Notes under the pieces: generated by a model
What the model was told of the DNA's origin: nothing
Databases searched by the model: none
The model's input: only the letters and a program-made list of their open reading frames with translations
Position numbers and translations under genes: made by a program
In this document: piece after piece, positions 1 to 39,052 of the stretch
How positions within the stretch are numbered: the first letter of the stretch is position 1
Layout: every line of letters begins with the position of its first letter
Source: an uncultured Flavobacteriaceae bacterium
GTDB lineage: Bacteria; Bacteroidota; Bacteroidia; Flavobacteriales; Flavobacteriaceae
NCBI GenBank assembly: GCA_937937185.1
Contig: CALDCO010000105.1
Span: forward strand, 1 to 39,052
DNA length: 39,052 nt
Direction of reading: 5' to 3'

Positions 1-140
1 AACAACAACCAGGACAATTATCGCCTCAGCAAATTAAAAACCTATTAGAAGCTATGAATAACCAAGAACAAAAAGTTCAAGAAAAAATAAATGCAAAGAA
101 AGTAAAAGGGGCTAAAGTGCAAACTGAAAAAGATTGGTAA
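1..140 (+). CDS. batC: BatC, C-terminal end only (TPR protein of the Bat operon)
   Basis: This is the 3' end of a gene that begins before the window. The open frame starts at base 3 and stops with TAA at 138-140, leaving 45 residues. The tail is Gln-rich and then reads LSPQQIKNLLEAMNNQEQ, followed by a Lys/Glu-rich stretch ending in TEKDW. That is the usual end of BatC, a periplasmic TPR protein of the Bacteroidota aerotolerance operon. batD and batE follow in the same direction, which supports the call. The TPR part lies outside the window, so identity rests on the tail and the neighbours. Confidence 0.8.
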   Translation, partial: QQPGQLSPQQIKNLLEAMNNQEQKVQEKINAKKVKGAKVQTEKDW

Positions 141-183
141 AAATTATTACAAAATATTTTTAAAAAACAGCTAACCCAAAAAA

Positions 184-291
184 ATGACTAAAGCTATAAA
201 TGAAAACACCCCATTAGTTGGGACCGTTATTACAAGCATTAAAACATCGAAAAACAACCCTTTAGAAAATCGTTACTCGTTGTTTAAATAG
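184..291 (+). CDS. Candidate small ORF (35 aa) between batC and batD
   Basis: An ATG at 184 opens a frame of 35 codons ending in TAG at 289-291, nine bases before the batD start. The product would be basic and polar (starts MTKAINENTPLVGTVITSIK, ends NRYSLFK), with no signal peptide or membrane segment. It fills the otherwise empty 160 bases between two co-directional operon genes. I do not recognise it. It could be a real small protein, a leader peptide coupling batC to batD translation, or chance. Confidence 0.25.
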   Translation: MTKAINENTPLVGTVITSIKTSKNNPLENRYSLFK

Positions 292-300
292 TAGTTTATC

Positions 301-2073
301 ATGAAAGGTATAAAGAACATATCATTTTTAATAATTTTTCTCATTACAAGCAGTATTTCTGCCCAAGTGACGTTTCAAACTAAAGTAAGTAAGAAAAAAC
401 TAGGGCTTAATGAGCGTTTAAGAGTTGATTTTGAAATGAACAAAGATGGGGATAACTTTAATCCGCCAAGTTTTGAGAATTTTAGAATTGTAGGAGGCCC
501 GAGTACTTCAGTAAGCAATTCTTGGATTAATGGTAAACGGTCGTTTTCTAAAACTTACAGTTATTTTTTAACCCCTAAACGACTGGGGAAATTTAAAATT
601 AATCCAGCAACTATAGAAATAGATGGAGAAATCTATAAATCTCAAGTGGTACAAATTTTAGTCACCAAAGCAGTACAAAAACCTAAAGATGGTAACAATG
701 CCGACTATATTGTAAGCAATAATATTCATTTAGTGGCTGAAGTCTCAAAGGGCAGTCCTTATTTAAATGAAGCCATTACGGTGGTTTATAAATTATACGT
801 TTCTCCTAATACTGGTGTTAGTAATTGGAGAGAAATAGAAAACCCCAAATATGATGGCTTCTGGAGTCAAAACATAGATATAAAAGGCTTAAAAATATTA
901 AATGGGAAATATAAAGGAGAAGACTACCGCTATGTCGTTCTGCGAAAAACAGTATTGTATCCCCAAAAAACAGGCAAATTAGATATCGAGCCGCTAGTAT
1001 TAGAAGTAAGTATCGATGTGCCTACCAATAGGCGTGATATTTTTGGAGGGCGTATCATGACTACCATGCAAAAAACAATAACTGCTGGAAGGCGTTCTAT
1101 CGATGTAAAACCATTACCAGAGGAAAACAAACCCACCGATTTTACAGGTGCAGTAGGTGCCTTTGATTTTAAATTAATGATTTCTAAAAGTAATTTAAAT
1201 GCAAACGAATCCTTGCAAGCAAAAATTGAAGTTTCGGGGAAAGGAAATTTAAAATTAATTGAGCTTCCCAAATTAAAAGTTCCTAGTTCTTTAGAAATCT
1301 ATGAACCCGAACATTCTGAAAGCGTGAGAACCAATTTAGGTGGCATGCAAGGTCGTGTTTCAGACACTTATACTATTGTGCCGCAATACAAAGGGAAATA
1401 CCCATTGCCTACGGTTTCTTTTTCTTATTTTGATCCTAAAACTGAAACGTATAAAAGAATTTCTTCTGGGGAAAAAATAATTAATGTTATAGAAGGCCCC
1501 ATTAATGGCGCTGATAATACTGATTTATCGAATGCGAATCCTAACAAACAGCGAGTAATAATGAGTAATGACCAATTCGCTTTTATAAAAACTAATGCGA
1601 ATTTAATCTCTAAAACGCCTAATGATTTTTTTAAATCAAAATTGTTTTGGAGCAGCCTGTTATTGCCGTTATTAGCCATTCCTTTAGCCATTGTTTACCG
1701 CAGAAAAAGAGAAGAACGCGCCTTGGATATCGCCGGAAATAAAACGAGAAAAGCCGATAGGCTTGCTAGAAAGTATTTAGGGGAAGCCAAAAAAGCTTTA
1801 GGAGAAAAAGAAGCGTTTTATGTTGCGCTGGAAAAAGCATTGCACAATTATTTAAAAGGAAAACTATCTATTGAGACCAGTGAATTAAGTAAAGATCATA
1901 TCAAATCATTATTGGCCGAAAGACAAGTTAATGCAGCAACTATAAAGGTATTTGATGCCCTACTGGAGAATTGCGAACTCGCAAGATATACTCCAATAAC
2001 CAATGTAACCATGCAACAAGATTATGATAAAGCCAGTGAAACCATTTCATTAATTGATAAAGAAATTAGATGA
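301..2073 (+). CDS. batD: BatD family protein (Bacteroides aerotolerance operon)
   Basis: 590 residues. An N-terminal signal peptide ends around SSISAQ (residues 14-22). A long beta-rich periplasmic region follows, with tandem Ig-like modules (for example GKFKINPATIEIDG and SKSNLNANESLQAKIEVSGKG). One membrane helix lies at about 447-466 (FWSSLLLPLLAIPLAIVYRR), and a cytoplasmic helical tail completes it. This is the normal BatD order. The family is linked to oxygen tolerance and works with the VWA proteins BatA/BatB and the TPR proteins BatC/BatE. The exact biochemistry is not settled. Its stop codon overlaps the batE start (ATGA at 2070-2073), which points to translational coupling. Confidence 0.93.
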   Translation: MKGIKNISFLIIFLITSSISAQVTFQTKVSKKKLGLNERLRVDFEMNKDGDNFNPPSFENFRIVGGPSTSVSNSWINGKRSFSKTYSYFLTPKRLGKFKINPATIEIDGEIYKSQVVQILVTKAVQKPKDGNNADYIVSNNIHLVAEVSKGSPYLNEAITVVYKLYVSPNTGVSNWREIENPKYDGFWSQNIDIKGLKILNGKYKGEDYRYVVLRKTVLYPQKTGKLDIEPLVLEVSIDVPTNRRDIFGGRIMTTMQKTITAGRRSIDVKPLPEENKPTDFTGAVGAFDFKLMISKSNLNANESLQAKIEVSGKGNLKLIELPKLKVPSSLEIYEPEHSESVRTNLGGMQGRVSDTYTIVPQYKGKYPLPTVSFSYFDPKTETYKRISSGEKIINVIEGPINGADNTDLSNANPNKQRVIMSNDQFAFIKTNANLISKTPNDFFKSKLFWSSLLLPLLAIPLAIVYRRKREERALDIAGNKTRKADRLARKYLGEAKKALGEKEAFYVALEKALHNYLKGKLSIETSELSKDHIKSLLAERQVNAATIKVFDALLENCELARYTPITNVTMQQDYDKASETISLIDKEIR

Positions 2074-2828
2074 GACTCTTAATTGTAATATTTTGTTTAG
2101 CCTTTAATGGAATACTTTTTTCACAAAATGAATTGCTTTTTGAGCAAGGGAATACCCTGTATAATGAAGGAAAATATGCCGAGGCGATTGATAAATATGA
2201 AGCGATTTTAAAAACCAATCAGCATTCGGCCGAGTTGTATTTTAATTTAGCAAATTCACATTACAAATTAAGCAATGTTGCACCTAGCGTTTATTATTAC
2301 GAAAAAGCACTTCAGCTCAAGCCAAAAGATAAAGACATTCTAAATAACAAAGCCTTTGCAAATAATATGACTGTAGATGATATTGCTATAATTCCCGAAG
2401 TAGGATTATCTAAGTTTGTTAGAAAAGCATCTACGAGTATGACTTATAATGCTTGGGCGAAGCTCACCGTGTTCTTAGTTGTTCTTTTTGTAATCTTAGT
2501 CTTGTTTTACTATTTTTCATACACAACTAATAAAAAACGACTTTCTTTTGTTGGTAGCTTTATTGTTTTGTTACTAACTCTCATGAGTTTAGGTTTTTCA
2601 TTTCATAATTTTAGTTTGCAAAAAAGTAATAATCCTGCTATTGTCTTTGCTCAAGAGTCTAAGGTTAAAAGTGAACCTAATTTAAGAAGTAATGAAGTTT
2701 TCACCATACATGAAGGCACCAAAGTTCAAGTCATCGATGCCGTTAGTAACTGGAAAGAAATTAAATTAGGCGATGGTAAAACAGGTTGGATAGTAAGCGA
2801 CGACATCAAACTGTTGAACGATATTTAA
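2070..2828 (+). CDS. batE: BatE: TPR protein with two membrane helices and an SH3-type tail
   Basis: 252 residues. A signal peptide (to about NGILFSQ) is followed by TPR units over residues 20-105, including LFEQGNTLYNEGKYAEAIDK and YEKALQLKPKDKD. Two membrane helices lie near 131-150 and 158-180. The C-terminal SH3-like domain (about 190-250) carries EPNLRSNEVFTIHEGTKVQV and the typical TGWI near its end. Location and architecture match BatE, the last gene of the Bat operon. The start is fixed by the ATGA overlap with batD. It probably acts as a periplasmic or inner-membrane scaffold with BatA-D; that role is inferred from the family. Confidence 0.92.
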   Translation: MRLLIVIFCLAFNGILFSQNELLFEQGNTLYNEGKYAEAIDKYEAILKTNQHSAELYFNLANSHYKLSNVAPSVYYYEKALQLKPKDKDILNNKAFANNMTVDDIAIIPEVGLSKFVRKASTSMTYNAWAKLTVFLVVLFVILVLFYYFSYTTNKKRLSFVGSFIVLLLTLMSLGFSFHNFSLQKSNNPAIVFAQESKVKSEPNLRSNEVFTIHEGTKVQVIDAVSNWKEIKLGDGKTGWIVSDDIKLLNDI

Positions 2829-2861
2829 AGTTTCTTTAACATTACTATATTGCATAAACTC

Positions 2862-2869
2862 TATATTTG
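2862..2869 (+). promoter_or_regulatory. Bacteroidota-type -7 element (TATATTTG)
   Basis: TATATTTG matches TAnnTTTG exactly and lies 18 bases before the ATG at 2888. The TTG inside it (2867-2869) could be mistaken for a start codon, but a promoter element there argues for the ATG at 2888. The -33 half is weak: only a T-run, no clear TTTG. Confidence 0.5.
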
Positions 2870-2887
2870 TATTTCACGAAAAGTAAC

Positions 2888-3199
2888 ATGTTAAAACAAT
2901 TAATTTCAATATTTTTTATCGCATTGTTTATGGCTTCAGTAACTGCGCCATCTATGATTTTACTTATCGATGATGCCATAGATGTTTCTTTTTTATATGA
3001 CCTCTCAGAAGAGGAAGAGGAGGAAAACAAAAGCAATGAAAAAAATAAAGAGTTTGAAGTTATCGTTTTAAGCTTAACTCCAGTTTGTGAATCGTGTTTT
3101 ACTCCAGAAAATGAAGAGAATTTAAGCTATTGTTTTAAAAAATACCCCAAACCGCATCTTAACCTGATTTTCCCTCCCCCAGAATTCAACATTTCGTAA
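2888..3199 (+). CDS. Small secreted or membrane-anchored hypothetical protein (103 aa)
   Basis: Starts at ATG 2888 with a hydrophobic N-terminus (MLKQLISIFFIALFMASVTA), either a signal peptide or an anchor. A run of five or more Glu (residues about 43-50), a Cys pair in TPVCESCFTP (CxxC), a third Cys further on, and a Pro-rich end (LIFPPPEFNIS) follow. Small proteins of this kind sit next to anion transporters in Flavobacteriaceae, but I know no assigned function. It precedes the SulP gene by 87 bases on the same strand and has its own -7 element, so it may be the first gene of the SulP/carbonic anhydrase cluster. An upstream TTG start is possible but falls inside the promoter. Confidence 0.65.
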   Translation: MLKQLISIFFIALFMASVTAPSMILLIDDAIDVSFLYDLSEEEEEENKSNEKNKEFEVIVLSLTPVCESCFTPENEENLSYCFKKYPKPHLNLIFPPPEFNIS

Positions 3200-3286
3200 A
3201 TTAGAGATTCTTTTAAAATTAAATTATTTAGTAATTAATTAATATCACCGTTAGACTTAATCTAAAGGTATAAATTCATACATAAT

Positions 3287-4858
3287 ATGTTTAAAACTAT
3301 TAAAAGCGACATACCAGCAAGTATTGTCGTGTTTTTTGTAGCATTACCACTTTGTTTAGGTATTGCATTGGCCAGTGGCGCACCCCTGTTTTCAGGATTA
3401 ATTGCAGGAATTATAGGAGGTATTGTCGTTGGAAGTATAAGCGGCTCTGAGGTTGGTGTAAGTGGTCCCGCTGCAGGTTTGGCTGCCATTGTTTTAGCGG
3501 CAATAGCAACTTTGGGCTATGAAGCTTTTTTGGTTTCTGTAGTTTTAGCTGGCATTATTCAAATCCTTTTTGGAGTACTTAAATTTGGTATTATTGGATA
3601 TTATTTTCCATCTTCAGTAATAAAAGGGATGCTTACGGGTATTGGGATAATTATCATTCTAAAACAAATCCCTCATTTTTTTGGGATTGATAAAGACCCT
3701 GAAGGGAATTTTGTGCTCTTTGGAGGAAACAGTAATATTTTTACAGACATTGTAAGCATTCCTCAAAATTTAGGATTAGGCTCTACGGTAATAGCCATAT
3801 TAGCTATAATTATCTTAATACTATGGTCTAATGTACTGGTGCATAAGCATAATATTTTCAAATTAATACAAGGACCTTTAGTTGCCGTTGTTGCAGGTAT
3901 TGTTTTCTATATTTTAACCCGAGGTACAGGGATGGACATTGCACAAAGTCATTTAGTACAAGTTCCTGTTCCAGACAGTTTAGATAGTTTTTTAGGGCAA
4001 TTTACCTTTCCCGATTTTAGCGTTATTGGCTCTTCTGGAATATGGGTTACAGCATTTACCATTGCACTTGTTGCGAGTTTGGAAACCCTATTGTGTGTTG
4101 AAGCAACCGATAAATTAGACCCAGAAAAACGGGTAACTCCTACCAATAGAGAATTGTTTGCTCAAGGTTCAGGGAATATTCTTTCTGGGTTAATTGGAGG
4201 GATCCCTATTACTCAAGTAATTGTTCGTAGTTCGGCAAATATACAATCTGGAAATAAAACAAAGCTAAGTGCGATTATTCATGGTTTTTTCTTACTTATT
4301 TCGGTATTATTAATTCCAACGATTTTGAACATGATACCCCTATCGGTTTTAGCGGCTGTTCTCTTTATAGTAGGCTACAAATTAGCTAAGCCTTCCACCT
4401 TTAAAGCCATGTGGACTGCAGGCTGGAAACAATTCGTTCCGTTTATTGCAACGGTACTAATTATTGTGTTTAAAGATTTACTTTGGGGTATTGGTATTGG
4501 TTTGGCTATTGGTATCATGGTGACCTTATATCACAGTTATAAGAACTCGCATTTCCTTCATAAAGAAGGCGAAGATATAGATGATGGAAAAGTGAAAATG
4601 ACGCTTGCAGAAGAGGTGACCTTTTTTAATAAGGCAACGATATTAAAAGAATTAGATAACCTACCAGAAAACTCTTATTTAGAACTGGACGTAAGAAAAA
4701 CCAGATTTTTGGATTATGATATCATAGAAATCCTTGATGATTTTGCTTTTAAAGCTAAGGAAAGAGCGATTAATATTAAACTGATATCCGAACGTGGTAT
4801 TGTAGAGAACCCCGATAGTTTTATTGAGTTTTTTAAATTAAGACCAAAAAAGCAGTAA
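3287..4858 (+). CDS. SulP family inorganic anion transporter (523 aa)
   Basis: A multi-pass membrane protein of the SulP/SLC26 family, which moves anions such as sulfate or bicarbonate, often with Na+ or H+. The opening region (IVVFFVALPLCLGIALASGAP, then GSISGSEVGVSGPAAGLAAI) is the conserved TM1-TM3 part. The TM8-TM10 signature appears as VASLETLLCVEATDKLDP and ITQVIVRSSANIQSG. The C-terminal 100 residues form a short STAS-like domain (LELDVRKTRFLDYDIIEIL). Substrate cannot be read from sequence. A second SulP and a carbonic anhydrase downstream make bicarbonate the favoured guess. Confidence 0.92.
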   Translation: MFKTIKSDIPASIVVFFVALPLCLGIALASGAPLFSGLIAGIIGGIVVGSISGSEVGVSGPAAGLAAIVLAAIATLGYEAFLVSVVLAGIIQILFGVLKFGIIGYYFPSSVIKGMLTGIGIIIILKQIPHFFGIDKDPEGNFVLFGGNSNIFTDIVSIPQNLGLGSTVIAILAIIILILWSNVLVHKHNIFKLIQGPLVAVVAGIVFYILTRGTGMDIAQSHLVQVPVPDSLDSFLGQFTFPDFSVIGSSGIWVTAFTIALVASLETLLCVEATDKLDPEKRVTPTNRELFAQGSGNILSGLIGGIPITQVIVRSSANIQSGNKTKLSAIIHGFFLLISVLLIPTILNMIPLSVLAAVLFIVGYKLAKPSTFKAMWTAGWKQFVPFIATVLIIVFKDLLWGIGIGLAIGIMVTLYHSYKNSHFLHKEGEDIDDGKVKMTLAEEVTFFNKATILKELDNLPENSYLELDVRKTRFLDYDIIEILDDFAFKAKERAINIKLISERGIVENPDSFIEFFKLRPKKQ

Positions 4859-4882
4859 ACCCTCTAACTTATACTAGTAAAT

Positions 4883-5557
4883 ATGAATCTATTTTTGAGG
4901 TCACTTCCCCTAGCGGTCTTAACTTTTTTTATGGTGTTTAAAAGCCATTCTCAAGAAAGCAATCTTGGGAATTGGTTAATCTATATAGGCAGTAAAAAGA
5001 TAAATTCTAAATGGAACCTTCACCACGAGGTACAATACAGAAATTACGATGCCATAGCCGATCTAGAACAGTTACTTTTAAGAACGGGTTTGGGCTATAA
5101 CCTTTCAGAAAATAATAACAACCTTTTATTGGGTTATGGCTATATTTTATCTGAAAATTATTTGCCCAATGCCAATGAAAAAGTGTCGGTAAATGAGCAT
5201 CGCATTTTTCAACAGTTTGTTACCAAACAAAAATTAGGTCGCTTAGGATTAACGCACCGCTATCGTTTTGAGCAACGATTTGTTGAAGACGATTTTAAAA
5301 TGCGATTTCGATATTTTTTGAGTTTGAAAGTGCCTTTTAAAAGAAATGAAGAGGGAGTCGATGGGCCATTTTATTTATCGGCTTACAACGAAATATTTTT
5401 AAATACCAAAACCTCTATATTTGATAGAAATAGATTGTACGGTGGCTTAGGTTATGAGTTTTCTAAGACGCTGAGATTAGAATTAGGATATATGAACCAA
5501 TTTTTTGAAACCTCTGGGAGGGATCAAATTAATATTATAGCATTTGTTAACTTTTAA
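4883..5557 (+). CDS. DUF2490 domain-containing outer-membrane-like protein
   Basis: 224 residues with a signal peptide (to about VFKSHSQ). The body alternates aromatic and charged residues as in a beta-barrel: NWLIYIGSKKINSKWNLHHE, RNYDAIADLEQLLLRTGLGY, RLGLTHRYRFEQRFV. It ends in an aromatic residue (IIAFVNF), typical of outer-membrane barrels. This pattern is that of DUF2490, whose function is unknown. It sits 24 bases after the first SulP gene and 73 bases before the second, so it probably belongs to the same transport cluster. An outer-membrane route for the anion is possible but only inferred. Confidence 0.8.
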   Translation: MNLFLRSLPLAVLTFFMVFKSHSQESNLGNWLIYIGSKKINSKWNLHHEVQYRNYDAIADLEQLLLRTGLGYNLSENNNNLLLGYGYILSENYLPNANEKVSVNEHRIFQQFVTKQKLGRLGLTHRYRFEQRFVEDDFKMRFRYFLSLKVPFKRNEEGVDGPFYLSAYNEIFLNTKTSIFDRNRLYGGLGYEFSKTLRLELGYMNQFFETSGRDQINIIAFVNF

Positions 5558-5630
5558 TGCTATAAATGTTAGCTTAAATTAAAGCCTTGTATAAAGTAAA
5601 TAAAATTTAGTCACTATAAATCTAAACCGT

Positions 5631-7496
5631 GTGAAAAACTTGTTTTCTAACATAAAAGGCGACGCCTTTGGAGGAATTACAGCAGGAATTGTTGCTTTAC
5701 CTCTAGCACTCGCCTTTGGTGTCTCCTCTGGCCTAGGCCCTGGAGCTGGATTATATGGCGCTATTTTTATTAGTTTTTTTGCGGCACTTTTTGGAGGAAC
5801 CAATACACAAATTTCTGGACCTACCGCACCAATGACTGCAGTAAGTATGCTTGTTATTGCTGGAATAATTGCAGCAAACGATGGCGATGTAAACAAGGCA
5901 CTTCCTGCAATATTAACGGTCTTTATTTTGGCTGGGGTCATTCAAATTATCCTTGGGGTAATGGGTTTTGGTAAATACATAAAATACATTCCATACCCTG
6001 TAGTATCTGGGTTTATGACGGCTATAGGAGTGATTATATTAATTACTCAAATACTCCCGTCTATTGGCTATTACCCTAAAGAAGATCTTGAATTAGTAAC
6101 TAAGTTTAAACCTCAAGCCGAAGAATTAATTCTTGAAAATATACTTAGCGATGAAGCTGGAGAAGGCATTTTAGTTTTAGAAGACTTCAAAGAAACTATT
6201 AAAAGAGCACAAGCGCTCTCGCAAGACGATATTGCTAAAGAATCTAAAACACTAGCAGCAAATTATTCAAAAGGAGTCATTGGGACTCTAAAAGTATTAC
6301 CAAGAGCATTTAAACACATTAATTGGCTAGAGCTTATCTTGGCCTTGTGTACCATTATTATTATCTATGGATTTAAACGCATTACTACGAAAGTGCCAAG
6401 CGCTTTAGTCGCATTAATTGCGGTTTCAGGGGTGGCTTATGCTATGGGTTTAGATTATAGAACCATTGAGAAAATTCCTTCGGGATTACCTATTCCTAGA
6501 TTAGAGATTTTTTCTCAATTTAGTTTTTCCAGCATAACGCCCTACATTTTTACTGCAATATCCTTAGCTTTATTAGGGGCTATAGATTCTTTACTTACCA
6601 GTGTTGTAGCAGATAATATGACCAAAACAAAACACAAACCCAATAAAGAACTTATAGGTCAAGGTATTGGTAATAGTATTGGCGCTATTTTTGGGGGGAT
6701 TCCAGGTGCAGGAGCCACGATACGAACGGTTGTAAATATTAATGCTGGTGGTAAAACCAAGTTATCTGGGATGATTGCTTCAATTATGCTTTTAATTATT
6801 CTTTTGGCATTAGGGCCTGTGGCCTCTAAAATTCCAGCCGCGGTATTGGCGGGCATTTTAATTACTGTTGGCATTGGCGTTATGGATTACAAAGGGCTTA
6901 AAGCAATTCCTGCCATGCCTAAAGACATGAAACTAGGCCCATTAAAATTAAGCTCTGAAGTGTTAATTATGCTCGTTGTTTTGGTGCTGTCTTCGGTTTG
7001 GGATCTGGTTTATGCGGTAGGAATAGGTTTAATAATTGCCTCGTTAATGTTCATGAAAAAAATTGGAGAGGTAACCGCACGGCGTTCTGATGTTAAAGTG
7101 TTAAAAGAAGAAGCTTGGCCAGATGAAACTGGTTTTCCAGAAAGTTTAAAAGAAGAAGTTTTTATTAAACATATTAAAGGCCCTTTGTTTTTTGGCTCTA
7201 ATGATGAGTTTCAACAATTGGCAAAACAAATTCCTAGTACTGCTAAAACGGTGGTGATTCGACTTGGGCGAATGCCCTATTTAGATCAAAGCGGACTCTA
7301 TACTATGGAAGATGTACTTGTCGATTTAAGAAAACAAGGCATGACCATACTATTTGTCGATGTACTAAAACAACCCAAATATATGATGGAACGTATAGGA
7401 CTTATCCCAGAACTTATTCCCAAGGAATGCCTCTATCCGGATTTCGCATCCTGTATGGAATGGATTAAAAATAACGTAAAGAATACTATCAATTAA
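5631..7496 (+). CDS. SulP family anion (probable bicarbonate) transporter with STAS domain
   Basis: 621 residues starting at GTG (5631). The N-terminus MKNLFSNIKGDAFGGITAGI runs straight into TM1 of the SulP fold. Conserved pieces include GLGPGAGLYGAIFISFFAALFG, ISGPTAPMTAVSM, IDSLLTSVVADNMT and IFGGIPGAGATIRTVVNINA. A polar insert of about 80 residues (roughly 150-235) separates two groups of helices. The last 120 residues are a full STAS domain (VVIRLGRMPYLDQSGLYTME). The carbonic anhydrase gene begins 14 bases after the stop. SulP plus carbonic anhydrase in one operon is a known arrangement for BicA-like bicarbonate uptake. Substrate remains inferred. Confidence 0.92.
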   Translation: MKNLFSNIKGDAFGGITAGIVALPLALAFGVSSGLGPGAGLYGAIFISFFAALFGGTNTQISGPTAPMTAVSMLVIAGIIAANDGDVNKALPAILTVFILAGVIQIILGVMGFGKYIKYIPYPVVSGFMTAIGVIILITQILPSIGYYPKEDLELVTKFKPQAEELILENILSDEAGEGILVLEDFKETIKRAQALSQDDIAKESKTLAANYSKGVIGTLKVLPRAFKHINWLELILALCTIIIIYGFKRITTKVPSALVALIAVSGVAYAMGLDYRTIEKIPSGLPIPRLEIFSQFSFSSITPYIFTAISLALLGAIDSLLTSVVADNMTKTKHKPNKELIGQGIGNSIGAIFGGIPGAGATIRTVVNINAGGKTKLSGMIASIMLLIILLALGPVASKIPAAVLAGILITVGIGVMDYKGLKAIPAMPKDMKLGPLKLSSEVLIMLVVLVLSSVWDLVYAVGIGLIIASLMFMKKIGEVTARRSDVKVLKEEAWPDETGFPESLKEEVFIKHIKGPLFFGSNDEFQQLAKQIPSTAKTVVIRLGRMPYLDQSGLYTMEDVLVDLRKQGMTILFVDVLKQPKYMMERIGLIPELIPKECLYPDFASCMEWIKNNVKNTIN

Positions 7497-7510
7497 TAAT
7501 AAGCAATAAA

Positions 7511-8140
7511 ATGAAAGATACAGCAATTACAAAAGAAGTGCAAAGTACGCTAACGCCATCAAACGTGTTAAGCGACCTATTAGAAGGAAACCAAAGATTT
7601 GTAAATAATCAAAAACAAAGTGTAAATAATAGTGCTTTAATAGAGCAAACCATTACAGGACAGTTTCCAAAAGCAGTCGTATTATCATGTATCGATGCTA
7701 GAGTGCCAGTAGAAACTGTTTTAGACCAAGCCATAGGAGATATTTTTGTTGCCAGAGTGGCTGGTAATTTTGAAAACACAGATATTCTAGGAAGTTTAGA
7801 ATATTCTTGTAAAGTGGCTGGCAGTAAATTAGTTTTAGTTTTAGGTCATGAATCTTGTGGGGCTGTAAAAGCAGCATGCGATGGTGTAGAACTGGGTAAT
7901 ATAACAGGACTATTAAGTAATATTTTACCGGCTGTAGAGAAATCTAAAGATGAAGTTAGTGGCGAATCGAACTCTTCAAATAAAGCCTTTGTTGCTAAAA
8001 CCGTTGAAAACAATGTAAAGTTAACGATAGAGCGTATAAGAGAGAAAAGTCCAATTCTTAAAGAACAAGAAGACAAAGGAGAAATTAGTATTGTAGGAGG
8101 AGTTTACAGTTTACATACTGGTAAAGTAGAACTCTTATAA
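7511..8140 (+). CDS. Beta-class carbonic anhydrase
   Basis: 209 residues, the usual length for the beta class. The zinc site is complete: Cys60 and Asp62-x-Arg64 in CIDARVP, then His113 and Cys116 in GHESCGAVKAA. Asp62-Arg64 is the catalytic dyad. The C-terminus VGGVYSLHTGKVELL is also typical. No signal peptide is seen, so it should be cytoplasmic and interconvert CO2 and bicarbonate. It follows the second SulP gene by 14 bases and ends the cluster. The long hairpin at 8171-8332 lies just downstream. Confidence 0.95.
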   Translation: MKDTAITKEVQSTLTPSNVLSDLLEGNQRFVNNQKQSVNNSALIEQTITGQFPKAVVLSCIDARVPVETVLDQAIGDIFVARVAGNFENTDILGSLEYSCKVAGSKLVLVLGHESCGAVKAACDGVELGNITGLLSNILPAVEKSKDEVSGESNSSNKAFVAKTVENNVKLTIERIREKSPILKEQEDKGEISIVGGVYSLHTGKVELL

Positions 8141-8170
8141 TTTAAAAATTTTTACTTTATAGATTATATT

Positions 8171-8332
8171 AGAGGCTGTCTAAAAAGGTCCATTTCGTCA
8201 ACCTGTCCCGAAACTTCGGGATATTTCAGGTTCTCACAAAAGACTAACACGTCACATTATGAGATTCTGAAATATCCCGAAGCCTCGGGACAGAAGGACG
8301 ATTAAACATACTTTTCAGACAGCCTCTTTTTT
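8171..8332 (+). terminator. Composite terminator: outer stem-loop with a second inverted repeat inside its loop
   Basis: The outer arms are AGAGGCTGTCTAAAAAG (8171-8187) and its reverse complement at 8311-8327, matching at 16 of 17, followed by six to seven T. Inside lies a second pair, 8203-8229 and 8267-8293 (27 bases, 25 paired), each arm itself a near-palindrome around CCCGAA/TTCGGG. The whole folds into one hairpin of about 157 bases. Its place right after the carbonic anhydrase gene and its T-tail fit a rho-independent terminator whose loop has taken up a repeat element. Confidence 0.7.
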
Positions 8333-8381
8333 ATAAATATATTGTAAAATATTTTTATTTAGAACGAATCTAATTTAATAC

Positions 8382-8424
8382 GTGTTCGAGATAAGAAAAT
8401 TTACGTCAGTCAGTTCTCGAACAC
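8382..8424. repeat. Perfect 10-base inverted repeat GTGTTCGAGA ... TCTCGAACAC
   Basis: Arms at 8382-8391 and 8415-8424 with a 23-base loop, followed by CCTTTTC. It lies between the composite terminator and the TerB-like gene. It could be a second terminator or a dispersed intergenic repeat. The T-run is short, so terminator function is uncertain. Confidence 0.5.
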
Positions 8425-8475
8425 CTTTTCTAAAAATTAAAAAAAAATTTAATTTTAAAAGGTGCTTCGTTTAAC

Positions 8476-8483
8476 TATCTTTG
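8476..8483 (+). promoter_or_regulatory. -7 element (TATCTTTG) for the TerB-like gene
   Basis: TATCTTTG matches TAnnTTTG and ends 22 bases before the ATG at 8506. No clear TTG lies 19-20 bases upstream, so the -33 half is weak. Confidence 0.5.
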
Positions 8484-8505
8484 CGCTGAATTTAAAGAAA
8501 GAAAG

Positions 8506-8937
8506 ATGTCATTTTCAGATTTATTTGATAGCGGATTTAAAAAACGAAACGAAGATCATTTTGCAGCAATAGTAAGAGTTGCAATGAGTGATGGTGTAAT
8601 TAGTAGCGAAGAACGTGCTTTTTTAGATCGTTTATCGCGAAACTTAGATATCAGTGATAAAGACTATGCTGAGATTTTAAAGAATTACAAGGCGCACCCA
8701 ATTAACCCCCCATCATCTTACGAAAGACGATTGGAACGTTTATATGATTTGGCCAGGATGGTTTGGGTAGATCAAGTAGAAGGCGAAAAGCAAATTGGTA
8801 TTTTAGAACGTTTATGTGTTGGTCTTGGGTTTAGACCTAAAAATGCAAAATACGTCACAGACAAAGCTTTAGATTTAGTGCAACATGGCGTAGATAGTGC
8901 GACTTTTATTGATGAAATTAAGAATATGAATAGATAA
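8506..8937 (+). CDS. TerB-like (tellurite resistance TerB fold) protein
   Basis: 143 residues, all helical and soluble. The core IVRVAMSDGVISSEERAFLD (about residues 22-41) is the acidic metal-binding motif of the TerB fold. A second helical repeat runs through LERLYDLARMVWVDQVEGEK and ILERLCVGLGF. Single-domain TerB proteins are common in Bacteroidota. They are thought to sense or bind metal or act in stress responses, but most are uncharacterised. No other ter genes are nearby, so tellurite resistance should not be assumed. The gene stands alone, with its own -7 element and a shared terminator after it. Confidence 0.8.
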   Translation: MSFSDLFDSGFKKRNEDHFAAIVRVAMSDGVISSEERAFLDRLSRNLDISDKDYAEILKNYKAHPINPPSSYERRLERLYDLARMVWVDQVEGEKQIGILERLCVGLGFRPKNAKYVTDKALDLVQHGVDSATFIDEIKNMNR

Positions 8938-8939
8938 TG

Positions 8940-8968
8940 GGCTTGTGTTATTTTTAGAAAAACAAGCC
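8940..8968. terminator. Bidirectional terminator between convergent genes
   Basis: GGCTTGT (8940-8946) pairs with ACAAGCC (8962-8968) across a 15-base loop that contains T-rich and A-rich runs. It lies exactly between the TerB-like gene (+) and the last histidine kinase gene (-) and touches the kinase stop codon. The stem is short and the flanking T-run is interrupted. Confidence 0.4.
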
Positions 8969-10506
8969 TATATTAAATTAAAATCATCTACTTTTTCTTT
9001 TATCAAAGCATTTATTTTTTCTGCAAGTGCATTTTTTTCATAGGGTTTGCTTATGTAAGCATTGGCTTTATTTTTTAAGCATTTTTTTTCTTCTTCTTCA
9101 TTTTTATTGGTAGACACCATAACCACTGGAATATTTTTAAACGTAGCATCTTCAGAAAGACGAATGTAGCGAATCGTATCTATACCATCCATTTTTGGGA
9201 GTTTAAGATTCATAATTAAAACATCATATTTGGTTCTGTTTAAACTTTCAATGACCGCATCGCCAGATTCAACAAAATTTAAAATGTATTTTTTCTGATT
9301 AAATATGCTTTCAAGTTCTTTTTCAGCTTTAGAAAATGGATCGGCAACTAAAACTTTTAGTGCGTTTTTTAACTGTTTTTTTTGTTGAAGCGCTTTCTTA
9401 TTTTGTATTTGACTTTTAGCTATTAAATACGGTAAATTCACCGTAAATGTTGTTCCCTTTTCCAACTCACTATTAACCGTTATCGTTCCTTCTAAAACAT
9501 TTACTAAATGTTTAACTATAGATAGCCCTAGACCAATACCTTTGTCTTTAATTCTATTATTATTAACTTGATAAAAACCATTGAAAATCGCCTTGAGGTC
9601 CTTGTGGGCTATCCCCATTCCAGTATCGCTTATTTTAAAATCTAATTGAATATTATTTCTAGTTTTACTTTTTGTAATAACTTCTAATTCAATAGTTCCA
9701 GTGGTAGTAAATTTTATAGCATTCTCTATTAAATTAGTTAATATTTGAGTTAAACGGTATTGATCGCCTTCTAAAAATACTGGACAAGACGCATCTATTT
9801 TGTAAATAAATTCTAATCCTTTTTCACGACACTTTTGTTCTGTAATGGCGTTAATATGATCTAGCATGTCATAAATATTAAAAGCACGCGTTTGCACCTC
9901 AAAATACCCTGTTTCTATTTTTGAGATATCGAGGATATCACTTATAATATGTTTTAATTGATCATTTATATTGCTTACCACATTTAAATTGTAACGCTGG
10001 GTTTGCGATAAATTAGTATCTCTTAAAAGCAAGCACATTCTATTAATAGAATTAATAGGAATTCTTATTTCATGACTAAAACTTCTAATAAATCGATTTT
10101 TAAAACGCTCTTTCTCCTCCAGAATACGGTTTTTATATTTTAACACTTCTGCGTTAATTATGGCCTCATTTCTTATTTGAGTCACTTTTTGTAAATTGCT
10201 GTAGTGCCTTGTTAAATCATCAATAATAATTAATGAATTGGTATCTTTTTCAAAAGTCTTTATCGTAATGTCTATAATGTAAGTTTTCCCTTTTAAAGCC
10301 GTATTAATACATTTGAAATTAAATTCTTGATTTTTATTTTTTGATAAAAAATCGACACTTTCAAAAAACGGGTGTAATGCTGTTATCGGTTTTCCAATAG
10401 CTTTCTTAAAAAGATGAGATTCGTTTTCTATTACAATGCCTTTTTCATCAAGAAGAATGAATTGGCTAATGGTGTTTGCTTGCGGATTTATGTATAAATT
10501 CAGCAT
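8968..10506 (-). CDS. Soluble hybrid histidine kinase with degenerate receiver domain
   Basis: 512 residues with no signal peptide or membrane helix. Order: PAS-like N-terminus (about 1-100), a coiled linker, HisKA with the H-box FSHEIR (His145), and HATPase with the N-box NLIENAIKFT (Asn262), DTGMGIA and GIGLGLSIV. A C-terminal receiver spans about 383-505. In the receiver, the phospho-acceptor position is Asn433 (VLIMNLKLP; codon AAT on the coding strand) instead of Asp. One of the N-terminal acidic pair is also Pro390 (VADPFS). Lys487 is kept. It should therefore be a pseudo-receiver that cannot take phosphate normally. It is clearly a paralogue of the upstream kinase: His and Asn fall at the same residue numbers. 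Last gene of the GTPase operon. Confidence 0.92.
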   Translation of the reverse strand: MLNLYINPQANTISQFILLDEKGIVIENESHLFKKAIGKPITALHPFFESVDFLSKNKNQEFNFKCINTALKGKTYIIDITIKTFEKDTNSLIIIDDLTRHYSNLQKVTQIRNEAIINAEVLKYKNRILEEKERFKNRFIRSFSHEIRIPINSINRMCLLLRDTNLSQTQRYNLNVVSNINDQLKHIISDILDISKIETGYFEVQTRAFNIYDMLDHINAITEQKCREKGLEFIYKIDASCPVFLEGDQYRLTQILTNLIENAIKFTTTGTIELEVITKSKTRNNIQLDFKISDTGMGIAHKDLKAIFNGFYQVNNNRIKDKGIGLGLSIVKHLVNVLEGTITVNSELEKGTTFTVNLPYLIAKSQIQNKKALQQKKQLKNALKVLVADPFSKAEKELESIFNQKKYILNFVESGDAVIESLNRTKYDVLIMNLKLPKMDGIDTIRYIRLSEDATFKNIPVVMVSTNKNEEEEKKCLKNKANAYISKPYEKNALAEKINALIKEKVDDFNLI

Positions 10507-10573
10507 AAGTGGGATAAATTGTTAAGAAAGATACACTAAAATCCCGTACAGTTGTCGTAAAAGCAGCTAATTT

Positions 10574-12097
10574 TTACTTTAAATATTTGTTAATTGTATT
10601 TATTAAGGTAATTTCATCAAAAGGTTTTTTTACAACATCGTTAATGCCTGCCTTTTTATATTTTTTTAAATCGGCACTAAATATTTTAGCAGTTAAAGCA
10701 ATAATAGGTACTCTTTTATGCTCACGCTCTGGAAGCTGTCTTATTTTTTTTGCAATTTCATCTCCCCATTGGTCTTTTAGTTTGATATCCATTAACACGA
10801 GATCAAATTCTGAATTTTCTATTCGCGGAATAACCTCGCTGGCATCAGAGACAATGTCTAAGAAAAATTGCCCTTTTCTTGCTAATATTTTTAGTACAGA
10901 AAGTTGGGTGATTTCAGAATCTTCAACAAGAAGAATATTGTATTTTTTATCTTGTTTTATGGGCTTTGTTATCGTTTTTTTGAGGGGTTTTGCTTTTTGT
11001 TTAGACTCTGGTTCTAATCTAAAATTAATATTAGTAGAAAAAGTAGAGCCCTTTCCTAATTCAGTTTCTACAGAGATCTTGCTATGTGTTAACTCCACTA
11101 AGTATTTAACAATGGCTAATCCTAAACCAGACCCTTTAAATGATAGTGGGTTGTTTATTTGCGTAAAGTTCTTAAAAATAGAGTCTATATTTTCTGGAGC
11201 GATTCCCATACCTGTATCGATAACTTCAAAATGAATACTCGCTTTTTGAGCTCTTATTTGGTTTAAAGAGACATTAAAATTAATACTGCCTTTTTCAGTA
11301 AATTTAATGGCATTATCTAATAGATTGGTAAGCACCTGTCTTAATCTAATAGCATCTCCCCCTATTTGTGTGGGGATTTTTTCATCAATAGTTGAGACAT
11401 ATTCCAGCCCTTTTTCTTTTGCGCGTATGGAGTAATTTGCATTAATATCATTTAAAAGCTCTCTAATATTAAAAGGTTTTAAAACTAATTTTAATTTCCC
11501 TACTTCTATTTTTGAGATGTCTAAAATATCATCAATCATTTTCTTTAAAAAATTAGAAGACGATTTTAGAATTTGCAAATAATTTTGCTGTTCATCATTT
11601 AATGGCGTGTTCGTTAAAATATCAGAAAAAGTAATAATACCCGTTATAGGATCTCGCAATTCATGGCTGAAATTAGCAATAAACGTGTTTTTGAATTCTT
11701 CTTTTTCTCTTAAATAACTGTTTTTTAATTCTAGGATTTGAGAATTAATAACCGACTCGTTTCTTACTTGAGCAGTCGTTTGATAATGCTTATAATGCGA
11801 GCTAAGGTCGGTAATGGTAAGGAGCGGATATTTCTCTTTATTGAACGTTTTAAGGGTAATATCTGCTGTAATTGATTTGTTATTTAAATTAAGATGGATA
11901 CAATTGAAAAAGTAGTCTTCATGATCTGTTTCTAGAAGCGGGATTAGCGTCTCAAAAAAGGGATTAATATCTGTTATATTTTGCGCCTTTACATTACTAA
12001 ACAAAACATCATCAGATTCTAGTATTTGACCATTAAAGTCAACTACTAAATACTGAATTATCGTTTTTCCATGTTCTTTTTTATAAGTTTTAAGCAT
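10574..12097 (-). CDS. Soluble hybrid histidine kinase with intact receiver domain
   Basis: 507 residues, cytoplasmic. A PAS-like N-terminal domain (about 1-100, ITDINPFFETL) leads through a coiled linker to HisKA (FSHELR, His145). The HATPase follows (NLLDNAIKFT with Asn262; DTGMGIA; GSGLGLAIV). The receiver (about 386-506) is complete: acidic pair Glu392-Asp393 in LLVEDSE, phospho-acceptor Asp437 in LVLMDIK, Thr in ALTAK, and Lys491 in VKKPF. It lies 15 bases after the small GTPase gene and 67 bases before its paralogue, so all are probably one transcript. It lacks a recognisable output domain. The intact receiver suggests a phosphorelay or self-regulation; the partner is unknown. Confidence 0.93.
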   Translation of the reverse strand: MLKTYKKEHGKTIIQYLVVDFNGQILESDDVLFSNVKAQNITDINPFFETLIPLLETDHEDYFFNCIHLNLNNKSITADITLKTFNKEKYPLLTITDLSSHYKHYQTTAQVRNESVINSQILELKNSYLREKEEFKNTFIANFSHELRDPITGIITFSDILTNTPLNDEQQNYLQILKSSSNFLKKMIDDILDISKIEVGKLKLVLKPFNIRELLNDINANYSIRAKEKGLEYVSTIDEKIPTQIGGDAIRLRQVLTNLLDNAIKFTEKGSINFNVSLNQIRAQKASIHFEVIDTGMGIAPENIDSIFKNFTQINNPLSFKGSGLGLAIVKYLVELTHSKISVETELGKGSTFSTNINFRLEPESKQKAKPLKKTITKPIKQDKKYNILLVEDSEITQLSVLKILARKGQFFLDIVSDASEVIPRIENSEFDLVLMDIKLKDQWGDEIAKKIRQLPEREHKRVPIIALTAKIFSADLKKYKKAGINDVVKKPFDEITLINTINKYLK

Positions 12098-12112
12098 TTC
12101 TTCTCTACTTAT

Positions 12113-12604
12113 TTAAATTAGCTCCATTGCTAATTTAGAGAAAAGTTCGTCAACTTCGTTTCCAGTTTTGGCACTTGTGTAAAAATCGACAAGAGGTTCG
12201 ATTTCCTTGTTCAACTGCTTTATTTGTTCCTTTGTGAGCAGGTCTTCTTTGTTTCCTACTATTTTTATAAGTGTTTTATTGCAATGTTGTTTAAGGTAAT
12301 CGATGTCGTCCTTAATAGTCATGTAAGTAGCAGGTCTTGATACATCAAAAACGTAAATATAAGCATGAGTTCCTAATAGATAGGAGGTACGCGTATCTCT
12401 TATATCATCGTTACCTTCAAGATCCCATATCACCAGAGAAATGTCTTTGTCTTCTTCAGTAATGGCCACCTTTTTTTTAAAAATATGTACTCCTATAGTT
12501 ACTTTATAATCGTCTGAAAAAGTATTTTCTACAAAGCGTCTTATCAGTGAAGACTTGCCTACACCAAAGTGACCAATTAGAACAACTTTTTTAGATATTT
12601 TCAT
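12113..12604 (-). CDS. Ras/Rab-like small GTPase
   Basis: 163 residues, a single G domain. P-loop GHFGVGKS (residues 11-18), switch I Thr36 in YKVTIGVH, G3 WDLEGND (Asp61-x-x-Gly64), G4 NKED (118-121) and G5 SAK (144-146) are all present. So it should bind and switch on GTP. Switch II differs from the Rab/Ras consensus DTAGQE: Glu63 replaces Ala, and Asn65 stands where the catalytic Gln (Ras Gln61) would be. Slow intrinsic hydrolysis is therefore likely (inference). No lipidation motif is seen. Its start overlaps the end of the upstream roadblock-like gene by 14 bases, so the two are translationally coupled. It belongs to the prokaryotic Ras-like GTPases related to MglA and the Rup families. 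Confidence 0.9.
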   Translation of the reverse strand: MKISKKVVLIGHFGVGKSSLIRRFVENTFSDDYKVTIGVHIFKKKVAITEEDKDISLVIWDLEGNDDIRDTRTSYLLGTHAYIYVFDVSRPATYMTIKDDIDYLKQHCNKTLIKIVGNKEDLLTKEQIKQLNKEIEPLVDFYTSAKTGNEVDELFSKLAMELI

Positions 12605-13409
12605 TTTCGAAATATAATTTTAATTTTTCACTTAACTTAGAAGTATCATCTAAATCTTCCTTGTTAATTACATTTTGAGCAAAGTTAAGTAATTTGTCTT
12701 CTAATTCGTCTTTAAAAATAACATTATATGAGCCAGAGATTACAACAGCAATGTAATATGAAGAAAAGTTTTGAAGGTGCACGTGGTACCCTTCGTACTC
12801 TATGTATTGCAGCTCAATCTCTTTTTTATCAAAGGCATCTTCAGCAAAACTTTTAATAGCAGTAAGCATGCCAGCAACCATATCTTCATCAATATTTTTT
12901 GTTCGGGTATATTCTGAGATGATTAGGCCAGACCCTTTATTAATCACCATTAATTGCTCGATAACGGGTTTAATTTGTTCTTGAATCACTAATTCGCCTT
13001 CACTTACACCTGTTTTTTTTGCTTTAAATTTCCGTTTCAATGATTTAAATGAGAAGGTATTGCTTACTTGAGAATTTATTTTTTCAGAAAGCAGTTGCAT
13101 TTCATGCTGTACATACCGTTTTATCATTTTACCTATAATAGGAAATAATGCTTCAACTACTGCATCTTTAGAGTTTTCTATTTCTGATTTTAGTGCCTCA
13201 GTAATGGTTGGACCAAGAGTTTTGGGCATTTCCTTTATAAATTCTTCTAACTTATGATCGATGATGGGATCAACTTTTTGGGAAAGTTGATTTTGTTTGT
13301 TAATGGTTTCTTCAAGGATCTTTATTTTTTTAGATATTTCTTCGGCATATTGGCGTTCATCTGTAAGTAAGATGTTTTTAAGAATATCTAATTTTTCTTG
13401 TTGATTCAT
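12591..13409 (-). CDS. Coiled-coil protein with C-terminal roadblock/longin-like domain, GTPase partner candidate
   Basis: 272 residues, soluble. An N-terminal coiled coil (about 1-60) begins ILKNILLTDERQYAEEI. The middle part is a helical module, SKDAVVEALFPIIGKMIKRY (about 88-107). I associate this module with the N-terminus of some OmpA/MotB-type envelope proteins encoded beside small GTPases. Residues about 145-255 look like a roadblock/longin-type alpha-beta domain (SGLIISEY, DEDMVAGMLTAIKSFAEDAF, YYIAVVISG). Roadblock proteins such as MglB act as regulators of Ras-like GTPases. The 14-base overlap with the GTPase gene strongly suggests a protein pair. No OmpA domain is present here. Domain assignment is from pattern recognition only. 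Confidence 0.6.
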   Translation of the reverse strand: MNQQEKLDILKNILLTDERQYAEEISKKIKILEETINKQNQLSQKVDPIIDHKLEEFIKEMPKTLGPTITEALKSEIENSKDAVVEALFPIIGKMIKRYVQHEMQLLSEKINSQVSNTFSFKSLKRKFKAKKTGVSEGELVIQEQIKPVIEQLMVINKGSGLIISEYTRTKNIDEDMVAGMLTAIKSFAEDAFDKKEIELQYIEYEGYHVHLQNFSSYYIAVVISGSYNVIFKDELEDKLLNFAQNVINKEDLDDTSKLSEKLKLYFENENI

Positions 13410-13429
13410 GAAAAAACCATGTATGGTAT

Positions 13430-13789
13430 TTACTGGCTTATTTTTTCTCCTAATTTAGTAAAGAGTTCACCCAATAACTTGCGGTCTGCTTTTTTATTAT
13501 CTAGAGCGTCAATTTTATGCTTAAAGTGGTCTTCTAGTTCAGTAACTCTAATATTTACATCGGTACTTAAATTATCTATCGATTGTATGAGTTCGCTTCT
13601 AACTTCATCAATTAATGCTTCAAGTTCTTTCTTTTTGTTTAACAAGTCTTTTTTTACAGATTCAAACTCAGAATCGTAAGCTTGCATATTTTCTCCAAAA
13701 ATGAGCTGCTTTATGGCATCAATTTTTGTAGAAGCATCATTGGCTACTGTTATATTTTCGGTATTAGTATTTGTTTTTACTTTAGACAT
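13430..13789 (-). CDS. Small coiled-coil protein, first gene of the GTPase operon
   Basis: 119 residues, hydrophilic and almost all helical, with heptad-like spacing from about 40 to 115. Near the N-terminus it carries AIKQLIFGENMQAYDSEFE. This resembles the ILKNILLTDERQYAEEI start of the next gene, so both share an N-terminal motif. No membrane segment or catalytic motif is seen. It ends 20 bases before the roadblock-like gene. I infer a scaffold or adaptor that pairs with the 272-residue protein through the shared motif or the coiled coil. No function is known to me. The fbp gene lies 62 bases upstream and may be on the same transcript. Confidence 0.7.
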   Translation of the reverse strand: MSKVKTNTNTENITVANDASTKIDAIKQLIFGENMQAYDSEFESVKKDLLNKKKELEALIDEVRSELIQSIDNLSTDVNIRVTELEDHFKHKIDALDNKKADRKLLGELFTKLGEKISQ

Positions 13790-13851
13790 TATTTGATAAA
13801 ATTTTTATAAGTGTGGGATAATTTAAGAATTAAAATGTTAAACAAAACAAT

Positions 13852-14859
13852 TTAAGGATTTTTTTGCATAAAGACCTCGGCTTTTTCTACCATATTTTTA
13901 TTTCCGCAGAAAAAAGGCACTCTTTGGTGTAGTTCTGTTGGGGTTATATCTAAAATCCTAGTAAAGCCATCGCTTGCTTTTCCATTGGCTTGCTCTGCCA
14001 AAAAAGCGATAGGGTTACACTCATATAGTAATCTTAGTTTACCGTTCGCATTTTTAGAACTCTTAGGGTACATATAAATACCGCCTTTAATCATGTTTCT
14101 ATGAAAATCTGACACCAGAGAACCTATATATCTGGAAGTATATGGGCGATCCCCTTCTTCCATCTGGCAATATTTGATGTAATTTTTTACACCTTGAGGG
14201 AAGTGACTGTAATTCCCTTCATTTACCGAGTATATGTAACCTTTTTTAGGAAATTTCATGTCTGGGTGAGACAAATAAAAGGTGCCAATGGCAGGGTTTA
14301 ATGTAAACCCATTAACGCCATGTCCTGTGGTGTATACTAGCATCGTCGAGGTCCCATATACAATGTAACCTGCTGCAACTTGTTCACTACCTTTCTGGAG
14401 AAAATCTTTCAATTTCACAGGGGTGCCTATGGGCGTAATACGCCGGTATATCGAGAAAATGGTACCTACAGAAACATTAACATCTATATTAGAAGAGCCA
14501 TCTAGTGGATCAATTAAAACAATATATTTATTTTGGTTATTTTCATCCTGGCTATTTATACTAATAAAATCGTCTTCTTCTTCACTTGCAATACCACAAA
14601 CAATATTTCTATTTGTTAGCGTTTGAATAAATTTATCGTTTGCGTAAACATCGAGCTTTTGTTGGTTTTCACCTTGAATATTCGTATCTCCTGCCGCTCC
14701 AATAATGTCTACCAACCCAGCTTTATTAACTTCGTGATTAACCACTTTCGCAGCGAGCCTTATAGAATTAATAAGTCGAGATAATTCTCCTGAAGTGTAT
14801 TTAAAAGAGGCCTGATTTTCAATAATATACTCTCCAAGAGTTTTGTTTTTTTGAGACAT
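13852..14859 (-). CDS. fbp: Class 1 fructose-1,6-bisphosphatase
   Basis: 335 residues, the normal length. It removes the 1-phosphate from fructose 1,6-bisphosphate, the committed step of gluconeogenesis, in the cytoplasm. The metal-binding acids are present in GIASEEEDD (Glu93-95) and in [10 protein letters not shown] (Asp117, Asp120). The substrate-binding loop [20 protein letters not shown] and the C-terminal [12 protein letters not shown] are typical. The start ATG fits family N-termini. It is transcribed toward the GTPase operon with a 62-base gap, so partial co-transcription is possible. Confidence 0.96.
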
Positions 14860-15186
14860 AGAGGTCGTGTTTCTTAACGCAAATATCGCATTTTTTATGA
14901 ACTATAAACCGATATGCAACGATAATTCAGAGTAAAACCATACTTAACTTTATTGGGGTTCCCATTAACTACAGAGAAATTCAATTAAAAGATAAGTAAA
15001 CAGAAATCCAGATATAAGAGTTCTACTTTTAATTCGCTTCATAAAAACACGAATGTGAGGCCGAAAAATTTGTTCAGATGTTAAAAAGTCGCAAAGAAAT
15101 TTCAATTATTTAAGAAACCCGTAGTGGTTATATTACAAGTACTTATGCAATAAATAATACGATAAATAAGTTATTAAAGATATAAA
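14860..15186. other. Intergenic region between divergent fbp and a small secreted-protein gene
   Basis: 327 AT-rich bases. Both promoters should lie here. On the fbp side, a near-match GATATTTG (reverse strand, about 14880-14887) is the only -7 candidate, and it has no good -33. On the other side nothing matches TAnnTTTG well. No ORF, hairpin or repeat stands out. Confidence 0.4.
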
Positions 15187-15588
15187 ATGATTGCTATGAA
15201 GCTTGTTGTACCGCTAGTTACTTTATTAGTTCTGTTTTTTACACCCAAATCTTTAGAATTTAATGTTGTTACACCAAAAGACAATTATTATTCTATTACG
15301 ATTTCTAGTAAAGCATTGGATAAGGAGGTTTTATATTTTTCTTCGCCCAGATTATTTAATGGTGAGAAGTTCACTATTAATGAATTTAAAATGAAAGTTC
15401 CTGGAAGTCCTTCAATTACTGTTAAAGATATTGCGCTAAAAAAGAAATATTTATGGAAACACTTAAACACTATTTTAAAAGAGAATAAGAAAGCTCATTT
15501 TTATGATATTAAAAATTTTGTTTATGAAAATGGCGCTCCAGCAAAAACCCCAAAGTATCGTGCTATAAAACTGCGTGTTGAAGATTAA
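15187..15588 (+). CDS. Small secreted protein resembling the C-terminal domain of GldM (copy 1)
   Basis: 133 residues. A hydrophobic N-terminus (MKLVVPLVTLLVLFF) gives a signal peptide; the start may be the second ATG at 15196. The mature part reads YSITISSKALDKEVLYF, then FTINEFKMKVPGSPSITVKD and AHFYDIKNFV. This resembles the last GldM segment, where an F-x-V-x-SF-x-V strand is followed by a pseudo-repeat ending in a DIK motif. GldM is part of the T9SS/gliding motor, but this is a stand-alone domain with no helix or motor part. A related gene follows 176 bases downstream. Family assignment is tentative. Confidence 0.6.
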   Translation: MIAMKLVVPLVTLLVLFFTPKSLEFNVVTPKDNYYSITISSKALDKEVLYFSSPRLFNGEKFTINEFKMKVPGSPSITVKDIALKKKYLWKHLNTILKENKKAHFYDIKNFVYENGAPAKTPKYRAIKLRVED

Positions 15589-15764
15589 AATGGTATGAGC
15601 GTTTAATTAATCTTTTTTGAGTGCATAAAAATGGATTAATCACTAAATGGGTTTTGTAAATAACCCGATAGTAGTGCCTTAGAGCGATTGTTTAGTTTGC
15701 TATTATTTAAAATAAATAAAAAAAACGTATATTGATCCCGATGGCTTAATAAAATCAAGTTGTT

Positions 15765-16166
15765 ATGAAGTTTTTTGTTTCCTTATTGATTGTTGTTTCA
15801 TTTTTTTCTAATGCTAATTTTAATCTGGAATTGCCAGGTAAAAAAACGTCTCAAAATGAAGAACATAAATATGTTATTAAGTTATCTAAAAAAGAATTAG
15901 ATTCTAATGTCGCTTACTTTTTATCGAACGATTTATTCAAGGGGAAAAGATTCACTATTGAAGGATTTAAAATAAAATTTACTGGAAGACCATCGGTCGA
16001 GTCTAAAAAAATAGCGTTTAGTAATAATATAAAATACATTTTAAAGCGCCAAGAAGTGGGTAGTAAGGCCTTAATTTACGACATTGAAAACTATGTGCTG
16101 GAAAATGAGAAAGAAGTAGTTAAACCAAACGGTAACGTACAATTAGAAATTGTTTTTACTGAATAA
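15765..16166 (+). CDS. Small secreted protein resembling the C-terminal domain of GldM (copy 2)
   Basis: 133 residues, the same length as its neighbour and clearly related to it. It has a signal peptide (FFVSLLIVVSFFSNANF), YVIKLSKKELDSNVAYFLSN, FTIEGFKIKFTGRPSVESKK and ALIYDIENYVLEN. The shared pattern is F-T-I-x-x-F-K-x-K-x-x-G-x-P-S, then a short spacer, then YDI. Divergence outside that core shows the duplication is old. It ends 10 bases from the convergent MutS-like gene. As with copy 1, periplasmic location is predicted and function is unknown. Confidence 0.6.
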   Translation: MKFFVSLLIVVSFFSNANFNLELPGKKTSQNEEHKYVIKLSKKELDSNVAYFLSNDLFKGKRFTIEGFKIKFTGRPSVESKKIAFSNNIKYILKRQEVGSKALIYDIENYVLENEKEVVKPNGNVQLEIVFTE

Positions 16167-16176
16167 TTACTAGGAG

Positions 16177-17946
16177 TTATACAATCTCCATTTTTTTAAG
16201 TAAAAAACTCGCATTCATGTTTTTACAAACCCCTTTTTTAAAACGATAATCAAAAAACAATTCGTCGTTTATTATTTGGGCATCAAAATAATAATTTTTA
16301 ACGGGGTCTAACTGGTTTTCTATTTCACAAAGACTTAAATCGTGTGTGGCAATAATCCCTGTAGTGTTTCCTGCAACTAGTTTTTCAACAAATTTTCTCG
16401 ATCCTATAGCTTTGTCTTTACTATTTGTTCCTTTTAGTATTTCATCTAAAATAATAAAATAAGAATCGGTTTCAATGGTCTCTACAATATACTTTAATCG
16501 CATTAATTCAGAAAAGAAATAAGAACTATCATCAGTTAAAGAGTCACTAGTTCTCATACTTGTAATTAATTTTACTGGAACATATTTACTGGATGTAGCA
16601 CAAACGGGTAATCCCATATTTGCCATGACTATGTGGAGAGAAACGGTTCTTAAAAAAGTACTTTTTCCAGCCATATTAGCGCCAGTAATTATAAAAAAAT
16701 GCTGGTTTTCTATACTAAAATCATTATCTATTCGCTTTTCTTTATTAAGAAGCGGATGGCCTAATTGCATCACCTGCGTTTTCTCTCCAGCTTTCAGAAT
16801 GTCTGGAAAAACATAATTAGGATGGTTAAAAACATAATTACCTAAGCTATTATAACTATCAAAAAAAGCAGCAACGTTAAACCAATTATCAACAGTATCG
16901 CCATATTTTTCTATCCATTTTTCAATAGAGTAACTGTGTTTTAAATCGGTTAAAAAATAACCGTTTCCAAAGAGGGCCGAAATAATATTATTCCGATTAT
17001 CTAGCGCATCCATTGCTCTTGAAAGCTGCTTTAAAACAACTGAGGCTTTTTCATTTTTTAGTTGAATCGTTTTTTGTTTTTGTTGAAGTAATTCTGAATT
17101 AAATGTTTCATTCTCTATGGCATTTAACAACAAGGCATATTGCCTAAACGTGTCTCTTATCTTATCTGTAGCCGTTGATAATGTATTCGTTTTTTTTACA
17201 TAACGTCCTGTTAAAAACAAGCCCACAAGCAACCAATAACCAACCAATGAAGAAGGAATGAGCTTAAAAATTACTAAACCTATTAGAGTTATAGAACAAA
17301 TAGAAACGATTATGGGTAGCCATTTCATCGATTTTGGAAGAAATGGTTTATAATTTTTCAACCATTTAGTCACTTCTTCAGTCGTTGTTTCTACTTTTAT
17401 TAAACTTCCTGTGGCTTGGAAATGTTGTCGCCATTCAGGTTTAGAGGCCAATTCTTTAATTGCCTTTTGGCGCTCAATAATACCTGTTATTTGATTCGCT
17501 TTTAACGCATTTGCTAAATAAAGCGCACTGTCTTTTAGCTGTGTTCTATCTATAAACTGAAAAAAAGAGCCGCGACCAAATAAATCAATATCTAAACAAT
17601 ATTGGTGCTTGGCGTCTTGAAATTCTAGGCCTTCAGATTTATTAAAGAAATCTCCCGCACTTATCTTTAGTTCTTCTTCGTTAATTGCGACTAGTGCTTT
17701 ATTAATAAGGTGTTCCTTTTTTAAGGAGCTATACTTAATTAATAAAAAAACAAATAAAACCATTCCTAAAGCCCCAATTAATAATGCCACTTGCCAATTA
17801 TAAAAAGTAAAGTAAATGCCAATAGCCGTAATTATAAAGGTTAGTATACGCAAAATGCTAAAGGTGGTTAGCTTCTTATATATAACAGAAACGGAAGCCT
17901 TGTATTGGTTTAATTTAGACTTATAATATACAATTGGGTTGGTCAT
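16177..17946 (-). CDS. Membrane-anchored MutS-like ATPase
   Basis: 589 residues. The C-terminal half holds the MutS-type ABC ATPase: Walker A TGANMAGKST (421-430), the signature-like SSYFFSEL (474-481) and Walker B FIILDE (497-502). A helical lever region like MutS domain III comes before it. The mismatch-binding N-terminal domain is absent. Instead, two hydrophobic zones at about 31-71 and 209-248 each span the membrane, so the protein should sit in the inner membrane. Bacteroidota carry such proteins, usually annotated only as MutS-related. A role in mismatch repair is doubtful; function is unknown. It is separated from the upstream M28 gene by an inverted-repeat element. Confidence 0.85.
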   Translation of the reverse strand: MTNPIVYYKSKLNQYKASVSVIYKKLTTFSILRILTFIITAIGIYFTFYNWQVALLIGALGMVLFVFLLIKYSSLKKEHLINKALVAINEEELKISAGDFFNKSEGLEFQDAKHQYCLDIDLFGRGSFFQFIDRTQLKDSALYLANALKANQITGIIERQKAIKELASKPEWRQHFQATGSLIKVETTTEEVTKWLKNYKPFLPKSMKWLPIIVSICSITLIGLVIFKLIPSSLVGYWLLVGLFLTGRYVKKTNTLSTATDKIRDTFRQYALLLNAIENETFNSELLQQKQKTIQLKNEKASVVLKQLSRAMDALDNRNNIISALFGNGYFLTDLKHSYSIEKWIEKYGDTVDNWFNVAAFFDSYNSLGNYVFNHPNYVFPDILKAGEKTQVMQLGHPLLNKEKRIDNDFSIENQHFFIITGANMAGKSTFLRTVSLHIVMANMGLPVCATSSKYVPVKLITSMRTSDSLTDDSSYFFSELMRLKYIVETIETDSYFIILDEILKGTNSKDKAIGSRKFVEKLVAGNTTGIIATHDLSLCEIENQLDPVKNYYFDAQIINDELFFDYRFKKGVCKNMNASFLLKKMEIV

Positions 17947-17961
17947 TTATTTTATATTATA

Positions 17962-18058
17962 GAAGTGGTTTAAACTTTTTTCAATTTGCTAAAAAAATGC
18001 TATGTCTGGTCACAAAAACACTATTTTTCACTTAAATCAAAAAAGTTTAAACCACTTC
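17962..18058. repeat. 97-base MITE-like element with perfect 20-base terminal inverted repeats
   Basis: Arm 17962-17981 reads GAAGTGGTTTAAACTTTTTT, and its exact reverse complement closes the element at 18039-18058. The 57-base interior has no ORF. The end of the M28 gene runs into the right arm: its stop TGA uses bases 18057-18059. The first 18 bases of the arm recur at 30465-30482. No target-site duplication is obvious. It may also act as a hairpin terminator for the M28 gene. Confidence 0.65.
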
Positions 18059-19001
18059 ATAGCATCATTTTATCTAATGTTCTAAAAATAGAAATAATAT
18101 TATAAACTGCGTTGTGGTAAAAAACAGGTTGAATGGCTTCAAAATCATCAGTAGGTTTGTGGTAGTCTTTATGGTCTTCAACTCCAAAATATAAAAATGG
18201 AATGCCTTTAGAATGGAAAGAAGCATGGTCTGAAGAATTGGTCCAATTACTGCCGCTTCCAGTTCCGTCGTGCTGTCCTGTAATAATTTGCAAACCTAGA
18301 TTTTTTTCGCGAATGGCTGGGTGTAATTGTTTATAATGGTTTGTGCCTACAACATATAACTCTGAGGCATCACTCCTTCCAATCATATCCATGTTAAGGT
18401 TTAATTTTATACTTGTTATAGGAATTATAGGATGGTCTACAAAAAAAATTGAGCCTTTCAATCCTAATTCTTCTGCATCAATAGCGGCCAAAATAACAGA
18501 ATGTTTAGGAGGGTGCTTTTTAAAATATTCAGCAAAAGCAATTAATGCACTTGTACCAGAAGCATTATCATCGGCACCATTGTAAATTTCGTCATTTTTT
18601 ATGCCTTCATGGTCATAATGTGCAGAGATAACGATATATTTTTCTGGAAATTTAGTCCCTTTTATAACGCTTAAAACGTTTTCGCCCTCATAACTGTTGT
18701 TTCTGCTTTCAAAACTAAATGGCTGTGTATAATTAGGGGTAAGCGGACTAACATTTAGAGCCATTAATTGATTTATAATAAATGTCTTAGCTTTTTTAGC
18801 GCCCTCTGTTCCTGTACGCCTGCCTTTGTATTCATTTGATGAAAGTATTTTTACGCGATTAAGCAACGCTTTGCCATTAAACCAGTTTTGATTAACCAAT
18901 TGTAAAGCGTCGTTAGAGCCTTTCTTTTTTTGGGCATTACAATTAAGCAATAAAACTAAAAACAGTACTACATAAAACTTAGATCGCCACAAATTCATCA
19001 T
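18057..19001 (-). CDS. M28 family zinc peptidase, probable lipoprotein
   Basis: 314 residues. The N-terminus MMNLWRSKFYVVLFLVLLLN is followed by Cys21, a plausible though imperfect lipobox (LLNC). The co-catalytic zinc site of the M28 family is visible: AHYDHEG (His), GADDNASG (bridging Asp), DAEELGLKGS (catalytic and ligand Glu), NMDMIGRSD (Asp) and EDHKDYHKPTDD (last His). It should be an extracytoplasmic aminopeptidase of the Lap/PA-free type. The stop codon falls inside the right arm of the inverted-repeat element at 17962-18058. That raises the possibility that an insertion trimmed or reset the C-terminus (KMML-stop). Confidence 0.9.
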   Translation of the reverse strand: MMNLWRSKFYVVLFLVLLLNCNAQKKKGSNDALQLVNQNWFNGKALLNRVKILSSNEYKGRRTGTEGAKKAKTFIINQLMALNVSPLTPNYTQPFSFESRNNSYEGENVLSVIKGTKFPEKYIVISAHYDHEGIKNDEIYNGADDNASGTSALIAFAEYFKKHPPKHSVILAAIDAEELGLKGSIFFVDHPIIPITSIKLNLNMDMIGRSDASELYVVGTNHYKQLHPAIREKNLGLQIITGQHDGTGSGSNWTNSSDHASFHSKGIPFLYFGVEDHKDYHKPTDDFEAIQPVFYHNAVYNIISIFRTLDKMML

Positions 19002-19070
19002 AATTGTAATTAAAAATTCTAAGCTTAGCTTGTATTGGTCTCCCCTTATTGAAATAAGAGATTGTTTTAA

Positions 19071-19817
19071 TTAGCCTTTCAAAGCGGCCGTTAAGAACTC
19101 CCGATTCATTCTTGCGATATTCTCTAAAGAGATTCCCTTAGGGCATTCAACTTCACAAGCCCCTGTATTTGTACAATTCCCGAAACCTTCTTCATCCATT
19201 TGATTGACCATGTTTAAAACACGATCTGTCGCTTCAACCTGTCCTTGAGGTAATAATGCAAATTGAGAAACTTTAGCCGATACAAACAACATTGCACTAG
19301 AGTTTTTACAACTTGCGACGCAGGCACCACAACCTATACATGTTGCTGCATCAAAAGCCTTATCCGCATCTGCTTTCTCAATAGGAATGGCATTAGCATC
19401 TTGAGTATTACCAGAGGTATTTACAGAAATGAAACCTCCCGCGTGTTGTATGCGATCAAAAGCGGTTCTATCAACTATTAAATCTTTAATTACAGGAAAT
19501 GCTTTAGCGCGCCATGGTTCTATAAATATGGTATCGCCATCTTTAAATTTACGCATGTGCAATTGGCAAGTGGTTACTAAACGATCTGGACCGTGGGCTT
19601 CTCCATTAATGTACAAAGAACAAGAACCACAGATGCCTTCGCGGCAATCATGATCGAAAGCCACAGGCTCATCTCCTTTTGTGATTAATTCGCTATTTAA
19701 AACGTCTAGCATTTCAAGAAAAGACATGTCTGGAGAAACGTTTCCAATTTGATAATCAACTATTTTTCCTTTGTCACTTGCGTCTTTTTGACGCCAAATT
19801 TTTAACGTTAAATTCAT
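19071..19817 (-). CDS. sdhB: Succinate dehydrogenase / fumarate reductase iron-sulfur subunit
   Basis: 248 residues. It carries all three centres: [2Fe-2S] with Cys58, Cys63, Cys66 and Cys84 (CREGICGSC and TTC); [4Fe-4S] with [11 protein letters not shown] (Cys160, 163, 166, 170) and Cys225-Pro; [3Fe-4S] with [11 protein letters not shown] (Cys215, 221, 225 region). It passes electrons from the flavoprotein to the membrane cytochrome b in complex II. It is the last gene of the sdhCA-x-B operon. Unusually, a small membrane-protein gene sits between it and sdhA. The sequence type matches the Bacteroidota quinol:fumarate/succinate family, so direction of catalysis cannot be told from sequence alone. 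Confidence 0.96.
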
Positions 19818-19916
19818 CCGTTCTTTTTTATTTTTTAACTCTCAGTAAACTTTATGGCTATGATATTTAATTTCTAAGCCACGCTTTGTAAACCTTTTTC
19901 ATGCCCTCTTTCTTTA

Positions 19917-20270
19917 TTAATCTAAAGTAGGCTTTCCTATTTGAGAAATCTCTAATCCCGATTTTTCAAAATCGAGATCCAACCCTCCTGTTTTCTTTAA
20001 AACAAAGTTTAGAAGTGCTGTGGTTATTAATGTTATAATAAATACAATAACAGCATAAAATATAGGCATAACAAATAACACAACTATTCCCCCTCCAAAA
20101 AGCGCCCCCAATGCCCCAAACGACTCTGCCCCAGTACCAGCACCGGCAAGAGACATTATTAACATGAAAGGTAACATTACTATAATCATCATTACAACGG
20201 TTAATACCGCCGCAATAATAGAATATTTTACTGGGTCTATTCGTTTTAGTTTTAATCGTAATGTACTCAT
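19917..20270 (-). CDS. Small two- to three-helix membrane protein, DUF3566-like, inside the sdh operon
   Basis: 117 residues. A basic N-terminus (LRLKLKRIDPVKYSIIAAVL) enters the first membrane helix (about 17-42). A glycine/alanine-rich loop (AGAGTGAESFGALGALFGGG) is followed by a second long hydrophobic zone (about 57-90) and a polar tail. The RIDP-x-K start and helix layout resemble DUF3566 membrane proteins of unknown function. It lies 26 bases after sdhA and 99 bases before sdhB on the same strand. It is therefore transcribed with complex II. Whether it helps assemble or anchor the complex is open. Confidence 0.7.
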   Translation of the reverse strand: MSTLRLKLKRIDPVKYSIIAAVLTVVMMIIVMLPFMLIMSLAGAGTGAESFGALGALFGGGIVVLFVMPIFYAVIVFIITLITTALLNFVLKKTGGLDLDFEKSGLEISQIGKPTLD

Positions 20271-20296
20271 ATTTTGGTTAATTTTAATGCCGCTCT

Positions 20297-22294
20297 TTAT
20301 TTGTAACTTCTTTCTTTAACTTCAATATTTTCGTAGGTTAATGCTTCCTTATGTAACACAGCATTTTTAGGTTCACCTTTATATTCCCATGCCGATACAA
20401 ATTGGAATTCTTTACGACGCATGGCTTCTCCCTCTGGGGTTTGGTATTCGTCTCTAAAATGTCCTCCGGCAGATTCTTCTCTTACTAAAGCATCTTTTGC
20501 AAATAATTCTCCCAGTTCTAAGAAATCGGCTACGCGTCCTGCTTTTGCTAATTCTTCATTAAACTCGTTAGCAGTCCCTGGAATACGCACCTCTTTCCAA
20601 AATTCTGCTCTTAAAGCAGAAATCTCTTCAATCGCCTGTTTTAATTCTTTTTCATTACGAGCCATGCCACATTTGTTCCACATGATTTTTCCTAAACGCT
20701 TATGAAAATAATCAACTGGTTTTGTTCCCTTATTATTAACTAAATGTTCAATTTCAGACTTTACCTTATTTTCTGCTGCTTCAAATTCCTTTGTTTGAGT
20801 AGAAATTGGCCCAGTTCTAATATCATGAGACAGGTAATCGCCTATGGTGTAGGGCAATACAAAATAACCATCTGCCAAACCTTGCATTAATGCTGAAGCT
20901 CCTAAACGGTTCGCACCATGGTCTGAAAAATTGGCTTCTCCAATGGCATATAAACCAGGAATAGTTGTTTGTAAATTATAATCTACCCAAATACCACCCA
21001 TAGTATAATGCACCGCTGGGTATATCATCATTGGGGTTTCGTAAGGGTTCTCATCGACAATTTTCTCGTACATTTGGAATAAATTTCCATACTTATTTTT
21101 TACCACTTCTTGCCCTAATTTTTTAACTAAAGCGGCATCGTTTTGATCTAAATGTTTTACTTGAGCCTGTTCTTTCCCATAACGCTCAATGGCAGAGGCA
21201 AAATCTAAATAAACAGCCTCCCCAGTGGCATTAACGCCAAAACCAGCATCGCATCGCTCTTTTGCTGCACGAGAGGCTACATCTCTTGGTACCAAATTAC
21301 CAAAAGCGGGATAACGACGCTCCAAATAATAGTCACGATCTTCTTCTTTTAAGGCTGTAGGTTTTAATGTTTTATTACGAATGGCATCGACGTCTTTTTT
21401 ATGTTTTGGCACCCAAATACGACCATCATTTCTTAACGACTCAGACATTAACGTTAATTTAGACTGATGATCGCCAGAAACAGGAATACAAGTGGGGTGT
21501 ATTTGCGTATAACAAGGATTCGCAAAATAAGCCCCTCGTTTGTGAGCTTTCCATGCCGCAGTAACATTGCTGCCCATAGCGTTTGTAGATAAGAAGAATA
21601 CATTGCCATAGCCTCCTGTACCTAAAACAACAGCATGAGCCGAATGCCTTTCTATTTCTCCAGTTACTAAATTGCGTGCGATAATGCCTCTTGCTTTTCC
21701 GTCTACAACAACAACATCTAGCATCTCATGACGGTTGTACATTTTTATTTTACCACGTCCTATTTGGCGATTCATAGCAGAATAAGCACCCAGTAATAAC
21801 TGTTGTCCAGTCTGCCCTTTGGCATAGAACGTACGCGATACCAAAACGCCTCCAAAAGAACGATTGTCTAATAAACCCCCATAATCACGAGCAAAAGGAA
21901 CACCTTGAGCTACACATTGATCGATAATATTGGCAGAAACTTCAGCCAAACGGTAAACATTAGCTTCACGCGAGCGATAATCGCCTCCCTTTACAGTGTC
22001 GTAAAATAATCGGTAAGTAGAATCGCCATCCCCTTGATAGTTTTTAGCGGCATTAATTCCACCTTGAGCAGCTATAGAGTGCGCGCGCCTTGGAGAATCC
22101 TGAAAACAAAAGGCTTTAACATTATAACCTAACTCTGCTAGAGTTGCAGCAGCAGAGCCGCCAGCTAAACCTGTACCCACTATAATGACATCAATAAGAC
22201 GTTTATTTGCAGGATTTACAAGGTTTATTTTATTTTTATGATTAGTCCATTTGTCTTTTAGTGGACCTTGAGGTGTTTTTGAATCTAAAGCCAT
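20297..22294 (-). CDS. sdhA: Succinate dehydrogenase / fumarate reductase flavoprotein subunit
   Basis: 665 residues, the long form usual in Bacteroidota. It has an FAD-binding start [19 protein letters not shown], then [20 protein letters not shown], where the His is the covalent FAD site. The active-site region includes [30 protein letters not shown] and [12 protein letters not shown]. The FAD-closing end [19 protein letters not shown] is intact. It oxidises succinate (or reduces fumarate) in the cytoplasm as part of complex II. It starts 12 bases after the sdhC stop, so it is in one operon with sdhC. Confidence 0.97.
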
Positions 22295-22306
22295 GCAGGA
22301 ACTATT

Positions 22307-22981
22307 TTAGTGGTTAAAGTGATGAAATAAAGCAATAAAAATAAAGCCTAGTGGAACTCCAATAGCATAAATCTTACTAAATCCTTTTAAGCCTTCTGTA
22401 TATTTATTATTCGCCCCAACCGATTGAAATGCCGAGTTAAAACCATGTAGTAAATGCAAGGCCAAAAGCACAAATGCTACGACGTAAGCACCGACTCTTA
22501 AAGGGTTTACAAATTTATGCGTTAATTCCTCATAATATCTGTAGCCGCCGTTAGCTAATAGCCCTGTCATGTCTCCATCTATATATTTAACAGTTAATTC
22601 GGGGATCCAGAAGTCGATAAAATGTAATACGATAAAGGCTAAAATAACAAGCCCACTCCATATCATATTTCTACTCATCCAAGTGGAATTTGCACTCCCG
22701 TTATTTTTTGCATAACTCACTTGCCTTGCTTTATTGTTTTTTATTTCTAATACAAATCCCATTACAAAATGAAAAATAACTCCAAAAATTAATACAGGCT
22801 GTAATACATATTGAACCGCCCAAAACGTGCCCATAAAATGAGAGGCTTCATTAAAAGCATCGGGACTGAATACAGAGAGGATATTAATGGCAAAATGCTG
22901 AAGTAAAAAAAACATTAGGAAGAGTGCAGAAAGCGCCATAGCAAATTTTCTTCCGATAGACGAATTTAAAATTCCGCTCAT
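22307..22981 (-). CDS. sdhC: Succinate dehydrogenase cytochrome b subunit (single long anchor)
   Basis: 224 residues with five predicted membrane helices, matching the type of complex II that has one di-haem cytochrome b and no separate SdhD. Candidate haem ligands include His29 (LLQHFAINIL), His65 region (FHFVMGF), His117/120 (LHFIDFW) and His164/165 (LHLLHGFN). The family signature SSIGRKFAMALSALFLMFFL starts the protein. It is the first gene of the operon and has a good promoter 48-78 bases upstream. It anchors SdhA/B and exchanges electrons with menaquinone. Confidence 0.94.
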   Translation of the reverse strand: MSGILNSSIGRKFAMALSALFLMFFLLQHFAINILSVFSPDAFNEASHFMGTFWAVQYVLQPVLIFGVIFHFVMGFVLEIKNNKARQVSYAKNNGSANSTWMSRNMIWSGLVILAFIVLHFIDFWIPELTVKYIDGDMTGLLANGGYRYYEELTHKFVNPLRVGAYVVAFVLLALHLLHGFNSAFQSVGANNKYTEGLKGFSKIYAIGVPLGFIFIALFHHFNH

Positions 22982-23028
22982 TATCTTTTGTTATTTATTT
23001 GTTAGAAACTTATAAGAAATTGTTATTA

Positions 23029-23059
23029 CAAAGATAACGCTCGTTAACTGGTCTTACAA
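23029..23059 (-). promoter_or_regulatory. Promoter of the sdhC-A-x-B operon (TTG-N20-TATCTTTG)
   Basis: Read on the - strand: TTG (23057-23059), 20 bases, then TATCTTTG (23036-23029). Both halves and the spacing fit the Bacteroidota housekeeping promoter. The leader would be about 40 bases. The rest of the 303-base gap (22982-23284) up to the next gene is AT-rich. It shows only a weak TACTTTCG (about 23244-23251) as a possible -7 for the + strand gene. Confidence 0.7.
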
Positions 23060-23284
23060 GTTTTGATTACGGTTTTTCAATTTTTATGGCAATAAAATTG
23101 TCCGTCATTTTAAATGCATATTTATTCATTTAGACACCTTTTATTTCAGTAAAAATAGGATTTACTTATTCTTTTTTTTATTATTATAATGGCGAAAATC
23201 ACTCATAAAATTCTCTCATATCGGTTAGTTTTTTGTGCGATTGCTACTTTCGTTTAAATTAATTAATAAACACCTATTAATAAA

Positions 23285-24757
23285 ATGAAATCAAAATTAC
23301 TTTTAATGCTATTGCTATTGCCAGTATTTTGGGCAGGTAGCCAAACGCAAGTTGGAGAGACTATAACTGATACAAGCCAATCTTTTACTGATCGCTTTGG
23401 CACAAGTGTAAGTATGTCCTGCGATGGCAATATTGTTGCTGCTGGAGCAATATTTGCTAGCTCGGGGAATAACGATAGTGCTGGAGCTGTTCGTGTCTAT
23501 GAAAATAACAATGTATGGTCGCAAATAGGGACAGATATAAATGGTGAAAACAGATTTGACGAATTAGGTCAAACAATTAGTTTATCATGTAATGGAGACA
23601 TTGTCGCTGTTGGGGCTCCAAACTATGGACGAGGTGCTGGTAAGGTTCGAGTGTTTCAAAATATTGGTGGTTCTTGGTCTCAAATAGGGGAATCTATAGT
23701 AGGCATTTCGGATGCTGAAGACTCCCATTTTTTGGGAACTGGTCTAAGTTTATCTTGTGACGGAACTATTCTCGCAATAGGCGCGTCGAGTAGTGATTTT
23801 GTAGGCGAAGAATCTGGGCATGTAGATGTTTACCAAAATGTTAATAATTCGTGGGAACTAGTAGGAGAAAGAATACTAGGACTGGGTGTAAACAATGGTT
23901 TTGGATTTTCAGTTAGTTTATCGTGTGATGGCACTATACTTGCTGTATCTGCTCCAGGTAATAGTGACAAAGGCAGAGAAATTGGAAACGTTACAATATA
24001 TGAGAATATTGGAAATGTTTGGACACAAATGGGAGAAGCAATATTTGGAGAAAATATGGACGATGCTTCAGGGGTGGATATTGATTTATCTTGTGATGGA
24101 AAAAGAATTGCTATTACTTCTATCTCAAATAGTGATACTACCGCTTTTGGAGGTCATGCAAGATTATTCGAATACAGTTCTGGAGATTGGGTTCAGGTAG
24201 GAGATGATATCGATGGAACGACATCTTTTGGACGTTTTGGTGATTCTGTGAGTTTAAGTTGTGATGGTTCTATAGTGGCTATTGGTGCTTCTGAAAGTAA
24301 TGACCGATTAGGCAGTGCACAAGTTTTTAAGGACATAAATAATGTATGGACTCAGATAGGAACAGATATTGTTGGCACACAGGCTGAAGGTAGTTTAGGA
24401 TTGGATGTGAGTTTATCATCAAGTGGGGATCTATTGGCGGTAGGTGTTCCTACATTTCTGAACATTCCTGGTAGTGTAAAAATTTATGACTTATCGGCAG
24501 TGCTATCTACCGGTAATCCTAATTCAAATACGATTCAATCTATAGTGTATCCTAATCCTGCCGCTAACCATATTCGTGTCGCTCTTGATAAGAATAACCA
24601 ACTGCATAAAATTGATGTATTTGATATTACGGGAAAAAAAGTTTTAGAATCTAATAATGAACTGTGGTTAGATATTTCCACATTATCTTCAGGAACTTAC
24701 TTCGTTAATTTATCGACAAATAATGGCATCTTTAGACAGAAAATAGTAGTAAAATAA
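23285..24757 (+). CDS. Secreted seven-repeat beta-propeller-like protein with type IX secretion sorting tail
   Basis: 490 residues with a signal peptide (to about GSQTQ). Seven repeats of about 50-58 residues run from residue 38 to about 400. Each begins near FG-x-SVSLSCDG-x-I-A-x-GA and holds G-x-V-x-VY-x-N-x-W-x-QIG-x-I-G. The pattern resembles FG-GAP/integrin-alpha propellers, and seven units fit one closed propeller. The Cys in each SLSCDG may be structural. The last 75 residues are the Por/T9SS type A tail: VYPNPAANH, KIDVFDITGKKVLES, LSSGTYFVNLSTN and a basic end. It should be exported across the outer membrane and attached to the surface. Ligand unknown; adhesion is a guess. Confidence 0.87.
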   Translation: MKSKLLLMLLLLPVFWAGSQTQVGETITDTSQSFTDRFGTSVSMSCDGNIVAAGAIFASSGNNDSAGAVRVYENNNVWSQIGTDINGENRFDELGQTISLSCNGDIVAVGAPNYGRGAGKVRVFQNIGGSWSQIGESIVGISDAEDSHFLGTGLSLSCDGTILAIGASSSDFVGEESGHVDVYQNVNNSWELVGERILGLGVNNGFGFSVSLSCDGTILAVSAPGNSDKGREIGNVTIYENIGNVWTQMGEAIFGENMDDASGVDIDLSCDGKRIAITSISNSDTTAFGGHARLFEYSSGDWVQVGDDIDGTTSFGRFGDSVSLSCDGSIVAIGASESNDRLGSAQVFKDINNVWTQIGTDIVGTQAEGSLGLDVSLSSSGDLLAVGVPTFLNIPGSVKIYDLSAVLSTGNPNSNTIQSIVYPNPAANHIRVALDKNNQLHKIDVFDITGKKVLESNNELWLDISTLSSGTYFVNLSTNNGIFRQKIVVK

Positions 24758-24840
24758 ATCGTTTTAACTTATTAATACCACGTTAAAAAATTAAAATTTA
24801 CCTAGAAAAATAAAATTTGTAAATTCTTACAGGCATATTT

Positions 24841-27681
24841 TTATTCAACAATAAATTCTTTAGAAACCTTATCAATGCTAATTAGGTACTTCCCTTTGGG
24901 CAAGTAATAGTTATTGTTTTTAGCTTTTACAATAGCCCTACTCGCATTCTCTTTTAATAATGATTTTCTGCCTTTTTCGGTTATTGTTAAATCATAATCT
25001 ATATAATTAAAGCCTTTATTTGCTTCAACTTCAATGCTATTTAATATTGAATTTTTCTCTGATTTAATTTCTATTTCATGTTTGCTTTTGGTGTTAGAGA
25101 AAAACTTAATCGTGGTTTTGGGCTCAAAGGGTTGCATCCATTTACTTTTAGAACTCCCCCACCTTGGCGATTGTTTTACTTTTTTAACATCAAAAAGGGT
25201 TATCGGACGATTCATTACATTAGGATTCATTTTTTGTAGAGCTGCCACATTAGCTAAATAAATACTTCTGCCATGAGTTCCAATTAAAAGATCATTTGTT
25301 TGCTCTTGAACGACCATATCATGCACGGCGACCGCAGGTAAGTTTTTTGAAAAAGCCTCCCAATTTTGTCCAGAATTAAAAGAGACATAGGCCCCATTAT
25401 CTGTTCCTAAATACAATACGTTTTCATTTACAGGATCTTCTTTAATAACGTTAGCTGGCGATTTAGGAATGCCATTCACGATGGTTGTCCATGTTTTTCC
25501 GAAGTCTTCACTCTTATAAACATAAGTTTGTAAATCGTCCCATCTGTAACCATTTAAGGCAAGGTAAACACGTTCTTTTTTATGTTTAGATGCAATAACT
25601 CTGCTTACCCACAAGTCTTTAGGTAAGTTATGTGAAAGGGCTTTCCAATTAGCACCACCATCTTTAGTTAAATGAACCAATCCATCATCTGTACCAACAT
25701 ATATTATTCCAAATTTAAAAGGCGATTCACTAATAGAAGTTATTGTTCCATAAGCCACATTCCCTTTTTTTCCACCTTTGGTTAAATCGCCAGAAATAAC
25801 ATTCCAATCTTTTCCTTGATTTAACGAACGCATTAATTTATTTCCGCCTAAGTATAAAATATCCTGATTATGTCGAGACAAGTGAATCGGGGTTTGCCAA
25901 TTAAAACGATATGGGGCTTCTCCTAACTCATGTTTAGGTTGTATGGGCTCTTGTTTCCTTGTTTCCAGATTTAAACGGAAATAGTTCCCAAATTGATAAC
26001 CAGTGTAAACAATATTATTATTGCGATTATCAATTTCTACCTGCATGCCATCACCTCCCATTATACTTTTCCATGGGTAATGACCACTTTGATGCCAGCT
26101 TTTATTTTCTGAGGCATTATGGGCGCCTTTCCAAACACCATTATCTTGAAGACCACCATAAACATTATACGGTTTGGCATGATCTACATTAATCGCATAA
26201 AACTGCCCTACTGCTGGTGAATTGTTTTTTATCCAGTTTTCACCATCATCATAAGTAATGTTTACACCGCCATCGTTACCATTTATTAAATGATTTGGGT
26301 TTTGGGGATTAATCCATAACGCATGGTGATCGGAATGAACATTTTCTTTACTAATAGAGGTAAACGATTTTCCGCCGTCTTTAGATTTTAGAATGGGAAC
26401 ACCATAAACATAAATATGATCTTTGTTATTTGGTGCTACATAAATATGACCAAAATAGTAACCATAGCTGTAGTATAGATCATCTATATACTCTTTATGA
26501 GTTTTCTTCCATGAAATGCCACCATCGGTACTTTTATATATTTCAGCACCAATTACGGGCGAATCAAACATCAATGAATTCGCATTTTCAAGATAATGTG
26601 CAAGGTCTTTAGGTTTAACATTGCCACTTCTAACCATTTGTTTCACGTTCTCGGAACGGTATTTCTCCTGAAACCCATTTGTTTTAAGAAAATTATTCAG
26701 TTTCTCATCTTCTAGAGCCAAGAATTTAGAAGTAGTCATGGTTTTAAAATCATTTTTTTGCAAGCCTTTTGTTTGGTCTTTTTTGGTTTCAGAAGATCGT
26801 CTAAATTGACTATCATGTATGGCGTAAATAGTATTATCATCGTAAATTGCCAATCCAATTCTACCTACACCTTGTCCAGTAGGAAAGCCGCTGTTTTTGG
26901 TAGACACTCTAACCCATGTTTCTCCTGCATCTGTGCTTTTAAATATTGCGGAGTTGTTTCCAGAACCCTCAAAATGCCATGCTTTTCGGTCTTTTGTCCA
27001 AGAAGAAGCAAACATAATATTGTAGTTATTCGGGGCATGTTGAAGGTCTATTATTCCGCTAACATCATCTACAAATAAAGTTTTAGTCCAAGTTTTCCCA
27101 CCATCTTTAGTTTTGTATATCCCTCTTTCGTCACTTTTAGAATATAAACGCCCCGTAACACCAACAACTAGCTCATTAGCGTTATTGGGATTAATCAAAA
27201 TACGTGCAACATGATGCGAATCTGGTAAGCCAGAAAAGCTCCAGGTTTTGCCATTGTTTGTAGATTTTAATAAGCCTACTCCAGAGTAAGAAGAACGGGA
27301 ACTATTATTCTCTCCCGTACCTACCCATATGGTTTTGGTTTTCCAATCGACAGCAATGTCTCCTACATTTTGCGTTTGAGAGGTATCTAAAATAGGCGTA
27401 AAAGTTGTTCCATTATTTGTAGTGTGCCACACCCCGCCAGAAGCATAACCCACATAAAATTCTGTAGGGTTTTCGGGGTTTACCGCTAAGTCTGTAACAC
27501 GGCCACTCATTACCGTAGGACCAATATTTTTAAACGGCACATTTTTAACTAGAGAACGGTCTTGAAATTGTTCTTTAGCCAGTAAATAATCTGGAGTACT
27601 TTTTAAAGAATTTGGGGATAGTTGCGCATTAATTTTAATTAAAAATAATACGGTTAATGTGAGAGAAAATTTAAACTTCAT
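24841..27681 (-). CDS. Large secreted BNR/sortilin-type beta-propeller protein
   Basis: 946 residues with a signal peptide (SLTLTVLFLIKINAQ). Many Asp-box (BNR) units of type S-x-D-x-G-x-x-W are spread over residues 60-800: KSTNNGKTW, KTKDGGKTW, KSTDAGETW, KSTDGGISW, KSEDFGKTW. This is the VPS10/sortilin- or sialidase-like propeller fold, probably two propellers. The C-terminal 100 residues are a beta domain rather than a clear T9SS tail. Such proteins are often called glycosyl hydrolases or exo-sialidases. I see no sialidase Arg triad or RIP motif, so enzymatic activity is not supported. It may bind extracellular polymers. It is convergent with the 490-residue propeller gene. Confidence 0.85.
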   Translation of the reverse strand: MKFKFSLTLTVLFLIKINAQLSPNSLKSTPDYLLAKEQFQDRSLVKNVPFKNIGPTVMSGRVTDLAVNPENPTEFYVGYASGGVWHTTNNGTTFTPILDTSQTQNVGDIAVDWKTKTIWVGTGENNSSRSSYSGVGLLKSTNNGKTWSFSGLPDSHHVARILINPNNANELVVGVTGRLYSKSDERGIYKTKDGGKTWTKTLFVDDVSGIIDLQHAPNNYNIMFASSWTKDRKAWHFEGSGNNSAIFKSTDAGETWVRVSTKNSGFPTGQGVGRIGLAIYDDNTIYAIHDSQFRRSSETKKDQTKGLQKNDFKTMTTSKFLALEDEKLNNFLKTNGFQEKYRSENVKQMVRSGNVKPKDLAHYLENANSLMFDSPVIGAEIYKSTDGGISWKKTHKEYIDDLYYSYGYYFGHIYVAPNNKDHIYVYGVPILKSKDGGKSFTSISKENVHSDHHALWINPQNPNHLINGNDGGVNITYDDGENWIKNNSPAVGQFYAINVDHAKPYNVYGGLQDNGVWKGAHNASENKSWHQSGHYPWKSIMGGDGMQVEIDNRNNNIVYTGYQFGNYFRLNLETRKQEPIQPKHELGEAPYRFNWQTPIHLSRHNQDILYLGGNKLMRSLNQGKDWNVISGDLTKGGKKGNVAYGTITSISESPFKFGIIYVGTDDGLVHLTKDGGANWKALSHNLPKDLWVSRVIASKHKKERVYLALNGYRWDDLQTYVYKSEDFGKTWTTIVNGIPKSPANVIKEDPVNENVLYLGTDNGAYVSFNSGQNWEAFSKNLPAVAVHDMVVQEQTNDLLIGTHGRSIYLANVAALQKMNPNVMNRPITLFDVKKVKQSPRWGSSKSKWMQPFEPKTTIKFFSNTKSKHEIEIKSEKNSILNSIEVEANKGFNYIDYDLTITEKGRKSLLKENASRAIVKAKNNNYYLPKGKYLISIDKVSKEFIVE

Positions 27682-27768
27682 AGCTACAAGTTATTAATGG
27701 TAGCCAAGATAGTTAAACTCTATAAAAATTGACATTTTATAGTGTTATAATTTTCAAAGAAAATAAAC

Positions 27769-27797
27769 TTGTTAACACTGGTTTGTTTACATATTTG
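27769..27797 (+). promoter_or_regulatory. Possible promoter for the glycine-zipper gene (TTG-N18-CATATTTG)
   Basis: TTG at 27769-27771 and CATATTTG at 27790-27797, one mismatch from TAnnTTTG, with 18 bases between. The leader would be about 65 bases. Confidence 0.35.
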
Positions 27798-27868
27798 ATT
27801 CTTTTTTTTGTTACACTTAAATTATAATTCATTAAATTACATCTAATTAACTAATAAAACACAACAAA

Positions 27869-28171
27869 ATGGAAGAGTATTTACCTTTAATTATTCAACT
27901 TGTAACTGGTGCCGCTGGCGGCAATATTGCAGGTAAACTTATGAGCAATTTATCGTTAGGAACTGTAGGAAATACGATTGCCGGTCTTTTAGGCGGCGGT
28001 ATTGGAGGACAAGTTCTTGGAATGATTGGTCTTGGTGGTGGAGACGCCGCCGCTGCAGCATCTAGCATGGATCTAAGTAGTATTTTAGGCAGCGTTGCTG
28101 GAGGTGGTGTTGGAGGAGGTATTATTATGGCCATAGTCGGTTTCATTAAAAAAGCCATGAATAAAGGATGA
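27869..28171 (+). CDS. Glycine-zipper small membrane protein
   Basis: 100 residues, rich in Gly and Ala. It runs LIIQLVTGAAGGNIAGKLMS, then GNTIAGLLGGGIGGQVLGMI, a short Ala-rich link with DAAAAASSMD, and a last hydrophobic stretch GGVGGGIIMAIVGFIKK. The spaced glycines fit tightly packed membrane helices or a lipid-associated oligomer. Similar small proteins are widespread in Bacteroidota and Proteobacteria and lack a proven function. There is no signal peptide. It appears to be transcribed alone, with a terminator at 28236-28264. Confidence 0.75.
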   Translation: MEEYLPLIIQLVTGAAGGNIAGKLMSNLSLGTVGNTIAGLLGGGIGGQVLGMIGLGGGDAAAAASSMDLSSILGSVAGGGVGGGIIMAIVGFIKKAMNKG

Positions 28172-28235
28172 TCTATTATCTATACCATTTCTTTTGCAAT
28201 AAATTGAAATGATAAATAGTATTTCTAATTGTATT

Positions 28236-28264
28236 GAGACTGTCTAAAAAGGCAGTCTCTTTTT
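28236..28264 (+). terminator. Rho-independent terminator after the glycine-zipper gene
   Basis: GAGACTGTC (28236-28244) pairs with GGCAGTCTC (28251-28259) with G-U wobble, followed by five T (28260-28264). Its left half and loop (GACTGTCTAAAAAGG) closely resemble the outer stem of the composite hairpin at 8171-8332. Confidence 0.75.
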
Positions 28265-28286
28265 CATGGAAGTAATTTAAAGTTCT

Positions 28287-28294
28287 TATTTTTG
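28287..28294 (+). promoter_or_regulatory. -7 element (TATTTTTG) for the Xaa-Pro aminopeptidase gene
   Basis: TATTTTTG matches TAnnTTTG and lies 54 bases before the ATG at 28349. A T-run of the preceding terminator occupies the -33 region, so that half is not distinct. Confidence 0.4.
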
Positions 28295-28348
28295 AGATCC
28301 TATTAACGAAACTATTTCTGTGCACGCAGAAATGAAAACACTTTTTCA

Positions 28349-29638
28349 ATGAAATATCATCCAATAAATAAAAAGCTCTTTATAAAAAACCGTAAAAATT
28401 TTAGTGCTCAAATGCAGCCTAAAAGCATCGCTATTTTTAATTCTAACGATATCTATCCTGTTAGTGCCGATAGTATTTTGCCGTTCGAACAACATCGGGA
28501 TATTTTTTATTTAAGTGGTGTCGATCAAGAAGAAAGTATTTTAGTGCTCTTCCCAGATAGTCCAAATGAAAAGCATCGAGAAATTTTATTTTTAAAAGAA
28601 ACAAACGAACATATTGCAATCTGGGAAGGTGAAAAATTAAACAAAGCTGCTGCGTTTGAAACTAGCGGTATAAAAACAGTGTATTGGTTGCAAGACTTAG
28701 AAAAAGTACTTTTCGAAATCATGACGCAATGCGATATTGCCTATATAAATACTAATGAGCATTACAGAGCCAATGTAGAAACCCAAACCCGAGAAGATCG
28801 TTTTACGAAATGGTTAAAAGAGAAATACCCAGCACATGCTGTTGCTAAAAGCAATCCTATTTTACAACGGTTACGATCGGTAAAAGATCAAATAGAAATT
28901 GATTTAATTCAAAAAGCTTGTGATATTACAGAGAAAGGGTTTAAACGCGTATTAAATTTTGTAAAACCCAATGTGTGGGAATTCGAAATAGAGGCCGAAT
29001 TCATGCACGAATTCTTAAGAAATCGTTCCAAGAAATTTGCCTACACGCCAATAATTGCCTCTGGGAAGAACGCCAATGTTTTACACTATATAGAAAATAA
29101 CCAACAATGTAAAGCAGGAGAGCTTATTTTAATGGATGTTGGCGCTGAATATGCAAATTATTCTAGTGACATGTCGAGAACCATACCCGTTTCGGGAACC
29201 TTTACTAAACGACAAAAAGAAGTGTATAATGCTGTAAATCGCGTTAAAAACGAAGCCACTAAACTGCTTACTCCAGGAACAATATGGGCAGATTACCACC
29301 TAGAAGTAGGCAAATTAATGACTAGCGAGTTATTAGGCTTAGGGTTACTAGATAAGGCAGACATTAAAAAGGAAAACCCAGATTGGCCTGCCTACAAAAA
29401 ATATTTTATGCATGGCACTTCACATCATATGGGATTAGACACGCACGATTATGGTATTTTAACCGAGCCCATGCAAGCCAATATGGTATTTACTGTAGAA
29501 CCTGGGATTTATATTCCAGCTGAAGGGTTTGGGATTCGATTAGAAGACGACGTGGTTATACAAGAAAAAGGAGCCCCTTTTAATTTGATGCGAAATATTC
29601 CCATTGAGGCCGATGAAATTGAAGACCTCATGAACTAA
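28349..29638 (+). CDS. pepP: Xaa-Pro aminopeptidase (aminopeptidase P, M24B)
   Basis: 429 residues in two parts. The N-terminal AMP_N domain (about 1-150) includes YPVSADSILPFEQHRDIFYL. The pita-bread catalytic domain has all five metal ligands: the two Asp in DVGAEYANYSSDMSRT, His in HGTSHHMGLDTHDYG, Glu in TVEPGIYIP and Glu in IRLEDDVV. The extra His in HHMG and THD are typical of aminopeptidase P, which removes N-terminal residues that precede proline. No signal peptide, so cytoplasmic. It stands between a terminator and a small secreted-protein gene. Confidence 0.94.
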   Translation: MKYHPINKKLFIKNRKNFSAQMQPKSIAIFNSNDIYPVSADSILPFEQHRDIFYLSGVDQEESILVLFPDSPNEKHREILFLKETNEHIAIWEGEKLNKAAAFETSGIKTVYWLQDLEKVLFEIMTQCDIAYINTNEHYRANVETQTREDRFTKWLKEKYPAHAVAKSNPILQRLRSVKDQIEIDLIQKACDITEKGFKRVLNFVKPNVWEFEIEAEFMHEFLRNRSKKFAYTPIIASGKNANVLHYIENNQQCKAGELILMDVGAEYANYSSDMSRTIPVSGTFTKRQKEVYNAVNRVKNEATKLLTPGTIWADYHLEVGKLMTSELLGLGLLDKADIKKENPDWPAYKKYFMHGTSHHMGLDTHDYGILTEPMQANMVFTVEPGIYIPAEGFGIRLEDDVVIQEKGAPFNLMRNIPIEADEIEDLMN

Positions 29639-29644
29639 TTTTTT

Positions 29645-29660
29645 TTGGCATCATTCTTGG
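29645..29660 (+). promoter_or_regulatory. Sigma-54-like promoter candidate (TTGGCAT-N5-TTGG)
   Basis: GG at 29647-29648 and the second TTGG at 29657-29660 have the 12-base spacing of a -24/-12 promoter. The consensus TGGCAC-N5-TTGCA is matched except for C to T and C to G. It lies directly after the aminopeptidase stop codon and 36 bases before the ATG at 29696. Confidence 0.25.
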
Positions 29661-29695
29661 AATGCTGAATGAAACCTTTTAAAAATTATTAACTC

Positions 29696-30193
29696 ATGAA
29701 AAAACACTTATTACTTCTTTTAGCAATCGCATTAGCTTCACTTATGAATGCTCAAAATGCTGTAGAACCAACTTTAGAAATTAAAGACGATAAGACTAAT
29801 CCTAGTTATGAAATTAAAGTCATTACCAGCGTGGAATCTATAGTGCCTAGTGGCCTTGGCAGATCGCGTATTATCTCTTCAAACACCGAAAGGGATTATC
29901 GGGAGTATACTTCTTCACAAACCGAAGACGATAACAGAAGGAATAAGTCGAAAAGAAATGAAATTCGTGTTAAGAATTTTGAAGAAACTAAACTGCTAAA
30001 CTTCTATAACCTTGGCGGTATTCGATTTCAAAATATTGCGGCTAATGATGCCGTGATATCTTCCAAGTTAACAACAATGTTGTCTGATGGTTGGGATTTA
30101 GTATTTGTAACTAGTGCGGTTGAAAGTGATTCTGGAGACAAAGATGGCAAAGGTATTTTTATAACAAGATATATTTTTAAACGCTCTAAGTAA
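29696..30193 (+). CDS. Small secreted hypothetical protein (165 aa)
   Basis: A signal peptide (LLLLLAIALASLMNAQ) is followed by an acidic segment, a low-complexity polar section (about 65-95, rich in Ser, Arg, Asn, Asp), and a C-terminal domain. That domain reads NFYNLGGIRFQNIAANDAVI, TTMLSDGWDLVFVTSAVES and GIFITRYIFKR. The last part, with a GW-(D/E)-L strand followed by a final beta strand, recalls DUF4177-like small domains; this is a weak resemblance. Predicted to be periplasmic or extracellular. No partner is obvious; it follows the aminopeptidase by 57 bases but may have its own promoter. Confidence 0.65.
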   Translation: MKKHLLLLLAIALASLMNAQNAVEPTLEIKDDKTNPSYEIKVITSVESIVPSGLGRSRIISSNTERDYREYTSSQTEDDNRRNKSKRNEIRVKNFEETKLLNFYNLGGIRFQNIAANDAVISSKLTTMLSDGWDLVFVTSAVESDSGDKDGKGIFITRYIFKRSK

Positions 30194-30242
30194 TGCCAAT
30201 GATCAGATGAAATTCATTATTAAAATTTGTGGTTTTTGTTTA

Positions 30243-30403
30243 ATACCATTTCCGACTTAAAAATACTCACTAAAATTTTGTCCTTTTTCATTTATGCTTC
30301 AAAATAAAATATAACCTTAGCTATGCTATGCTTGCATTTTCTTTTTTGCTTAAATAAAAAATACCTGTATTTTATTTAAGTATTTTTAAATCAGAACTGG
30401 TAT
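30243..30403. repeat. Long inverted-repeat element, about 161 bases
   Basis: The arms 30243-30265 and 30381-30403 are 23 bases each and pair at 20 positions (ATACCA...CTTAAAAATA type). A second perfect 11-base inverted repeat CTTAAATAAAA / TTTTATTTAAG lies inside at 30349-30359 and 30370-30380. The interior has no ORF. The layout suggests a non-coding dispersed element (MITE-like) in the gap between two convergent genes. Confidence 0.5.
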
Positions 30404-30407
30404 GATA

Positions 30408-30447
30408 AAAAATGAGCCAAAACCTATTAGGAGGCCGACTCATTTTT
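30408..30447. terminator. Bidirectional terminator
   Basis: AAAAATGAG (30408-30416) pairs with CTCATTTTT (30439-30447). The A-run and T-run serve both directions: the 165-residue protein gene on the + strand and aspartate kinase on the - strand. A small palindrome CCTATTAGG lies in the loop. Confidence 0.65.
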
Positions 30448-30464
30448 AACAATAATCAAACTTA

Positions 30465-30482
30465 GAAGTGGTTTAAACTTTT
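30465..30482. repeat. Solo copy of the GAAGTGGTTTAAACTTTT repeat
   Basis: Eighteen bases identical to the arm of the element at 17962-18058, more than 12 kb away. No inverted partner is seen nearby. It lies between the terminator and the 3' end of the aspartate kinase gene. It may be a remnant of the same element family or a shared protein-binding site. This, the 161-base element and the terminator fill the 329-base gap 30194-30522. Confidence 0.6.
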
Positions 30483-30522
30483 CTTTTTCGGTATTTATAT
30501 TTTTAAACGCTGCTGTTATTTT

Positions 30523-31878
30523 TTAGCTTAAAACGCAATCGGCTTTAAGTTTTGCTATTTCTTTTGAATCTTCAAAAACGTAGCGATGCAGTTTTTTTAA
30601 GGTTTCTATTTTATCACTTGTATTTACTAGTAAAGAAATATTATTATGACTACCGCCGTAAGAAATCATTCTTACATTTACATCTTGCAACACTTGAAAT
30701 AAATTTGGAGTGTCTTGGTGGTATATTATTGAATTCCCTACTAGGCAAATAATACTCATAAAGCGATCAACTTCTACTTTGGCCACTTTTTCTAAGGCTT
30801 GGGTAATCGCTTCTAAATTCCTATCATCGTCTATCGTTAAAGACACTGCAACTTCAGAAGTGGTTATCATATCTATTGCAGTTTCATACCTTTCAAAGAT
30901 TTCGAAAACCGTCTTTAAAAAACCATGAGCTTGAAGCATTCTTTCAGATTTTATCTTGATAGCCGTTATGGCATCTTTTGCTGCGATCGCTTTTATACCC
31001 TCTCCATGAATTTTATTGGTAATTAATGTGCCGTACGACTCTGGAGACATCGTGTTTTTTAAACGAACAGGAATATTAAATGCTCTAACTGGCATTACTG
31101 TTTGAGGATGTAATATTTTTGCGCCAAAATAAGCGAGTTCTGCAGATTCGTCGAACGACAAATTAGAAATGGCTTTCGTATTTTCTACACATCTTGGATC
31201 GTTGTTATGAAACCCATCGATATCTGTCCATATTTGCACTTCTTCGGCTTTTAATGCAGCGCCTATTATAGTAGCCGTATAATCACTACCGCCACGCTTT
31301 AAGTTTGAGATATCGCCCTCGGAGTCTAAAGAAATAAAACCTTGAGTAACGTATATATCGCTAGGGGTGGTATGCTTTAAAATTCGATTTAAGTTTTGTT
31401 TAATATAAAAATTATCTGGCTCCCCATTTTTATCAATTCTCATAAAATCTAAAGCAGGAAGTAACTGGGCATTTATTGCTTCTTGAACTAAATATCTACT
31501 AAAAATAAAAGTAGATAAAAGCTCACCTTTAGCCACTATGGTATTATGAACCAATTCGGTATAAAATTCTTTTGTAATGGCGCTTAAATCATTAAATATC
31601 GCCGTTACATAATTATTGGTTTCTTCAACTAAATGAGGCTTGTGAAGCAATTCTTTTACAGTCTTAGAATACTGCTCATTCAAGGCGTTTATCTGCGAAA
31701 GGGCTTCAGTAGTATTTCCTAATTTTAAATGTTCCGAAATCACCACTAAAGCATTGGTAGTACCAGACATTGCAGATAGTACTACAATTTTCTTTTGCCC
31801 ATCGTTAATAATATTTTTTACATTAACCATGTTGCTAATCGATCCTACAGAAGTTCCTCCAAACTTTAATACAAGCAT
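30523..31878 (-). CDS. Monofunctional aspartate kinase with ACT domains
   Basis: 451 residues. It opens with the kinase motif VLKFGGTSVGS. The substrate and ATP region includes GFISLDSEGDISNLKRGGSDYTATIIGAAL, typical of the family. Two regulatory ACT modules fill residues about 300-445, including MITTSEVAVSLTIDDD and IICLVGNSII. No homoserine dehydrogenase part is attached. It makes aspartyl phosphate, the first step toward lysine, threonine, methionine and diaminopimelate. It is divergent from a stand-alone ACT protein, and a -7 element sits just before its start. Confidence 0.93.
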   Translation of the reverse strand: MLVLKFGGTSVGSISNMVNVKNIINDGQKKIVVLSAMSGTTNALVVISEHLKLGNTTEALSQINALNEQYSKTVKELLHKPHLVEETNNYVTAIFNDLSAITKEFYTELVHNTIVAKGELLSTFIFSRYLVQEAINAQLLPALDFMRIDKNGEPDNFYIKQNLNRILKHTTPSDIYVTQGFISLDSEGDISNLKRGGSDYTATIIGAALKAEEVQIWTDIDGFHNNDPRCVENTKAISNLSFDESAELAYFGAKILHPQTVMPVRAFNIPVRLKNTMSPESYGTLITNKIHGEGIKAIAAKDAITAIKIKSERMLQAHGFLKTVFEIFERYETAIDMITTSEVAVSLTIDDDRNLEAITQALEKVAKVEVDRFMSIICLVGNSIIYHQDTPNLFQVLQDVNVRMISYGGSHNNISLLVNTSDKIETLKKLHRYVFEDSKEIAKLKADCVLS

Positions 31879-31897
31879 TTTTCTTTTTTTTGAGAGG

Positions 31898-31905
31898 CAA
31901 ACATA
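31898..31905 (-). promoter_or_regulatory. -7 element (TATGTTTG) for aspartate kinase
   Basis: Read on the - strand, TATGTTTG matches TAnnTTTG and lies 19 bases upstream of the ATG. No clear TTG at the -33 position. The short leader leaves little room for attenuation. Confidence 0.5.
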
Positions 31906-31979
31906 CTATGCTATTTTAAATATAAAATGAAAGTTGAAAATTTTGACTATTTTTACACAAAATGTTAAATAATTAACAA

Positions 31980-32645
31980 ATGAAAACAATTGCATCTTGT
32001 GTAGAAGAGGTATTAAAAGCGCAACCCTTTTTAGAAGAAGCGCTTTCTAGACAAATTATAAACTACTCTGCATTAGCAGAAGAGCTCCAAGAGCGCATAG
32101 AAACCATGTTAAAAAAAGAGGTTAAACCGGGAGCGATTATGATGGCTCTTAGACGTTACAACTCACCTACAGACATTAGAAATTCATTAAAACTAAGACG
32201 GGTTTTAAATAACCTAGGCGACATTACCGTGCGGTCTAATTTAAGTGATTTTACATTTCAAAACTCAGACACATTAATTACCAGCCATGCCAAAGTATTG
32301 GATCAAATCCCGGTAAAAGAAAATGTGTTTTATGCCTTTACCCGTGGTATTTATGAGAGTAATATTATTATTTCAAGCTCAGAAAAGGATAAGGTTATCG
32401 ATAGTTTTTCAAATGAAGTGAGAATTGGGTTAAAAGAAAAACTTTCAGCAATTAGCATACAGTTGCCTAAAGACAATTCTAGAGTAACTGGTTTATACTA
32501 TCAAATATTTAAGAGAATTGCTTGGGAAGGAATTGCACTCTATGAAGTGGTCTCTACTACCAATGAATTTACAATTTTAGTTGAAGATGATTTGGTTGGA
32601 AAAGCATTTTCGGTTATTAAAAACTTAAAAAGCATTATTAAATAA
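31980..32645 (+). CDS. Stand-alone ACT-domain protein divergent from aspartate kinase
   Basis: 221 residues, soluble. The N-terminal 60-70 residues are helical (TIASCVEEVLKAQPFLEEAL, then INYSALAEELQERIETML) and could form a winged-helix or helical domain. Two ACT-like segments follow. The last (about 165-220), GLYYQIFKRIAWEGIALYEV and EFTILVEDDLVGKAFSVI, closely resembles the ACT domain of aspartokinases. There is no kinase motif. It may bind an amino acid and regulate the divergent aspartate kinase or its gene; this is inferred from domain and position. Related archaeal proteins have been called amino acid metabolism regulators with an ACT domain. Confidence 0.75.
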   Translation: MKTIASCVEEVLKAQPFLEEALSRQIINYSALAEELQERIETMLKKEVKPGAIMMALRRYNSPTDIRNSLKLRRVLNNLGDITVRSNLSDFTFQNSDTLITSHAKVLDQIPVKENVFYAFTRGIYESNIIISSSEKDKVIDSFSNEVRIGLKEKLSAISIQLPKDNSRVTGLYYQIFKRIAWEGIALYEVVSTTNEFTILVEDDLVGKAFSVIKNLKSIIK

Positions 32646-32646
32646 A

Positions 32647-32686
32647 AAAACGAGCAAACCCAAATTAATTAGGATGCTCGTTTTTC
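32647..32686. terminator. Strong bidirectional terminator
   Basis: AAAAACGAGCA (32647-32657) and TGCTCGTTTTT (32676-32686) form a perfect 11-base stem with A- and T-runs. It separates the ACT-protein gene (+) from the convergent cupredoxin-like gene (-). Confidence 0.85.
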
Positions 32687-32715
32687 ATCAAACAAAACAA
32701 ACAAACAAGTTTTCT

Positions 32716-33099
32716 TTATTTTACTATTAATGTGTATTGTGGTGTAGGGTTTAGCGGACAAAAATAAACATACTCTCCTTTTTTTAATGTCACTTTATTA
32801 GAATGCCCTTTCGTATCTGTAGGAACAACTGCTGTAACATAAGCTTCTTTGATATGATTTTCAGCTTCCGTTTTTCCCTTAGGCGCTAATACAAATCCTA
32901 CTTCATGGTCTATGCCTACATTGGCAATTTCGAAAACATAGGTGCCTTCTGATAAAGTTATTGCTTTTTGAGTAAACTCACCTTTAGTTTGTTCTAATGC
33001 TACTGTTTTAGTTACCGCATCGTGTTTCATCATTTTATCTTGTGCACTAATTGTAAAATTAATGGCTATTAAGAAAATACCGATTATTAAATTTTTCAT
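32716..33099 (-). CDS. Secreted cupredoxin-like protein, probably without a type 1 copper site
   Basis: 127 residues. A signal peptide (IIGIFLIAINFTISAQ) is followed by a compact beta domain: GTYVFEIANVGIDHEVGFVL, then NKVTLKKGEYVYFCPLNPTP and a last strand. The strand order and the position of His65 (in DHE) and Cys114 fit cupredoxins. However, the usual C-x(2-4)-H-x(2-4)-M loop is replaced by CPLNPTPQY, with no His or Met. So copper binding in the normal way is unlikely. It is 40 bases downstream of a CxxC peroxidase-like gene and probably in one operon with it. Confidence 0.75.
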   Translation of the reverse strand: MKNLIIGIFLIAINFTISAQDKMMKHDAVTKTVALEQTKGEFTQKAITLSEGTYVFEIANVGIDHEVGFVLAPKGKTEAENHIKEAYVTAVVPTDTKGHSNKVTLKKGEYVYFCPLNPTPQYTLIVK

Positions 33100-33139
33100 T
33101 ATTCTATTTTTAAAAATTAAATTCTATTTTTTGTTTAAA

Positions 33140-33700
33140 CTAGTTTGTTGTTACTGTATACTTTCCTGTTTCTACTACAGGGAAATCAATTTCTGTCTCT
33201 GCGATGTGATTTACATAGTTTGTTAAGGTATTAGAAACAACGTTTAATACAATTTCTAATACGTCGCTATCATTGAAGCCTGCCGCTTTTACTGCTTTAA
33301 TTGCTTCTGTTGAAACCTGACCTCTGTTTTTGGTAATCGCTTTAGCAAATTGAAGCCCTGCTTGATCTTTTACATCTTCAGCAATACCTTGTCTGCTTTT
33401 TTCAGCTTGTTCTTCTGTTAAGCCATTCATTTTACCAATTGCCGTGTGTGCAGATAGACAATAATTACATGCATTTTCTTCAGCAATAGCTAAAGCCAAT
33501 TGTTCTCTGTATTTATTGCTAAAATTCCCACTTGATAATAATTCTCCTAAACTTAAATAGGTTTGTAAAGTTGTTGGAGAATTTCCAAATACTTTAATAA
33601 GGTTTGGAATAAATCCTAATTTGTTTTGAACCGCATCAAACAGCTCTTTAGATTTACCTGTTGTAGTTTCTGGGTTTAATGTTTCTATTCTTGTACTCAT
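33140..33700 (-). CDS. Carboxymuconolactone decarboxylase family / AhpD-like alkylhydroperoxidase
   Basis: 186 residues, helical. The redox centre is ENACNYCLSAH with Cys78, Cys81 and His85 (CxxCxxxH), the AhpD-type signature. Alignment features such as REQLALAIAEEN and the C-terminal EIVLNVVSNTLTNYVNHIAET are usual for peroxidase-related CMD proteins. A peroxidase or thiol-redox role is more likely than decarboxylation. An AraC regulator is upstream on the same strand. The leader contains a perfect hairpin (33724-33743), and repeated TGGACA sites lie upstream of the candidate promoter. Confidence 0.9.
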   Translation of the reverse strand: MSTRIETLNPETTTGKSKELFDAVQNKLGFIPNLIKVFGNSPTTLQTYLSLGELLSSGNFSNKYREQLALAIAEENACNYCLSAHTAIGKMNGLTEEQAEKSRQGIAEDVKDQAGLQFAKAITKNRGQVSTEAIKAVKAAGFNDSDVLEIVLNVVSNTLTNYVNHIAETEIDFPVVETGKYTVTTN

Positions 33701-33723
33701 AATTATAAATGTGTTTTTATTTT

Positions 33724-33743
33724 ATTCTCACAAAAGTGAGAAT
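33724..33743 (-). other. Perfect leader hairpin ATTCTCAC-AAAA-GTGAGAAT
   Basis: An 8-base stem with a 4-base A loop (U loop in the RNA) lies 24 bases before the start codon of the CMD gene. It could stabilise the mRNA or affect translation. There is no T-run after it, so it is not a terminator. Confidence 0.5.
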
Positions 33744-33778
33744 CGATTTAATTTTTTGTTGTTTTCTTTAATACAATG

Positions 33779-33836
33779 CAAAGATGCAACCAAGTGTGTC
33801 CTAAAAAAATGGACAAAAGTTCCTTATGCTTGGACA
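33779..33836 (-). promoter_or_regulatory. Candidate promoter and AraC-type operator for the CMD-cupredoxin operon
   Basis: On the - strand, CATCTTTG (33786-33779) is one base from TAnnTTTG. Upstream of it are two direct copies of TGGACA (33810-33815 and 33831-33836) exactly 21 bases apart, two helical turns, as AraC proteins prefer. The first also forms an inverted pair TGTCC-N9-GGACA (33797-33815). The adjacent AraC gene is the obvious candidate to bind here. Confidence 0.45.
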
Positions 33837-34142
33837 GCTTGATAAAACCCTTATTATAAAACCAATTTATCTTTTGTTTTTATTGTTAAAGTTTACTGAG
33901 CTTGTTTCAGGAAGGCATTTAGAAACTGGTTTCCATCTAAGGCTTTGGTTTAAAAAAGCCGTTAAATTGAGGCTTCTTATAAAAATTTTATCTGCCTAGG
34001 AATTTGAAGCAAAACACCCAACGGAAGTATTTCGACCATAATATTAGAGAGTGATAAAAAACAGTTGCCTTTTCTTTTTTTCATTAAAAAGAAACAAAAA
34101 AGGCTAGGCTTGCATAAATTTTCTTGTGTTGGATACCCGCTA
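33837..34142. other. Non-coding stretch, possibly a decayed dispersed repeat
   Basis: About 300 bases with no convincing gene. The - strand frames give short fragments such as YGRNTSVGCFASNS that look like decayed coding or repeat DNA, broken by stops. At 34062-34104, GCCTTTT and AAAAAAGGC arms form an A/T-rich hairpin that could end the AraC transcript. The 87-codon frame running into the AraC gene (to 34240) is not protein-like. Confidence 0.35.
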
Positions 34143-34982
34143 TTAATATTCCTTTTTGAACTGAAGCGGTGATTTTGAAGTCGCTTTTGTGAAAAACCGC
34201 GTGAAGTAAGCCGAATCATTAAAACCCAGATCATAACCAATGTGTTTCACAGAATCGTCTGAATAGATAAGCTTACGTTTAGCTTCTAATATAATTCTAT
34301 TTTTTATGAAATCACTAGGCGTTTCAACGCCAACTTTTTGAAAATGTTTGGTTAATGATTTAGGAGAAATCCCGAGACGTTCGGCATAATTAGCAACCGA
34401 GTGTATGGTTTTATAATTTTGCTCAACGAGTAAACTAAAATCCTTAAAGAGTTTTGTCTCAACATCGTTTTTTAAAGGATAGTGTTCTTTTTTAATTCGC
34501 ACTGAATGTACAATAAACTGTTTTAAATACGACTGAAGCATATCGTATTGCGCAGTTTCTTTGTTTTCAAATTCTTCAATCAAACTTTCAAGAATAAAAT
34601 TTAATTTTTTGGTATCTTTCTTACAAGGTTTTACAAAAGGGGTTTCATAAACATTATTAAAAAGCACCCCATTACATGCAACTTCTATGTCATGAGTTTG
34701 AATGCAATAAAAATCGCGCACAAAGGTAAGCTTATAGGCCTCTTTTATGTGTTCTGCATCAACAGAAAAAATTTGTCCTGGAGATAAGAAAAATAAGATA
34801 TTCCCATTAAACGAATACCTTTTAAAATCGATATTGTAGGACCCTTCGCCTTCTTTTATCCAATAAATACTGTAGGCATTTATTTGCTCTGGTGTATTTA
34901 CAACACAAGTTTTTTCGAAGTCGAGAATACTTAATGAAAAAATGTCTTTAAAACTATAGCTTGAAATTTCTTGTACTGCCAT
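34143..34982 (-). CDS. AraC family transcriptional regulator
   Basis: 279 residues. A cupin-like N-terminal sensing domain (about 25-140) includes INAYSIYWIKEGEGSYNIDF. A C-terminal double HTH (about 185-279) includes VANYAERLGISPKSLTKHFQ, KNRIILEAKRKLIYSD and the family signature IGYDLGFNDSAYFTRFFTK with SPLQFKKEY at the end. It should bind DNA as a direct-repeat reader and respond to a small ligand. It begins 10 bases after brnQ, so the two are co-transcribed. The CMD/cupredoxin pair downstream, with paired TGGACA sites, is the likely target. The ligand is unknown. Confidence 0.9.
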   Translation of the reverse strand: MAVQEISSYSFKDIFSLSILDFEKTCVVNTPEQINAYSIYWIKEGEGSYNIDFKRYSFNGNILFFLSPGQIFSVDAEHIKEAYKLTFVRDFYCIQTHDIEVACNGVLFNNVYETPFVKPCKKDTKKLNFILESLIEEFENKETAQYDMLQSYLKQFIVHSVRIKKEHYPLKNDVETKLFKDFSLLVEQNYKTIHSVANYAERLGISPKSLTKHFQKVGVETPSDFIKNRIILEAKRKLIYSDDSVKHIGYDLGFNDSAYFTRFFTKATSKSPLQFKKEY

Positions 34983-34992
34983 TTATACTAAT

Positions 34993-36279
34993 TTAACGCT
35001 GTTTTTCTTTAGTCGTAAAAGTTCTAACATTTAACACTAAAAATACAATAGTTGCAGGTATTACCCAACCTAAACTTTGTTTGGCAAAAGGAATTATGCC
35101 AATTAGCCCTTCAATACTTTCAGGTGGAATAATAAATTTTAAAAAATCTGGAGTACTAAATAGAAACGTAGTACCTACTACACTTTTAAAAACAGTATTG
35201 GTCGCAAATTTATTTGGCAACAAATTTAGTAAAATAAGAACGATCGTTATAGGGTATATAAACATTAATGCGGGTAGTGCAATATTTATAATGTAATGCA
35301 CATCAAATTGGCCAACTACTACCCCAATAATACAGCTTAAAATGGCAGTAAGCCTATAGGCTATTTGCGATTCGTTAAAGAGTCCTTTAACATAATCGGC
35401 TGTTCCGGTTATAATCCCAACTGCGGTTGTAAAACAGGCTAAAGCAACTAACATGCTTAAAAAAGTAGCACCTATCTCTCCCAAAGTTTGAACGCTTAAA
35501 GCGGTGAGTATTTCTGTTCGTGTTGCGTTGGTATTAAATGTGGTATTATATAAAGCACTTACAAGAATAAGTCCCGCATAGATAAGTAACAAACACAGTC
35601 CTGCGACAATTCCCGATTTTCTAATAAGTGTTCTATTTTCATTAAAGGTCTTAATTCCTTTTAATTTTAATGAGATGATAATGACGCCACCAACAACAAC
35701 GGCGCCTATGGCATCAAAAGTTTGATAGCCCTCTAACAAACCCATTATAAAAGGCGTTTTATATTGAGATGGGTTAATGGTTTCTGGCGACGAAAAAAAA
35801 CCAATACAAATAATACCTAAGAGAATTATTACAATTAATGGCGTAAAAAATTCACCTATTAGAGTTATAATTTTTGCACGATTAATAACGAATAAAAAAA
35901 CAATTATAAAATAAATACTACTTGTTAAAAGTGAACTCGTACCAAAAAAAGGCGCTACTGTCATTTCATGCATCACAGATGCTGTTCTAGGAGCTGGAAG
36001 TGCCACCGAAATTAAATAAACAAGAAAACAATAAATTAAACTAAATAACGGAGAAACTTTCTTCCCAAAATCGAACATGGTTCCTTGTAATTTAGCATGC
36101 GCTAAGATTCCTAATATTGGGATAACAACAGCAGTAATCGCAAAGCCTATAGTTGCAAATAGCCAATTTGGTCCAGCTTGAGAACCTATAAAAGGGGGTA
36201 AAATTAAATTTCCTGCCCCAAAAAACATAGAGAACAAAGCAAATCCTGTAATAAAAATATCTTTTTTGGTGGTGTTCAT
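34993..36279 (-). CDS. brnQ: Branched-chain amino acid transporter (LIVCS family)
   Basis: 428 residues with about twelve membrane helices. The first segment FALFSMFFGAGNLILPPFIG is the diagnostic BrnQ start. Other conserved parts are LPAPRTASVMHEMTVAPFFG and GLLEGYQTFDAIGAVVVGGV. It imports leucine, isoleucine and valine with Na+ or H+. An AraC gene follows 10 bases downstream, so its expression may be tied to that regulator. No second amino acid gene is adjacent. Confidence 0.94.
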   Translation of the reverse strand: MNTTKKDIFITGFALFSMFFGAGNLILPPFIGSQAGPNWLFATIGFAITAVVIPILGILAHAKLQGTMFDFGKKVSPLFSLIYCFLVYLISVALPAPRTASVMHEMTVAPFFGTSSLLTSSIYFIIVFLFVINRAKIITLIGEFFTPLIVIILLGIICIGFFSSPETINPSQYKTPFIMGLLEGYQTFDAIGAVVVGGVIIISLKLKGIKTFNENRTLIRKSGIVAGLCLLLIYAGLILVSALYNTTFNTNATRTEILTALSVQTLGEIGATFLSMLVALACFTTAVGIITGTADYVKGLFNESQIAYRLTAILSCIIGVVVGQFDVHYIINIALPALMFIYPITIVLILLNLLPNKFATNTVFKSVVGTTFLFSTPDFLKFIIPPESIEGLIGIIPFAKQSLGWVIPATIVFLVLNVRTFTTKEKQR

Positions 36280-36604
36280 GTTTTAATCTTTGAAAAAATG
36301 AAAATTAAAAAATCGCAGGTTTATCCTTTCAAACGCGCTTTAAGTTTTTGTTTTTAATCAAAAAAAGATAAAATTTGCATCGCTAAGACACGTGTTGCAA
36401 AGCATCGCTCTATTTAATACAAAAAAACAAAGTATTATCAAGTTTCATGTTGGTTTTAAAAGCCTGTTTGACTTTTTTGAATTGAAACAAAAATTTAGAC
36501 ACAAAAATTGATTTTTAAAAATTGAAAACATTTATACAAATTCTCAGCAAACAGAAAAAATTAAAAATGAGTTCCTTTAATATTTGCCTAAATATAGTTT
36601 AAAA
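36280..36604. other. Intergenic region between divergent brnQ and hydrolase genes
   Basis: 325 AT-rich bases. They contain the octamer GCATCGCT twice in direct orientation (36377-36384, 36402-36409) flanking the palindrome ACACGTGT (36388-36395), a plausible regulator site for brnQ. AATATTTG (36579-36586), one base off the -7 consensus, may serve the hydrolase gene. No small gene is seen. Confidence 0.35.
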
Positions 36605-37384
36605 ATGATTTTAGATTACAAGGGCATTTCTATTTTTTACTCTGATGAAGGAAAAGGGAATAGTTTAGTATTACTTCATGGATTTCTTGAGAACAGTTCT
36701 ATGTGGAAAACATTTGTGCCGCAATTAGTTAAAAAACACAGAGTGATTTGTGTCGATTTACTAGGTCATGGAAATACAGGTTGTATAGGTTATATTCACA
36801 CGATGGAAGATATGGCCAATGCGGTTGGGGCCGTTTTAAAACATTTAAAAATAAAACGGTCTGTTTTTATAGGCCATTCATTAGGAGGGTACGTGGCATT
36901 GGCCTTTGCTGAAAATAAGCCCGACGCATTAAAAGGTCTTTGTTTAATAAATTCTACAACAAGGACAGATTCTCCAGAGAGAATAGAACTGAGAAATAGA
37001 GCAATAGAAGCGGTGAAAACCAATTATGAAACTGTAGTTAAACATTCAATTAACAACTTATTTAGCCCCAAAAGTAAAGTGCTACACAAAACAACTATTA
37101 ATACGATAAAAAATGAAGCCCTTAAAACGCCATTACAAGGTTATATAGCGGCTCAAGAAGGCATGAAAATAAGGGAAGACAGAGAGGCTTTATTGCATTT
37201 TTCTCCCTACAGGAAAATAATGATCGTAGGTAGAAAAGATCCTGTTTTAAATTATAGCGACTTGCTTAAGCAAGTAGAAGGCACCGAAGTCGAATTAGTT
37301 GTATTACCAGATGGTCATATGAGCCACATTGAAAATAAAGCGCAATTATTAAAAATAATACTGCATTTCGTCGAAAAAAAATAA
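36605..37384 (+). CDS. Alpha/beta hydrolase
   Basis: 259 residues from the ATG at 36605. A longer frame from TTG at 36584 is unlikely because that TTG belongs to a possible -7 element. The fold markers are an oxyanion turn LVLLHGFLENSSMW, the nucleophile elbow GHSLGG (Ser92), Asp212 in GRKDPVL, and His238/His241 in DGHMSHIE. The cap region runs from about 120 to 195. The catalytic triad is complete, so it should be an esterase- or lactonase-type enzyme of the cytoplasm. The substrate cannot be told. No operon partner is evident. Confidence 0.88.
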   Translation: MILDYKGISIFYSDEGKGNSLVLLHGFLENSSMWKTFVPQLVKKHRVICVDLLGHGNTGCIGYIHTMEDMANAVGAVLKHLKIKRSVFIGHSLGGYVALAFAENKPDALKGLCLINSTTRTDSPERIELRNRAIEAVKTNYETVVKHSINNLFSPKSKVLHKTTINTIKNEALKTPLQGYIAAQEGMKIREDREALLHFSPYRKIMIVGRKDPVLNYSDLLKQVEGTEVELVVLPDGHMSHIENKAQLLKIILHFVEKK

Positions 37385-37457
37385 CTTATTGTCGATAATA
37401 AAATATTTTTTATTAAATTTAATATAACATCACTTATTATCCCTAAATTTATAGAGC

Positions 37458-37736
37458 ATGAAAACAACTAATCAAAAACCTTACTCATTTTCTAAACTGT
37501 ATTGCAATTTATTTGGCCATAACTATATGGTCTCTAAAAAGATTACCTACCATGTAAAGGAATATACTTGTACCAATTGCAAACATGAATTAACAACAAG
37601 CGGCGATGGAAATCTAGTTGAATTATGTCCTAAGTTTAGAGAGATTAATGATATTTTATCTAGAGTTCATAAAAAGAAGACGGAACGCTTAAGTCGAACA
37701 GTAATTTCTCCAACCTTATATAGGATGACTTCTTAG
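37458..37736 (+). CDS. Small Cys-rich protein with zinc-ribbon-like motif (92 aa)
   Basis: 92 residues, basic. The pattern YCNLFGHNY (Cys16, His21), YTCTNCKHE (Cys38-x-x-Cys41) and a further Cys57 suggests a small metal-binding knuckle of C-H-CxxC type. The second half is helical and charged (EINDILSRVHKKKTERL). Proteins with a C-x(3)-GH start and a CxxC are frequent in Flavobacteriaceae and remain uncharacterised. A nucleic-acid or ribosome-linked role is possible but unproven. Confidence 0.65.
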   Translation: MKTTNQKPYSFSKLYCNLFGHNYMVSKKITYHVKEYTCTNCKHELTTSGDGNLVELCPKFREINDILSRVHKKKTERLSRTVISPTLYRMTS

Positions 37737-37794
37737 GTTAAAATTGTCGAATAATAGAGAATATACCCGTTTATTTCATTTTTTTTAAAGCTCA

Positions 37795-37992
37795 CTAGAC
37801 CTCAGTCTTTTGCTGTTTACGTATTGTACTTTCAGAATATAGAGTGTATTTAGGAGAGCCTGAATCTTTTCTTTTAAGACATTCTAGACTGTACTTGTAC
37901 AACATGATCATTTCATGATTATGTTGTAAGTCGCCTATGTCCAATCGTTTTCTTTCCTTTTTTAACGATGTTATTCTGGTTATTATAACCAA
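37795..37992 (-). CDS. Uncertain small ORF (65 aa, TTG start)
   Basis: The frame opens at TTG (37992-37990) just after an in-frame stop and could also start at an internal ATG (residue 28). The product is charged and helical: KKERKRLDIGDLQHNHEMIM, LYKYSLECLKRKD and KYTLYSESTIRKQQ. It has protein-like composition but no known domain. A 13-base palindrome GGTTATTATAACC (37978-37990) overlaps its start. The rest of the 495-base gap between the Cys-rich gene and mfd shows no other gene. Confidence 0.3.
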   Translation of the reverse strand: MVIITRITSLKKERKRLDIGDLQHNHEMIMLYKYSLECLKRKDSGSPKYTLYSESTIRKQQKTEV

Positions 37993-38205
37993 ATCATTAA
38001 ATCTTCTTTGTTAGTACTTGCCCTTTTTTCGTTAAGAGGTAACCTGGTGTTTCTTAACACACATAGTTGTTAGGGTTAGAAAGAGCGGTCATAAAAAAAC
38101 TGAAACGTAGTTAAGAGATTAAATTTTATAGTTAGATTTCTTTTGTGCAATATTGATGAGCATTTCAAAAAGCGTTTCATAAATACCACGTAGTTAATAA
38201 ACACT

Positions 38206-38213
38206 TATATTTG
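38206..38213 (+). promoter_or_regulatory. -7 element (TATATTTG) for mfd
   Basis: TATATTTG matches TAnnTTTG and ends 18 bases before the GTG start at 38232. This gives a short leader. No TTG at the -33 position. Confidence 0.5.
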
Positions 38214-38231
38214 CATTAAATTATAATTTAA

Positions 38232-39052
38232 GTGAGTAAAGCTAATCTCGCGCAAACCTACTTACAGTCTTTGCAAATGCAAAAACTGAAGCAGAGCATT
38301 GCCATTCCCAAAAGCAAAACGTCATTAAAAGGTATCGTAGGCTCTTCTTTTTCATACATTATTAAAGCCGCTTTTACCGAAACGCAAAATCCGTTTTTAT
38401 TAATTTTTAATGATAAGGAGGAAGCCGCTTTTTATCTTAATGATTTAGAATTCTTAATTAACAATAAAGATGTTTTATTTTATCCTGGAAGCTACAGGCG
38501 GCCCTATCAAATAGACGAAACCGATAACGCCAATGTTTTATTACGTGCTGAAGTTTTAAACCGCATTAATTCTCAAAAAAAACCTGCGGTTATTGTATCA
38601 TACCCCGAGGCACTTTTTGAAAAAGTAGTGACTCGAAAAGAATTGGAACGCAATACTTTGAAAATCTCCCTAAACGATAACTTATCTATCGATTTTGTAA
38701 ACGAAGTATTATTTGAATATCAATTTAAGCGTGTTGATTTTGTAACAGAACCCGGTGAATTCTCCGTTCGAGGTGGTATCGTCGATGTATTTTCATTCTC
38801 ACATGATGAGCCTTATCGCATTGAATTTTTTGGAGATGAAGTAGATAGTATTAGAACCTTTGACGTCGAAACGCAGCTTTCAGAAAAACAAGTCAAAAAA
38901 ATAAATATTATTCCTAATATCGCCAATAAATTTTTAGAAGAAAAGAGAGAAAGCTTTTTAAAATACCTAGCTTCTAAAACTGTCGTTTTTGCTAAAAATG
39001 CCGATCTCCTATTTTCTAGAATTGATGCCTTTTACGAAAAAGCTGAAGACAC
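38232..39052 (+). CDS. mfd: Transcription-repair coupling factor Mfd, N-terminal part
   Basis: 273 codons are present and the gene continues past the window. It starts at GTG; the codon just before it is TAA, so no longer start exists. The protein begins MSKANLAQTYLQSLQMQKLK. The UvrB-like N-terminal region is recognisable: KGIVGSSFSYIIKAAF, FYPGSYRRPYQIDETDNANV, VSYPEALFEKVV and the family motif VTEPGEFSVRGGIVDVFSFS followed by YRIEFFGDEVDSIRTFD. Mfd removes stalled RNA polymerase at DNA lesions and recruits UvrA. The helicase domains lie outside the window. Confidence 0.93.
   Translation, partial: MSKANLAQTYLQSLQMQKLKQSIAIPKSKTSLKGIVGSSFSYIIKAAFTETQNPFLLIFNDKEEAAFYLNDLEFLINNKDVLFYPGSYRRPYQIDETDNANVLLRAEVLNRINSQKKPAVIVSYPEALFEKVVTRKELERNTLKISLNDNLSIDFVNEVLFEYQFKRVDFVTEPGEFSVRGGIVDVFSFSHDEPYRIEFFGDEVDSIRTFDVETQLSEKQVKKINIIPNIANKFLEEKRESFLKYLASKTVVFAKNADLLFSRIDAFYEKAED

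Follow-up and report, generated by a model that had tools for sequence, protein, structure and literature searches.

A Group 1 Rup-type GTPase operon with a probable roadblock/longin-like partner and a duplicated hybrid kinase in a Flavobacteriaceae bacterium

Among described systems, the gene neighbourhood of the Group 1 Rup GTPases includes a histidine-kinase output (Wuichet and Søgaard-Andersen 2014, PMC4316618). The available portion of that paper also names GGDEF/EAL proteins as Rup outputs, lists Bacteroidetes among the taxa with Group 1 Rup, and already proposes a conservon-like signalling system for this group. In the conservons CvnA-D, a kinase, a roadblock-type protein, a second small protein and a Ras-like GTPase are encoded in one operon (available portion of PMC13343842), and the GTPase is of the MglA family (PMC4316618, same portion). 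A small GTPase is likewise paired with a roadblock partner in MglA-MglB of Myxococcus and Thermus, and Rab GTPases are paired with longin exchange factors such as Mon1-Ccz1 and TRAPP.

The window analysed here, a stretch of 39,052 nucleotides from an uncultured Flavobacteriaceae bacterium, contains five intact minus-strand ORFs at 8968-13789, transcribed in the order P119, P272, GTPase, HK2 and HK1. The intergenic gaps are 20, -14, 15 and 67 bases in that order, and ORF calling confirmed the coordinates and gaps given in an earlier note on this DNA. The features, with the gene upstream, are:

13852..14859, minus strand: fructose-1,6-bisphosphatase (fbp), 62 bases upstream of P119 on the same strand
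13430..13789, minus strand: P119, small lysine/glutamate-rich protein of 119 aa, first gene of the core
12591..13409, minus strand: P272, 272 aa, helical N-terminal half and C-terminal roadblock/longin-like domain
12609..13001, minus strand: C-terminal part of P272, approximately residues 137-267, predicted to be roadblock/longin-like (AlphaFold topology, VIA, hhalign)
12113..12604, minus strand: Rup-type small GTPase (Rab-like), 163 aa, complete G1-G5
12410..12412, minus strand: Asn65 codon of the GTPase, at the place of the Ras catalytic glutamine (Gln61)
10574..12097, minus strand: HK2, soluble hybrid kinase of 507 aa (PAS-HisKA-HATPase-receiver), the conserved output gene
11768..11770, minus strand: Gln110 codon of HK2, within QVRN and close to where the helix that follows the PAS domain begins
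8968..10506, minus strand: HK1, clade-specific paralogue of HK2, 512 aa
9208..9210, minus strand: Asn433 codon of HK1, replacing the receiver phospho-Asp

With fbp so placed, the transcript may start earlier than P119, possibly with fbp as its first gene; the role of fbp is probably housekeeping. Promoter and terminator predictions (34 and 3) were uninformative, since shuffled sequences gave 32.3 and 3.4, and a search of the DNA before the operon revealed no Flavobacteriia-type promoter pattern. A defence system was considered and rejected, with just weak matches to LeoA, ATPase-Toprim and ZorA (E 1e-4 to 3.8e-4).

Assigned by gene set and features rather than by placement in a tree, the operon matches the published Group 1 Rup gene set. 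As far as the available portion of PMC4316618 describes them, the two share a Ras-like GTPase without the G3 glutamine, a small protein that is coiled-coil there and probably so here, a protein with a conserved domain and, elsewhere, an OmpA end, and an output kinase with an invariant N-terminal glutamine, the last compared by description, Gln110 being a candidate for the position in the published logo. P272 is homologous to the protein that carries the Rup-associated "domain of unknown function". The present operon differs in that P272 lacks OmpA, the kinase is duplicated and the receiver of the copy is degenerate. In addition, the unknown domain is here placed, as a prediction, in the roadblock/longin superfamily, and elsewhere sigma-54 activators and a cyclase appear as outputs, beyond the types named in that portion. 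The earlier note had suggested that the locus may be an undescribed module, which is not supported, given the kinase-containing neighbourhood already in PMC4316618; the gene set has been known since 2014, and what is new is the probable nature of the partner, together with the unusual second kinase. We read the locus, with somewhat better than even confidence, as a Group 1 Rup operon with a GTPase switch, P272 and P119 as its regulator and platform, an HK2 output set by the GTPase, and HK1 as a tuning copy.

The small GTPase is complete, as the earlier note had it: Pfam places it in the Ras family (PF00071, E 4.8e-33), and all of G1-G5 are present. The G3 glutamine occurs in 0 of 51 GTPases, with N in 29, T in 9, E in 8, P in 1, D in 1, S in 2 and G in 1 (the residues of L090-L092, S, S and G, were read from raw sequence where the alignment columns slipped). 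The best 60 of 838 solved relatives are Rab-type and none of these is MglA. By sequence, the protein is a Rab-like switch lacking a catalytic glutamine of its own.

Neither P272 nor P119 matched a Pfam family over the cut-off, and Robl_LC7 (PF03259) gave no match over the cut-off in P272 and none in its own genome at E 0.1. In the AlphaFold model, the C-terminal domain of P272 shows the topology a-b-b-a-b-b-b-a-a with helices on both sides (137-145, and 230-247 and 256-267); the model is of mediocre quality, with a mean pLDDT of 61, a pTM of 0.45 and domain blocks at 60-84. Longins are distinguished from roadblock domains by an extra C-terminal helix and the lack of an N-terminal one (PMC10933270, available portion). 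Comparison of the model by VIA gave Z scores up to 13.7, with longin-type chains as best matches; MglB was absent among the 50 matches listed, which is not evidence against a roadblock fold, and the Foldseek matches include MglB structures.

Aligned by hhalign against Robl_LC7 proteins, the P272 profile scored 36.7 over 112 collinear columns (probability 72%), and 0 of 300 column shuffles reached this score (maximum 21.0). Control profiles gave 0.1-0.5% (PAS, receiver and kinase) and 18.5% over 14 columns (GTPase). Of three subsets of the family, two scored far lower, the OmpA-type proteins alone with 4.6% (score 23.0) and the orphan ones with 0.2% (score 12.3). Among 40 P272 members, Fuz_longin_1 appeared below the cut-off in 2, Robl_LC7 was absent from the 25 of 76 Pfam families listed, and two longin families, MON1/FUZ and CCZ1/INTU, gave weak, sub-threshold matches (10 of 40 members detailed). 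Two P272 profiles run against the sequences of solved structures returned nothing useful.

The model, Foldseek, VIA and the profile comparison together uphold the "roadblock-like" label of the earlier note, suggesting that this part of P272 is probably a roadblock/longin domain that has diverged. A roadblock-like partner may therefore exist for Rup GTPases too, and if the linked unknown domain is indeed roadblock/longin, they always had a partner of this type. No earlier statement of such a partner for Rup systems was found in the literature searched, which lies mostly outside subscription journals.

The OmpA part is absent from P272 here and from its relatives within the class. Outside the class, the homologues are 589-636 aa long in 12/12 loci; three were scanned whole, with OmpA matches over the cut-off in two (L090 and L093) and just under it in L097 (27.0 vs 27.2 bits). 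A Mesorhizobium homologue of 1021 aa also matches OmpA. The P119 homologue lies upstream of P272 in 27/27 named loci, and composition together with weak matches suggests that P119 is probably a coiled coil. A common origin for P119 and the N-terminal part of P272 was considered and rejected (hhalign 0.4%, score 13.7; several of 200 shuffles scored higher, with a top of 25.7).

A GTPase and a roadblock-like partner in one operon might also mark a polarity or motility module of the MglA/MglB type. We consider this very unlikely, as the GTPase is of another family according to its best 60 solved relatives, the genome itself is free of Robl_LC7 matches at the threshold above, and the 14 genomes with Robl_LC7 in a sample of 198, which covers at least G000 and G133 of the genomes with P272 (E up to 1e-3), include none that carries P272. 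None of the observations speaks to a role in polarity. P272 differs further from MglB in its extra N-terminal helical half, and the operon from MglA-MglB in its linked output gene. The likeness to Rab GTPases and their longin exchange factors lies in the GTPase, in the best VIA matches and in the weak matches of P272 homologues to longin families; the system here is bacterial, soluble and linked to a phosphorelay, and likeness of fold shows no shared function.

The order P119-P272-GTPase is kept in 27/27 named loci and HK2 follows the GTPase in 26 of them, the exception being L031, where the contig ends; such conservation is far beyond chance, and the linked set of GTPase, roadblock-like protein and kinase that the earlier note saw stands. 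Its five-gene module stands in part: HK1 is present in just 12 of 26 named loci (L031 excluded), all in one clade, so the core that co-occurs elsewhere has four genes. The overlap of the GTPase and P272 ORFs, taken there to support a working pair, occurs in 20 of the 27 named loci, whereas the other seven have gaps of 92-142 bases (ORFs as called). Of 395 genomes at the phylum level, the 14 that carry P272 (E up to 1e-3) are also the 14 that carry the GTPase (E up to 1e-15); in a sample of 395 genomes from the order, all 12 with the GTPase fall among the 19 with P272. Seven genomes, all of one family, have P272 but no GTPase at E 1e-15, so P272 can act in its absence.

These observations bear on whether the kinases are mere neighbours, with the GTPase and P272 acting on the envelope or metabolism, as the OmpA-type homologues and fbp might hint. 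In the GTPase-less genomes, kinase matches are missing from the stretch at 7 of 8 P272 loci, L074 being the exception. In L094, L096 and L099, P119-P272 stand apart in a stretch without the GTPase, which is elsewhere in the genome; the GTPases of G428, G446 and G533 sit on other contigs, and in L093, L095, L097 and L101 the GTPase and kinase genes are oriented opposite to P272. In addition, fbp adjoins the core, upstream, in 26/27 named loci. However, L037-L039 carry the core with no adjoining fbp match, and in 50 of 51 GTPase loci a same-strand ORF of at least 300 aa lies directly downstream of the GTPase and matches a kinase, a sigma-54 activator or a related family. The remaining locus is again L031, without an output gene; in L098 the output was taken as an overlapping ORF with a kinase match, and of five plasmid records with a GTPase match three were examined. 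Since these outputs are of several types and share one invariant residue in their N-terminal part, we regard the neighbour explanation as improbable and return to the Group 1 Rup reading.

Both kinases carry HisKA, HATPase_c and Response_reg by Pfam, which found no PAS match in either. Residues 1-140 of HK2 were modelled as a PAS fold with a mean pLDDT of 86.8, and the best PDB matches are PAS domains (E 2.1e-4). None of the five proteins has a hydrophobic helix (highest 19-residue Kyte-Doolittle mean 1.29). The earlier description of two PAS-HisKA-HATPase-receiver kinases without membrane helices is thereby supported by Pfam domains, the predicted PAS fold of HK2 and hydropathy. HK2 keeps the receiver phospho-Asp 437, and HK1 keeps Gln110 and the phospho-His in front of a degenerate receiver, with Asn for the phospho-Asp in 13/13 HK1 proteins.

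Gln110 is present in 65/65 aligned output proteins, and no other column among the first 134 residues is fully invariant, although a Gln-rich helix may favour the alignment here; Gln15, an earlier candidate, was dropped because it occurs in just 38 of 50. The output slot holds a hybrid kinase, a kinase-receiver-Hpt protein (L089), a PAS-sigma54 activator (L090, L092), a kinase with an adjoining NtrC-type regulator (L093) or an adenylate/guanylate cyclase (L103). The output type thus varies while Gln110 stays. Judged by eye, Gln110 is missing from a PAS-like ORF that stands alone in L059.

A conservon-like order would run the other way: the kinases would sense through their PAS-like domain and phosphorylate P272, P119 or each other, with the GTPase as the output. 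We think this rather unlikely, because the same slot elsewhere holds proteins that are not kinases, namely the sigma-54 activators, the nucleotide cyclase and GGDEF/EAL proteins (PMC4316618, available portion), and the slot modules, sharing the N-terminal glutamine, therefore look like outputs, not inputs. In contrast to the actinobacterial conservons, no membrane sensor kinase and no Robl_LC7 match are found here; the kinases are soluble hybrids with receivers, and the GTPase is Rab-like.

In the Group 1 Rup reading, P272 together with P119 would be the dedicated regulator and platform of the GTPase, and the C-terminal roadblock/longin-like domain of P272 may bind the GTPase by analogy with MglB-MglA and longins-Rabs. 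In one nucleotide state, the GTPase would dock on the output protein around Gln110, at the PAS domain and the initial turns of the helix, and would thus set the activity of the module behind PAS, here the HK2 phosphorelay. HK1 would keep the docking part with a receiver that is not phosphorylatable at the usual site; its most likely role is to tune HK2 or to compete with it. We infer the GTPase-partner binding, the kinase control and every regulatory step of this scheme. HK1 is a duplicate of the kinase that arose in this clade. In the kinase tree (53 rows: 40 HK2-type and 13 HK1; outputs of L089-L101 left out), its deep placement is unsure because of long branches, and the synonymous distances behind dN/dS are 0.7-2.1 and partly saturated.

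A bolder proposal, doubtful for now, is that Group 1 Rup is a further GTPase and roadblock/longin lineage governing interchangeable outputs, in which Gln110 would be lent as the missing catalytic glutamine, coupling GTP hydrolysis mechanically to kinase output, and the receiver-dead kinase would sit on that same GTPase as a decoy or as a partner in a heterodimer. No later test of the GTPase-to-output link proposed in 2014 was found in the literature searched, and the invariant Gln110 offers a one-residue handle on that link (PMC4316618, available portion). Named Lacinutrix and Olleya strains carry the gene set, and in them, if the reading is true, a Rab-like GTPase and its longin-like partner exist.

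The five minus-strand genes in the earlier note were confirmed as intact, with intergenic gaps of 20, -14, 15 and 67 nucleotides in the order of transcription from P119 to HK1.

8968-13789, minus strand: operon P119-P272-GTPase-HK2-HK1 (transcription order), five intact genes

The GTPase contains a complete Ras-type domain, and both kinases possess HisKA, HATPase and receiver domains with no hydrophobic helix found in either HK1 or HK2. The N-terminus of HK2 is confidently modelled as a PAS domain (mean pLDDT 86.8), PAS domains being its best PDB matches. The proposal that these genes form an undescribed module was not upheld: they make up a Group 1 Rup system, a known kind of Ras-like GTPase system described by Wuichet & Søgaard-Andersen in 2014 (PMC4316618), in which P272 is here soluble and the kinase is duplicated, one copy having a degenerate receiver.

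A GTDB scan yielded 27 named loci, whose titles give Flavobacteriaceae or one of its genera. The order P119-P272-GTPase is kept in all 27, followed by HK2 in 26 (the remaining locus reaches a contig end), and the fructose-1,6-bisphosphatase gene fbp lies upstream in 26. HK1 is present in 12 of the 26 loci with HK2. The four-gene core recurs in more distant genomes (L036-L039, L059-L067 and L089-L092). Profile searches for P272 (E up to 1e-3) and for the GTPase (E up to 1e-15) detected the same 14 of 395 phylum genomes, from 11 genera, and in the order sample of 395 genomes the GTPase was found in 12, all within the 19 carrying P272; these counts are not independent events, as the samples partly overlap and the genomes are related. 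The seven order genomes with P272-like genes and no GTPase belong to one family, the gene mostly standing behind a longer P119-like gene, and within that family G091 has both forms. In this family (f7), the loci L068-L075 carry P272-like genes with the GTPase absent from the stretch, preceded in 7 of 8 by a P119-like gene (329-433 aa, weak match); only L074 gave a kinase match. This set is a GTPase-free offshoot of the P272 family. In L093, L095, L097 and L101, P272 is oriented against the GTPase and kinase genes; the L094, L096 and L099 stretches lack the GTPase, which lies elsewhere in those genomes.

The P272 homologues outside the class are 589-636 aa long in 12 of 12 loci. Among three long homologues scanned whole, two matched OmpA over the Pfam cut-off and the third fell just under. 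A Nostoc plasmid and a Mesorhizobium plasmid carry the same four genes in identical order, with P272 homologues of 763 and 1021 aa, respectively; the latter, which was the one scanned, shows an OmpA match. The fourth gene encodes a hybrid kinase in Nostoc, where the region is without annotation, and a cyclase in Mesorhizobium, where the last three genes are named OmpA family protein, Rab family GTPase and cyclase.

L103 (Mesorhizobium plasmid), 6496-7566: adenylate/guanylate cyclase, output of the Rup system

Two further cyclase-domain genes lie downstream of it. In L090-L092 the output gene next to the GTPase encodes a PAS-sigma54-activator-Fis protein (domains from scans of L090 and L092; L091 of similar length and start), a type not named for Rup in the available text of the 2014 paper (PMC4316618).

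The earlier description of P272 as roadblock-like holds computationally at the level of the roadblock/longin superfamily, with a fit to either branch, based on fold matches, a Robl_LC7 profile score and sub-threshold longin matches. Its C-terminal part is predicted to adopt a helix-strand-strand-helix-three strands-helix(-helix) topology (whole-model pLDDT 61; C-terminal blocks 60-84). Foldseek with this model retrieved longin domains, AP sigma subunits, MglB and Mon1-Ccz1 with E of about 1e-4 to 7e-4, and VIA-align gave Z up to 13.7 (rmsd 2.5 over 116 residues), the rows listed being mostly longin-type chains. As an independent test, a profile from 30 of 39 phylum Robl_LC7 matches was compared with 40 P272 C-termini, resulting in a score of 36.7 and a probability of 72% over 112 collinear columns, whereas PAS, receiver and kinase controls reached 0.1-0.5%, a GTPase control 18.5% over 14 columns, and 300 column shuffles a top score of 21.0. 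The 22 GTPase-linked short forms scored 36.6, the 12 OmpA-type forms 23.0 and six orphans 12.3. Moreover, two longin families gave sub-threshold Pfam matches within this domain in two P272 homologues. Literature searches found no prior statement of a roadblock/longin domain in the Rup partner, and this computed assignment is a useful new point, suggesting that Rup GTPases could, after all, have a partner of roadblock type.

The G3 glutamine is absent from all 51 GTPases. The authors of the 2014 paper speculated, in its available text, that the missing catalytic glutamine is supplied in trans (PMC4316618). In an alignment of 65 sequences (50 output proteins, 13 HK1 and 2 plasmid outputs), Gln110 of HK2 is kept in 65 of 65 and is the sole invariant column among the first 134 residues, although several distant sequences have more than one glutamine nearby, which may help the aligner. 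It is predicted to lie close to where the long helix leaving the PAS domain begins, ahead of the phospho-His helix. It may be the glutamine of the 2014 logo, for which the available text of PMC4316618 gives no position; its computed position is a further useful new point. The retention of Gln110 across kinase, sigma-54 activator and cyclase outputs suggests, from sequence, a role that all of them share. GTPase docking would be the natural candidate; here, as in every statement on binding and control in this system, we infer. In L059, a free-standing protein of 139 aa (6221-6640), related to the kinase N-terminal domain but apparently without Gln110, is encoded between P272 and the GTPase.

In the kinase tree the HK1 copies group together in a single clade (support 100/99), found in the window, its near relatives L009 and L010, loci titled Lacinutrix or Bizionia, and L017. 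In 13 of 13 HK1 the receiver phospho-Asp is replaced by Asn and the second acidic residue by Pro or Thr; the receiver Asp is kept in 38 of 40 HK2-type kinases. Gln110 and the N-box Asn are kept in all 13 HK1, and the phospho-His in 11. Comparing the window with its two near relatives and these with each other, dN/dS is 0.155-0.175 for HK1 versus 0.068-0.084 for HK2; therefore, HK1 is constrained yet faster-evolving. We propose that HK1 may have a tuning role. A TerB-like protein gene (8506-8937), convergent with HK1, keeps its place in 26 of the 27 named loci. Further along, the stretch 3287-8140 carries, on one strand, two genes of the sulfate-permease family together with genes for a DUF2490 protein and a carbonic anhydrase, perhaps serving bicarbonate uptake.
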